NCBI GenBank assembly: GCA_003558065.1
Contig: PWMU01000066.1
Span: 1 to 37,614, forward strand
Length of the DNA: 37,614 bases
Direction of reading: 5' to 3'
Source: Opitutia bacterium
Lineage (GTDB): Bacteria; Verrucomicrobiota; Verrucomicrobiia; Opitutales; T3Sed10-336
Part shown: piece by piece, positions 1-37,614 of the stretch
Layout of the letters: the number at the start of each line of letters is the position of its first letter
Numbering within the stretch: position 1 is the first letter of the stretch
Program-made: the position numbers and the translations under genes
Notes under the pieces: model-generated
The model's input: only the letters and a program-made list of their open reading frames with translations
What the model was told of the DNA's origin: nothing
The model's database searches: none

Positions 1-284
1 AACATGGATCCGAAGGTCAAAGTCGTCGCGAACAGCCCGAGCGGCAGGATCCACGCCCGGTATCTCGGGGCGGGAAGAACCCGGCCCTGGAAGAAAAGGG
101 TTGCCGTCAAAAGAACAAGCCCGGCCAGAAGGGTGCGCAGCCCGGCGAAGAGCAGCGGAGGCGCGTAGTCCAATCCCGCTTTGATTTGGACAAAGCACAA
201 TGAAGCCGCGACCACGACGAAGCCGACGGCGAGCGGCGTCGAAATCCTGGATGCGATCATTCGCCGTGCGGCCTCGGCCGGCAT
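1..284 (-). CDS. EamA/DMT-family permease, N-terminal part (runs off window)
   Basis: Only the N-terminal ~94 residues are present; the gene continues beyond position 1. The reverse-strand translation is strongly hydrophobic, with a first membrane segment (FVVVAASLCFVQIKAG) followed by a second (LLFAGLRTLLAGLVLLTA). The 'PLLFAGLRTLLAG' pattern is typical of the first EamA repeat of drug/metabolite transporters, which export small metabolites across the inner membrane. The start is ambiguous. The ATG at 282-284 lies 5 nt after the stop of the upstream His/Met-rich gene. A second in-frame ATG at 258-260 has a GAGG about 11 nt upstream. Either way it looks co-transcribed with the upstream gene. 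The substrate cannot be told from this fragment. Confidence 0.7.
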   Translation of the reverse strand, partial: MPAEAARRMIASRISTPLAVGFVVVAASLCFVQIKAGLDYAPPLLFAGLRTLLAGLVLLTATLFFQGRVLPAPRYRAWILPLGLFATTLTFGSM

Positions 285-289
285 CCCTC

Positions 290-670
290 TCAGTGGTCGT
301 GGCTGTGATCCTGGTCGTCACTTGTGGGGTCATTCTGGGAGTGATCGGCGTCTCCGCGACCGTGGGCGGCCCCTTCGCACGCTTCCATCATGGAGGCCAT
401 GTGTGCTTTCATCCGATCCATGTGTTCCTGCATGCCTTCCATGTGCTCCTTCATCTTGGCCCTGTGCTCGTGGGACGCGTCCGCGTCCATCATCGGGCAG
501 GACATCATTTCCCCCATCTGGCCGTGGGAGGTTTCGCCATGACCGTGCATGGCGCCGGTATCATCGTTCGCGGGTTCCGCGTCAGCGTGTTCGTGGTCCT
601 GGGTCATCCCGTAAACCAGAGCGCCACCCAGAAGGGCCACTGCGGCGAGTATGAGTGTTGGTGTCTTCAT
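290..670 (-). CDS. His/Met-rich secreted small protein, probable metal binder
   Basis: 126-residue protein with an N-terminal signal or anchor (MKTPTLILAAVALLGGALVYG) followed by a polar chain extremely rich in His, Met, Asp and Glu. It includes repeated 'MKEHMEGMQEHMDRMKAHM' heptad-like helices, a 'SCPMMDAD' motif and a His-rich tail ending SHDH. Such composition is common in periplasmic copper, silver or zinc buffering proteins; that role is inferred and no named family is recognised. The start was chosen at the ATG 668-670, because the signal peptide begins there. A longer reading from a TTG at 733 would put 21 polar residues ahead of it. The EamA-like gene follows within 5 nt. Confidence 0.65.
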   Translation of the reverse strand: MKTPTLILAAVALLGGALVYGMTQDHEHADAEPANDDTGAMHGHGETSHGQMGEMMSCPMMDADASHEHRAKMKEHMEGMQEHMDRMKAHMASMMEACEGAAHGRGDADHSQNDPTSDDQDHSHDH

Positions 671-996
671 AGGTGAACGTTTTTTCGTTGTTGTGGACGT
701 CGCGATCCGAGTTCCGGATCGGTTCCTAAGCAAGGTAAACGGGAAACCAGTCCGAATCCCTCAGTAAAAAGGTGACAAATCGGCCTATTCTCCCATGAAG
801 TTGGGAAGGGGAGATCGGCAGTGCCGGGTTTCCGTCGGTTGCTTTCGTTGCCGCAAACGAATCAACACGTCAGACAAGACGGATTTTCCGAGGGGATGGG
901 TCTGTTTCTCCGTTTGAAGAGTAAAAAGCAAATCCGGTTGGACCGTCCCTCACTGGTCGGGACCTTTGACGCGGAACGGCAAAAATTTCGATCAGC

Positions 997-1248
997 ATGA
1001 AACACACCATCCTTCATATACTGGGCTGCCTGATCCCGCTCGCCCTGCTCTTCATCCTCCCTGCCGTTTTTAACGTCGGCCCCGGGGTGACATTCACGAT
1101 CTTCTTCGTACTGATGTTCGCCTGCCATTTATTTATGTTGCGGGGTCACCGGGAAGGTCACGGAAAAATGTCCCAGGGGGTCGGGTCGCCCGGGGATTCC
1201 GAAAACGATACAACCTCAAACCGGAAAGGATCCGAATCATGTCACTGA
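997..1248 (+). CDS. Small DUF2933-like membrane protein
   Basis: 83-residue protein with two closely spaced hydrophobic segments (residues about 4-24 and 31-46: HILGCLIPLALLFILPAVF and FTIFFVLMFACHLFMLRGH), then a polar, disordered-looking tail. The 'CHLFMLRGH' ending of the second segment and the overall size resemble DUF2933 proteins, which often lie near heavy-metal resistance genes. No function is established. Its 3' end overlaps the next gene by 10 bp, so the two are probably translated from one mRNA together with the AlbA_2 gene. No strong ribosome binding site is visible before the ATG. Confidence 0.6.
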   Translation: MKHTILHILGCLIPLALLFILPAVFNVGPGVTFTIFFVLMFACHLFMLRGHREGHGKMSQGVGSPGDSENDTTSNRKGSESCH

Positions 1249-1526
1249 ACCCGTTTCGATTCGGTTTGGCTTTGGCCACGGCGGCCGGGGTCTTTTACCT
1301 GGGCTGCGTCCTCGTAATGGCGGTGGCCGGTCCAACGTCGCTGGCGGCGTTTTTCAACGGTCTGTTCCACGGGCTCGATCTGAGTCCCATCCTTGTGGAT
1401 GAGGTCGGATTCTGGATCACGCTCGGGGGTTTCATCAATACCCTTATCCTGAGCTGGATTTTTGGCGCGTTGATCGCGGTGGTTTACAACCTGGCCGCGC
1501 CTCGCGGCCGAAACGCAAAGTCATGA
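1239..1526 (+). CDS. DUF5676-like two-TM membrane protein
   Basis: 95-residue protein with two transmembrane stretches: residues about 8-30 (LALATAAGVFYLGCVLVMAVAG) and 62-85 (ITLGGFINTLILSWIFGALIAVVYN). The layout of 'FRFGLALATAAGVFYLGCVLVMA' at the N-terminus, a central 'FFNGLFHGLDLSPI' segment and a second helix running into 'VYNLAAPRG' matches DUF5676 as I know it; the assignment is from memory of the family pattern. It overlaps its upstream neighbour by 10 bp and its downstream neighbour by an ATGA junction, indicating translational coupling of three membrane genes. Function unknown; relatives often sit beside metal efflux genes. Confidence 0.65.
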   Translation: MSLNPFRFGLALATAAGVFYLGCVLVMAVAGPTSLAAFFNGLFHGLDLSPILVDEVGFWITLGGFINTLILSWIFGALIAVVYNLAAPRGRNAKS

Positions 1527-2335
1527 GGACCATCCCGCAGGCCGTGCGGCGTCGCGATCAAAGGCCGGTCTTTGCCTTTTATTCCGTGCTCGGCGCCGCT
1601 TTGATGGTGTTGATTATGCATCCGCTCCTTGAGGCACTCCACCTCTGGCGGATCGGTGAGACGGTGGGAGAGTCCTGGAACGATCTGCCGTTCGGAGCAG
1701 TCCGCAACGCCTTCAGCTCCGACATGATCGGGATGACCCTGGGGTTGGCTGTCGTTGGGGCGCTGATCGGCGCGGTGTTCGGGGCGCTGCATTCTCGAAC
1801 GTCGCGGAAGGCCGAAAAACCAATCGCCGCAGCTTGGACTGAAGCCGATCTGCGGTCCCTGATCGAGCAGGGAGAGGGCGAACGGCTCGAATTCAAATCC
1901 TCGCTGCGATGGGATCGGAAGTCGGGTAAAGTCAACAAGGCACTGGAAGAAGTCGTCGCGAAGTCCATTGCCGGGCTGATGAACCACAAAGGCGGCGTCC
2001 TCCTGATCGGTGTCGACGACGACGGGGCACCGGCCGGGATTGAAGCGGACATGAGCACGTTGAGCCATCGGAACCGGGATGGATTCGAACGCTGCCTGGT
2101 CAACCTGGTCAAGGGGCGCCTGGGCGGACAACACTGCCCGCATGTACGGCTTCGCGGCGTGACGCTCGAGGGAAAAACCGTTGCCGTGATCGAAGTCGAC
2201 GAACGGGCCGAGGCGATCTATTGCCGTGACGGGAACGTTGATCGGTATTACGTCCGGGCGGGAAACACCACGCGGGAACTGGATGCGAAAGAGGCGTTCG
2301 CGCATATTTCGGAGAAAGCAGGGGTCACGGGCTGA
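1523..2335 (+). CDS. Membrane-anchored AlbA_2 (Schlafen-type) domain protein
   Basis: 270 residues. Two transmembrane segments at the N-terminus (about 17-36 and 68-89) precede a cytoplasmic AlbA_2 domain (about 112-250). The domain shows the classical 'EGERLEFKSSLRWD' opening, 'VAKSIAGLMNHKGGVLLIGV' with 'DDDG' immediately after, and a C-terminal 'YYVRAGNTTREL' segment. AlbA_2 domains are putative nucleic-acid binding or nuclease-like modules found in Schlafen-like proteins and ATP-dependent helicase-like regulators. Membrane anchoring is less usual. The start ATG overlaps the stop of the DUF5676-like gene (ATGA at 1523-1526), so it is coupled to it. The biochemical role is unknown. Confidence 0.8.
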   Translation: MRTIPQAVRRRDQRPVFAFYSVLGAALMVLIMHPLLEALHLWRIGETVGESWNDLPFGAVRNAFSSDMIGMTLGLAVVGALIGAVFGALHSRTSRKAEKPIAAAWTEADLRSLIEQGEGERLEFKSSLRWDRKSGKVNKALEEVVAKSIAGLMNHKGGVLLIGVDDDGAPAGIEADMSTLSHRNRDGFERCLVNLVKGRLGGQHCPHVRLRGVTLEGKTVAVIEVDERAEAIYCRDGNVDRYYVRAGNTTRELDAKEAFAHISEKAGVTG

Positions 2336-2649
2336 GTCGGCAGTGTGACGAGCCGCATATGAGGAAACAACCGCGACGAAACGGGCGCTTTTGAGGAAAA
2401 GCGTCAACATCGGTAAGCGATACCTGTCGATCGAGCGTCTAGCGGTTTTGGGGAGAGGCCCTGTCCACACGGAGAATGCCTTTCCACGATTGCAAGCACT
2501 CAACAAACGGGCGGTTTTGAAACGGGATCATTTCGACCGTCACTCTTCGGAAGTGCTGCCGGGTGACTCCGAAGATTCTTCCTGTTGGAGGTTGGGGACA
2601 ATGCGAATTTTCGAGGGACTGGGACCCGGGCGGTGTTTAACCGAAGACG
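2336..2649. other. Intergenic stretch without a recognisable gene
   Basis: Apart from the hairpin at 2384-2405, nothing recognisable is seen. An open frame covers 2391-2750 on the plus strand, but it begins at a TTG with no ribosome binding site and its translation resembles no family known to me, so it is not called. Confidence 0.5.
2384..2405 (+). terminator. Hairpin downstream of the AlbA_2 gene, possible terminator
   Basis: A stem of CGCTTTT (2386-2392) and AAAAGCG (2397-2403) closes a four-base GAGG loop, and G-U plus G-C pairs extend it outward to 2384/2405. It lies about 50 nt after the stop of the three-gene membrane operon. No U-run follows, so it is not a canonical intrinsic terminator; it may be a transcript-end stabiliser. 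Confidence 0.35.
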
Positions 2650-3174
2650 GTGAAAAGGAATTCTCCTTTTGGGACGAGACGCAGACGATTGGACCGAATT
2701 TTTCGATCATGCCAATTGATTGCATGTCGCTTCTTCCTTCGCCGGGATAATCGTGATTCCGCCCCAGGGAAAATCGCGGCCGACTCAGATGCAAGCGATC
2801 CTGAAACGATTCTCCTGAAGGCCATCCGCAAGGGCAATGACGGGGCTCTGAGTGAACTCATCGATCATCACCACGAACGGGTGTTCCGGTTTGCTTTTTT
2901 CTACTTTGGCGATCCGGAAATCGCGGCGGAGGTGACCGAAGATACGTTTGTAATAGTTTATTTTGGCACCGACCCTATGCGATCCCGCCTTACGGTTGGC
3001 GATTGGATCCTTTCGCTTGCAATCGAACAGTGCCGACTCTACGTAAAGAAGCGGCGACGAAGGCGCGTTTTCAAAATGGGTTACATCAATTTCCCGACCG
3101 GTACTGGAGAAGGTCGGGCGACCATTGATAATCAGGTGTCGGGCAGCCGATGCGCGAGAGTTCGCAAAATATGA
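2650..3174 (+). CDS. Truncated ECF sigma-70-like ORF (region 2 only)
   Basis: 174 residues. Residues about 54-140 follow sigma-70 region 2 of ECF factors: 'LLKAIRKGNDGALSELIDHH' then 'ERVFRFAFFYFGDPEIAAEV', a 'TEDTFVIVYFG' core-binding segment and a 'VGDWILSLAIEQC' helix ending in a basic run, KKRRRRR. The usual region 4 helix-turn-helix is absent: after the basic run only ~35 unrelated residues remain before the stop, and I could not find region 4 in other frames up to 3320. The ~50 N-terminal residues are also not sigma-like, and no good start is visible. It may be a decayed sigma gene or a lone region-2 protein. The downstream Cys-rich gene and usp are on the same strand. Confidence 0.4.
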   Translation: MKRNSPFGTRRRRLDRIFRSCQLIACRFFLRRDNRDSAPGKIAADSDASDPETILLKAIRKGNDGALSELIDHHHERVFRFAFFYFGDPEIAAEVTEDTFVIVYFGTDPMRSRLTVGDWILSLAIEQCRLYVKKRRRRRVFKMGYINFPTGTGEGRATIDNQVSGSRCARVRKI

Positions 3175-3322
3175 GAAGGAGTGTGGGTGCCGCTGAACGC
3201 CAAACCCTTCTCTGAAAGTCGGCGTCAAGTGCCGCATAGTGGTCTGCTGCGTTGAAGAAGAACTGCGCCGATAGAGCGGATTTTTCGAGGGATCGTCCGG
3301 GAAATGACGTTACAGAGTAACG

Positions 3323-3562
3323 ATGAAACGAGACGCAATGGTGACGATTACTATCTCGGATGATGGAAAGGAACGCCGTGACGTTGAGGTTTGTTCGGTT
3401 TGCGGCGAGGAGATTAATCCAGGCCGCGGTTTGGCACATATCATGTATGAGGAAGCATTGGTTTCCGTGTGCTGTTCGTTTTGTTTCAGCATCCGGCGTC
3501 GTACTCCGGATGCTGTTTTGGCCAGGGCCCGTGCAAACCGTATTCTTTGCAACGACTCGTAG
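3323..3562 (+). CDS. Small Cys-rich (zinc-ribbon-like) protein
   Basis: 79 residues containing 'CSVCGEEINPGRG' (first CxxC, about residues 24-27) and 'VCCSFCFSIRR' (second cluster, about 49-53), separated by ~22 residues and followed by a basic helix (AVLARARANR). Two Cys pairs at this spacing suggest a single structural zinc site of treble-clef or TRASH/YHS-like type; that is inferred, and no exact family is recognised. An ATG five codons downstream, at 3338, is an alternative start. It ends 31 nt before the universal stress protein gene, so the pair is probably co-transcribed. Confidence 0.5.
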   Translation: MKRDAMVTITISDDGKERRDVEVCSVCGEEINPGRGLAHIMYEEALVSVCCSFCFSIRRRTPDAVLARARANRILCNDS

Positions 3563-3593
3563 CATCTAAACCATTCAACATGGAGATAAGATT

Positions 3594-4589
3594 ATGTTTA
3601 AACGCGTGATGGTGGCCACGGACCTTTCTTTGACTTCGGATGAACTTGTTGGCGGGCTTGCCGGCTTGGCGAATTGGGGCGCCGAAGAGATCGCGCTTGC
3701 TTACGCAAGTGACTTCGCAACACGGGAGGGTTCTTCTTCCGGGGCTGGTTCGCGGAACGCAGTCATGGAAGATCGCGTCCAGCGTGAACTTGACAGGCTG
3801 GAGGGCCAGAAAAGGATTCTTGAGCAATCCGGACTTTCAGTTTCCACGCATCATGTGATCGGTCGTCCGGACGGGGTGCTGACGAAACTGGCTGAAAGCT
3901 GGGCTGCGAACCTTTTGATACTGGGACTCCGGCGGACTTCGTTGGCCCGCAATATAGCCCTTGGGAGCACGGCCTTTGAGATCTTGCGGTATTCATCGGT
4001 ACCTGTCCTCCTGGTCCGGCCCGAGGTGGGGGTGCCCGATGCAGACCAAAGAGAATTCTCCGGAAGAAATGATTCCCGAAGGAAGATCCTCTTTGCTACC
4101 GACTTTTCCCCGGCTGCCGATGAGGCGTTTTCAACTTTGCAGGAACTGGTCCGCGACCGTCAATATGATGTGGCGCTTCTTCATGTCCTGACCCGCAACG
4201 CGGAGCCGGCCCCGGGCGTGTCGGAGCACCTGGAGAGGTTGGGGGGTGATATCCGGAGAGCGGGATCGGAAGCTCGGGTTGTCCTGAGGCTGGGTGATCC
4301 GGCAATGGAGATATTGAAAGCGTGCGAGGACTATGGAGCATTGCTTCTTTTCATGGGAACGAATGCCAAGGGCGTGGTGGGAGAGTTTTTTGCCGGAAGC
4401 GTAAGCCAAGCTGTCGCTCGCCAGGCGCGGCTGCCTGTCCTGCTTGTTCGGGGGGCTTTGGAACGAGGGCGGGGGCGTTTGTTATCGAAATGGCAGGAAC
4501 GGCGTGGGGAAGGGAGGGGTTGGATATCCCGGCAGGACGCCGCGGGTGCCCGGCCCCAGTCGGAACCGGCGAACGTCCGAATCGCATGA
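3594..4589 (+). CDS. Tandem universal stress protein (two UspA domains)
   Basis: 331 residues with two UspA domains. The first (about 1-143) opens 'FKRVMVATDLSLTSDE' and closes 'GSTAFEILRYSSVPVLLVRP'. The second (about 163-287) opens 'RKILFATDFSPAADEAF' and closes 'AGSVSQAVARQARLPVLLVR'. The ATD aspartates and the terminal 'SVPVLLVR' strands are family hallmarks. Fused Usp pairs act in the cytosol as stress-induced nucleotide-binding proteins. The C-terminal ~45 residues are Arg/Gly-rich, without a domain. GGAG sits 8-9 nt before the ATG. It is convergent with the prepilin-like gene downstream. Confidence 0.9.
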   Translation: MFKRVMVATDLSLTSDELVGGLAGLANWGAEEIALAYASDFATREGSSSGAGSRNAVMEDRVQRELDRLEGQKRILEQSGLSVSTHHVIGRPDGVLTKLAESWAANLLILGLRRTSLARNIALGSTAFEILRYSSVPVLLVRPEVGVPDADQREFSGRNDSRRKILFATDFSPAADEAFSTLQELVRDRQYDVALLHVLTRNAEPAPGVSEHLERLGGDIRRAGSEARVVLRLGDPAMEILKACEDYGALLLFMGTNAKGVVGEFFAGSVSQAVARQARLPVLLVRGALERGRGRLLSKWQERRGEGRGWISRQDAAGARPQSEPANVRIA

Positions 4590-4666
4590 TCGAGCTTGGT
4601 TCATCGTCTTTAAGAGAAGGTATGAGCTGTCGGGCATGGGGAGATTCTTGCCGGTGAGGAGGCGGA

Positions 4667-5530
4667 TCACTCAAGGAACTTCCGGCTTCCGCGCGGGGTG
4701 ACCCGTCCGACGCGGGCTTCGGGGAGGCGTTCGTCGATCGTTCCGGGATAGGGATTCATCGAACGTACGCTCCCGTCGGCGAAGGTGAAGAGGGCCACTT
4801 CGCCGCCGCCGAAGCGGAAGTGAATGCTGCGGTGGGTGTCGTCGATGAAATAAAACTCCTCCAGCATCGGGTTGTCGGGGGAAGCGGGCGACTGGAAGGT
4901 GTTCACTTGCGCGCAGGTGCCGAAAACGATGACCCGCGAGGGATTGTCGAGATCGGAGAGCCGTTTCCCCGGGCGTTGGATTTGTTCAAAACCGCGGTAA
5001 ATCGGCGGCCTGGGACCGAGCGAGAGATTGTAACCGTATCCCCAGCTCGCCCCTTGGAACTTCGGTTTCCAGAGCGCGTTGCCGTAGTCGAACCCGGGAC
5101 AGATTTCGACGCCGCCGACCTGTTGCAGGTACGGGTGGAGCGGGCCCTTTGAACGGTCCAGCTCGCGATTGCCCTCTCCGGCAGGGCCATCGTATCTTTC
5201 CTTTCCGAAAAACCAGACCACACCGTCCTCGGTCTCCTTCCTGTAAGGGAAAAAGGCGTCGTCGTGTTCGTTCAAGTACAGATGCGTCGCGGTTGCGAGT
5301 TGTCTCAGGTTACTGGCGGACTGGGCCTGTTTCGCGGCGCCGGTTGCGTACGGAATAATCGCACCGATTGTGATAGAGAAAAGAACCCCGACGATGGCGA
5401 CCACCGTCAGGATTTCAATCAACGTGAGACCGGCTCTATTCACGGAGGGCAGGGAGCGGACGGATGCCGAAACGGTCCGTCCCGATTGTCCGGAGTTTCC
5501 GGTCAAACCTGCCTGAAAACGACGTTTCAT
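4667..5530 (-). CDS. Prepilin-like protein with type II N-terminal methylation motif
   Basis: 287 residues. A 34-residue basic leader ends in Gly34, followed by LTLIEILTVVAIVGVLFSI. Cleavage after Gly34 would leave the required Glu at position +5 (Glu39), as for PilD processing and N-methylation. The downstream 'AKQAQSASNLRQLATATHLY' helix and 'HDDAFFP' match the large G/xcpT-like pseudopilin expansions of Verrucomicrobiota, Planctomycetota and Lentisphaerota. A C-terminal 'VALFTFADGSVRSMNP' strand resembles their conserved DG element. These proteins are exported to the inner membrane and may form type II secretion-like fibres; the exact role is unknown. It follows the PEP-CTERM gene on the same strand, 29 nt apart. 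Confidence 0.85.
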   Translation of the reverse strand: MKRRFQAGLTGNSGQSGRTVSASVRSLPSVNRAGLTLIEILTVVAIVGVLFSITIGAIIPYATGAAKQAQSASNLRQLATATHLYLNEHDDAFFPYRKETEDGVVWFFGKERYDGPAGEGNRELDRSKGPLHPYLQQVGGVEICPGFDYGNALWKPKFQGASWGYGYNLSLGPRPPIYRGFEQIQRPGKRLSDLDNPSRVIVFGTCAQVNTFQSPASPDNPMLEEFYFIDDTHRSIHFRFGGGEVALFTFADGSVRSMNPYPGTIDERLPEARVGRVTPRGSRKFLE

Positions 5531-5559
5531 GTAGCGAACCTACGGACAAAGATAACGCT

Positions 5560-6447
5560 TCATCGCGAGTCGACAGCATGTGCGGACCGCTTGTTTGCCC
5601 GCCTTCTGTGCCGGAGGAACAGTGAAAAGGCCAGGATCCCCGCACCTGCCAGGAGCCCCGCTGTCACCGGCTCGGGAACCGCGGTCATTTCGCCCATCGC
5701 GAAGTAGGCCGGGGTGTTCATGCCGAAATCTCCGACTTCCGACGACGACAGGGTGAACTCAAGCCCGCGTGTGGCTTCGCCGAGAGACGTCAGGTCGACT
5801 TCGGTCCATTCGTCGATGATGTAGGCCTGCTCCGGATCATCGAACCGGTAGTCGGCCAGGTAGAAAGGAAGAACTCCGGTTTCATTGCCGTCGCCGTCCA
5901 GCCCCCGAATGTCCAGCCGAAACCAGTCGTTGTCCTCCGTACTGAACTCTTTGGCGAAGTCGTCGCCTTCGTTCATGGAATGGTAAGCGTAGGTGGTGTT
6001 GGTGATCGTGATCGATTCGGGATAGGCGCCGTCGGGAAGCTCTATCGCCGGAAAGACAGGGGTGAAATGATCGACGTTGGCCACGCCGTAAACGCCGTTG
6101 TCGGCAATAGCGGAGCCCGTGATTGCGGCGTATTGGTTGGTGTGACCCCGCGTTTCCGTGTCGATTACGTTGGAATAGGACCAACCGCTCCAGACGTCCC
6201 ATTCGGTGTCGTAGTGGTTGTTGAAGGAGGCAACGCCGCTCTCGAATCCGCCGCTCCCGTCCGAGCCGTTCCAGTACGAGTTCTCTTCCAGATTCAAGTC
6301 ACCGAAATTCACGGTGACTCCGGCGGCGGTCAATGTCGCCATCGAAGCGCCTATCAGGGGAAAAAGCAGAAGTTTTCCAAACGAGGCCCGAGGGCTTCCG
6401 CGTCGGGAACCTTTGGAGAAAATAAATAGTACTGAAAACAGGTCCAT
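5560..6447 (-). CDS. DUF4465 domain protein with PEP-CTERM sorting signal
   Basis: 295 residues. An N-terminal signal peptide (FGKLLLFPLIGASMATLTAAG) is followed by a DUF4465-like body: 'YWNGSDGSGGFESG', 'WDVWSGWSYSNVID', 'GHTNQYAAITGSA', 'WFRLDIRGLDGDGNETG'. The end carries the tripartite PEP-CTERM anchor: VPEP at 257-260, a hydrophobic helix (AGLLAGAGILAFSLFL), and a basic cluster RHRRR. PEP-CTERM proteins are sorted by exosortase and archaeosortase-like enzymes to the cell surface, usually in exopolysaccharide-producing Gram-negatives. No exosortase is in the window. The start at ATG 6445-6447 puts a basic n-region ahead of the signal helix; GAAGGG lies immediately upstream, which is rather close. 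Confidence 0.85.
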   Translation of the reverse strand: MDLFSVLFIFSKGSRRGSPRASFGKLLLFPLIGASMATLTAAGVTVNFGDLNLEENSYWNGSDGSGGFESGVASFNNHYDTEWDVWSGWSYSNVIDTETRGHTNQYAAITGSAIADNGVYGVANVDHFTPVFPAIELPDGAYPESITITNTTYAYHSMNEGDDFAKEFSTEDNDWFRLDIRGLDGDGNETGVLPFYLADYRFDDPEQAYIIDEWTEVDLTSLGEATRGLEFTLSSSEVGDFGMNTPAYFAMGEMTAVPEPVTAGLLAGAGILAFSLFLRHRRRANKRSAHAVDSR

Positions 6448-6497
6448 CCCTTCAGCTCAAAGACAGAAGACGAGGAAATCAAGGGAAAAGTGATAAA

Positions 6498-6512
6498 TGA
6501 GAGCTATTCTCA
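6498..6512 (-). terminator. Weak hairpin between small membrane gene and PEP-CTERM gene
   Basis: TGAGA (6498-6502) pairs with TCTCA (6508-6512) around a five-base loop. Read on the minus strand it is followed by a T-rich stretch. It lies ~40 nt past the stop of the 6554-6958 gene and may terminate that transcript. Only five pairs support it. Confidence 0.2.
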
Positions 6513-6553
6513 GAAAGGGGACGCCAAGCGGAGGTCTCGGCTTCAGACCTTCC

Positions 6554-6958
6554 TCAGGTCTTTTTGTTGCCTGCAACCGTTTGCTTTTTAGCGGGAGCTT
6601 TTTTGACCCGGTTCTCTCTTAAACCGAGCCGTTCCTTGATCGTGGCCAGTTCTTTTTTGAGAAACCCCGTGGCATCACTCATCGCCCTTTTAACAGCTTG
6701 CTCAATCTCGGGGTCGGCAGGGGATCCTCTTGAGTTCATCTGTGCAAGCAGCCGATTCTTCCGCGCAAAGTACCGGCCCACTTCCCAGCTGGCATAACCG
6801 AGTACGAGCATCAATCCAAGGCTGACCATGCCGAACACCACGGTATATAGAGCTTGGAGCTGAACGTCCAGGATTGTCGCCAGAACAAAAATGATGGCGA
6901 TTCCACCGATGATGATGAGGATCCATTGGATCCAATCAGGCAGTTTGAGAGACTTCAT
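6554..6958 (-). CDS. Small two-TM membrane protein with Lys-rich tail, unknown function
   Basis: 134 residues. Two hydrophobic helices (about 8-30 WIQWILIIIGGIAIIFVLATI and 36-58 LYTVVFGMVSLGLMLVLGYAS) are followed by a charged helical region ('DPEIEQAVKRAMSDATGFLK', 'ATIKERLGL') that could form a coiled coil, then a Lys-rich tail (KKAPAKKQTVAGNKKT). I do not recognise a family. The start at ATG 6956-6958, with CAGG just upstream, is preferred over a longer frame from 6991, because the longer version adds only a non-hydrophobic leader. It is divergent from the HDAC-like gene, so the 89-bp gap probably holds both promoters. Confidence 0.55.
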   Translation of the reverse strand: MKSLKLPDWIQWILIIIGGIAIIFVLATILDVQLQALYTVVFGMVSLGLMLVLGYASWEVGRYFARKNRLLAQMNSRGSPADPEIEQAVKRAMSDATGFLKKELATIKERLGLRENRVKKAPAKKQTVAGNKKT

Positions 6959-7047
6959 TACCTGAAGTTTATAGATGATCCGAAGCCGCAAGTCGAGCTA
7001 ATAGGATACGCTTGCGGATTCGCCCCAAATCCGTGACGCTGGAAAGG

Positions 7048-8073
7048 ATGAATCAGGTTGTTCTCTACCAGCACCCTTCTTATTTTGAGCACGATTCGGG
7101 CTTCGGCCATCCGGAGTGTGCCGAGCGGCTCCGGGCGATCGATACAGGGCTTCATGAGAGCGGGGTCAGTGAAAACATCCGGACCGCTGTTCCCAAGGCT
7201 GCCGGTGCCCAAGACCTGTATCGCGTGCACGACCGCCACTACGTCGACAGAATCCTTTCCCTGCGGGGAAAGACCGAGCAGCTTGACGGCGACACCCGCG
7301 TCTCGCCGGGCAGTGTCGACGCGGCCCTGCACGCTGTCGGGGCGGTCATCGAGGCGGTGGACGCGGTACTGGCCCGGTCCTGCGACACTGCGTTCTGCCT
7401 GGTTCGGCCACCCGGGCACCATGCGGAGAAAGATCATGCCATGGGGTTTTGTCTGTTTAACAACGTGGCCGTGGCAGCCGCCTACGCGCTGGCTGAAAAG
7501 GGGCTCAAACGGGTCCTTATATTTGACCCCGACGTTCATCATGGGAACGGCACGCAACACCTGTTTTACGAACGTCCGGACGTGTTTTATTTTTCCATCC
7601 ACCAGTGGCCCTTTTTTCCGGGGACCGGTTCTGTCGAGGAAACCGGGGCCGGTGAAGGCAGGGGGCGAAACGTCAACGTGCCCCTTCCTGCGGGAATGGG
7701 GGATCCGGAGTACTTGTACGTCACCCGAAAGCTTCTTTGTCCTTTAATCGAAAACTACCGCCCCGATCTGGTTGTGTTTTCGGCCGGCTTCGACAGCCAT
7801 TTGCTCGATCCCCTTGGAGAAATGGAACTAAGCGACGAAGGGTTCCGGGGTATGTACGGGGAGGTTCTTGACACATTGGAATCTTTGGCTATTCCCTTCT
7901 TCTTCGTTCTGGAGGGCGGGTATTCGCTTGAGGCCCTCCGGAGTGTGGTTCCCCGGCTCATCGTCGACCTGGTTTCCGGAGATCGGATCCAGGCGAATCC
8001 GTCGCGGCCCCAGAAGATCGCGGTCGAGACGGTGGCGGAGGTGCTTCGCCGCCTCGAATCCGGTGTTGATTGA
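7048..8073 (+). CDS. HDAC-fold (arginase-deacetylase) family deacetylase
   Basis: 341 residues, the usual length. Family signatures in order: 'HPECAERLRAI' near the start, 'RPPGHHAEKDHAMGFCLFNN' with the catalytic His pair (about 124-125), 'FDPDVHHGNGTQ' giving the zinc ligands Asp162 and His164, 'SAGFDSHLLDPLG' with ligand Asp249, and 'VLEGGYS' with the transition-state Tyr292. Members include AcuC, acetylpolyamine amidohydrolases and class II HDAC relatives; they remove acyl groups from lysine or polyamines in the cytosol. The substrate is not decidable here. Start: ATG 7048 with GGAAAGG directly before it; a TTG at 7012 would add 12 residues. A putative M20 hydrolase follows 92 nt later. 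Confidence 0.9.
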   Translation: MNQVVLYQHPSYFEHDSGFGHPECAERLRAIDTGLHESGVSENIRTAVPKAAGAQDLYRVHDRHYVDRILSLRGKTEQLDGDTRVSPGSVDAALHAVGAVIEAVDAVLARSCDTAFCLVRPPGHHAEKDHAMGFCLFNNVAVAAAYALAEKGLKRVLIFDPDVHHGNGTQHLFYERPDVFYFSIHQWPFFPGTGSVEETGAGEGRGRNVNVPLPAGMGDPEYLYVTRKLLCPLIENYRPDLVVFSAGFDSHLLDPLGEMELSDEGFRGMYGEVLDTLESLAIPFFFVLEGGYSLEALRSVVPRLIVDLVSGDRIQANPSRPQKIAVETVAEVLRRLESGVD

Positions 8074-8165
8074 CTGGCTCGACCCGGAACCCCCGGAGGA
8101 AGCCCCCCGGGGGGTGGTCCCCGCCTCGGCAGCAGTCGTCCCTTTCGTTAGCCAACAGTTGAAAA

Positions 8166-9404
8166 ATGAAACAAAATTTAGACACTTACCTCAAATCCCA
8201 TGAACAAGCGTTGGTCCGCTTTCTCCAGCAGTTGCTTGCAATACCCACCGAGAATCCTCCAGGCGCCGATTATGCGAAATGTACGGACTTTCTTGTGGCG
8301 TCCTTGCGACAGATCGGACTGACCGCTCGCCGGTACCGGGTTCCTGAGACGGAGTGCCGCCGGACTCTTGGAGAAAACAGGGGGTTCCCGCGCTACAATG
8401 TGGTCGGACGCTGGAAGACCGGTGCTGCTGAAACCTTGCATTTCAACGGGCATTACGACGTCGTTCCCGCGGGTGACGGGTGGCGGTTCGGGCCCTTTAA
8501 TCCGAAAGTGGAAAAGGGATGGATTTACGGGCGCGGGACGTCTGACATGAAGGGGTCCCTGGCCGCGCTTTGGTTTGCGGTCGGCGCGTTGAAGGCATGC
8601 GGGATCAAGCCTGCGTGCAACGTGGAGGTTTCGTTCACCGCGGATGAGGAATCCGACAGCCGGCTCGGTGTCGGCCATATCCTCAAGGAGCGAATAGTCC
8701 GGCCGCATTATGCCGTGGTGTGTGAGGGGGGAGGCCGAGGCACCCTCTGTTACGGGCATAACGGAAAGCTCTGGTACGATGTGGTCGTTTACGGCAAATC
8801 CGCTCACGCTGCCCGGCCCGAAAACGGCGTTAACGCGTTTGAAAAGATGGCCCAACTTGTCGAGGATCTCCAAAAATACAAGAGATTGATCCGCCGTCGC
8901 TCGTTTACCAACCTGAATGGCGAAAAAATGTATCCGTCGCTCACAATGGGGGGCCGCTTCGACGGCAGCCCTGAGGGCAAAGTCAACAGCATTCCCGGCC
9001 GGGCGTCGTTCACGCTCGACCGGCGGCTTGTTCCCAGCGAAAAAGTTGAACCGGCCCGGCTGGAACTGGAAGATTGGATAACCCGTGCGGCCCGGAAAAT
9101 TGAACCCGCCAGGATCGAATTGATCCGGCATCCGGCTTACGAGCCCTGCTTTGTGGATCCGAGACATCGCCTCCCGGAAACCTTTATCGCCGCCGCAAGC
9201 GCGGTCCGACGTTCGCCTGTGGGAAAGAAAACCAGTTTCGGTTTTAACGACATGCATTTTTTCGCCGAGCGCGGAATACCCGTCATCGGCTACGGAGCCC
9301 AGGGCGAGAACGATCACGGAGTCGACGAGCGAATCCGTATCCGAGAAATCATGACAACAGCCAGGACCTACGCCCGGTTCCTGGCCGAATGGCCGGGGGC
9401 GTGA
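8166..9404 (+). CDS. M20-family metallopeptidase/deacylase (ArgE/DapE/ACY1-like)
   Basis: 412 residues. The M20 core is clear: 'LHFNGHYDVVPAG' carries the first zinc His96 and Asp98, 'GRGTSDMKGSLAA' the bridging Asp127, 'FTADEESDS' the catalytic Glu161 and ligand Glu162, 'VCEGGGRG' a further acidic ligand, and 'GENDHGVDERIRI' the C-terminal His near 384. A lid/dimerisation domain lies between about 200 and 310 ('GKSAHAARPENGVNAFEKM'). The family hydrolyses N-acyl amino acids, succinyl-diaminopimelate or dipeptides in the cytosol; which one cannot be said. The nearby HDAC-fold enzyme is another amide deacylase, so a shared acyl-compound pathway is possible. It is convergent with the symporter gene, 9 nt apart. 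Confidence 0.85.
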   Translation: MKQNLDTYLKSHEQALVRFLQQLLAIPTENPPGADYAKCTDFLVASLRQIGLTARRYRVPETECRRTLGENRGFPRYNVVGRWKTGAAETLHFNGHYDVVPAGDGWRFGPFNPKVEKGWIYGRGTSDMKGSLAALWFAVGALKACGIKPACNVEVSFTADEESDSRLGVGHILKERIVRPHYAVVCEGGGRGTLCYGHNGKLWYDVVVYGKSAHAARPENGVNAFEKMAQLVEDLQKYKRLIRRRSFTNLNGEKMYPSLTMGGRFDGSPEGKVNSIPGRASFTLDRRLVPSEKVEPARLELEDWITRAARKIEPARIELIRHPAYEPCFVDPRHRLPETFIAAASAVRRSPVGKKTSFGFNDMHFFAERGIPVIGYGAQGENDHGVDERIRIREIMTTARTYARFLAEWPGA

Positions 9405-9413
9405 CCGGGCGGC

Positions 9414-11300
9414 TCACGCGTCGGTTCCTTCATCCCGCTCCTCATCCCTGCGTCCCGCGAGCAGCCAACCCAGAATAAAGGTCATCGCCGACCCAATCGG
9501 GGCAAACCACGGCCAGGCGATTGTTTTTCGATCCATTTCTCCAGTTTCGGGGTTTGGCACGTCGAACGAGGCGTTGTGGACGAGCCAGAGCATCACACCG
9601 ATTCCGGCCAGGAGGAGGAACGATTGCAGTAGGATTCTTGGAGCCTGGATACGGAAGCCCTGGGCAATGGTCCAGGCATGGGTGACGATCCAGGCCAGAA
9701 AGAGCAGGATGCCACCGGTCAAACAGGTATAAGCGGTCCAGCTGTACTCGTTGAACGGGGTGATTGCCAGAACCGTCAGAACTCCCAGCGGCGCGGCGAA
9801 CATGAAACCGGTGCCGTCGATGTTAAGGCGTTTTGAGAAAAAGCCCAGGAAGAAGCCGGCCATCAGGCCCCCGGATACGAAGCCGGCCATACCCAGCGCC
9901 AGGCCCAGGAGATGGTCGAAGTGATCGGCGGCCCAATGCATGCCGATCGCCAGGACGGACAGGATCACGCCCCAGAAGATCACGAAGAGTCGTGATACCA
10001 GTACCATGCGCCGGTCTTCCGCGGTGGGTGCTTCCGAAAGAGACGCGTGAGGGTCGGTGACCGGGTCGCCGGCGGATGGAAGGGGCTTGCCTTCGCGTTT
10101 CAGCTTCCGCTCCCGCCACGGAAGATAGAATGCCGACATCGTTGTCTGGGACAGGGCTGCCAGAATTGAGTCCAGACTCGAAATAGCCGCGGCAAAAATG
10201 CCGGCGATAATCAGCCCGGTCAGACCCGTGGGAATCACCGTCAGAATGAAAATCGGGAAAATCCGGTCGCCGCGTTCCTCGTACAGTTCGAGCGCCTCTC
10301 CTTCCAGCGGGAACTGGATGTAATAGTACCAGAGGCCAACGCCGACCAGTGAAACGAGAATCGTAATGATCACTCCAAAGTAACTGGCCAAAACCGCCCA
10401 GCGGGCCTCCCGTTCGCTTTTGCAACAAAAAAGGCGCTGGGTCATCAATTGGTCGGTTCCATAGGCGCCGATGTTGCCCCAGGTCGCCGCGATCGCGGCG
10501 GTCCAGATCGTGAACTCCATGGTCAGGCTGAGTTCGAACTCCCAGAGTTCGAACTTGCCCGCTTCCCATCCCGCCGCAAGGACCGTGAAAAGACCTTCGT
10601 CAAGGTGATGGAGGATCGTTCCCAGTGCCACCAGGGCGCCCACGACGAAGACGACAAAGAGAATCAAATCCGTCCAGATCACCGTAGCCATTCCCCCCAT
10701 CAATGTCCAGCCGACCGAAACAACGCCGATAATGACGATGGCCCAGGCCAGGACCGGAACGCCGGTTGCCTCCGCCAGATTGCCCAGGGGGCCGTGCAAA
10801 ACCAATGCCAGGATCAACGCCGTAAGGTAGACCCGCGACGATTGCGCGAGCATCCCCCCAAGGGAGAAGAGAGCGGTCGTCATAGAGCGTACCTTCGGTC
10901 CCAACTGGTTGCCCATGTAGTCGTACGGACTGTAGATTTCGCGTCGGTAATAAGCGGGAACGAGGATATACGCGACGACAAAACGGGCCAGCAAACCTCC
11001 CACGAGCCCGAGTTGGAGGTAGGTAAAGTTGCCGCCCGGTTGAAAAACGATGAACGGGACGCTGACAAAGGTGATGGCACTGATCTCGGTGGCAATACTC
11101 GAACCTGTGACCGCGTACCAGGGAAGCTTGCGGCCTCCGAGGAAGAAGTCCTTGATGCTGGACTGCTTTCCGGCCAATATTCCGCCGATCAGGGTCGTGA
11201 TGAACAGGTAGCCGAAAACGACCGCCCAGTCGATCCATGTGAAATGGCCTGCGAGTTCCCCGGGATACTCTTGAACTGCAAGAATGATGGAAAGGCTCAT
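9414..11300 (-). CDS. Sodium:solute symporter (SSS family)
   Basis: 628 residues with about 13-14 hydrophobic helices. Signatures: 'DWAVVFGYLFITTLIGGILA' helix 1, 'KDFFLGGRKLPWYAVTGSSI', 'ATEISAITFVSVPFIVF', 'YSPYDYMGNQLGPKVRSMTT' and 'IAGIFAAAISSLDSILAALS', the last containing the paired Ser/Asp positions typical of the Na2 region. SSS proteins couple sodium entry to uptake of sugars, amino acids, sialic acid or carboxylates. The cytoplasmic loop around 'KLKREGKPLPSAGDPVTDPH' and the extended C-terminus are common in the SGLT-like subgroup. The solute is not predictable from neighbours. ATG at 11298-11300; no strong ribosome site is seen. Confidence 0.9.
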   Translation of the reverse strand: MSLSIILAVQEYPGELAGHFTWIDWAVVFGYLFITTLIGGILAGKQSSIKDFFLGGRKLPWYAVTGSSIATEISAITFVSVPFIVFQPGGNFTYLQLGLVGGLLARFVVAYILVPAYYRREIYSPYDYMGNQLGPKVRSMTTALFSLGGMLAQSSRVYLTALILALVLHGPLGNLAEATGVPVLAWAIVIIGVVSVGWTLMGGMATVIWTDLILFVVFVVGALVALGTILHHLDEGLFTVLAAGWEAGKFELWEFELSLTMEFTIWTAAIAATWGNIGAYGTDQLMTQRLFCCKSEREARWAVLASYFGVIITILVSLVGVGLWYYYIQFPLEGEALELYEERGDRIFPIFILTVIPTGLTGLIIAGIFAAAISSLDSILAALSQTTMSAFYLPWRERKLKREGKPLPSAGDPVTDPHASLSEAPTAEDRRMVLVSRLFVIFWGVILSVLAIGMHWAADHFDHLLGLALGMAGFVSGGLMAGFFLGFFSKRLNIDGTGFMFAAPLGVLTVLAITPFNEYSWTAYTCLTGGILLFLAWIVTHAWTIAQGFRIQAPRILLQSFLLLAGIGVMLWLVHNASFDVPNPETGEMDRKTIAWPWFAPIGSAMTFILGWLLAGRRDEERDEGTDA

Positions 11301-11493
11301 GCGCTGAAAGTGGTGGGGTTACCGGATTACACAATCGGGGTTGTGGATTGATCAAGCCGTGAGCGGTTCATGGAGCCTCCGAGGTAAAGCTGCTTTTCCC
11401 CGGCGACTCAAGCGTAAAATCAGCACGGCCCGTTGCTCCCGCCAAAAAAGGAAACGTGCTTGCGGCGGACTGCGATTCAATTAACGTGGCGCT

Positions 11494-12639
11494 ATGAGTA
11501 CCGAAACTTCAACTTTTCCGCCGTTCAGTTTGTCCCGTTTGCTCAAAACGGTGTTCGCACCGGTGGGTGGGGAGCGGGTGGCGTTTCTAATCGATCTCGA
11601 GGACCCGCACGCTATAAAAGGGTTTCGCTTTCTGCAGGATCGCGGGCTCACGGTCCAGAAGCACGCGCACGATGTCTTTTATCAGGGATTCCGGCAGGGG
11701 GTGGCCGAGGAACTGGGCCTCAAAGGCGGAGATCTGTTCGCCTATAAAATCACCGGCGGGAGCAACCTCGACCTTTCGGATCTCGCCGTCGATCCGGAAG
11801 GCAAAGAGCTCAGCCTGGAGAAGGATGTCTACCCGAACTACGACCTGATCCTGTGCATTTCCACCTATTCCGCCACCGCCCCCCTGACCGCCCACGCCAA
11901 AAGGCACGGGTTTCGCGGGGCCACCTTGCACGGGTTGAATGACATCATTATCAATAGCGGCTTGGCCGTTGACTATGAGGAGGTCAGCCGCCAGGCCGAG
12001 AAACTCCGGGCGGGAATGAGCCGGGCAGAAGCGGTCGAGATCGATTTCGAAGCCGGAGGCGAAAGTCACACCCTGCGCCTGGAACTCGGGGGACAGGAAG
12101 CCCAGAAGAGCCACGGCTTGTGTCGTGCCGGTCCCGACGTCGCCAATCTCCCGGCCGGCGAGGTTTACTACGTTCCCATGGGGGCGGAAGGAGCCTTTCC
12201 CATGAAGTACAACGAGGGCAGTCTGGGTCTCATGAAGGTGACCGGCGGACGCATTCAGGAGGCGGAGTTTCTCTCCGGAAACCGCAAAACGATTGAAGAG
12301 CACAATCGTAAATTGAAAAGCGATCCTGTGACCGGCGAGCTCGGCGAGCTGGGATTCGGAACACAGATTCTTCCCGTCTCCGGCCAGGACATCCAGGACG
12401 AGAAGGTTCTCGGCACACTGCATGTCGCAACGGGCCGGAGCGATCATCTGGGCGGTCATTTGACGCCCGAACTCTTCTCCGAAAGCTCGCACGCGACTCA
12501 CGACGACATCCTCTACTCACCGAGCAAAACACCCGAAATCGGAGTTACTCAGGCCCGGATGTACCGGGACGGCGCGGTTGAGGTCCTGATCGAGAACTTC
12601 GAACCAGCCGCCTATATGCGCCGGTTACTGGAGGAATAA
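11494..12639 (+). CDS. M29-like (aminopeptidase T-type) metalloprotease
   Basis: 381 residues. The C-terminal half has M29-like features: 'GPDVANLPAGEVYYVPMGAE' (the M29 'NLPAGEVY' Glu segment), 'NEGSLGLMKVTGG', 'ELGFGTQILPV', 'KVLGTLHVATGRSDHLGGH' and 'SSHATHDDILYSPS' with clustered His/Asp metal ligands. The N-terminal half ('LEDPHAIKGFRFLQDRGLTV', 'YDLILCISTYSATAPL') fits the substrate-channelling part of the fold. These enzymes are cytosolic metal-dependent aminopeptidases. Assignment rests on motif resemblance and is less certain than for other enzymes here. It is followed 150 nt later by the ovothiol-type methyltransferase on the same strand; a functional link is unproven. Confidence 0.65.
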   Translation: MSTETSTFPPFSLSRLLKTVFAPVGGERVAFLIDLEDPHAIKGFRFLQDRGLTVQKHAHDVFYQGFRQGVAEELGLKGGDLFAYKITGGSNLDLSDLAVDPEGKELSLEKDVYPNYDLILCISTYSATAPLTAHAKRHGFRGATLHGLNDIIINSGLAVDYEEVSRQAEKLRAGMSRAEAVEIDFEAGGESHTLRLELGGQEAQKSHGLCRAGPDVANLPAGEVYYVPMGAEGAFPMKYNEGSLGLMKVTGGRIQEAEFLSGNRKTIEEHNRKLKSDPVTGELGELGFGTQILPVSGQDIQDEKVLGTLHVATGRSDHLGGHLTPELFSESSHATHDDILYSPSKTPEIGVTQARMYRDGAVEVLIENFEPAAYMRRLLEE

Positions 12640-12789
12640 ATTCCGCATCCGCGGTGTTATTACACAAAGTTACGCCCGGCCCATTGCCGCACTCGACAAC
12701 GGGAAATGCGCGGGAGCGGGTTGACCGGCGACCATTGAACGCGCACAAAAGCCCGGACACCCGACCTTCGGCAAGCCGCACCTCCATCC

Positions 12790-13551
12790 ATGACCGCTTC
12801 TACCTATGAGAACGAACGAATCGTCAATGAGTATCTGCTTTTTCATTACGGTTCGGCCAAGGAAATCCTGCCCTATACTTTCGGGCCGATCGAGGCGCTT
12901 GACTTTGCGGTACGGTGCGTCACCGAGTGCGTGGACACCGATCTCCTTCCGCCGTCGGCACGCGCGCTCGACCTGGGATGTGCCGTCGGACGCTCGACCT
13001 TTGAGCTGTCCCGCCATTGTGCCGAAGTGGTAGGCATCGATTATTCAAAACGATTCATCGAGGCGGCGAAGACGCTTCAACGTGACAGCGAAATCAGTTA
13101 CGATCGCGTCGATGAAGGTGAGCTGATTACGCCGCTCAAAGCCGAACTTCCCGCAGGAACCGAACCCGGCCGCGTTTCCTTCGAGCAGGGGGACGCCCAG
13201 GACCTGCCCGCCGAGCTCGGGGATTTTGACCTGGTCCTGATGGCCAACCTGATCGATCGCCTGGAGGATCCTCTCCGGTGTTTGGAACGTCTGCCGACAT
13301 TGGTCCGCCCCGGTGGCCGTATGATCATCACTTCCCCTTACACCTGGCTCCCCGAATTCACGCCGAAGGAGAACTGGCTCGGCGGCCGGCGTGTTTCCGG
13401 GGAGCCGGTTACGACCAACTCGGCGCTGAAGGGGTTTCTGAAGGAAGCGTTTGTCTTTCACGGAAACCGGGATCTCCCGTTCCTGATCCGCGAACATGCC
13501 CGGAAATACCAATGGAGCGTGGCAGACGCCACGATCTGGATCCGCCGGTGA
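12790..13551 (+). CDS. Free-standing OvoA C-terminal-type methyltransferase (putative 4-mercaptohistidine N1-methyltransferase)
   Basis: 253 residues. Opens 'YLLFHYGSAKEILPYTFGP', then a Rossmann SAM-binding motif 'ALDLGCAVGRSTFELS' (about 59-74), 'VVGIDYSKRFIEAAKTL', 'VSFEQGDAQDLP', 'LVLMANLIDRLEDPLRCLE', and the diagnostic 'ITSPYTWLPEFTPKENWLGG'. These match the methyltransferase domain at the C-terminus of ovothiol synthase OvoA (the ovoA_Cterm family), which N-methylates the imidazole of 5(4)-thiohistidine. Here it is a separate protein: no sulfoxide synthase (DinB/FGE-sulfatase) domain lies in this window. Ovothiol is a cytosolic thiol antioxidant. A partner gene would have to be elsewhere in the genome. 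Confidence 0.85.
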   Translation: MTASTYENERIVNEYLLFHYGSAKEILPYTFGPIEALDFAVRCVTECVDTDLLPPSARALDLGCAVGRSTFELSRHCAEVVGIDYSKRFIEAAKTLQRDSEISYDRVDEGELITPLKAELPAGTEPGRVSFEQGDAQDLPAELGDFDLVLMANLIDRLEDPLRCLERLPTLVRPGGRMIITSPYTWLPEFTPKENWLGGRRVSGEPVTTNSALKGFLKEAFVFHGNRDLPFLIREHARKYQWSVADATIWIRR

Positions 13552-13771
13552 ATGGAAGAGCAAGGTTGGGCCGAAGTGATGTTTATACTTCTGCAGTACA
13601 AAAACTTGTGTGGCAATGGCGCGCGTGATCGATGGCCCGGCGCTGAGATGGGTCGCCGAGAACAGTCGACAGTCTTCACGAATTTTCTGTACATCTGTTC
13701 GGAGAAACCGTTATGGGAGAACCGTCAAGTGATAGGCAGGTTGTGACTAAAACCGAACGCAGGAGTATGTT

Positions 13772-14242
13772 ATGAAATTCAAAACCTTATGTTATCTGAG
13801 CCTCGCCGGGATCCTTTGTTTTACCGCCCTCGCCAGGGCCCAGCACAATGACGGGTTTGGCGCAGGGATCATCGTCGGCGAGCCAACAGGCTTGAGTTTG
13901 AAACATTGGGTGAGTGATACCACCGCGTTTGACGCCGCGGCTGGCTGGTCATTCGAAGGACGGACTTCGCTTCATCTGCACGCCAGCTACTTATTCCACG
14001 ATTTCAATATGATTCCCGTCGAGAAAGGACACTTGCCCGTTTACGCCGGGATCGGCGGTCGCTTCAAGGGTCGGGAAGGCAAAAGTGACCGCCTCGGTGT
14101 TCGGGTTCCGGTAGGTATCGCCTACCACGTCGAGGAAGTACCGCTCGAAGTGTTCGGCGAGGTGGTTCCCATTCTGGACGTGGCCCCCAGCTCCCGAATC
14201 AGCTTGAATGCTGCCGTCGGTGTCCGGTATTTCTTCCAGTGA
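13772..14242 (+). CDS. Small secreted outer-membrane beta-barrel-like protein
   Basis: 156 residues. Signal peptide MKFKTLCYLSLAGILCFTAL ending 'ARA' with predicted cleavage before QHNDG. The mature part alternates short amphipathic strands ('GFGAGIIVGEPTGLSLKHW', 'AFDAAAGWSFEGRTSLHLHA', 'LPVYAGIGGRFKGR', 'VRVPVGIAYHVEEVPLEVF') and ends 'LNAAVGVRYFFQ', a terminal aromatic strand expected for BAM-assembled barrels. Similar small barrels are annotated as outer-membrane or DUF3996-like proteins; no specific function is known. AGGAG lies 6-7 nt before the ATG, the clearest ribosome site in this area. Confidence 0.7.
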   Translation: MKFKTLCYLSLAGILCFTALARAQHNDGFGAGIIVGEPTGLSLKHWVSDTTAFDAAAGWSFEGRTSLHLHASYLFHDFNMIPVEKGHLPVYAGIGGRFKGREGKSDRLGVRVPVGIAYHVEEVPLEVFGEVVPILDVAPSSRISLNAAVGVRYFFQ

Positions 14243-14394
14243 TCCGTGCGCTTGTTATTCCCGGGTTATTGATGAATCTGAACGAATAGAGGGCGTCATT
14301 ACTGGTTCGAATCCGCCGGGTCTTTCCGCCGCAGGGATGTGCTTACTGTTTTCGAAGGAATGATAACAAAGGCGGTTGCCGGGCACGAGGTTCG

Positions 14395-15069
14395 TTATTC
14401 ATCAACCCGGAATGCGAATTCCACTGGCAGTGTCGACGGGGCAAGGCAGACGGAATCGTCGCAGGCCTGGACCTGGAGGGTTCCGGCGACTCGGTGACGG
14501 CCCGGGGATGCGTCTTCGCTGATGCGTAATGTAAACGGGATTTCAACCGTTTCTTTGTATACCTTGACGGATTTGTCCAAGGCATCAACGGAGAAGTCGT
14601 CTCCTTCCGGGTATTCGGGGCCTTCTATGATCGCGGCGGGCGTATCGGGAAAACGGAGTTGGGTCGGTATGAGGAACTCCATCGATGCAGGGTTAGCCAT
14701 CACGTGCCAGTCAGGATCCATTTCCAGCCGCAACACCAAGCGGTGGCTGTCTCCGGGAGAGAGCGTTTCGGGTTGGTTCTCAAGGAAAAACCGAACGTGC
14801 TGCGAGGAATCCATTCCACCCGGCGAGGCGGCTTCGGGATCAAAAGCTTCGCCATCCGGATCCGAGGTTTCAACAACGGCCCCGGGTTCCCGTTCTCTAT
14901 CGGCGGTTTCTGCTTCGTCGGCAACATCCGGAGCGCAGGCCGCCAGCGGAATCGCCGCGGCCAGGCAAAGGAGCGGACGAAGCCGGGAAGCTGCTCTCTG
15001 GAGCGGCGGCGATTGAAGCGATTTTGAAAAAACAGGATGAAAGCAGCGATGCGGATTGTCCGTGTACAT
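14395..15069 (-). CDS. Lipoprotein with DsbD-alpha-like domain
   Basis: 224 residues from the ATG at 15067-15069. A lipobox 'AAIPLAAC' puts the acylated Cys at about 45, followed by an acidic linker. The domain (about 90-220) reads 'SPGDSHRLVLRLEMDPDWHV', 'LRFPDTPAAIIEGPEYPEG', 'YKETVEIPFTLRI' and 'GTLQVQACDDSVCLAPSTLP'. This is the immunoglobulin-like N-terminal domain of thiol:disulfide interchange protein DsbD, including the redox-like Cys pair (ACDDSVC). The membrane and thioredoxin domains of DsbD are missing, so it is a stand-alone periplasmic-side module, possibly passing electrons to another periplasmic thiol protein. The N-terminal n-region is long, so the real start may lie further downstream. 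Confidence 0.7.
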   Translation of the reverse strand: MYTDNPHRCFHPVFSKSLQSPPLQRAASRLRPLLCLAAAIPLAACAPDVADEAETADREREPGAVVETSDPDGEAFDPEAASPGGMDSSQHVRFFLENQPETLSPGDSHRLVLRLEMDPDWHVMANPASMEFLIPTQLRFPDTPAAIIEGPEYPEGDDFSVDALDKSVKVYKETVEIPFTLRISEDASPGRHRVAGTLQVQACDDSVCLAPSTLPVEFAFRVDE

Positions 15070-15442
15070 GTATAAAAGGCTACCAACTGGGGGAAGGGCC
15101 GTCAAGCGGCGGCCTGAACGGAAGGCAGCATCGTGAAACTATTTGAAGACTCTCCGGCCTGATCCCTGAGATCCCGCCAGCGGGGCGCCTCCCTCCGGCG
15201 GCGGTGAACTCTGACAATGTCCTACTGAGAATCCAAGAATCATACCGAGTGAGAAAGGTACAGCCCTTTGAACGGACGGACTGCCTTACAAGCCTTGGCA
15301 GAAGCGGGTTTATCCCGCGAGCGATCCGCGGGCCGCTGCCTGGGTGAGGGTTCGTGACTTGTCGAGTTACAGGCGGCCGCTCCGAAAAATTTTTAACCTT
15401 GCGTCCGCCTGTGCCCGGAGAGTAAAATGCTTGGTTTGGCGC
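15070..15442. other. Intergenic region upstream of prfC with REP-like hairpin and mini-ORF
   Basis: Between the divergent lipoprotein and prfC genes. It contains GC-rich inverted segments near 15170-15205, the REP-like hairpin at 15304-15318 and the eight-codon ORF that starts at 15427. A minus-strand frame across 15080-16426 is antisense to prfC, lacks recognisable motifs and is not called. Confidence 0.5.
15304..15331 (+). repeat. REP-like palindromic element, single copy
   Basis: GCGGG (15304-15308), loop TTTAT, CCCGC (15314-15318), followed by GAGCGATCCGCGGG. A second copy at 36466-36492 has the same loop and right-hand GAG..ATCCG motif, but with CCGGG/CCCGG in the stem. The C/G swap is compensated on both sides, which supports a selected hairpin. 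It lies ~2.2 kb from the RAYT transposase. Confidence 0.6.
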
Positions 15443-15453
15443 ATGCAAAATGA
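15427..15453 (+). CDS. Eight-codon leader ORF overlapping prfC start
   Basis: ATG at 15427-15429 with GGAG 6 nt upstream encodes MLGLAHAK and stops at TGA 15451-15453. The likely prfC ATG (15443) lies inside it in another frame. The only good Shine-Dalgarno sequence in the region therefore serves this mini-ORF, or an in-frame prfC TTG at 15431. It could couple prfC translation to termination at a UGA. The alternative is simply that prfC starts at the TTG. Confidence 0.3.
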   Translation: MLGLAHAK

Positions 15454-17050
15454 AATCAGTAAACGGCGCACCTTCGCTATCATTTCTCACCCGGACGCGG
15501 GGAAAACGACCCTGACCGAAAAATTCCTGCTCTACTCGGGCGCCCTGCAGCTTGCCGGCTCGGTGACCGCGCGAAAGAATCAGCGCGAGACCGCTTCCGA
15601 TTGGATGGAGCTCGAGAAGCAGCGGGGAATCTCCATCAGCTCCACCGTGCTCCAATTCGACTACCGGGGGATCACCGTCAATCTGCTGGATACTCCCGGT
15701 CACCAGGATTTCTCGGAGGACACCTACCGCGTGCTCACCGCCGTCGACGCGGCGGTCATGGTGGTCGATGCGGCCAAGGGAATCGAGGCGCAAACCATCA
15801 AACTCTTCGAGGTTTGCCGCATGCGGGGCATTCCCATCTTTACGTTCATCAATAAATGCGACCGGCCGGGCCGGCATCCGTTGGAGCTGATTGACGAGGT
15901 GGAGCGCGTCCTCGGCATCGAGGTTTACCCGGTGAACTGGCCTTTGGGGACCGGCGTCGATTTTAAAGGGGTTTTCGATCGCCGGGAAAACCTGCTGCAT
16001 CTTTTCGACCGGACTCCCGGAGGCCGTACCCAGGCGCCGGTCGAGGTTTCCGGCCTCGAGGAGGCTGCCGCCTCCGCACGCCTCGACAAAACCGTGGCGG
16101 AGGGCGTGTCCGAGGAACTCGACATGCTCGAAGAGGCGGGATCCGTGTTCGATCGGGCGGCCCTGCTGGCCGGGAAGCAGACGCCGGTTTACTTTGGCAG
16201 CGCGCTCAACAATTTCGGGGTTCAATTGCTCCTGGACGGGTTTCTCGAGCACGCCCCGGAGCCCGCTCCGCGGCGTTGCGGGGAGATCCTGCTGAAACCG
16301 CAGTTCGAGGCGTTTTCCGGGTTTATTTTCAAGATTCAGGCCAATATGGATCCGAATCACCGCGACCGGGTGGTCTTTATCCGCGTGTGTTCCGGGAAAT
16401 TCGAGCGGGATATGACCGTGACTCACGTTCAGTCCGGAAAAAAGATACGGCTTTCATTCTCACACAAGCTTTTTGGCCGGGACCGGGAAACGCAGGACGA
16501 GGCCTGGCCCGGGGATATCGTCGCGATCGCCGGGCACAGCGATCTGGGGATCGGCGACACGCTCACCCAGGACCCAACATTGGTTTTTGAGGAAATCCCG
16601 CGATTTCCGCCTGAATGCTTTGTGTATATCCGGAATATCGATACGAATAATTTCAAACGGTTCCGGGCTGGTATCGACCAACTTCTCCACGAAAAGGTCG
16701 TCCAGCGGTTTTTCCCCGAAAAGGGGACACGAAACGATCCTTTGATCGGTGCGGTGGGGCCCCTGCAGTTCGACGTGGTGAAACACCGGCTGGAAGCCGA
16801 ATACCGCGCTGAAGTTAAACTGGAGTCGGCGCCCTGGGCCGTTGTTCGGTGGCTGGATCCGGAGTTTGATCCGGCACGATTGGAGGGGGTTTTTCTCGGC
16901 TCAGGGATTCAGATCGCACGCGACGATGAAAACCGGCCCGTCCTGTTGATTTCTGATGATTGGACTTTGGGCTATTTCCGCGACAAGAATCCGGAAATTC
17001 CTTTGCTGGAACGGGCTCCAAAACCATTACCTGCCGTTAACTCCCATTGA
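15443..17050 (+). CDS. prfC: Peptide chain release factor 3 (RF3 GTPase)
   Basis: 535 residues, close to the 529 of E. coli RF3. G1 P-loop 'SHPDAGKTTLTEKF' (about 15-28), switch region 'SDWMELEKQRGISISSTVLQ', G3 'DTPGHQDFSEDTYR', G4 'FINKCDRPGR', then the RF3-specific 'FIFKIQANMDPNHRDRVVFI' and 'GAVGPLQFDVVKHRLEAEY' in domains II and III. RF3 binds the ribosome, exchanges GDP for GTP and recycles RF1/RF2 after termination. Start: ATG 15443 gives 'MQNEISKRRTFAIISHPDAG'; an in-frame TTG at 15431 has better ribosome-site spacing and would add four residues. The DksA-like gene follows after 9 nt, indicating an operon. Confidence 0.96.
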   Translation: MQNEISKRRTFAIISHPDAGKTTLTEKFLLYSGALQLAGSVTARKNQRETASDWMELEKQRGISISSTVLQFDYRGITVNLLDTPGHQDFSEDTYRVLTAVDAAVMVVDAAKGIEAQTIKLFEVCRMRGIPIFTFINKCDRPGRHPLELIDEVERVLGIEVYPVNWPLGTGVDFKGVFDRRENLLHLFDRTPGGRTQAPVEVSGLEEAAASARLDKTVAEGVSEELDMLEEAGSVFDRAALLAGKQTPVYFGSALNNFGVQLLLDGFLEHAPEPAPRRCGEILLKPQFEAFSGFIFKIQANMDPNHRDRVVFIRVCSGKFERDMTVTHVQSGKKIRLSFSHKLFGRDRETQDEAWPGDIVAIAGHSDLGIGDTLTQDPTLVFEEIPRFPPECFVYIRNIDTNNFKRFRAGIDQLLHEKVVQRFFPEKGTRNDPLIGAVGPLQFDVVKHRLEAEYRAEVKLESAPWAVVRWLDPEFDPARLEGVFLGSGIQIARDDENRPVLLISDDWTLGYFRDKNPEIPLLERAPKPLPAVNSH

Positions 17051-17059
17051 AGCTGGTTG

Positions 17060-17401
17060 ATGGATAAGACCAAACAAGAACATTTTCGTCCAATTATTCA
17101 AAAACGGGTACGTGATCTACAGGAACAATTGAGCGAATCGGCGGAGGATGCGAAAGCAATTTCCCCGGATCGGGGGATCGGACGGCTCTCGCGGCTTGAT
17201 TCGATGCAGATGCAGCAGATGACTCTCGATGCCCAAAACCGTCGCAAACACGAAATGCAACGCCTGAAGGAGGCGCTCACGCGAATAGAAAAGGGTGCCT
17301 ATGGTATCTGTCAGCTTTGCCGTAATGATATTGCCGTTGAACGGCTCGAATATCAACCGGATGTTCTGACATGCGTGAGTTGCGCCGGAGGCCGACGGTG
17401 A
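17060..17401 (+). CDS. DksA/TraR-family C4 zinc-finger protein
   Basis: 113 residues. An N-terminal coiled-coil hairpin ('IIQKRVRDLQEQLSESAEDA', 'DAQNRRKHEMQRLKEAL') carries 'SRLDSMQMQQM' at its tip. It is followed by the C4 zinc finger 'YGICQLCRNDIAVERLEYQP' and a closing 'CVSC'. This is the layout of the DksA/TraR family, which inserts into the RNA polymerase secondary channel, as well as of shorter relatives with unknown partners. The tip lacks the DxxDxA pattern of true DksA, so ppGpp-linked activity is uncertain. ATG 17060 is preferred over TTG 17057. It lies 9 nt after prfC and is probably co-transcribed with it. Confidence 0.85.
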   Translation: MDKTKQEHFRPIIQKRVRDLQEQLSESAEDAKAISPDRGIGRLSRLDSMQMQQMTLDAQNRRKHEMQRLKEALTRIEKGAYGICQLCRNDIAVERLEYQPDVLTCVSCAGGRR

Positions 17402-17443
17402 AACCCGCTGCACGGCAAAATATCGGAAACTTCCGAACAGCGC

Positions 17444-17479
17444 GATAAGGTTGAACGTGAACCGGGTTCACTGCTTATC
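17444..17479. repeat. Nested inverted repeat at the 3' side of the RAYT gene
   Basis: GTGAACC-G-GGTTCAC (17457-17471) is a perfect 7-1-7 palindrome. It is nested inside GATAAG (17444-17449) and CTTATC (17474-17479), giving an outer stem. It sits between the convergent dksA-like and RAYT genes. It may be the RAYT-associated REP partner or a bidirectional terminator for the two genes; a U-tract is lacking. A second hairpin, CGGAA/TTCCG, is just upstream at 17424-17435. Confidence 0.45.
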
Positions 17480-17495
17480 AATCCGAACGAAAACA

Positions 17496-18464
17496 TCAGC
17501 CAATCGGATTCTTCTGAAGTCCCCGCAAGCTGTGGACCCCAAACAGGGCTGGCGCGCGAATTCGGCTCGGCCCGGTCTTTCTTCCGGGACTCAGGTAGTC
17601 CCTCCGCTTGCGCATGACTGCTTCAACATAACCCCTTGATCCGATCACCGCTCCCGCAGTGAAGTAGCGTACCCGGTTTCGCAGCACTTCCGGAAGGGAG
17701 AGTTCCCCCGCCTTTTGCTGCACCGCAATCAGTTTAGCCTCAGGAATCCCCGCCGGACCGCCCGCGTCCGTGTGATAAGCTTGGCCGAAGAGAATCAGCC
17801 GGTACTCCCGTCCCGCCTGTCGCCAGTCATTGGATTCCAGCACCCGAAGCAGACCCCGTCGAACTTCCGTTCCGCCGGCAACCGCTTCGGCGTAGCCGCA
17901 CCAGCGATACTCCTTGGGATCGTCGCACAAACCCGCCCGCACCGGGTTCAGGTCGATGTAACAGGCCACCACCAGAAGCGCTCGCCCGGTCGGTTCAACC
18001 AGCACGCTTGCGAAACGTTCCGCCCATAAGGTTCCGTAACGCCCGTGGGTGCGATTGTACCAGGTGGAGAATCGCTGTTTCAGTTCTTTGAGGTAGACTG
18101 AAATATCCCCCATTCGTGCCAGTAACCGCTCGCGGATCTTTTCGGCCTCCTCACTGTGCAAACGCGAAATCCATGCTGCCGCCTCGTCTCTGGAATAAAG
18201 CACGCGTACGCGTCGTTCCAGCTCGGCGATTCCGACGTGGCGACTCTCCGCCTCCGGCGGCACTCGCACCAGGAGGTGAAAGTGGTTGCTCATCACACAA
18301 TAAGTCAGTACCTGCATCCCGCAAAAATCCGCCAGTTGGTGGAGTTGTTTCCGGAAAATTTCCTTCTCCCTCGCCCCCAGCAGATGCTCCCCGCCAACAA
18401 TCCGGCTCATGCAGTGATAGACACTGCCGCCTTCTCCATATGTTTTGAGACGTCTGGGTTTCAT
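17496..18464 (-). CDS. REP-associated tyrosine transposase (RAYT, Y1_Tnp/TnpA_REP)
   Basis: 322 residues, the long form I know from Opitutus-like Verrucomicrobia. Opens 'MKPRRLKTYGEGGSVYHCMS', then 'LTYCVMSNHFHLLVRVPPEA' with the HUH motif (HFH) and 'RFSTWYNRTHGRYGTLWAER', 'YIDLNPVRAGLCDDPKEYRW', and a C-terminal 'VLRNRVRYFTAGAVIGSRGY' domain. Such enzymes cut and join REP/BIME hairpins as single-stranded DNA. No frameshift is visible and the C-terminus 'SLRGLQKNPIG' looks complete. The ATG at 18462-18464 follows an in-frame leader that is not family-like. REP-like hairpins are present at 15304 and 36466-36520. Confidence 0.9.
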   Translation of the reverse strand: MKPRRLKTYGEGGSVYHCMSRIVGGEHLLGAREKEIFRKQLHQLADFCGMQVLTYCVMSNHFHLLVRVPPEAESRHVGIAELERRVRVLYSRDEAAAWISRLHSEEAEKIRERLLARMGDISVYLKELKQRFSTWYNRTHGRYGTLWAERFASVLVEPTGRALLVVACYIDLNPVRAGLCDDPKEYRWCGYAEAVAGGTEVRRGLLRVLESNDWRQAGREYRLILFGQAYHTDAGGPAGIPEAKLIAVQQKAGELSLPEVLRNRVRYFTAGAVIGSRGYVEAVMRKRRDYLSPGRKTGPSRIRAPALFGVHSLRGLQKNPIG

Positions 18465-18575
18465 AAAATGAATCCGACTCAATTCCGCAACACAGTCAAT
18501 ATTAATTTGCCTGGCAAAATCATGGGGGTGAATCCACATGCCGGGTTCGTGGTGGATCCGGAAGCGGGGGGAGGG

Positions 18576-19157
18576 TTAGAGTTTTTCGACGATCTCGTCT
18601 GCCAGGCCGTACTCGATGGCTTCTTTCGCGTTCAGGTAGAAGTCGCGGTCGGTGTCCTTGGTGATTTTTTCCAAAGGCTGGCCGGAGGCGGTGGATAGGA
18701 TTTTATTCAGTTCTTCCCGCAGTTTTTCCATTTCCGTCGCCTGGATGTTGATATCCACGGCGGGCGCGACCATGCGCCCGGCCAGCAGCGGCTGATGAAT
18801 CAACACGCGCGAGTGGGGGAAGACGAAGCGTTTTCCTTTGGGCGCGGCGCAGAGAAGGATGGATCCCATACTTGCGGCCATTCCGGTGACAACCACGCTG
18901 ATCGGAGAGGAAATCAGCTGGAGGGTGTCGTAGATGGCCATGCCGGAGGTGATCGATCCGCCGGGGGTATCGATGTAAAAGGTGATGTCTTTTCCGGGAT
19001 TCACGGCTTCAAGATAGAGGAGTTTTTCGACGACCTCCTTCCCTGATTTGTCGCTCACTTCTCCCCACAGAAAAACTTTTCTCTGCTCGAGAAATTTTTT
19101 CTCCATCAGGATCTGAACAGAGTCTCTTTGATCGGTATCTTCCTTTTTGTCAGGCAT
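18576..19157 (-). CDS. clpP: ATP-dependent Clp protease proteolytic subunit
   Basis: 193 residues. Catalytic triad in context: Ser in 'VVTGMAASMGSILLCAAPKG', His in 'SRVLIHQPLLAGR', and Asp in 'DTDRDFYLNAKEAIEYGLAD'. The handle and head contacts 'GKDITFYIDTPGGSITSGMA' match the family. ClpP forms a tetradecameric serine protease barrel fed by ClpX or ClpA-type ATPases. The 'TGMAASMGS' and 'FPHSRVLIHQPL' forms differ from canonical ClpP1 (GQAASMGA; LPNSRVMIHQP), so this may be a second paralog. No clpX lies adjacent. No clear ribosome site precedes ATG 19155-19157. Its upstream neighbours on the same strand are the suf genes, 358 nt away. Confidence 0.93.
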   Translation of the reverse strand: MPDKKEDTDQRDSVQILMEKKFLEQRKVFLWGEVSDKSGKEVVEKLLYLEAVNPGKDITFYIDTPGGSITSGMAIYDTLQLISSPISVVVTGMAASMGSILLCAAPKGKRFVFPHSRVLIHQPLLAGRMVAPAVDINIQATEMEKLREELNKILSTASGQPLEKITKDTDRDFYLNAKEAIEYGLADEIVEKL

Positions 19158-19515
19158 AATCGTGGAAAGTTAAAAGGTTCAGCGCGCTGAGCGCAAGAGT
19201 GGTCGCAAAATAGAATAAAACCTGGCTGTGTCGTGGTTCACGTTTGATCTTGGTTTTCGTTCTGCGGGAAAGCCACCGAGAACATGAATACCGCTCCTGC
19301 GGCGCGAGGGAGGAAATGAACCGGTTTTCGAACGAACGAGTCTCCTGGTGATTCGTGCAGCTTTCAGACTATTAGCGAGAACGGCAGGGTAGAGTCGGGG
19401 TGCGGGGTGCCGAAGGAATCAGCCTGTCCGAATCTTTTTTCGAGGGCTCTCCCTGGAGATGTGGGCGGAGGGGCGACTGTGAAACGCCGCCGCCGGTCTC
19501 CCCGTGCCGTTGAAC
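19158..19515. other. Intergenic region between sufT and clpP
   Basis: No gene is visible. A 12-bp perfect palindrome TCAGCGCGCTGA (19179-19190) lies 22 nt upstream of the clpP start, and T-rich sequence surrounds it on the minus strand. It is the obvious place for a clpP promoter or operator, but no confident -35/-10 pair can be assigned. Confidence 0.4.
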
Positions 19516-20073
19516 TTAGATCAGCCCGAGCTTCATTTTGCCCTCTTCGCTGATCATTTCCTGGTTCCAGGGTGGATCCCAGACAATCTCGACCTCGGCG
19601 TCCTTGACGCCGGGGACGGAGAGAACTTTGGCTTTCGCGTCGGCGGCAATGGCGGGACCCATTCCGCAGCCCGGGGCCGTGAGGGTCATTTTGACATCGA
19701 CCCGGTGAAACTCGGGTTCGACTTCGGTGACCTCGCAGGAGTAGACGAGCCCGAGATCGACGATATTGACGGGAATTTCCGGGTCGTAGACGTTTTTCAA
19801 CTGGTTCCAGAGCGCGTCCTGTTTCGGGGGCCCCTCGTGATCTCCGGCGCCCGGCGCGGTTGTTTCGGGTTCGGGCGGTTCCTCGCCCAGGGCATCGGCG
19901 TTTTCTCCGCCGATACGGGCAAGGCCGTGGGGGGTCATTACTGTGTAACTTCCTCCGAGCACCTGGCTGATGACCACGGTCGTTTCAGCGGGCAGGGTGA
20001 CCGTTTCGCCGCCGGGGATGAGGACGGCCTCGCAATCGCGGGCAAGGATTCGTCGGTTGATGTCTTCGCTCAT
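19516..20073 (-). CDS. sufT: SufT, MIP18/DUF59-family Fe-S assembly protein
   Basis: 185 residues. An N-terminal SufT-specific part ('[20 protein letters not shown]', '[17 protein letters not shown]') precedes an acidic Pro-rich linker and a C-terminal MIP18/DUF59 domain: '[20 protein letters not shown]', '[17 protein letters not shown]' with its conserved Cys, and '[20 protein letters not shown]'. SufT-type proteins help mature [4Fe-4S] clusters under high demand. It is the last gene of the suf cluster on the minus strand, ~105 nt after sufD. In many genomes sufS stands between sufD and sufT; here it does not. Confidence 0.92.
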
Positions 20074-20178
20074 GATAAGGTTATTTAGATGTTCAGGCGG
20101 GAGATCCTGGCTGGAATCCCGAAGTTCCGCAAGGGAACTTAAGCCGACCGGGGGCCGGGAAGCTGGAACCGGCCGACT

Positions 20179-21495
20179 CTATTCCCCAAACTGCGCGCGA
20201 ATGAGGGTACGGAGGTTTTCCGCGATTTCCTCGTTTTCGAGTTTGATGAGGATATCCTCGAAGAAGCCGAAGACGAGCAGTTGCTTGGCGGTCTTTTCGG
20301 GGATGCCGCGGGCGAGCATATAGTAGAGCTGTTCATCGTCAATCTGTCCCGAAGTGGCGCCGTGGCTGCATTTCACGTCGTTCGCCAGGATTTCCAGGCC
20401 CGGCAGGGCGTTGGCTTCGGCGGTCGGGCTGATCAGCAGGTTGCGATTGGTCTGGTAGGCGTCGGTCTGCTGGGCTTCCTCCACGACCTTGATGAGGCCG
20501 GAAAAGATGGTTCGGGCGTCGTCGAGCAAGGCGTTCTTGTAGAGAAGATCCGAAACCGAATGCCCTTTGAAGTGGGTCTGCAGGGTGCGCTGGTCGAACT
20601 CCTGCTTGCCGGTGGCGACGGTCAGGGACTGCATTTCGGTGTGGGCGCCCTCGCCGAGCACCTGACTGTGGCTTTCGGTGCGGGCCTGACGGCTCCCGAC
20701 GTTGACGTTGAGAGAGGTGACGAACGAGTCCTTGAACGCCTGGGTGGAATTCAGGTGGAACGCAAGGCTGTCGCGCCCCCAGTTCTGGGCGGAGATGTAC
20801 GTCACACGCGAGCCGGGGCCGGCGTAGAGGTCGTTGACGCCGCAAACGTAGTTGCGGGCCTTGCGCTCGGGAGAGGAAAAGAAATCGACCAGCGTGACCC
20901 TGGCGAGATCTTCGGCGATCAGGAGAGTATGGGGGAAAATGCCGGCATCCTGTCCGTTGGTCCAGTGGCAGGCGACCAGGGGCAGGTCGATCTCAACGCC
21001 TTTGGGCACATAGAGGAAGGAGCCGGCGGAGCAGAAGGCACTGTGGAGGGCGGAGAATTTTTCGGAGCCGAGCTTGATGGGCTGGGCCATGAAGTGTTTG
21101 CGGAGGAGGTCCTCATGTTCCCGGACGGCCTGTTCGAGGGGAAGCCAGATCACACCCTGATCGGCCAGCTCCCGGGTAACGGCCTCGCTGTCGATCAGCT
21201 GATCGTTGGCGAACACGAGTCGGCCGGCGCGCTGGTGAACGTGTTCGGAGCGCGCCACCAGGTCCTTTTCGGCGACCTCTCCCCCGGCGGTTTCGCCCAA
21301 GCGGTAGCCCTCGAGATTGACGCCGCTGATATTGGCGAAGCGCCAGGTCTCGTCCTTGCGGTGCGGCATGGGAAGCTCGTGGAAGCGCTCCCAGCTTTCG
21401 CGTTTGAGGTCCAGCCACCACTGAGGCATGTCCTTTAGGGCGGCCAGGTACGCATCGAAGGTATCCCGGGAGGTCAGCTCGTTCGGGACGCCCAT
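20179..21495 (-). CDS. sufD: Fe-S cluster scaffold component SufD
   Basis: 438 residues. N-terminal helices ('MPQWWLDLKRESWERFHELP', 'RKDETWRFANI') are followed by the right-handed beta-helix core: 'GSFLYVPKGVEIDLPLVACH', 'GSRVTYISAQNWGRDSLAFH', 'NVGSRQARTESHSQVLGEGA', 'DQRTLQTHFKGHSVSDLLYK' and the C-terminal 'LANDVKCSHGATSGQIDDEQ' containing the conserved His of the SufB-SufD interface. It ends with 'YMLARGIPEKTAKQLLVFGF'. SufD pairs with SufB in the SufBC2D scaffold. The start is the ATG at 21493-21495, which has GGAG 9 nt upstream; a TTG at 21534 would extend it by 13 residues without a ribosome site. Confidence 0.95.
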   Translation of the reverse strand: MGVPNELTSRDTFDAYLAALKDMPQWWLDLKRESWERFHELPMPHRKDETWRFANISGVNLEGYRLGETAGGEVAEKDLVARSEHVHQRAGRLVFANDQLIDSEAVTRELADQGVIWLPLEQAVREHEDLLRKHFMAQPIKLGSEKFSALHSAFCSAGSFLYVPKGVEIDLPLVACHWTNGQDAGIFPHTLLIAEDLARVTLVDFFSSPERKARNYVCGVNDLYAGPGSRVTYISAQNWGRDSLAFHLNSTQAFKDSFVTSLNVNVGSRQARTESHSQVLGEGAHTEMQSLTVATGKQEFDQRTLQTHFKGHSVSDLLYKNALLDDARTIFSGLIKVVEEAQQTDAYQTNRNLLISPTAEANALPGLEILANDVKCSHGATSGQIDDEQLYYMLARGIPEKTAKQLLVFGFFEDILIKLENEEIAENLRTLIRAQFGE

Positions 21496-21694
21496 TTTTT
21501 TATTCTCCGGTGTTGAGAGGGTTGTCGTGTTCAAGGCAGATGAGTGGTTTTATGGTGAATGTGTTGACTGGTTGGCGGGTGATCCGTCCTTGTATCTCAG
21601 GGTCGCGGACAAAAGTCAGACGGAGCCCCGGTCGTTTGAGAGTGGAACCGACGAGACACGTTGCCGCCCGCCTGTTTTTCCTGGAAGGCCGGAA

Positions 21695-23107
21695 TCAACC
21701 GACCGATCCCTCCATTTCGAGATCGATGAGGCGTTTCAATTCGACGCTGTATTCCATCGGGAAGTGCTGGGCGAGGTCGTTGATGAACCCGTTGACGGCA
21801 AGGCTCATGGCCTGGCCCTCGCTCATTCCCCGCTGTTGCATATAGAAGATCTGTTCGGCGCTGACCTTGCTGACGCTGGCCTCGTGCTGCACGGAGTTGT
21901 GGTCGCCCCGAGTGGTGATGGCCGGGTAGGTGTCGGTGCGCGAGTTGGTGTTGATGAGCAAAGCGTCGCACTCGGTGTTGTTCTTGCAGCCCTTGAGGTG
22001 CTTGGGCATGTTGACAAGCCCGCGGTAGGTCGCGCGGCCTTTGCCGACGCTGATGCTCTTGGAGATGATATTGCTGCTGGTTTCGTCGGCGGCGTGAACC
22101 ATCTTGGCGCCGGTATCCTGGTGCTGGCCGTCGTTGGCGAGGGCGATGCTGAGCACCTCGCCGCGGGCGCGCCGTCCCTTGAGGATGACCCCGGGATACT
22201 TCATGGTCAGGCGGGAGCCGATATTGCAGTCGATCCACCGGATCTCGGCGTCCTCGTGGGCCATCCCGCGCTTGGTCACGAGATTGAAGACATTGTCGGA
22301 CCAGTTTTGCACCGTGATGTACTGGATTTTGGCGCCCTTGAGCGCGACCAGTTCGACAACGGCGCTGTGGAGGGTGGCGGTGTCGAATTTGGGGGCGGTG
22401 CAGCCCTCCATGTAGGTGACCTCGGAACCTTCGTCGGCGATAATGAGCGTCCGCTCGAACTGGCCGAAATTCTGCGCGTTGATGCGGAAATAGGCCTGGA
22501 GCGGGTGGCTGACCTTGACCCCCGGAGGAACGTAGATGAAGCTCCCGCCGCTGAACACGGCGCTGTTGAGGGCGCTGAATTTGTTGTCACCGGTTGGAAT
22601 GACCTTGCCGAACCACTTCCGGAAGATTTCCGGGTGTTCCTTCAATCCTTCGGTGCTCCCGACGAAAATAACGCCCTGTTTCGCGGCGATCTCCTTGATG
22701 TTGGAGTAGGCCGCCTCGCTGTCGAACTGGGCTTCGACGCCGGCCAGGAACTTACGTTCGCTTTCGGGAATGCCGAGGCGCTCGAAGGTTTGTTTGACGT
22801 CGTCCGGGACATCGTCCCAGCTCCGGCTCGGCTTCTGGTCCCCGGCCAGGTAGTAGCGGATCTTGTCGAAATCGATGGCCTCGAGGTCCTTGGAGGCCCA
22901 GTGAGTGGGCATGGGTTTTTCGAGGAAGGTCTTGAGCGCCTTCATGCGGAAATCGCGGATCCAGTCCGGCTCCTCCTTGACCTCGCACATGTAGTTAATG
23001 GTGTCTTCGCTCAGTCCTATACCGGCGTCGTACTTGTGATGTTCCGGGTAAACGAAGTTGCCGATATCGGTCTTGATATCCACGTCCGGTGTCTGTGTGG
23101 TTGCCAT
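21695..23107 (-). CDS. sufB: Fe-S cluster assembly scaffold SufB
   Basis: 470 residues, typical length. Conserved blocks: '[14 protein letters not shown]'-like opening ([20 protein letters not shown]), '[20 protein letters not shown]', '[20 protein letters not shown]', '[20 protein letters not shown]', '[20 protein letters not shown]', '[20 protein letters not shown]' with the essential cluster-site Cys, and '[20 protein letters not shown]' with the His-Glu pair. SufB builds nascent Fe-S clusters with SufC and SufD. A strong ribosome site (AGGAGGAAAG) stands before ATG 23105-23107. It follows sufC by 35 nt. Confidence 0.97.
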
Positions 23108-23142
23108 GTTGCTTTCCTCCTGCGGTTAAAAATTAAATCTGT

Positions 23143-23913
23143 TCAGGCCTTGGCGGCCGGTTCGGCGAATTCTTCCTTGATCCAGTCGTAGCCCCTCTTT
23201 TCCAGCTCAAGGGCGAGCTCCTTGCCGCGGCTCTTGACGATCCGGCCGTTCCACATGACGTGGACGTGATCGGGGACGATGTACTCGAGGATCCGCTGGT
23301 AATGGGTGATGAGCAGAATGCCGCGTTCCGGGCCGCGCAGCTTGTTGACGCCCTCGGATACAATCCGGAGCGCGTCGATGTCGAGGCCGCTGTCGGTTTC
23401 GTCCATGATGGCGTACTTTGGCTCCAGCATGGCCATCTGCAGGATCTCGTTGCGCTTCTTTTCGCCTCCGGAAAAACCTTCGTTGATCGCGCGGGAAGTG
23501 AACTTCCGGTCGATCTGGAGCATGTCCATTTTCTCGTAGAGCCTTTTGTAGAACTGGGTGGCCTCCAGTTCCTCGTCCTCCGCGAGCCGTGCTTGTGTCG
23601 CCGCGCGCAGGAAATTGGCGATGCTGACCCCCGGGATTTCGCTCGGGTATTGAAAGGCCATGAACAGCCCGGCGCGGGCGCGTTCATCCACCTCCATCTC
23701 CAGGACGTTCTCCCCGTCGAGGAGGACCTCTCCGGAAGTGATTTCATAGTCCGGATGCGCGGCCAGGGCCTTGGCGAGCGTGCTCTTGCCGGTGCCGTTC
23801 GGCCCCATGATGGCGTGCACTTCGCCTCGGGGAAGCGTAAGATTCAGGTCCTTGAGAATTTCGGTCTCTTCGACTTTAACGCTCAGATTTTTGATTTCGA
23901 GTTGCTGCTTCAT
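23143..23913 (-). CDS. sufC: Fe-S assembly ATPase SufC
   Basis: 256 residues. Walker A '[15 protein letters not shown]', the SufC-typical '[20 protein letters not shown]', the ABC signature '[16 protein letters not shown]', Walker B with '[20 protein letters not shown]', and H-loop '[14 protein letters not shown]'. SufC powers conformational change in the SufBCD scaffold in the cytosol. The start is ATG 23911-23913 ('[14 protein letters not shown]'), matching family N-termini; a longer in-frame reading from 23973 runs into the end of fur. It begins 22 nt after the fur stop, so fur-sufC-sufB-sufD-sufT read as one unit. Confidence 0.97.
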
Positions 23914-23935
23914 GGTGTGATGGTAAAAGGTGAAA

Positions 23936-24403
23936 TTACACTTGATGTCCGGCGCCGCATTCGGGGCAGACACCTCTCAGGTTGACGTCCAGGTGATCCA
24001 CGGTAAACCCGTCCGGGACGGCGAGCCCCAGTTCGGAAGGACGACTGGACGGAAGATCAATATCGTGAACGGAACCGCATTCCCGGCAATAAAAATGGCC
24101 GTGTTCCCGGAGGTTGGCGCAGTACCGGGTGGAGTCGCGGTCGCGATTCACCTGGCGGACAAGCCCGCATTCGACCAGCTTGTCCAGGCAATTGTAGACA
24201 GTCGCCAGCGAGATGGTCGGCATCGTCTTCTTGACCCGGCTGAAAACCTCGTCGGCACTGGGGTGATCCCGCCGGCTCATGAGCGAGTCATAGACGGTCT
24301 GTCGCTGACGCGTCATACGAAACCCGCTCCCGGCCAGGGCCCGGTCGAGTGAATCCTGCCTGTGGTTCTTGCCTGCTTTCACGATAACCTCAACGTGCCC
24401 CAT
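23936..24403 (-). CDS. Fur-family regulator, PerR-like, heading the suf operon
   Basis: 155 residues. Winged-helix part '[20 protein letters not shown]' and '[20 protein letters not shown]', then the dimer/metal domain '[20 protein letters not shown]' and '[10 protein letters not shown]'. The two CxxC pairs form a structural zinc site. Where Fur proteins have Glu, the motif here reads GSVHD with Asp, and the 'DHPSADEVF' His is conserved. Both are residues oxidised in Bacillus PerR, so peroxide sensing is plausible, though manganese/iron preference cannot be read off. Its own promoter carries a PerR-like palindrome 13 nt upstream of the ATG, suggesting autoregulation of the entire suf unit. 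Confidence 0.9.
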
Positions 24404-24416
24404 TTTTTAATGAGAT

Positions 24417-24431
24417 CAAGAATTATTCTAA
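24417..24431 (-). promoter_or_regulatory. PerR/Fur-like box upstream of fur-suf operon
   Basis: Minus strand TTAGAAT-A-ATTCTTG. The inner AGAATAATTCT is a perfect palindrome, and the 15-mer matches the PerR consensus TTATAATNATTATAA at 10 of 14 fixed positions. It overlaps the predicted -10 hexamer and ends 13 nt before the ATG of the PerR-like gene, the ideal site for repression. Confidence 0.55.
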
Positions 24432-24454
24432 AAAAAAGCGAGCGGCAATCTCAA
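24425..24454 (-). promoter_or_regulatory. Predicted promoter of the fur-suf operon
   Basis: Minus strand TTGAGA (24449-24454) and TAGAAT (24425-24430) separated by 18 nt, with an eight-base T-run in the spacer. The start codon at 24403 leaves a short leader. The -10 lies within the PerR-like box. Confidence 0.45.
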
Positions 24455-24582
24455 CTATCTAAAACACAACATTTAGGGTATTTGAGTTCTTTGTGAAAGT
24501 CACACGGAAAGGGTGTCGGGCTCCCCGTTCTCCGGAAGGCTCCGGGCTTGAGCGGATCCTGCATGCAGGGTAAAAGCGGGAA

Positions 24583-24999
24583 ATGAAATCGTATCGCAAA
24601 GAACTCTGGTTCGAGGTCGAACGGCGCCGGGAACTGATCAACATCACCCGCCAGGTCGAGGACTGTTTGCGCGAGAGCGGGGTCCGGGAGGGCCTGGCCC
24701 TGGTCAACGCGATGCACATCTCGGCAAGCGTCTTCATAAACGACGACGAGTCGGGGCTGCACGCGGACTATGAGAGGTGGCTGGAAAAACTGGCTCCGGA
24801 AAAGCCTCATTCCCAGTACGCTCACAACCAGGGCGAGGACAACGCCGACGCGCATTTGAAACGCACCGTGATGGGCCGCGAGGTGGTGGTGGCGGTCACG
24901 GAAGGGCGACTTGATTTCGGCCCCTGGGAGCAGATTTTCTACGGGGAGTTCGACGGCGGGCGCCGGAAGCGGGTCCTGGTGAAGATCATCGGGGAGTAG
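24583..24999 (+). CDS. YjbQ/UPF0047 family protein
   Basis: 138 residues, the full family length. Blocks '[20 protein letters not shown]', '[20 protein letters not shown]', '[20 protein letters not shown]' and '[20 protein letters not shown]' match YjbQ proteins. Some members show weak thiamine-phosphate synthase activity, but the physiological role is not settled. Metal-binding His residues (H in NAMHIS, H in YAHNQ, H in DAHLKR) are present. It is divergent from fur-suf, so the 179-bp gap holds both promoters. It ends 44 nt before the nnr gene on the same strand and may be co-transcribed. Confidence 0.9.
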
Positions 25000-25043
25000 A
25001 GGAGATTTACTCGGCTGCGGATTTGCGATTGAATCACCTTTTA

Positions 25044-26657
25044 ATGAAGACGACGTATCCGGTTTTGTCGTGCGCTGCGGCGATGGCGTGGGAGAAGGGG
25101 CTCCTGCAAGGAGCCGAGGCGCGTGAGTGGACGGCGATGTCGCGCGCCGGGAGGCTGATCGGGGCGGCGTTGGAAGAAGACTGGCTGGAAGGGGGCGGGC
25201 CTCGGCCGGAGGGGACGATTCTGATCCTCGCCGGGAAAGGGCACAATGCCGGAGACGCGTTGATCGCCGCGGAAGAGCTGTACCGCCGGTATTCCGGGCT
25301 CCGGATCGAAGTGGTGTTTGTGATGGGGGAACGGGCCTTGCGGCCGTTGGTCAAACGCGCGTGGCGGGACCTCCAGCAGGCGGCGGGAGAGCGGGTGCGG
25401 GCGGCTTCGATAGCGTCGGGCCGGCCTGTGGCAGAGTGGCTTGAGGCCCGGCTCGGCGGCGTCTTTTGGGATGTTTGCCTGGACGGGATACTGGGAATGC
25501 AATTCAAGCCGCCGCTGCGCGCACCGGTTGATGCGGTGCTGTCCTGGGTCAATGCCCGGGCGCGCATCGGTCTGCGGGCGGCTGTGGATCTGCCGAGCGG
25601 GCTGGGGGATGTTTCGGCGGAAGAAGCCTTTCGGGCGGACTTCACCTACATGCCGGGGATCGCGAAACTCCCGGCGTTCGGCCGGGACGCCGGTCGCTGG
25701 ACGGGACGGTTGCGTTATCTGGACCTGGATTTCTTCGCAGGCGGTGAGCCGGCCAGCGACCGCCGGCTGGTGGGACCGGGAATACTGGGCGGGCTTTCGG
25801 CATTGCGGGATCCCCTTAAGCACAAGAAGGACTACGGACATCTCTTCCTGATCGGCGGTTCGCGGGCGATGCCGGGGGCGCTGCTGATGAGCGTGATGGC
25901 GGCGGTGCGAAGCGGGGTGGGCCTGGTGACGGCGTTTGTTCCGGAATCCCTCGTCCCCGCCTTTGCGGCGCGCGTTCCGGAAGCGATGTGGGTTCCCTGG
26001 CCGGAAACGGCGCAGGGTGGACTGGCGAGGGAGGGGTTGAACCTGTTTCTCGACCGGCGCGGGGAGGCTACGGCGCTGGTGATGGGACCCGGGATGGGAA
26101 CTGCGGAAGAGACGCAGGCGTTGTCGGCGGACATCGCGGGGAGGGCGGCTTGTCCGTTGCTGCTCGATGCGGATGCGCTGCGCGGGAGCGTCATCGACGC
26201 GGCGGTTTCGGGAAGGGGTGGTGCGCCGCTCGTCCTGACGCCGCATGCCGGGGAGTTTTCCCGAGTGGCGGAAAAAACATTTACGGAAGGCGGGGAAGCG
26301 TTGCTGATGGACTATTGCCGGGAGAAGCGGGGCGTGGTCGTGTTGAAAGGGCCCCCCTTCACCCGGATTGCCGACGAGGCGTCGCTCTGGTACGGTCTAA
26401 CGGGAGGACCTGTGCTGGCGCGCGGGGGCAGCGGGGACGTCTTGAGCGGACTGTTGGGCGGGTTGCTCGCCTGGGAGACCGGCTCCGCGGTTGAGGTTGC
26501 GGCCCGCGGAGTTTACTGGCACGGAGCGGCCGCGGATTGTCTGGCGCGAGCTTGCGGCGCGACCGCGGTGTCAGCCACCCGGTTGGTGGAGTTTCTGCCG
26601 GAGGCCTTGGGGAAAGGACCTAAAACAGGGACAACGCCTGGGCGCTTTCCATCATGA
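25044..26657 (+). CDS. nnr: Bifunctional NAD(P)H-hydrate repair enzyme (epimerase + dehydratase)
   Basis: 537 residues combining two domains. The N-terminal YjeF_N epimerase part (about 1-215) shows 'LILAGKGHNAGDALIAAEEL' and 'GLRAAVDLPSGLGDVSAEEA'. The C-terminal dehydratase part (about 245-530) shows 'KKDYGHLFLIGGSRAMPGAL', 'VMGPGMGTAEETQ', 'LLDADALRG', 'LTPHAGEFSRVAEKTF', 'VVLKGPPFTRIADEASLWY' and 'LARGGSGDVLSGLLGGLLAW'. The epimerase interconverts R/S NADHX and NADPHX; the dehydratase restores NAD(P)H with ADP/ATP. ATG 25044 is preferred over TTG 25023. Its 3' end overlaps a small minus-strand ORF. Confidence 0.93.
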   Translation: MKTTYPVLSCAAAMAWEKGLLQGAEAREWTAMSRAGRLIGAALEEDWLEGGGPRPEGTILILAGKGHNAGDALIAAEELYRRYSGLRIEVVFVMGERALRPLVKRAWRDLQQAAGERVRAASIASGRPVAEWLEARLGGVFWDVCLDGILGMQFKPPLRAPVDAVLSWVNARARIGLRAAVDLPSGLGDVSAEEAFRADFTYMPGIAKLPAFGRDAGRWTGRLRYLDLDFFAGGEPASDRRLVGPGILGGLSALRDPLKHKKDYGHLFLIGGSRAMPGALLMSVMAAVRSGVGLVTAFVPESLVPAFAARVPEAMWVPWPETAQGGLAREGLNLFLDRRGEATALVMGPGMGTAEETQALSADIAGRAACPLLLDADALRGSVIDAAVSGRGGAPLVLTPHAGEFSRVAEKTFTEGGEALLMDYCREKRGVVVLKGPPFTRIADEASLWYGLTGGPVLARGGSGDVLSGLLGGLLAWETGSAVEVAARGVYWHGAAADCLARACGATAVSATRLVEFLPEALGKGPKTGTTPGRFPS

Positions 26658-26838
26658 CCCATCCAAAGCCCAGGATGACGATCACGACAAAGCCGTAGGC
26701 CACGAGGCGCCGACGTCGCATTTTTCTTTCGTAATGGTCGGGATTGATACGTTCACGGAAACCGCTTTGTTGCAGGAAACTGACGAATTGAGGACTGGCG
26801 ACGTGACTTTCGCGTTTCACCGGAGTTCCCATCATCAG
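26620..26838 (-). CDS. Small single-TM protein overlapping the nnr 3' end
   Basis: 72 residues from the ATG at 26836-26838, or 92 from a GTG at 26898. Contains 'VASPQFVSFLQQSGFRERIN' and 'HYERKMRRRRLVAYGFVVIV', i.e. a basic juxtamembrane stretch and one helix (AYGFVVIVILGFGWVMM) near the C-terminus. No family is recognised. It overlaps the last 38 nt of nnr on the opposite strand. Hydrophobic patterning and positive-inside charge support it being real, but no ribosome site is clear. Confidence 0.4.
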   Translation of the reverse strand: MMMGTPVKRESHVASPQFVSFLQQSGFRERINPDHYERKMRRRRLVAYGFVVIVILGFGWVMMESAQALSLF

Positions 26839-26981
26839 TCCAAAAGAGAGTTTTCGATTTCTGAAGAGACTCTTGGATTTTCGGGTTAGGATGGACACGG
26901 CTGACTGTTAGTCGGAGAAGTTGGCAATAGGTCGTTACTTGCGTGGCGATTATTACCGTGAGCGAAGGTTAAAAGCAATAG

Positions 26982-27012
26982 TTGGAACAGATTTTAAAGA
27001 ATTTTTTATAAA
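26982..27012 (+). promoter_or_regulatory. Candidate promoter upstream of lysA-panB
   Basis: An unusually AT-rich stretch in this GC-rich region. TTGGAA (26982-26987) and TATAAA (27007-27012) are 19 nt apart, or 17 nt from the overlapping TTTATA (27005-27010). It ends ~94 nt before the lysA ATG. Confidence 0.35.
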
Positions 27013-27105
27013 TTTTTGGTGTACGGGATGTTCGGATCCGCTCCTCCCGGCCCGAATTCGGCCATTGCGCTTTGAAGAAAAACCTTCTTTATTCGCCCGT
27101 CTGTT

Positions 27106-28401
27106 ATGCACGAGTTCAAGTATCGAGACCACAAGTTGTTTTGCGAATCGGTGGACCTGCGGGAGCTCGCCGGACGGCACGGGACGCCGTGTTATGTTTA
27201 CAGTGCGGGAACCATCAGGGAGAACTACCGCCGCCTGGCGCAGAGTCTCGAGGGCCTGAATGTCCGCATCTGTTATGCAATGAAAGCGAATTCGAACCTG
27301 GCCGTGCTGCGCCTGTTTTCGAAGCTGGGCGCCTCGTTCGACCTGGTGAGCGGCGGGGAGATCCGACGGGTGCTCAAAGCCGGCGGAGACATCGGCACGA
27401 GCGTCTTTGCAGGGGTGGGAAAGACCTCGGAAGAGATCGAGCTCGCCCTTCGCAACGGGGTGTTCAGTTTTCACGTGGAAAGCGAGCCCGAGCTTGAGCG
27501 CATCGACCGGATCGCGGGCAAACTCAAGTTGAAGGCGCCGGTCGCCGTTCGCGTGAATCCGGATGTCGACGCCGGAACCCATGCGAAGATCACAACCGGA
27601 AAGAGCGAGAACAAGTTCGGGATTCCGTTCGACCGGGCGCCGGACGTCTACCGGCTCGCGGCGAATCTGAAAAACGTGGAGATCCGCGGGGTGCAGATTC
27701 ATATAGGCTCCCAGATCACGAAAACGGAACCCTTCGTCGCGGCGATCGAAAAGATGCGCCCCTTGGTCGAGAAATTGAAAGCGCAGTACGGCATTACCTA
27801 CTTCAGCATTGGCGGAGGCCTTGGGATCGCTTACGATGAGGCCCTGGCCAGCGGGGATCCAGCCTGGTGGGAGCGTGTGGACGGCGGAAAAAACCTGCTG
27901 ACTCCCGAGCGTTACGGACGAGCTGTGGTACCGCTGTTGAAGGATCTTGGGCTGGAGATCCTCCTGGAGCCCGGGCGCTTCATGGTCGGCAACGCCGGCG
28001 TCCTGCTGACGCGGGTCGAGCACGTGAAGCGCGCCCCGGACCGCAATTTCGTCGTGGTCGACGCCGCGATGAACGACCTCCTGCGTCCGGCGATGTATGA
28101 AGCGTTCCACGAGATCGTGCCGGTGGCGGAGAATGAAGCGCGTATCACCGCCGACGTCGTGGGTCCGATTTGCGAAACCGGCGACTGTTTTGCGAAGCGG
28201 CGCGAACTAACCGGAGCCGGAGAGGGCGATGTTCTTGCGGTGTTCAGTGCCGGCGCTTACGGTTACGTGATGGCGGGACGTTACAATACCCGGCCGATGC
28301 CGTCGGAGGTCTTGGTCGACGGAGATCGGGCGGCGGAAGTGACGGCGCGGGAGACTTTCGCCCAAATGGTTGCGAATGAAAAGATTCCGGATTTTCTGTG
28401 A
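27106..28401 (+). CDS. lysA: Diaminopimelate decarboxylase
   Basis: 431 residues of the fold-type III PLP family. PLP-binding Lys60 lies in 'ICYAMKANSNLAVL'. Further signatures: 'LGASFDLVSGGEIRRVLKAG', 'ENKFGIPFDRA', 'GVQIHIGSQITKTEPFVAAI', the Gly-rich phosphate loop 'FSIGGGLGIAYDE', 'LLEPGRFMVGNAGVLLTRVE', and the catalytic Cys region 'GPICETGDCFAKRRELTG' followed by 'FSAGAYGYVMAGRYNTRPMP'. The enzyme converts meso-diaminopimelate to lysine in the cytosol. Its stop overlaps the panB start (GTGA), so the two are translationally coupled. Confidence 0.97.
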   Translation: MHEFKYRDHKLFCESVDLRELAGRHGTPCYVYSAGTIRENYRRLAQSLEGLNVRICYAMKANSNLAVLRLFSKLGASFDLVSGGEIRRVLKAGGDIGTSVFAGVGKTSEEIELALRNGVFSFHVESEPELERIDRIAGKLKLKAPVAVRVNPDVDAGTHAKITTGKSENKFGIPFDRAPDVYRLAANLKNVEIRGVQIHIGSQITKTEPFVAAIEKMRPLVEKLKAQYGITYFSIGGGLGIAYDEALASGDPAWWERVDGGKNLLTPERYGRAVVPLLKDLGLEILLEPGRFMVGNAGVLLTRVEHVKRAPDRNFVVVDAAMNDLLRPAMYEAFHEIVPVAENEARITADVVGPICETGDCFAKRRELTGAGEGDVLAVFSAGAYGYVMAGRYNTRPMPSEVLVDGDRAAEVTARETFAQMVANEKIPDFL

Positions 28402-29171
28402 ACACAACCACCCAGACCATTCGTGCGCTCAAAGGGAAACGTCCGCTCGTTTCGCTTACCGCTTATGATTTCACGACGGCGCGCCTCGCTTCGCAGGCCG
28501 GCGTCGACCTGATCCTGGTCGGCGATTCCCTGGGTACGACGGTCCTCGGGTATGAAACGACGGTTCCGGTGACGCTGGAAATGATGCTGCATCATACTGC
28601 GGCCGTCACGCGGGCGCGGCCGGAGGGGCTGGTTGTGACCGATATTCCCTTCCCCGAGGCGCACCGCGATCCGGGAGAGCTTCTGGACGCCTGTTCCCGC
28701 TGCCTCCAGGAGGCCGGGGCCCAGGCGGTGAAGATTGAGGGCGGCGTGGGCGTCGCCGAACGAATCAGTCGCCTGATCGCCGCCGGAATTCCGGTTCTGG
28801 GTCATGTCGGGCTCCTGCCGCAACGGATTCACGAGCTCGGTGGCTACCGGAAATTCGGGAAAACCGCGGAAGAGCGGGAAACGCTGCTGGCTGATGCTCT
28901 GGCGGTCGAGCAGGCGGGTGCCTTTGCGATCGTGGCGGAGATGGTCGACGCCGACTGCGCGCGGGATCTCAGGGACGCGCTGAAGGTGCCGCTCATCGGA
29001 ATCGGGGCCGGACCGCATTGCGACGGGCAGGTTTTGGTGTCTCACGATCTGCTCGGACTGACCGCGGGCAAGACGCCTTCCTTTGTCAAACGTTACGCCG
29101 ACATCGGTCAGGCGATCGGCGACGCCTTCAAACAGTACGCCGACGACGTCAGGAACCGGAAGTTTCCGTGA
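28398..29171 (+). CDS. panB: 3-methyl-2-oxobutanoate hydroxymethyltransferase
   Basis: 257 residues. Signatures: 'VSLTAYDFTTARLASQAGVD', 'LILVGDSLGTTVLGYETTVP' with metal ligand Asp43, 'VVTDIPFPEAHRDPGELL', 'VKIEGGVGVAERISRLIAAG', 'VLGHVGLLPQRIHELGGYR' and 'IGIGAGPHCDGQVLVSHDLL'. It forms ketopantoate from ketoisovalerate and methylene-THF in pantothenate/CoA synthesis. It starts at GTG 28398, in a 4-nt overlap with the lysA stop. Pairing with lysA is not a shared pathway step, so the overlap may only ensure co-expression. Confidence 0.97.
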   Translation: MNTTTQTIRALKGKRPLVSLTAYDFTTARLASQAGVDLILVGDSLGTTVLGYETTVPVTLEMMLHHTAAVTRARPEGLVVTDIPFPEAHRDPGELLDACSRCLQEAGAQAVKIEGGVGVAERISRLIAAGIPVLGHVGLLPQRIHELGGYRKFGKTAEERETLLADALAVEQAGAFAIVAEMVDADCARDLRDALKVPLIGIGAGPHCDGQVLVSHDLLGLTAGKTPSFVKRYADIGQAIGDAFKQYADDVRNRKFP

Positions 29172-29245
29172 CGTTGTATCGGAATTTCCTTTGGAAATGC
29201 TCGGGATCGAATCCGGCGTGGCAGATTCGCTACGGGGGATTCAAT

Positions 29246-29273
29246 GACGAATGACAAAGGACGACTGACAAAT
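29246..29273 (+). repeat. Four heptamers of GACRAAN type
   Basis: GACGAAT (29246-29252), GACAAAG, GACGACT, GACAAAT (29267-29273): four consecutive 7-mers of the same A/C/G pattern as the larger arrays at 31-34 kb. They lie in the 163-bp gap between panB and gpsA. Confidence 0.55.
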
Positions 29274-29334
29274 CTCGCCAACGGACAATTGATTTGCCTA
29301 CCCCGGAGGCCGGCGTCTAATTCCTGAACTCACA

Positions 29335-30345
29335 ATGAATTTTTGTATCGTTGGAGCCGGTGCCTGGGGAACGGCCATGGCGCTTCATCTGAACCGTCTG
29401 GGTCACGTGGTGACGTTGGTGCCGCGCCGGTTTGAGCAGGCGCTGACGCTGTCGTCGGACCGGGAAAACCAGGATTACCTCCCCGGTCACCGGCTTCCTT
29501 TGAGCCTGCAGATCGCTCATGAGCTGAAGCCGGCCCTGATGGAGGCCGAGGTTGTGATGTTGGCGTGTCCCTCGCACGGTATGCGGGAAACCTGTCGTGC
29601 GGTGGCCGATAATCTCGCGGCGGCGCGCAGCGTCAGGCTCCTGGTCAGCCTTGCCAAAGGATTGGAGAAAGGGACCCACCTGACCTCGACTCAAGTGGCG
29701 GGAGAGCTTTTCCCGGGCTACCCTGCCGCCGCTCTGGCCGGACCGACCTCGGCGGCGGAAGTCGCCGAAGGCAAGCCGACCGCGATGGTGCTCGCTGCGA
29801 CGGCCGACTTCGCGGAACTGTCGGCCGTCCAGGCTGCGATCAGCGGCAACCGCCTGCGGGTGTACCGGAGCCACGACGTGTTGGGGGTGGAACTCGGCGG
29901 CTGCCTGAAGAATATTTACGCGATCGCAGCCGGTTGTTCCGACGGCCTCGGGCTCGGCGACAATGCGAAGGCCGCCCTGCTGACCCGCGCCCTGGCTGAA
30001 ATGGTGCGCCTCGGCACCGCGCTCGGGGCGAACGCGGACACGTTTTACGGCCTGAGCGGTTTCGGAGACCTGGTGGCCACCAGCCACGGAGCCTGGAGCC
30101 GCAACCGGAGCTTCGGCGAGGCGATCGGGAAAGGGGAGACCGTGAAATCCCTCCTTACCGGTCGCAAGAGCGTGGTGGAAGGCTATCGGACCAGTGCTTC
30201 CTTTTACGATTGGTGTATTTCGATCGGGTTGGAGGCACCGATCCTCAACCAGGTGTACGAGATTCTGCACGGAGGCAAAGACCCGGGGGGCGCCTTGAAC
30301 TCCCTCATGAGCCGGGACCTGAAGGCGGAAAATCGTGAAGCGTGA
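29335..30345 (+). CDS. gpsA: NAD(P)-dependent glycerol-3-phosphate dehydrogenase
   Basis: 336 residues, the usual length. NAD-binding 'IVGAGAWGTAMALHLNRLGH', then 'EVVMLACPSHGMRETC', 'VSLAKGLEKGTHLTSTQVAG', 'ALAGPTSAAEVAEGKPTAMV', 'VELGGCLKNIYAIAAGCSDG' with the catalytic Lys, and 'FYGLSGFGDLVATSHGAWSR' with 'NRSFG' next to it. It makes sn-glycerol-3-phosphate for phospholipids in the cytosol. Its last codons overlap the GTG proposed for the downstream regulator. Confidence 0.97.
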   Translation: MNFCIVGAGAWGTAMALHLNRLGHVVTLVPRRFEQALTLSSDRENQDYLPGHRLPLSLQIAHELKPALMEAEVVMLACPSHGMRETCRAVADNLAAARSVRLLVSLAKGLEKGTHLTSTQVAGELFPGYPAAALAGPTSAAEVAEGKPTAMVLAATADFAELSAVQAAISGNRLRVYRSHDVLGVELGGCLKNIYAIAAGCSDGLGLGDNAKAALLTRALAEMVRLGTALGANADTFYGLSGFGDLVATSHGAWSRNRSFGEAIGKGETVKSLLTGRKSVVEGYRTSASFYDWCISIGLEAPILNQVYEILHGGKDPGGALNSLMSRDLKAENREA

Positions 30346-31012
30346 CTCGTCATCCGGTGGCGACGCCCGCCGAGGTCATCGAGGTCTCCGAAGCCCCGGG
30401 AATTTTCCTGCTTCATTGGAACGAACCGCCCCAAGTGCTTCATTTTTGATTGAAAATTCCCCGCCGGCCTGCAGGATCCGAACCATCAAATCCGCCGATG
30501 CCGAAGCCAGTGCGAATGCCGAGTGCACACCGTCGCTTTCCGCGAGGGAGGAGATCGAGCGTGAGGTGGTGGATGTTTTTGTCCGGGCGGCCCGGCTGGT
30601 CGGGTTGCCGCCGTCGCTGGGGGAGATTTTCGGCTTGCTTTACGTTTCGCCGGAACCCCTGACCATGGAGCAGGTCCGGTTGCGGCTGGATATCAGTCTG
30701 GGCTCGGCCAGTCAAGGGCTGCGGCAGTTGCGTGCGTTCCGGGCGGTGCGGGTTCAGAATGTCCCGGGCGAGCGGAAGGATCACTACGTCGCCGAACCGA
30801 GCTTCCGGAGACTGGTTTCCGGGTTTATCGAGGAGGAGATTCGTCCCCATCTCGAAAGCGGCGAAGCGCGGCTGGCCAACATGAGGTCCCTGCTGGAGAA
30901 GGTGTCGACGGAAGACGAACCCTTCCTCCGCAGGAAAGTCGACCAACTGGAAAAGCTCCACAAGACGGGCGACAAGGTGCTGCCGATGTTGGTGGGATTG
31001 ATCAAAATTTAA
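30335..31012 (+). CDS. GbsR/MarR-type transcriptional regulator
   Basis: 225 residues as drawn. The recognisable part begins near residue 68: 'SAREEIEREVVDVFVRAARL', 'GLPPSLGEIFGLLYVSPEPL', 'MEQVRLRLDISLGSASQGLR' (helix-turn-helix), 'RAVRVQNVPGERKDHYVAEP' (wing) and a C-terminal helical part, 'FLRRKVDQLEKLHKTGDKVL'. This matches the GbsR/YvbF subgroup of MarR regulators, some of which control osmoprotectant genes. The N-terminal ~60 residues look disordered and may not be translated: GTG 30335 overlaps gpsA by 11 nt, while a TTG at 30446 is an alternative. No target is obvious nearby. Confidence 0.8.
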   Translation: MKRDSSSGGDARRGHRGLRSPGNFPASLERTAPSASFLIENSPPACRIRTIKSADAEASANAECTPSLSAREEIEREVVDVFVRAARLVGLPPSLGEIFGLLYVSPEPLTMEQVRLRLDISLGSASQGLRQLRAFRAVRVQNVPGERKDHYVAEPSFRRLVSGFIEEEIRPHLESGEARLANMRSLLEKVSTEDEPFLRRKVDQLEKLHKTGDKVLPMLVGLIKI

Positions 31013-31088
31013 AGTAACGATTGGCTTTGGACGCCCCGATTCACTTTCAAAAAAGGAAGTGACGGGGCGAAGCCTGCACGGATTGGTG

Positions 31089-31130
31089 TTCGTTACTCGT
31101 TATTCGTTATTCGTGATTCGTTGTTCGTTA
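31089..31130 (+). repeat. Heptamer array A1 (TTCGTTA-type)
   Basis: Six consecutive 7-mers with the core TCGTTA/TCGTGA (variation at 2-3 positions). The same words reappear as reverse complement at 31345-31403. Confidence 0.75.
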
Positions 31131-31181
31131 CCGGGGAGAAGCAGTGCGGCAAGCCCATCACAAGTCACGAATCCTCCCCAC

Positions 31182-31252
31182 CACAGATTTCACAGAGAAC
31201 ACAGATTAAATCCAGAGGCCTCGTATCCGTGCCCATCCGAGCAATCTGTGGT
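31182..31252. repeat. CACAGATT-type imperfect palindrome
   Basis: CACAGATTTCACAGAG and a following ACACAGATT face AATCTGTGGTT at 31241-31252. A partial copy, AACCACAGATTTCCCGG, is at about 33155 and a CGGATTTCACGG variant is near 36590. This looks like a dispersed hairpin-forming element. Confidence 0.5.
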
Positions 31253-31344
31253 TCAATAATTCCGGGAAACACCAGACCCCGGATCGCCAACGAACCCGGA
31301 AAAAATGATTTTGCCCCTCAATGATTTTGCCAATTCTCTTCCTC

Positions 31345-31403
31345 AACGAATCCCGAATCCCGAATCACGAGCAACGAGCAACGAACAACGAATAACGAGC
31401 AAC
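31345..31403 (-). repeat. Heptamer array A2 (AACGARN-type), inverted relative to A1
   Basis: Eight 7-mers AACGAAT, CCCGAAT (twice), CACGAGC, AACGAGC, AACGAAC, AACGAAT, AACGAGC. They end 33 nt before the GTG start of the first membrane paralog. Confidence 0.75.
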
Positions 31404-31435
31404 CAAAAAATTAGAGCTTGTCCGCGTCGTCCTAA

Positions 31436-32065
31436 GTGTTTTACCTCAGGCTCGTGACTTTGAGCTATTCAACCCTCCTGATCGCAGGGATCCTGCTCGG
31501 GACGCCGGTTTACCTGTTTCTTTCGTCGGATATTCTGCAGCGCGTCTTCAATACCCAGGGTGCGGACGGATTTCTGCTGTCGCGCCTCGCCGCGACCTGG
31601 CAGAATTGGATGGATCTGCTGCGCGCTTTCGCCGGGGCCTGGCTTCTTTCGAGGCAGGTTTTTGTGCTGGATCCCGCCTGGGATGAGGGCGTTTACGTCA
31701 AGTTTGCGGTGGTCGGAGGCATCCTGGCCGCGGGAGTGGCGGTCCAGGTGGTCTATTACTCCCGGCATATCTATTGTCTTTGCCCGGTGTTCTATCTTGC
31801 CGGGGTGAGTTTCGGTCTCGTGGACTGGTGGATCGCGCTCTACGGCCTTTTGGCCGGCCTGTTTTTTGGAGCAATTGCGAACAGCACGGAGGCCTTTTTT
31901 CTTTCCATGGCGATCACCATCGCGATCGCGGGTTATTTTTTCCACGGCATCAGTCCCGAATGGGTGGTGGCCTGCGTGTTGCTGGTATTACCGGTCTCCA
32001 TTGCTCTGTCGATTCACGAGAGTCTTATATCGGTGATTCGAAGGCGGCCGGTTAGTGTCGAATAG
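31436..32065 (+). CDS. Tandem membrane paralog 1, unknown family
   Basis: 209 residues with about 6 predicted hydrophobic helices. It shares clear blocks with the next gene: 'LLGTPVYLF', 'WQNWMDLLRAFAGAWLL', 'HIYCLCPVFYLAGVSFGL', 'WWIALYGLLAGLFFGAIAN' and 'EAFFLSMAITIAIAGYFF'. I do not recognise the family or function; no signal peptide, catalytic motif or cofactor site is evident. GTG 31436 is taken as start; a GTG six codons downstream is an alternative. It is preceded by heptamer array A2. Confidence 0.7.
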   Translation: MFYLRLVTLSYSTLLIAGILLGTPVYLFLSSDILQRVFNTQGADGFLLSRLAATWQNWMDLLRAFAGAWLLSRQVFVLDPAWDEGVYVKFAVVGGILAAGVAVQVVYYSRHIYCLCPVFYLAGVSFGLVDWWIALYGLLAGLFFGAIANSTEAFFLSMAITIAIAGYFFHGISPEWVVACVLLVLPVSIALSIHESLISVIRRRPVSVE

Positions 32066-32319
32066 GGGAATCCCGGATGTACGGGATTTCATCGATCTGT
32101 TATAGGTTGTATTCTGGATCGGCAAGGGAGGTGTGCCGCAGCTTTGACACCATGGGCACGGGTTTCCCGCTTTGACCAGAGGGGTGCCGCCACAAGCCCA
32201 ACCGGAATTCAACGAAATGACAGCCACGACCAGGACATGCCGGAGCCACGTACTCCGACTCAGCGGAATCGGTTCGAATACGCGAGTGATTCCCGCTGTC
32301 GGGTGAATAATGAATTTGT

Positions 32320-32943
32320 ATGGAGTTTAACCTTTGGCCTCTTGTAGGCTCGATCTTATTACTTGGGACGCCTTCCTACCTGTTTTTTACCAGTCATGTC
32401 CGCCGCCGGGTCACTGAAGCCCAGCACTCCGGAGGCTTTCCCCTCCCGGGGATATTCCTTCCGTGGCAGAACTGGCTGGATCTTGTGCGAGCGGCGGCCG
32501 GGGCCTACCTGCTTTTCCACCATACTTTCGAACTCGATAGGGAGCTGGAATCCTTTTACGAGGAATTCGGCTGGATGGCCGGCGTTTTCGCGGTTGCGAT
32601 TATGCTGAACGTGTATTACCGGCGCCGGCACCTCTACTGCCTGGCGCCGGTGTTTTACATCACCGGCATCAGTTTGGGGCTCTTTCTGGAGAACTGGTGG
32701 ATGGTGCTCTACGGGGTGGTGGCCGGGCTGGTCTTCGGGCGGATCATCAACCTGCCGGAGGCGTTTTTCATCGTCATGGGCCTGGTTATCGGGGCTTTTG
32801 GGTATTTTTTCAAAGGGGGGGTCAGCCTCGATCTGCTCCTGCTCTGCGCCCTGACCATCCTGCCGATCGTTTACGCCTTCGCCACCAAGCGGGGGCTGGT
32901 GGTCGCGGCTTCGCGCACCCACACCATCGAAGAGGAATGGTAG
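32320..32943 (+). CDS. Tandem membrane paralog 2, unknown family
   Basis: 207 residues. Aligned with the previous gene over most of its length: 'LLLGTPSYLFF', 'WQNWLDLVRAAAGAYLL', 'HLYCLAPVFYITGISLGL', 'WWMVLYGVVAGLVFGRIINL' and 'EAFFIVMGLVIGAFGYFFKG'. Similarity is strong within helices and weak in the loops, so the duplication is not recent. Topology is like paralog 1, with about 6 helices. Function unknown. The C-terminal 'ASRTHTIEEEW' tail is not shared. ATG 32320-32322 is chosen; ribosome-site signal is weak. It is followed 8 nt later by the long heptamer array B1. Confidence 0.7.
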   Translation: MEFNLWPLVGSILLLGTPSYLFFTSHVRRRVTEAQHSGGFPLPGIFLPWQNWLDLVRAAAGAYLLFHHTFELDRELESFYEEFGWMAGVFAVAIMLNVYYRRRHLYCLAPVFYITGISLGLFLENWWMVLYGVVAGLVFGRIINLPEAFFIVMGLVIGAFGYFFKGGVSLDLLLLCALTILPIVYAFATKRGLVVAASRTHTIEEEW

Positions 32944-32950
32944 GGGGATT

Positions 32951-33048
32951 CGTTACTCGTTATCCGTTACTCGTTATTCGTTATCCGTTACTCGTTATTC
33001 GTTATCCGTTACTCGTTATTCGTTATCCGTTACGCGTGATTCGTGATT
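32951..33048 (+). repeat. Heptamer array B1 (CGTTAYN), 14 units with 21-bp higher order
   Basis: Fourteen consecutive 7-mers. Unit endings cycle ATC-ACT-ATT (CGTTATC, CGTTACT, CGTTATT) three times, giving a 21-bp higher-order unit, before decaying to CGTTACG and two CGTGATT. It sits 8 nt past the stop of membrane paralog 2. Confidence 0.85.
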
Positions 33049-33287
33049 CATGTTGGCAGAGTTGCCGTGACACGGACCTGCCTCGGTGCAAAGGTACACC
33101 AGTGCGCCAAACCGATTACCAACAACCAACAACGAGTAAAGAATCCTCCCAACCACAGATTTCCCGGATGTACACAGATCAGAGGAGGGGAAGGGAGAAT
33201 TAGGGGATTTTGGATTGGATTCCTGCGCTTCTCGAAAAACGGAGAAACGGAAATTTATTGGGCAGTGCGCCAGTGTGCCAAACCGAT

Positions 33288-33413
33288 TACGAATAGCGAA
33301 CAACGAGTAACGAGTAACGAGTAACGAGTAACGAGTAACGAATAACGAATAACGAGTAACGAACAACGAGTAACGAATAACGAATAACGAATAACGAGTA
33401 ACGAATAACGACC
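33288..33413 (-). repeat. Heptamer array B2 (AACGAGT/AACGAAT), 18 units
   Basis: Eighteen 7-mers in the orientation opposite to B1, mostly AACGAGT and AACGAAT, ending at 33413, four bases before the cysQ ATG. The cysQ translation-initiation region is thus composed of repeat sequence, with no Shine-Dalgarno match. Confidence 0.85.
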
Positions 33414-33417
33414 CCCC

Positions 33418-34308
33418 ATGCTCAATGCGATCACACAAATCGCCCGCGAAGCCGGCGTTGAAATATTGAAGTTTTACGGCGGCGAGCTGGACGTGGAAGC
33501 CAAGGCGGACGATTCCCCGTTAACCCAGGCGGACCGCGTGGCGCACACGTTGATCTGCGGCAGGCTGCGGGAGCTCGACGGAGGCATACCGGTCCTTTCG
33601 GAGGAATCCGACGAGGCCGAGATCCGTGACCGGAAAACCTGGAAGCGCTTCTGGCTGGTGGACCCTCTGGACGGGACCAAGGAGTTCATCAAGCAGACCG
33701 GGGAGTTCACCGTGAATATCGCCCTGATAGAGGAGGGAGTCCCGGTGATGGGAGTCATTCACGTGCCGGTGCGCGGCTGGACCTATTTCGCCGAGAAAGG
33801 CACGGGCGCCTGGAAGCGGATCGGGGACAAACCGAAAGAACCGATCCGCGTGCGTGCCGCGCCGGTGGCAAAGGATGAAGGAAAAATGATGAAGGATGCG
33901 GGCGAATCCCCCCCGGCAGACGCGAACCACCCATCGCGAATCACCGATCACGAATCATCGATCACGGCTAGCGAATCACGCCTCGCCCTCGTCGCGAGCC
34001 GCGACCACGCGGGGCCGATGGTGAAACAATTGCTGGAACTGTTCCCCGGTGCGGATGCCATGAGTATGGGCAGCTCCTTGAAGTTCTGCCTGGTGGCGGA
34101 GGGCGAGGCCGACCTTTACCTGCGCGACGCGCCCACCATGGAATGGGACGTCGCGGCCGCCCAGTCCATCGTGGAAGCGGCGGGCGGCCGGGTCCTGACT
34201 CTCGAGAAGGCGCCGCTGCGTTACAACAAAGACGACTTGCGCAACCCGGCACTGCTTACCGCGGGAGATTCCGCGTTGGCCGCCCGGGTTTTGGATTCAC
34301 TTACATAA
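33418..34308 (+). CDS. cysQ: 3'(2'),5'-bisphosphate nucleotidase with heptamer-encoded insertion
   Basis: 296 residues; CysQ proteins are usually about 245-270. Metal and phosphate motifs are intact: 'LSEESDEAEIRDR' (Glu pair), 'VDPLDGTKEFIKQTGEFTVN' (82-90 DPLDGTKEF), and 'MEWDVAAAQSIVEAAGG' near 242-258. The enzyme hydrolyses PAP/PAPS to AMP/APS, relieving inhibition during sulfate activation. Residues about 152-187, between 'IRVRAAPV' and 'RLALVASRDHAG', are not family sequence; they are encoded by a 105-nt in-frame repeat block at 33873-33977. The start codon lies 4 nt after array B2. GHMP kinase follows after 21 nt. Confidence 0.92.
   Translation: MLNAITQIAREAGVEILKFYGGELDVEAKADDSPLTQADRVAHTLICGRLRELDGGIPVLSEESDEAEIRDRKTWKRFWLVDPLDGTKEFIKQTGEFTVNIALIEEGVPVMGVIHVPVRGWTYFAEKGTGAWKRIGDKPKEPIRVRAAPVAKDEGKMMKDAGESPPADANHPSRITDHESSITASESRLALVASRDHAGPMVKQLLELFPGADAMSMGSSLKFCLVAEGEADLYLRDAPTMEWDVAAAQSIVEAAGGRVLTLEKAPLRYNKDDLRNPALLTAGDSALAARVLDSLT
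33873..33977 (+). repeat. In-frame heptamer block inside cysQ
   Basis: The block is GGATGAA-GGAAAAA-TGATGAA-GGATGCG (33873-33900), a 21-nt link, then eight 7-mers (33922-33977) such as GCGAATC, ACCGATC and ACGAATC. Total 105 nt = 15 x 7 = 35 codons, so the reading frame is kept. The resulting peptide is polar, rich in D, E, S and H, fitting a surface loop. Confidence 0.75.
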
Positions 34309-34329
34309 ACCAGCGGACTATTCGATCTC

Positions 34330-35364
34330 GTGATTATACGTACCATTGCCTATCCACGTGCCGGTCTGATCGGCAATCCATCCGACGGCTACTTCGGGAA
34401 AACCATCGCGTTCTGCTTCACGAACTTTTCCGCCCGGATTTCGATGTGGGAGTCGCCCGAGATCGAGTTGGTACCCAGCCGCCGCGATCATTCGGTCTTT
34501 CAGAGCATCGGATCGCTGCACGATGACGTTCGCAAGCATGGCTACTACGGAGGGTTCCGGCTTCTCAAGGCCAGCATCAAGCGCTTCTACGATTATTGCC
34601 GGGAATCCGGTATCGAACTCGACGACAGGAACTTCACCCTTCGGTACACCTCGGACATCCCGAATCGCGTGGGGCTCGCCGGTTCGAGTGCGATCATTAC
34701 CGCGTGCCTGCGCGCCCTGATGGCGTTTTACGGAGTCAGGATCCCTCATCCCTCTCTGGCCAATCTGGTGCGGTCGGTGGAGACCGAGGAACTGGTCATT
34801 CCCGCCGGGCTCCAGGATCGGGTGGCCCAGGCGTATCAGGGACTGGTTTACATGGATTTCGACAAAAAGCACTTCGAGCGGAACGGGTACGGGCGGTACG
34901 AGAATCTGGATGTCGCGTTGCTGCCGTCCCTGTATATCGCCTATCGGGACGACCTTTCGCAGGGTACCGAAATTTATCACAATGATCTGAAGGTTCGTTG
35001 GCAGCGGGGGGATCCGGATGTCTGTGAGGCGATTCGGTTCTGGGCCGAGCTTACGGAAAGTTTTCGCGACGCCTTGCTCAACGGCGGGAAGGGGGAGATC
35101 GGGAAACTGATCGACGCCAATTTCGACAAACGGGCGAGCCTTTACGACGTCGGGGACGGCAACCGCGACCTGGTGGAGACCGCCCGGCGCGTGGGCGCCA
35201 GCGCGAAATTTGCCGGCAGCGGGGGCGCGATCGTCGGAAGTTATGAGGACGACGCCATGTTCCGGCGCCTGGAGGAAGCCTTCGAGCCGAAGAATATCGT
35301 GGTCATCCGGCCGCAGTTCGCTCCCGTTTATGCCGAAGATCCGCCGGAAACGCGGGATGCATGA
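34330..35364 (+). CDS. Glucuronokinase-like GHMP kinase
   Basis: 344 residues. Three GHMP motifs: 'PRAGLIGNPSDGYFG' (about 9-23), 'IPNRVGLAGSSAIITA' (P-loop-like, 110-125) and 'SAKFAGSGGAIVG' (291-303). Other blocks match plant glucuronokinase as I remember it: 'TIAFCFTNFSARI', 'HGYYGGFRLLKASIKRFYDY', 'VIPAGLQDRVAQAYQGLVYM', 'NFDKRASLYD'. Plant GlcAK phosphorylates D-glucuronate to 1-phosphate, which UDP-sugar pyrophosphorylase turns into UDP-glucuronate. The neighbours are galU and a UDP-glucuronate decarboxylase, consistent with that role. Heptose or other sugar kinases of the GHMP family are the alternative. ATG 34330; 21 nt after cysQ, so an operon is likely. Confidence 0.8.
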   Translation: MIIRTIAYPRAGLIGNPSDGYFGKTIAFCFTNFSARISMWESPEIELVPSRRDHSVFQSIGSLHDDVRKHGYYGGFRLLKASIKRFYDYCRESGIELDDRNFTLRYTSDIPNRVGLAGSSAIITACLRALMAFYGVRIPHPSLANLVRSVETEELVIPAGLQDRVAQAYQGLVYMDFDKKHFERNGYGRYENLDVALLPSLYIAYRDDLSQGTEIYHNDLKVRWQRGDPDVCEAIRFWAELTESFRDALLNGGKGEIGKLIDANFDKRASLYDVGDGNRDLVETARRVGASAKFAGSGGAIVGSYEDDAMFRRLEEAFEPKNIVVIRPQFAPVYAEDPPETRDA

Positions 35365-35455
35365 AGCTCCATGTCCCTGTTAACGGCAATGACTGCGGCG
35401 AACCACTCCATGCCGTAGAGCCGGGGAGACCCTTCCCTGATATTCGGTCCGATTC

Positions 35456-36316
35456 ATGACTATGACTTACTTCCGCAAAGCGATTATTCCCGCCGCCGGC
35501 TTCGGGACGCGTTTCCTGCCGATCTCCAAAACCGTTCCCAAAGAAATGCTGCCGGTGGGGGACAAGCCGGTGATCCAGTATGTGGTCGAGGAGGCGGTGG
35601 AAGCCGGGCTTACCGAGATTTTGATAGTGATCAGTCGCGGCAAAGAGGCCATTCCCGACTATTTCGCCCGGAATCCGGAGCTCGAACGGCGGCTGGAATC
35701 GACCGGAAAAGGCGACCTGGCCGCGGGCCTGCGGCGCCTTTCCGAAATGGCCCGGATTCACTACATCTACCAGAACGAGATGAAGGGCCTGGGAGATGCC
35801 GTGCTGCAAGGACGTGCCTTCGCCGGGGACGAGCCTTTCGGCGTGCTGCTCGGAGACACTTTTATCACTCCGGCGAAGGGGGGCGGCCGGAGTTCGGCGA
35901 CCCTGGCCCGGCTCCTCGAGACGTTGATGGAGCGGAAAACTTCGGCCGTCGCGGTCGAGCCGGTCCCCGCCGACCGGGTGGCCCGGTACGGGGTGGCCGG
36001 CGGGGAGGAAATCGCTCCCGGGATTTTCCAGGTCAGCCAAATGGTCGAAAAACCCGAACCCGGGAAGGCCCCCGCGGTCCGTTTGCTGTCCGGGGAAAGC
36101 GGACCGTCACGCCATTACGCCTTCGCCGCCCGTTACGTTTTCACCCCCGGCCTGTTCGCCGAACTGGAGCAAACCGTCCCCGGAAAAAACGGCGAAATTC
36201 AGCTCACCGACGCCATGACCGCCCTGATGGACAAAGAGGGATTCCACGCCGTGGAACTCGACGGCGTTCGCCGCGACATCGGCAATCCGGAAGGATTGCG
36301 GCAGGCGCTCTCATGA
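35456..36316 (+). CDS. galU: UTP-glucose-1-phosphate uridylyltransferase
   Basis: 286 residues. The nucleotidyltransferase signature 'IIPAAGFGTRFLPISKTVPK' continues into 'EMLPVGDKPVIQYVVEEAVE'; further blocks are 'IHYIYQNEMKGLGDAVLQGR', 'FGVLLGDTFI', 'QVSQMVEKPEPGKAPAV', 'YVFTPGLFAELEQT' and 'GEIQLTDAMTALM'. GalU makes UDP-glucose from glucose-1-P and UTP in the cytosol. In this cluster it could also be recruited for glucuronate-1-P, but bacterial GalU is normally glucose-specific, so that would need a test. ATG 35456 (an ATG two codons later is possible). 91 nt after the GHMP kinase. Confidence 0.93.
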   Translation: MTMTYFRKAIIPAAGFGTRFLPISKTVPKEMLPVGDKPVIQYVVEEAVEAGLTEILIVISRGKEAIPDYFARNPELERRLESTGKGDLAAGLRRLSEMARIHYIYQNEMKGLGDAVLQGRAFAGDEPFGVLLGDTFITPAKGGGRSSATLARLLETLMERKTSAVAVEPVPADRVARYGVAGGEEIAPGIFQVSQMVEKPEPGKAPAVRLLSGESGPSRHYAFAARYVFTPGLFAELEQTVPGKNGEIQLTDAMTALMDKEGFHAVELDGVRRDIGNPEGLRQALS

Positions 36317-36372
36317 ACGCGCCGGCCCCGGGTTGTTTCTCGCATAGGGGGATGGCACGGGTAAGCTCGTTT

Positions 36373-36528
36373 TTCGTAGCGGATTCCGCCGGAGGATTGA
36401 CGGGCGTAGCGGATTCCGCCAAGGAATTCGACCCGGATACAGCGGCACTCCCGTGGTTGTGGCGACCGGGTTTATCCCGGGAGATCCGGGAACGCGGGGA
36501 ATCGGGGGATAACCCCCCTCGCTACGAA
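36373..36528. repeat. Inverted element with REP pair and 16-bp direct repeat
   Basis: TTCGTAGCG (36373-36381) and CGCTACGAA (36520-36528) bound it. Inside are two copies of CGTAGCGGATTCCGCC (36375-36390 and 36405-36420), a REP-like hairpin CCGGG-TTTAT-CCCGG (36466-36480) and an inverted relative GGGGG-ATAA-CCCCC (36504-36517). The last two look like a BIME-style pair of facing REPs. Confidence 0.6.
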
Positions 36529-36628
36529 GAATTCCGAAAACCTGGCGACGGGGAGTATAGTATCCAACGCCAACAGAGAAACCGCGGATTTCACGGATTT
36601 AAACGGGCAATTTCCATTCATTCCTGAT

Positions 36629-36649
36629 AAGCAATAACCGGCAACCGGC
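36629..36649. repeat. Short heptamer run, AACCGGC type
   Basis: AAGCAAT, AACCGGC, AACCGGC: three 7-mers in register, a diverged relative of the larger arrays. Confidence 0.4.
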
Positions 36650-36737
36650 AATTTTCGCCCCCGCCAAAACTGAAGAGCGAAGGGGGTAAAGAACGGTAAC
36701 CGTTCCGAAGGAAATCAGGGAAGGAGAAACCAAGCAC

Positions 36738-36758
36738 CACGAACCACGAACCACGAAC
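36738..36758 (-). repeat. Heptamer array upstream of the UXS start, CACGAAC type
   Basis: Three perfect 7-mers CACGAAC at 36738-36758, ending 7 nt before the ATG at 36766. As with cysQ, the repeat occupies the initiation region. The nearest purine-rich sequence, GGAAGGAGAAA, is ~35 nt upstream. Confidence 0.6.
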
Positions 36759-36765
36759 CGATAGA

Positions 36766-37614
36766 ATGCGCACACTCGTCACCGGCGGCGCCGGATTTCT
36801 CGGCAGCCATTTATGCGAACGCCTTCTTTCCGAAGGCCACGAGGTCATTTGTCTGGATAACTTCTTCACCGGACGAAAAAACAACATCCTGCACTTGCTC
36901 GACGACCGACGGTTCGAAATGATGCGGCACGATGTTATCGATCCTTTCAAGGTCGAGGTGGATTGGATCTTTAACCTGGCGTGTCCCGCCTCGCCCATTC
37001 ATTACCAGTACAATCCCATCAAGACGGTCAAAACCTCGGTCATGGGAGCGATCAACTGCCTCGGCTTGGCCAAGCGTGTGAAGGCGCGGATATTCCAGGC
37101 ATCCACCTCCGAGGTTTACGGCGACCCCACCGAGCATCCCCAGGTCGAATCCTACCGCGGCAATGTCAATCCGATCGGCTTGCGCGCCTGTTACGACGAA
37201 GGTAAACGTTGCGCGGAAACCCTGTTTTTCGATTATCACCGGGGGAACAAGGTCGATATTCGGGTCGGACGAATCTTCAATACCTACGGACCCCGGATGC
37301 TGGAGGACGACGGACGGGTCGTATCCAATTTCATCATCCAGGCGCTCCGCGGCCGGGACATCACTATCTACGGCAAAGGCGAACAGACCCGTTCGTTCTG
37401 CTACGTCGACGACCTGATCGAGGCGATTATGCGCCTGATGCAACAGGAAGAAACCGTCGGTCCGGTCAATATCGGCAACCCGGACGAGTTCACCGTGCGC
37501 GAGCTCGCCGAAAAAGTGATCGAACAGACCGGCAGCTCGTCAAAACTGGTTTTCCAGCCGCTGCCCGCCGACGATCCCCTCCAGCGCCAGCCCGACCTCA
37601 CCCTCGCGAAGAAA
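36766..37614 (+). CDS. UDP-glucuronate decarboxylase (UDP-xylose synthase), 3' end outside window
   Basis: 283 residues; no stop is reached by 37614. Short-chain dehydrogenase fold: NAD motif '[13 protein letters not shown]' (4-16), UXS-diagnostic '[20 protein letters not shown]' and '[20 protein letters not shown]', active-site Tyr143/Lys147 in 'ACYDEGKR', then '[11 protein letters not shown]' and '[20 protein letters not shown]'. UXS converts UDP-glucuronate to UDP-xylose with internal NAD recycling. The usual 'NPIGPRSCYDEGKR' reads '[14 protein letters not shown]' here. Its likely partner is the glucuronokinase/galU cluster upstream, 449 nt away across a repeat region. Confidence 0.93.

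Follow-up and report, generated by a model that had tools for sequence, protein, structure and literature searches.

A tandem heptamer insert in cysQ of an Opitutia bacterium, probably captured from the genome's own repeat DNA

The window analysed here is a stretch of 37,614 nucleotides that forms contig C16 in the 4.13-Mb assembly of an Opitutia bacterium, for which completeness is 97% and contamination 1.3%. The host is related to verrucomicrobial bacteria from sediments, presumably those of soda lakes. The window carries a cysQ gene whose open reading frame runs uninterrupted, with no stop, through a block of short repeats (Table 1). The encoded protein scores 298.4 bits against TIGR01331, compared to a curated cut-off of 228.8, and the model matches it separately at each side of the insert. 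In addition, the catalytic CysQ motifs EE (E62 E63), DPLDGT (D82-T87) and WD (W243 D244) are invariant in the alignment, and on both score and conserved motifs the protein is assigned to the TIGR01331 family. An earlier note on this DNA had described a repeat block at 33873-33977 within an intact CysQ gene, and the coordinates, the 296-residue frame and the TIGR01331 match all agree with that description.

Table 1. Coordinates of the cysQ gene, its insert and the heptamer arrays in the window.
Feature	Position	Strand	Remarks
cysQ, 3'(2'),5'-bisphosphate nucleotidase, 296 aa, open across the insert	33418..34308	+	TIGR01331, 298 bits; best PDB chain 3b8b
Insert block 1, four GGATGAA-type units (GGATGAA, GGAAAAA, TGATGAA, GGATGCG)	33873..33900	+	Weak statistics of its own; similar repeat in relatives
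21-nt link GGCGAATCCCCCCCGGCAGAC	33901..33921	+	No significant match to the G001 or G003 loops
Insert block 2, eight GCGAATC/ACCGATC-type units (GCGAACC, ACCCATC, GCGAATC, ACCGATC, ACGAATC, ATCGATC, ACGGCTA, GCGAATC) plus ACG, stop-free orientation	33922..33980	+	Periodicity; log-odds 71.9
Left arm of inverted array pair (TTCGTTA read on the plus strand), just 3' of the upstream gene's stop codon	32948..33049	-	
Right arm of inverted array pair (ACGAGTA/ACGAATA), to 6 bases before the cysQ start	33289..33411	+	
Intergenic heptamer array, cysQ-spacer family	31089..31130	-	
Intergenic heptamer array, cysQ-spacer family, inverted partner of 31089-31130	31347..31403	+	
Short intergenic heptamer array (AACCACG)	36728..36759	+	

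Over positions 33873-33977, identity at lag 7 is 0.48 as compared to 0.26 in dinucleotide shuffles, none of which reaches the observed value (0/5000). The in-frame segment has a combined 7/14/21 signal of 0.51, which is reached by 0/3000 codon shuffles, and the remaining lags between 4 and 12 stay at 0.24-0.28. The 7-nt signal of the cysQ insert is the highest among 849 long ORFs sampled from the genome, which comprise 0.90 Mb of inner coding sequence. The statistical support sits in block 2, and the 7-mer make-up proposed earlier is thus strongly borne out for the eight units of this right block; the four GGATGAA-type units are weak when taken alone, being matched by 48/5000 shuffles at lag 7 and by 100/1000 when all lags are allowed. 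Within block 1, GGAAAAA occupies the position at which the TGA of the unit would be read in frame. Because 7 nt do not make up a whole number of codons, the period cannot stem from selection on a protein repeat, and the SRITDHE and SSITASE heptads of the protein are due to the underlying DNA repeat. The units are degenerate, with no two adjacent ones identical. No second full copy of the 105-nt insert is present in the genome, which holds only short heptamer matches to it, and no duplicated target site was found at the insert, where a flank identity of 70% is too low for junctions or target-site duplications to be read. The 21-nt link may be old loop sequence or a repeat end; its similarity to the loops of G001 (AGESPPADA versus AGDTPAAG) and G003 is not significant (p values of 0.29 and 0.58, respectively).

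Comparison with homologues, proposed earlier as a check and made here with one genome per species, revealed that the insert is missing from the aligned CysQ of the congeners G001 and G002 and of the family members G003, G005 and G007, and also from 12 CysQ proteins of a named collection, two of which are those of G001 and G002. Among the 53 genomes searched, clear CysQ proteins of family members break the query alignment at the insert. The stretch from RVR to VASRD comprises 45 residues here and 14 in the nearest relatives, G001 and G003, so close homologues do not carry an equally long loop of non-repeat codons. The net gain over these two is 31 codons (93 nt), which upholds the earlier proposal of an in-frame insertion and corrects its size, put at 35 codons. 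The frame had been said to survive because 15 x 7 = 105; however, what counts is solely that the net length is divisible by 3 and that no stop is introduced. The length of the CysQ loop varies even without repeats, and the distant Bacteroides CysQ 3b8b has a longer natural loop near the insert site, therefore the site tolerates length change. As judged from these alignments, the repeat loop of CysQ is specific to this lineage.

The gene around the insert has not decayed visibly. Comparison with G001 gives a dN of 0.164 and a dS of 1.357, and a relative-rate comparison counts 17 versus 15 unique changes, with no acceleration. These values leave the flanks without a sign of decay and indicate that cysQ is under purifying selection. 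An AlphaFold2 model built with 13 sequences has a mean pLDDT of 86.7 and a pTM of 0.84, and its top fold match in the PDB is again CysQ 3b8b. In this model, the insert is located between strands 141-143 and 190-192, and the block means of pLDDT across residues 151-190 are 53, 50, 40 and 57, as opposed to mostly >85 elsewhere in the protein. Accordingly, the disordered loop that the earlier note had suggested looking for is predicted (block means of 40-57) on a confidently modelled fold, and the data fit a working enzyme that carries a floppy extra loop.

To place the insert within its genome, periodic loci were recorded in stretches amounting to 1.22 Mb of the bacterium's own sequence. With a signal of at least 0.5, 43 loci have a 7-nt periodicity, as compared to 1-10 loci for lags 5, 8, 10, 11 and 13, and recognisable genes contain hardly any of the heptamer loci, whose main units are ACGAATA, ACGAGTA, ACGAATC and ACCGATA. 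After training on arrays that leave out cysQ, a 6-mer log-odds model assigns block 2 a score of 71.9; the next segment in a likely real gene reaches 44.6, a ligase repeat (see below) being set aside. The right block thus uses the vocabulary of the arrays, in line with the earlier remark that the insert resembles the intergenic arrays in style. The best long match of this block, with 88% identity across 33 nt, is L040:7405-7437. Given the 7-nt period and the common unit vocabulary, block 2 is classed as a member of the dispersed ACGAATN/ACCGATN family. The pattern ACGARTMACGARTMACGART has 83 matches in this genome, 1 in G001 and 0 in 51 other relatives, and elsewhere in the phylum it gives at most 4 matches, in 8 scattered genomes among 388; by these counts, the heptamer family is expanded in this species. 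The GGATGAA-type repeat is found in most family members, and a counterpart of block 1, AAGGATGAAGGCAGAAGGATGAAGGAGG, lies inside the loop of a DUF4838 protein of G003; it is mainly from these relatives that block 1 gains indirect support as repeat-derived.

The family is also present directly upstream of cysQ, where an inverted array pair with a mosaic core fills the spacer at 32944-33417. This spacer measures 474 bp, whereas that of G001 has 11 bp and G003 has a stop-start overlap in its place. The core (window 33050-33300) is made up of various other short dispersed repeats and is 83% identical over 47 nt to window 31160-31206. Arrays often form such inverted pairs, with a TTCGTTA-type array on the left and a TAACGAA-type array on the right, 75-260 bp apart, which gives them a MITE-like outline. 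Examples are found at window 32944-33417 and 31073-31426, and at L042:15526-16097, L041:5118-5355 and L151:13461-13700, and the pairs apparently occupy entire intergenic spaces, reaching the neighbouring start or stop codons. At cysQ, the array stops 6 bases (CCCCCC) 5' of the start codon (window 33400-33420), leaving no space for a Shine-Dalgarno sequence, and arrays directly adjoin an ATG at several other loci too. Runs of C, examined as a one-sided signal of array ends, are enriched on both sides (8 right and 7 left of 23, against a background of 7.5%) and therefore have no polarity, and this candidate was dropped. The arrays also yield long spurious ORFs (LVIRYPL.../VTRYSLF..., window 32697-33203 and 33016-33438), which gene callers may annotate as proteins. 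Octamer arrays of the AAACCGAG/AAACAGAC type and the GACGCACC type occur alongside the heptamers (L090:1599-1695, L090:213-286, L079:219-298).

The cysQ insert has parallels in other genes and in the species of its relatives, as far as periodicity in the sequences identifies them. On contig C26, an AMP-binding (acyl-CoA-ligase-like) ligase has 88 residues where G001 has 7, and this 7-nt periodic segment includes GGTTATCGGTTATCGGTTATCGG. The same ligase loop in G002 is made of other heptamers (0/3000 shuffles), and so are the loops of the adjoining DUF4838 gene in G002 and G003 (0/3000 shuffles each). The DUF4838 loop of G000 is weakly periodic (42/3000 shuffles), and the ligase loops of G001 and G003 have no significant periodicity. 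Furthermore, two paralogous glycosyltransferases of G002 carry heptamer loops at an equivalent site, with signals of 0.52 and 0.58. One paralogue is in frame throughout its loop; in the other (L210:1341-1580), the frame changes within an array that is open in both frames, which agrees with a 7-nt unit, as the gain or loss of one unit shifts the frame. This frame-split gene is either a pseudogene or a phase-variable gene. A lower-threshold scan of the 849 long ORFs found no general excess at lag 7 (87 versus 57-72 at other lags), and heptamer inserts in genes are therefore rare. Several arrays that span ORFs (L138:2434, L136:3668, L158) were discarded, as they are located 5' of the probable start codon or belong to a different frame. 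At L045:7520-13472 on C26, the neighbouring AMP-binding ligase, DUF4838 and glycosyltransferase genes all have repeat-rich or variable loops, and STEDS and GVDG stretches are common to the ligase and DUF4838 loops.

At the level of sequence, block 2 is demonstrably of repeat origin. With a probability of roughly 0.77, cysQ captured heptamer repeat DNA that was then kept as a stop-free, frame-neutral segment in a permissive loop. The genome's own heptamer DNA, mainly of the ACGAATC/ACCGATC family after a few GGATGAA-type units, would have entered at a length-variable surface loop of CysQ in the ancestor of the species, after its split from the known congeners, and would have drifted afterwards. 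As for the route, we infer capture of existing repeat DNA, which might have proceeded by template switching, illegitimate recombination or a short mobile repeat. For the movement of the repeats in general, transposition of array-bounded elements, template switching and slippage are all conceivable. Because 7 and 3 are coprime, the three frames of a perfect heptamer array are either all open or all closed: forward ACGAATC has no stop, and forward ACGAATA has TAA in every frame. Insertions can therefore persist in genes only as a stop-free variant or orientation, and survival would also require a net length divisible by 3 and a tolerant loop. CysQ, with its 31 added codons, would have passed these filters and would remain a working enzyme with a loop predicted to be disordered. 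Units ending in C make up 7/8 of block 2 as compared to 48/186 in the sampled arrays, where 136 end in A; this bias agrees with a stop-free filter but would equally result from a donor array of the C type.

The earlier note went further and presented the repeat as mobile or expanding and as domesticated in the form of a protein loop. The degenerate units, without identical neighbours, suggest instead that the cysQ copy is now frozen, and a neutral, tolerated loop accounts for all of the data without domestication for a use, so that the loop presumably has no function. More tentatively, and with odds that we would place below even, heptamer satellites might be a recurrent source of new disordered loops in this family, with distinct heptamer families entering, from species to species, the same permissive loops in several enzymes, and the stop-free, three-frame-open geometry acting as the filter. 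In regular arrays, such as that of the G002 glycosyltransferase paralogue, copy number would then set the gene on or off.

Among the other explanations, the one that comes closest holds that a seed present by chance within cysQ grew into the repeat through replication slippage, with no import of repeat DNA. In many bacteria, slippage favours units of seven nucleotides (PMC4679880), and growth in place would sit well with the finding of neither a donor copy nor a duplicated target site. Nevertheless, the insert joins units of two types and shares its vocabulary with the dispersed arrays, and in other genes the loops at the same sites contain several distinct heptamer families, all of which makes slippage from a chance seed unlikely. 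An ordinary low-complexity or variable loop with a periodicity arising by chance would draw on the variable loop length across CysQ, but its probability is next to nil: the shuffles (0/5000 and 0/3000) never reproduce the signal, no lag other than 7 and its multiples is conspicuous, and the cysQ signal is the strongest in 0.9 Mb of coding DNA. For block 2, chance periodicity is refuted.

The loop might also be a regulatory or phase-variable device, in which copy number switches or tunes CysQ in the manner of neuO. The proven precedent of neuO speaks for such a device, and so does the G002 glycosyltransferase paralogue split between two frames at an array open in both; however, slippage is expected to be rare in cysQ because it has no identical neighbouring units, CysQ is a housekeeping enzyme, and no variant copy number was observed with one genome per species, which leaves this explanation very improbable. 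Capture of existing heptamer DNA remains the preferred reading.

Several known systems resemble the cysQ insert in part, and the earlier description of such an event as rarely documented is too strong in view of the Rickettsia palindromic elements (RPE), neuO and the heptamers of Beggiatoaceae. RPE are in-frame repeat insertions in protein genes (Ogata et al. 2000; PMC3767692). They are similar in being dispersed intergenic repeats that also occur in genes with the frame unbroken, and in that orthologues carry different elements at the same sites, which is also the case for the ligase and DUF4838 loops here; they are, however, palindromic elements of 100-150 bp, and the cysQ insert is a degenerate tandem heptamer that does not have this structure. 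The poly-psi domain of neuO, in a prophage of E. coli K1, is encoded by an AAGACTC heptanucleotide VNTR and has a disordered product (PMC3046976). Both genes share a coding heptanucleotide array in which three units make one 7-residue repeat, and a disordered part, which is predicted in the case of cysQ. In contrast, the neuO array is N-terminal, perfect and hypervariable, with a proven effect on activity, whereas the cysQ insert is internal and degenerate, and it lacks the perfect, slippable units of a neuO-type VNTR, having no identical adjacent ones.

TAACTGA heptamers in Candidatus Maribeggiatoa (Beggiatoaceae) and cyanobacteria (MacGregor 2015; PMC4679880) are likewise dispersed, intergenic and found beside start codons, and they occur rarely in ORFs, being open in one orientation only. 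They differ in their unit, and their in-ORF cases mostly concern protein ends or hypothetical proteins; the cysQ insert is located in a loop in the middle of a conserved enzyme and could be compared with congeners. The GGGAATC heptameric repeats of Xanthomonas and Nostoc (PMC4692102), together with tandem heptanucleotides of Calothrix, are similarly intergenic and under-represented in genes; the GGGAATC repeats differ in forming G-quadruplexes, and the accessible part of the source describes no in-frame gene insertion compared with relatives. Enterobacterial repeat units also occur inside genes (PMC2759123). The rule that follows from the coprimality of 7 and 3 predicts which repeats can enter genes, and the origin of new bacterial protein loops could be tested by counting across a family with species-specific repeats. 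The present locus provides a lineage-specific case in which a conserved enzyme has taken up non-coding satellite DNA, and orthologues without it are available for comparison. The locus differs from the precedents in that the insert is a degenerate heptamer mosaic within an internal loop, that the enzyme concerned has a conserved housekeeping role and that the orthologues of congeners lack the insert.
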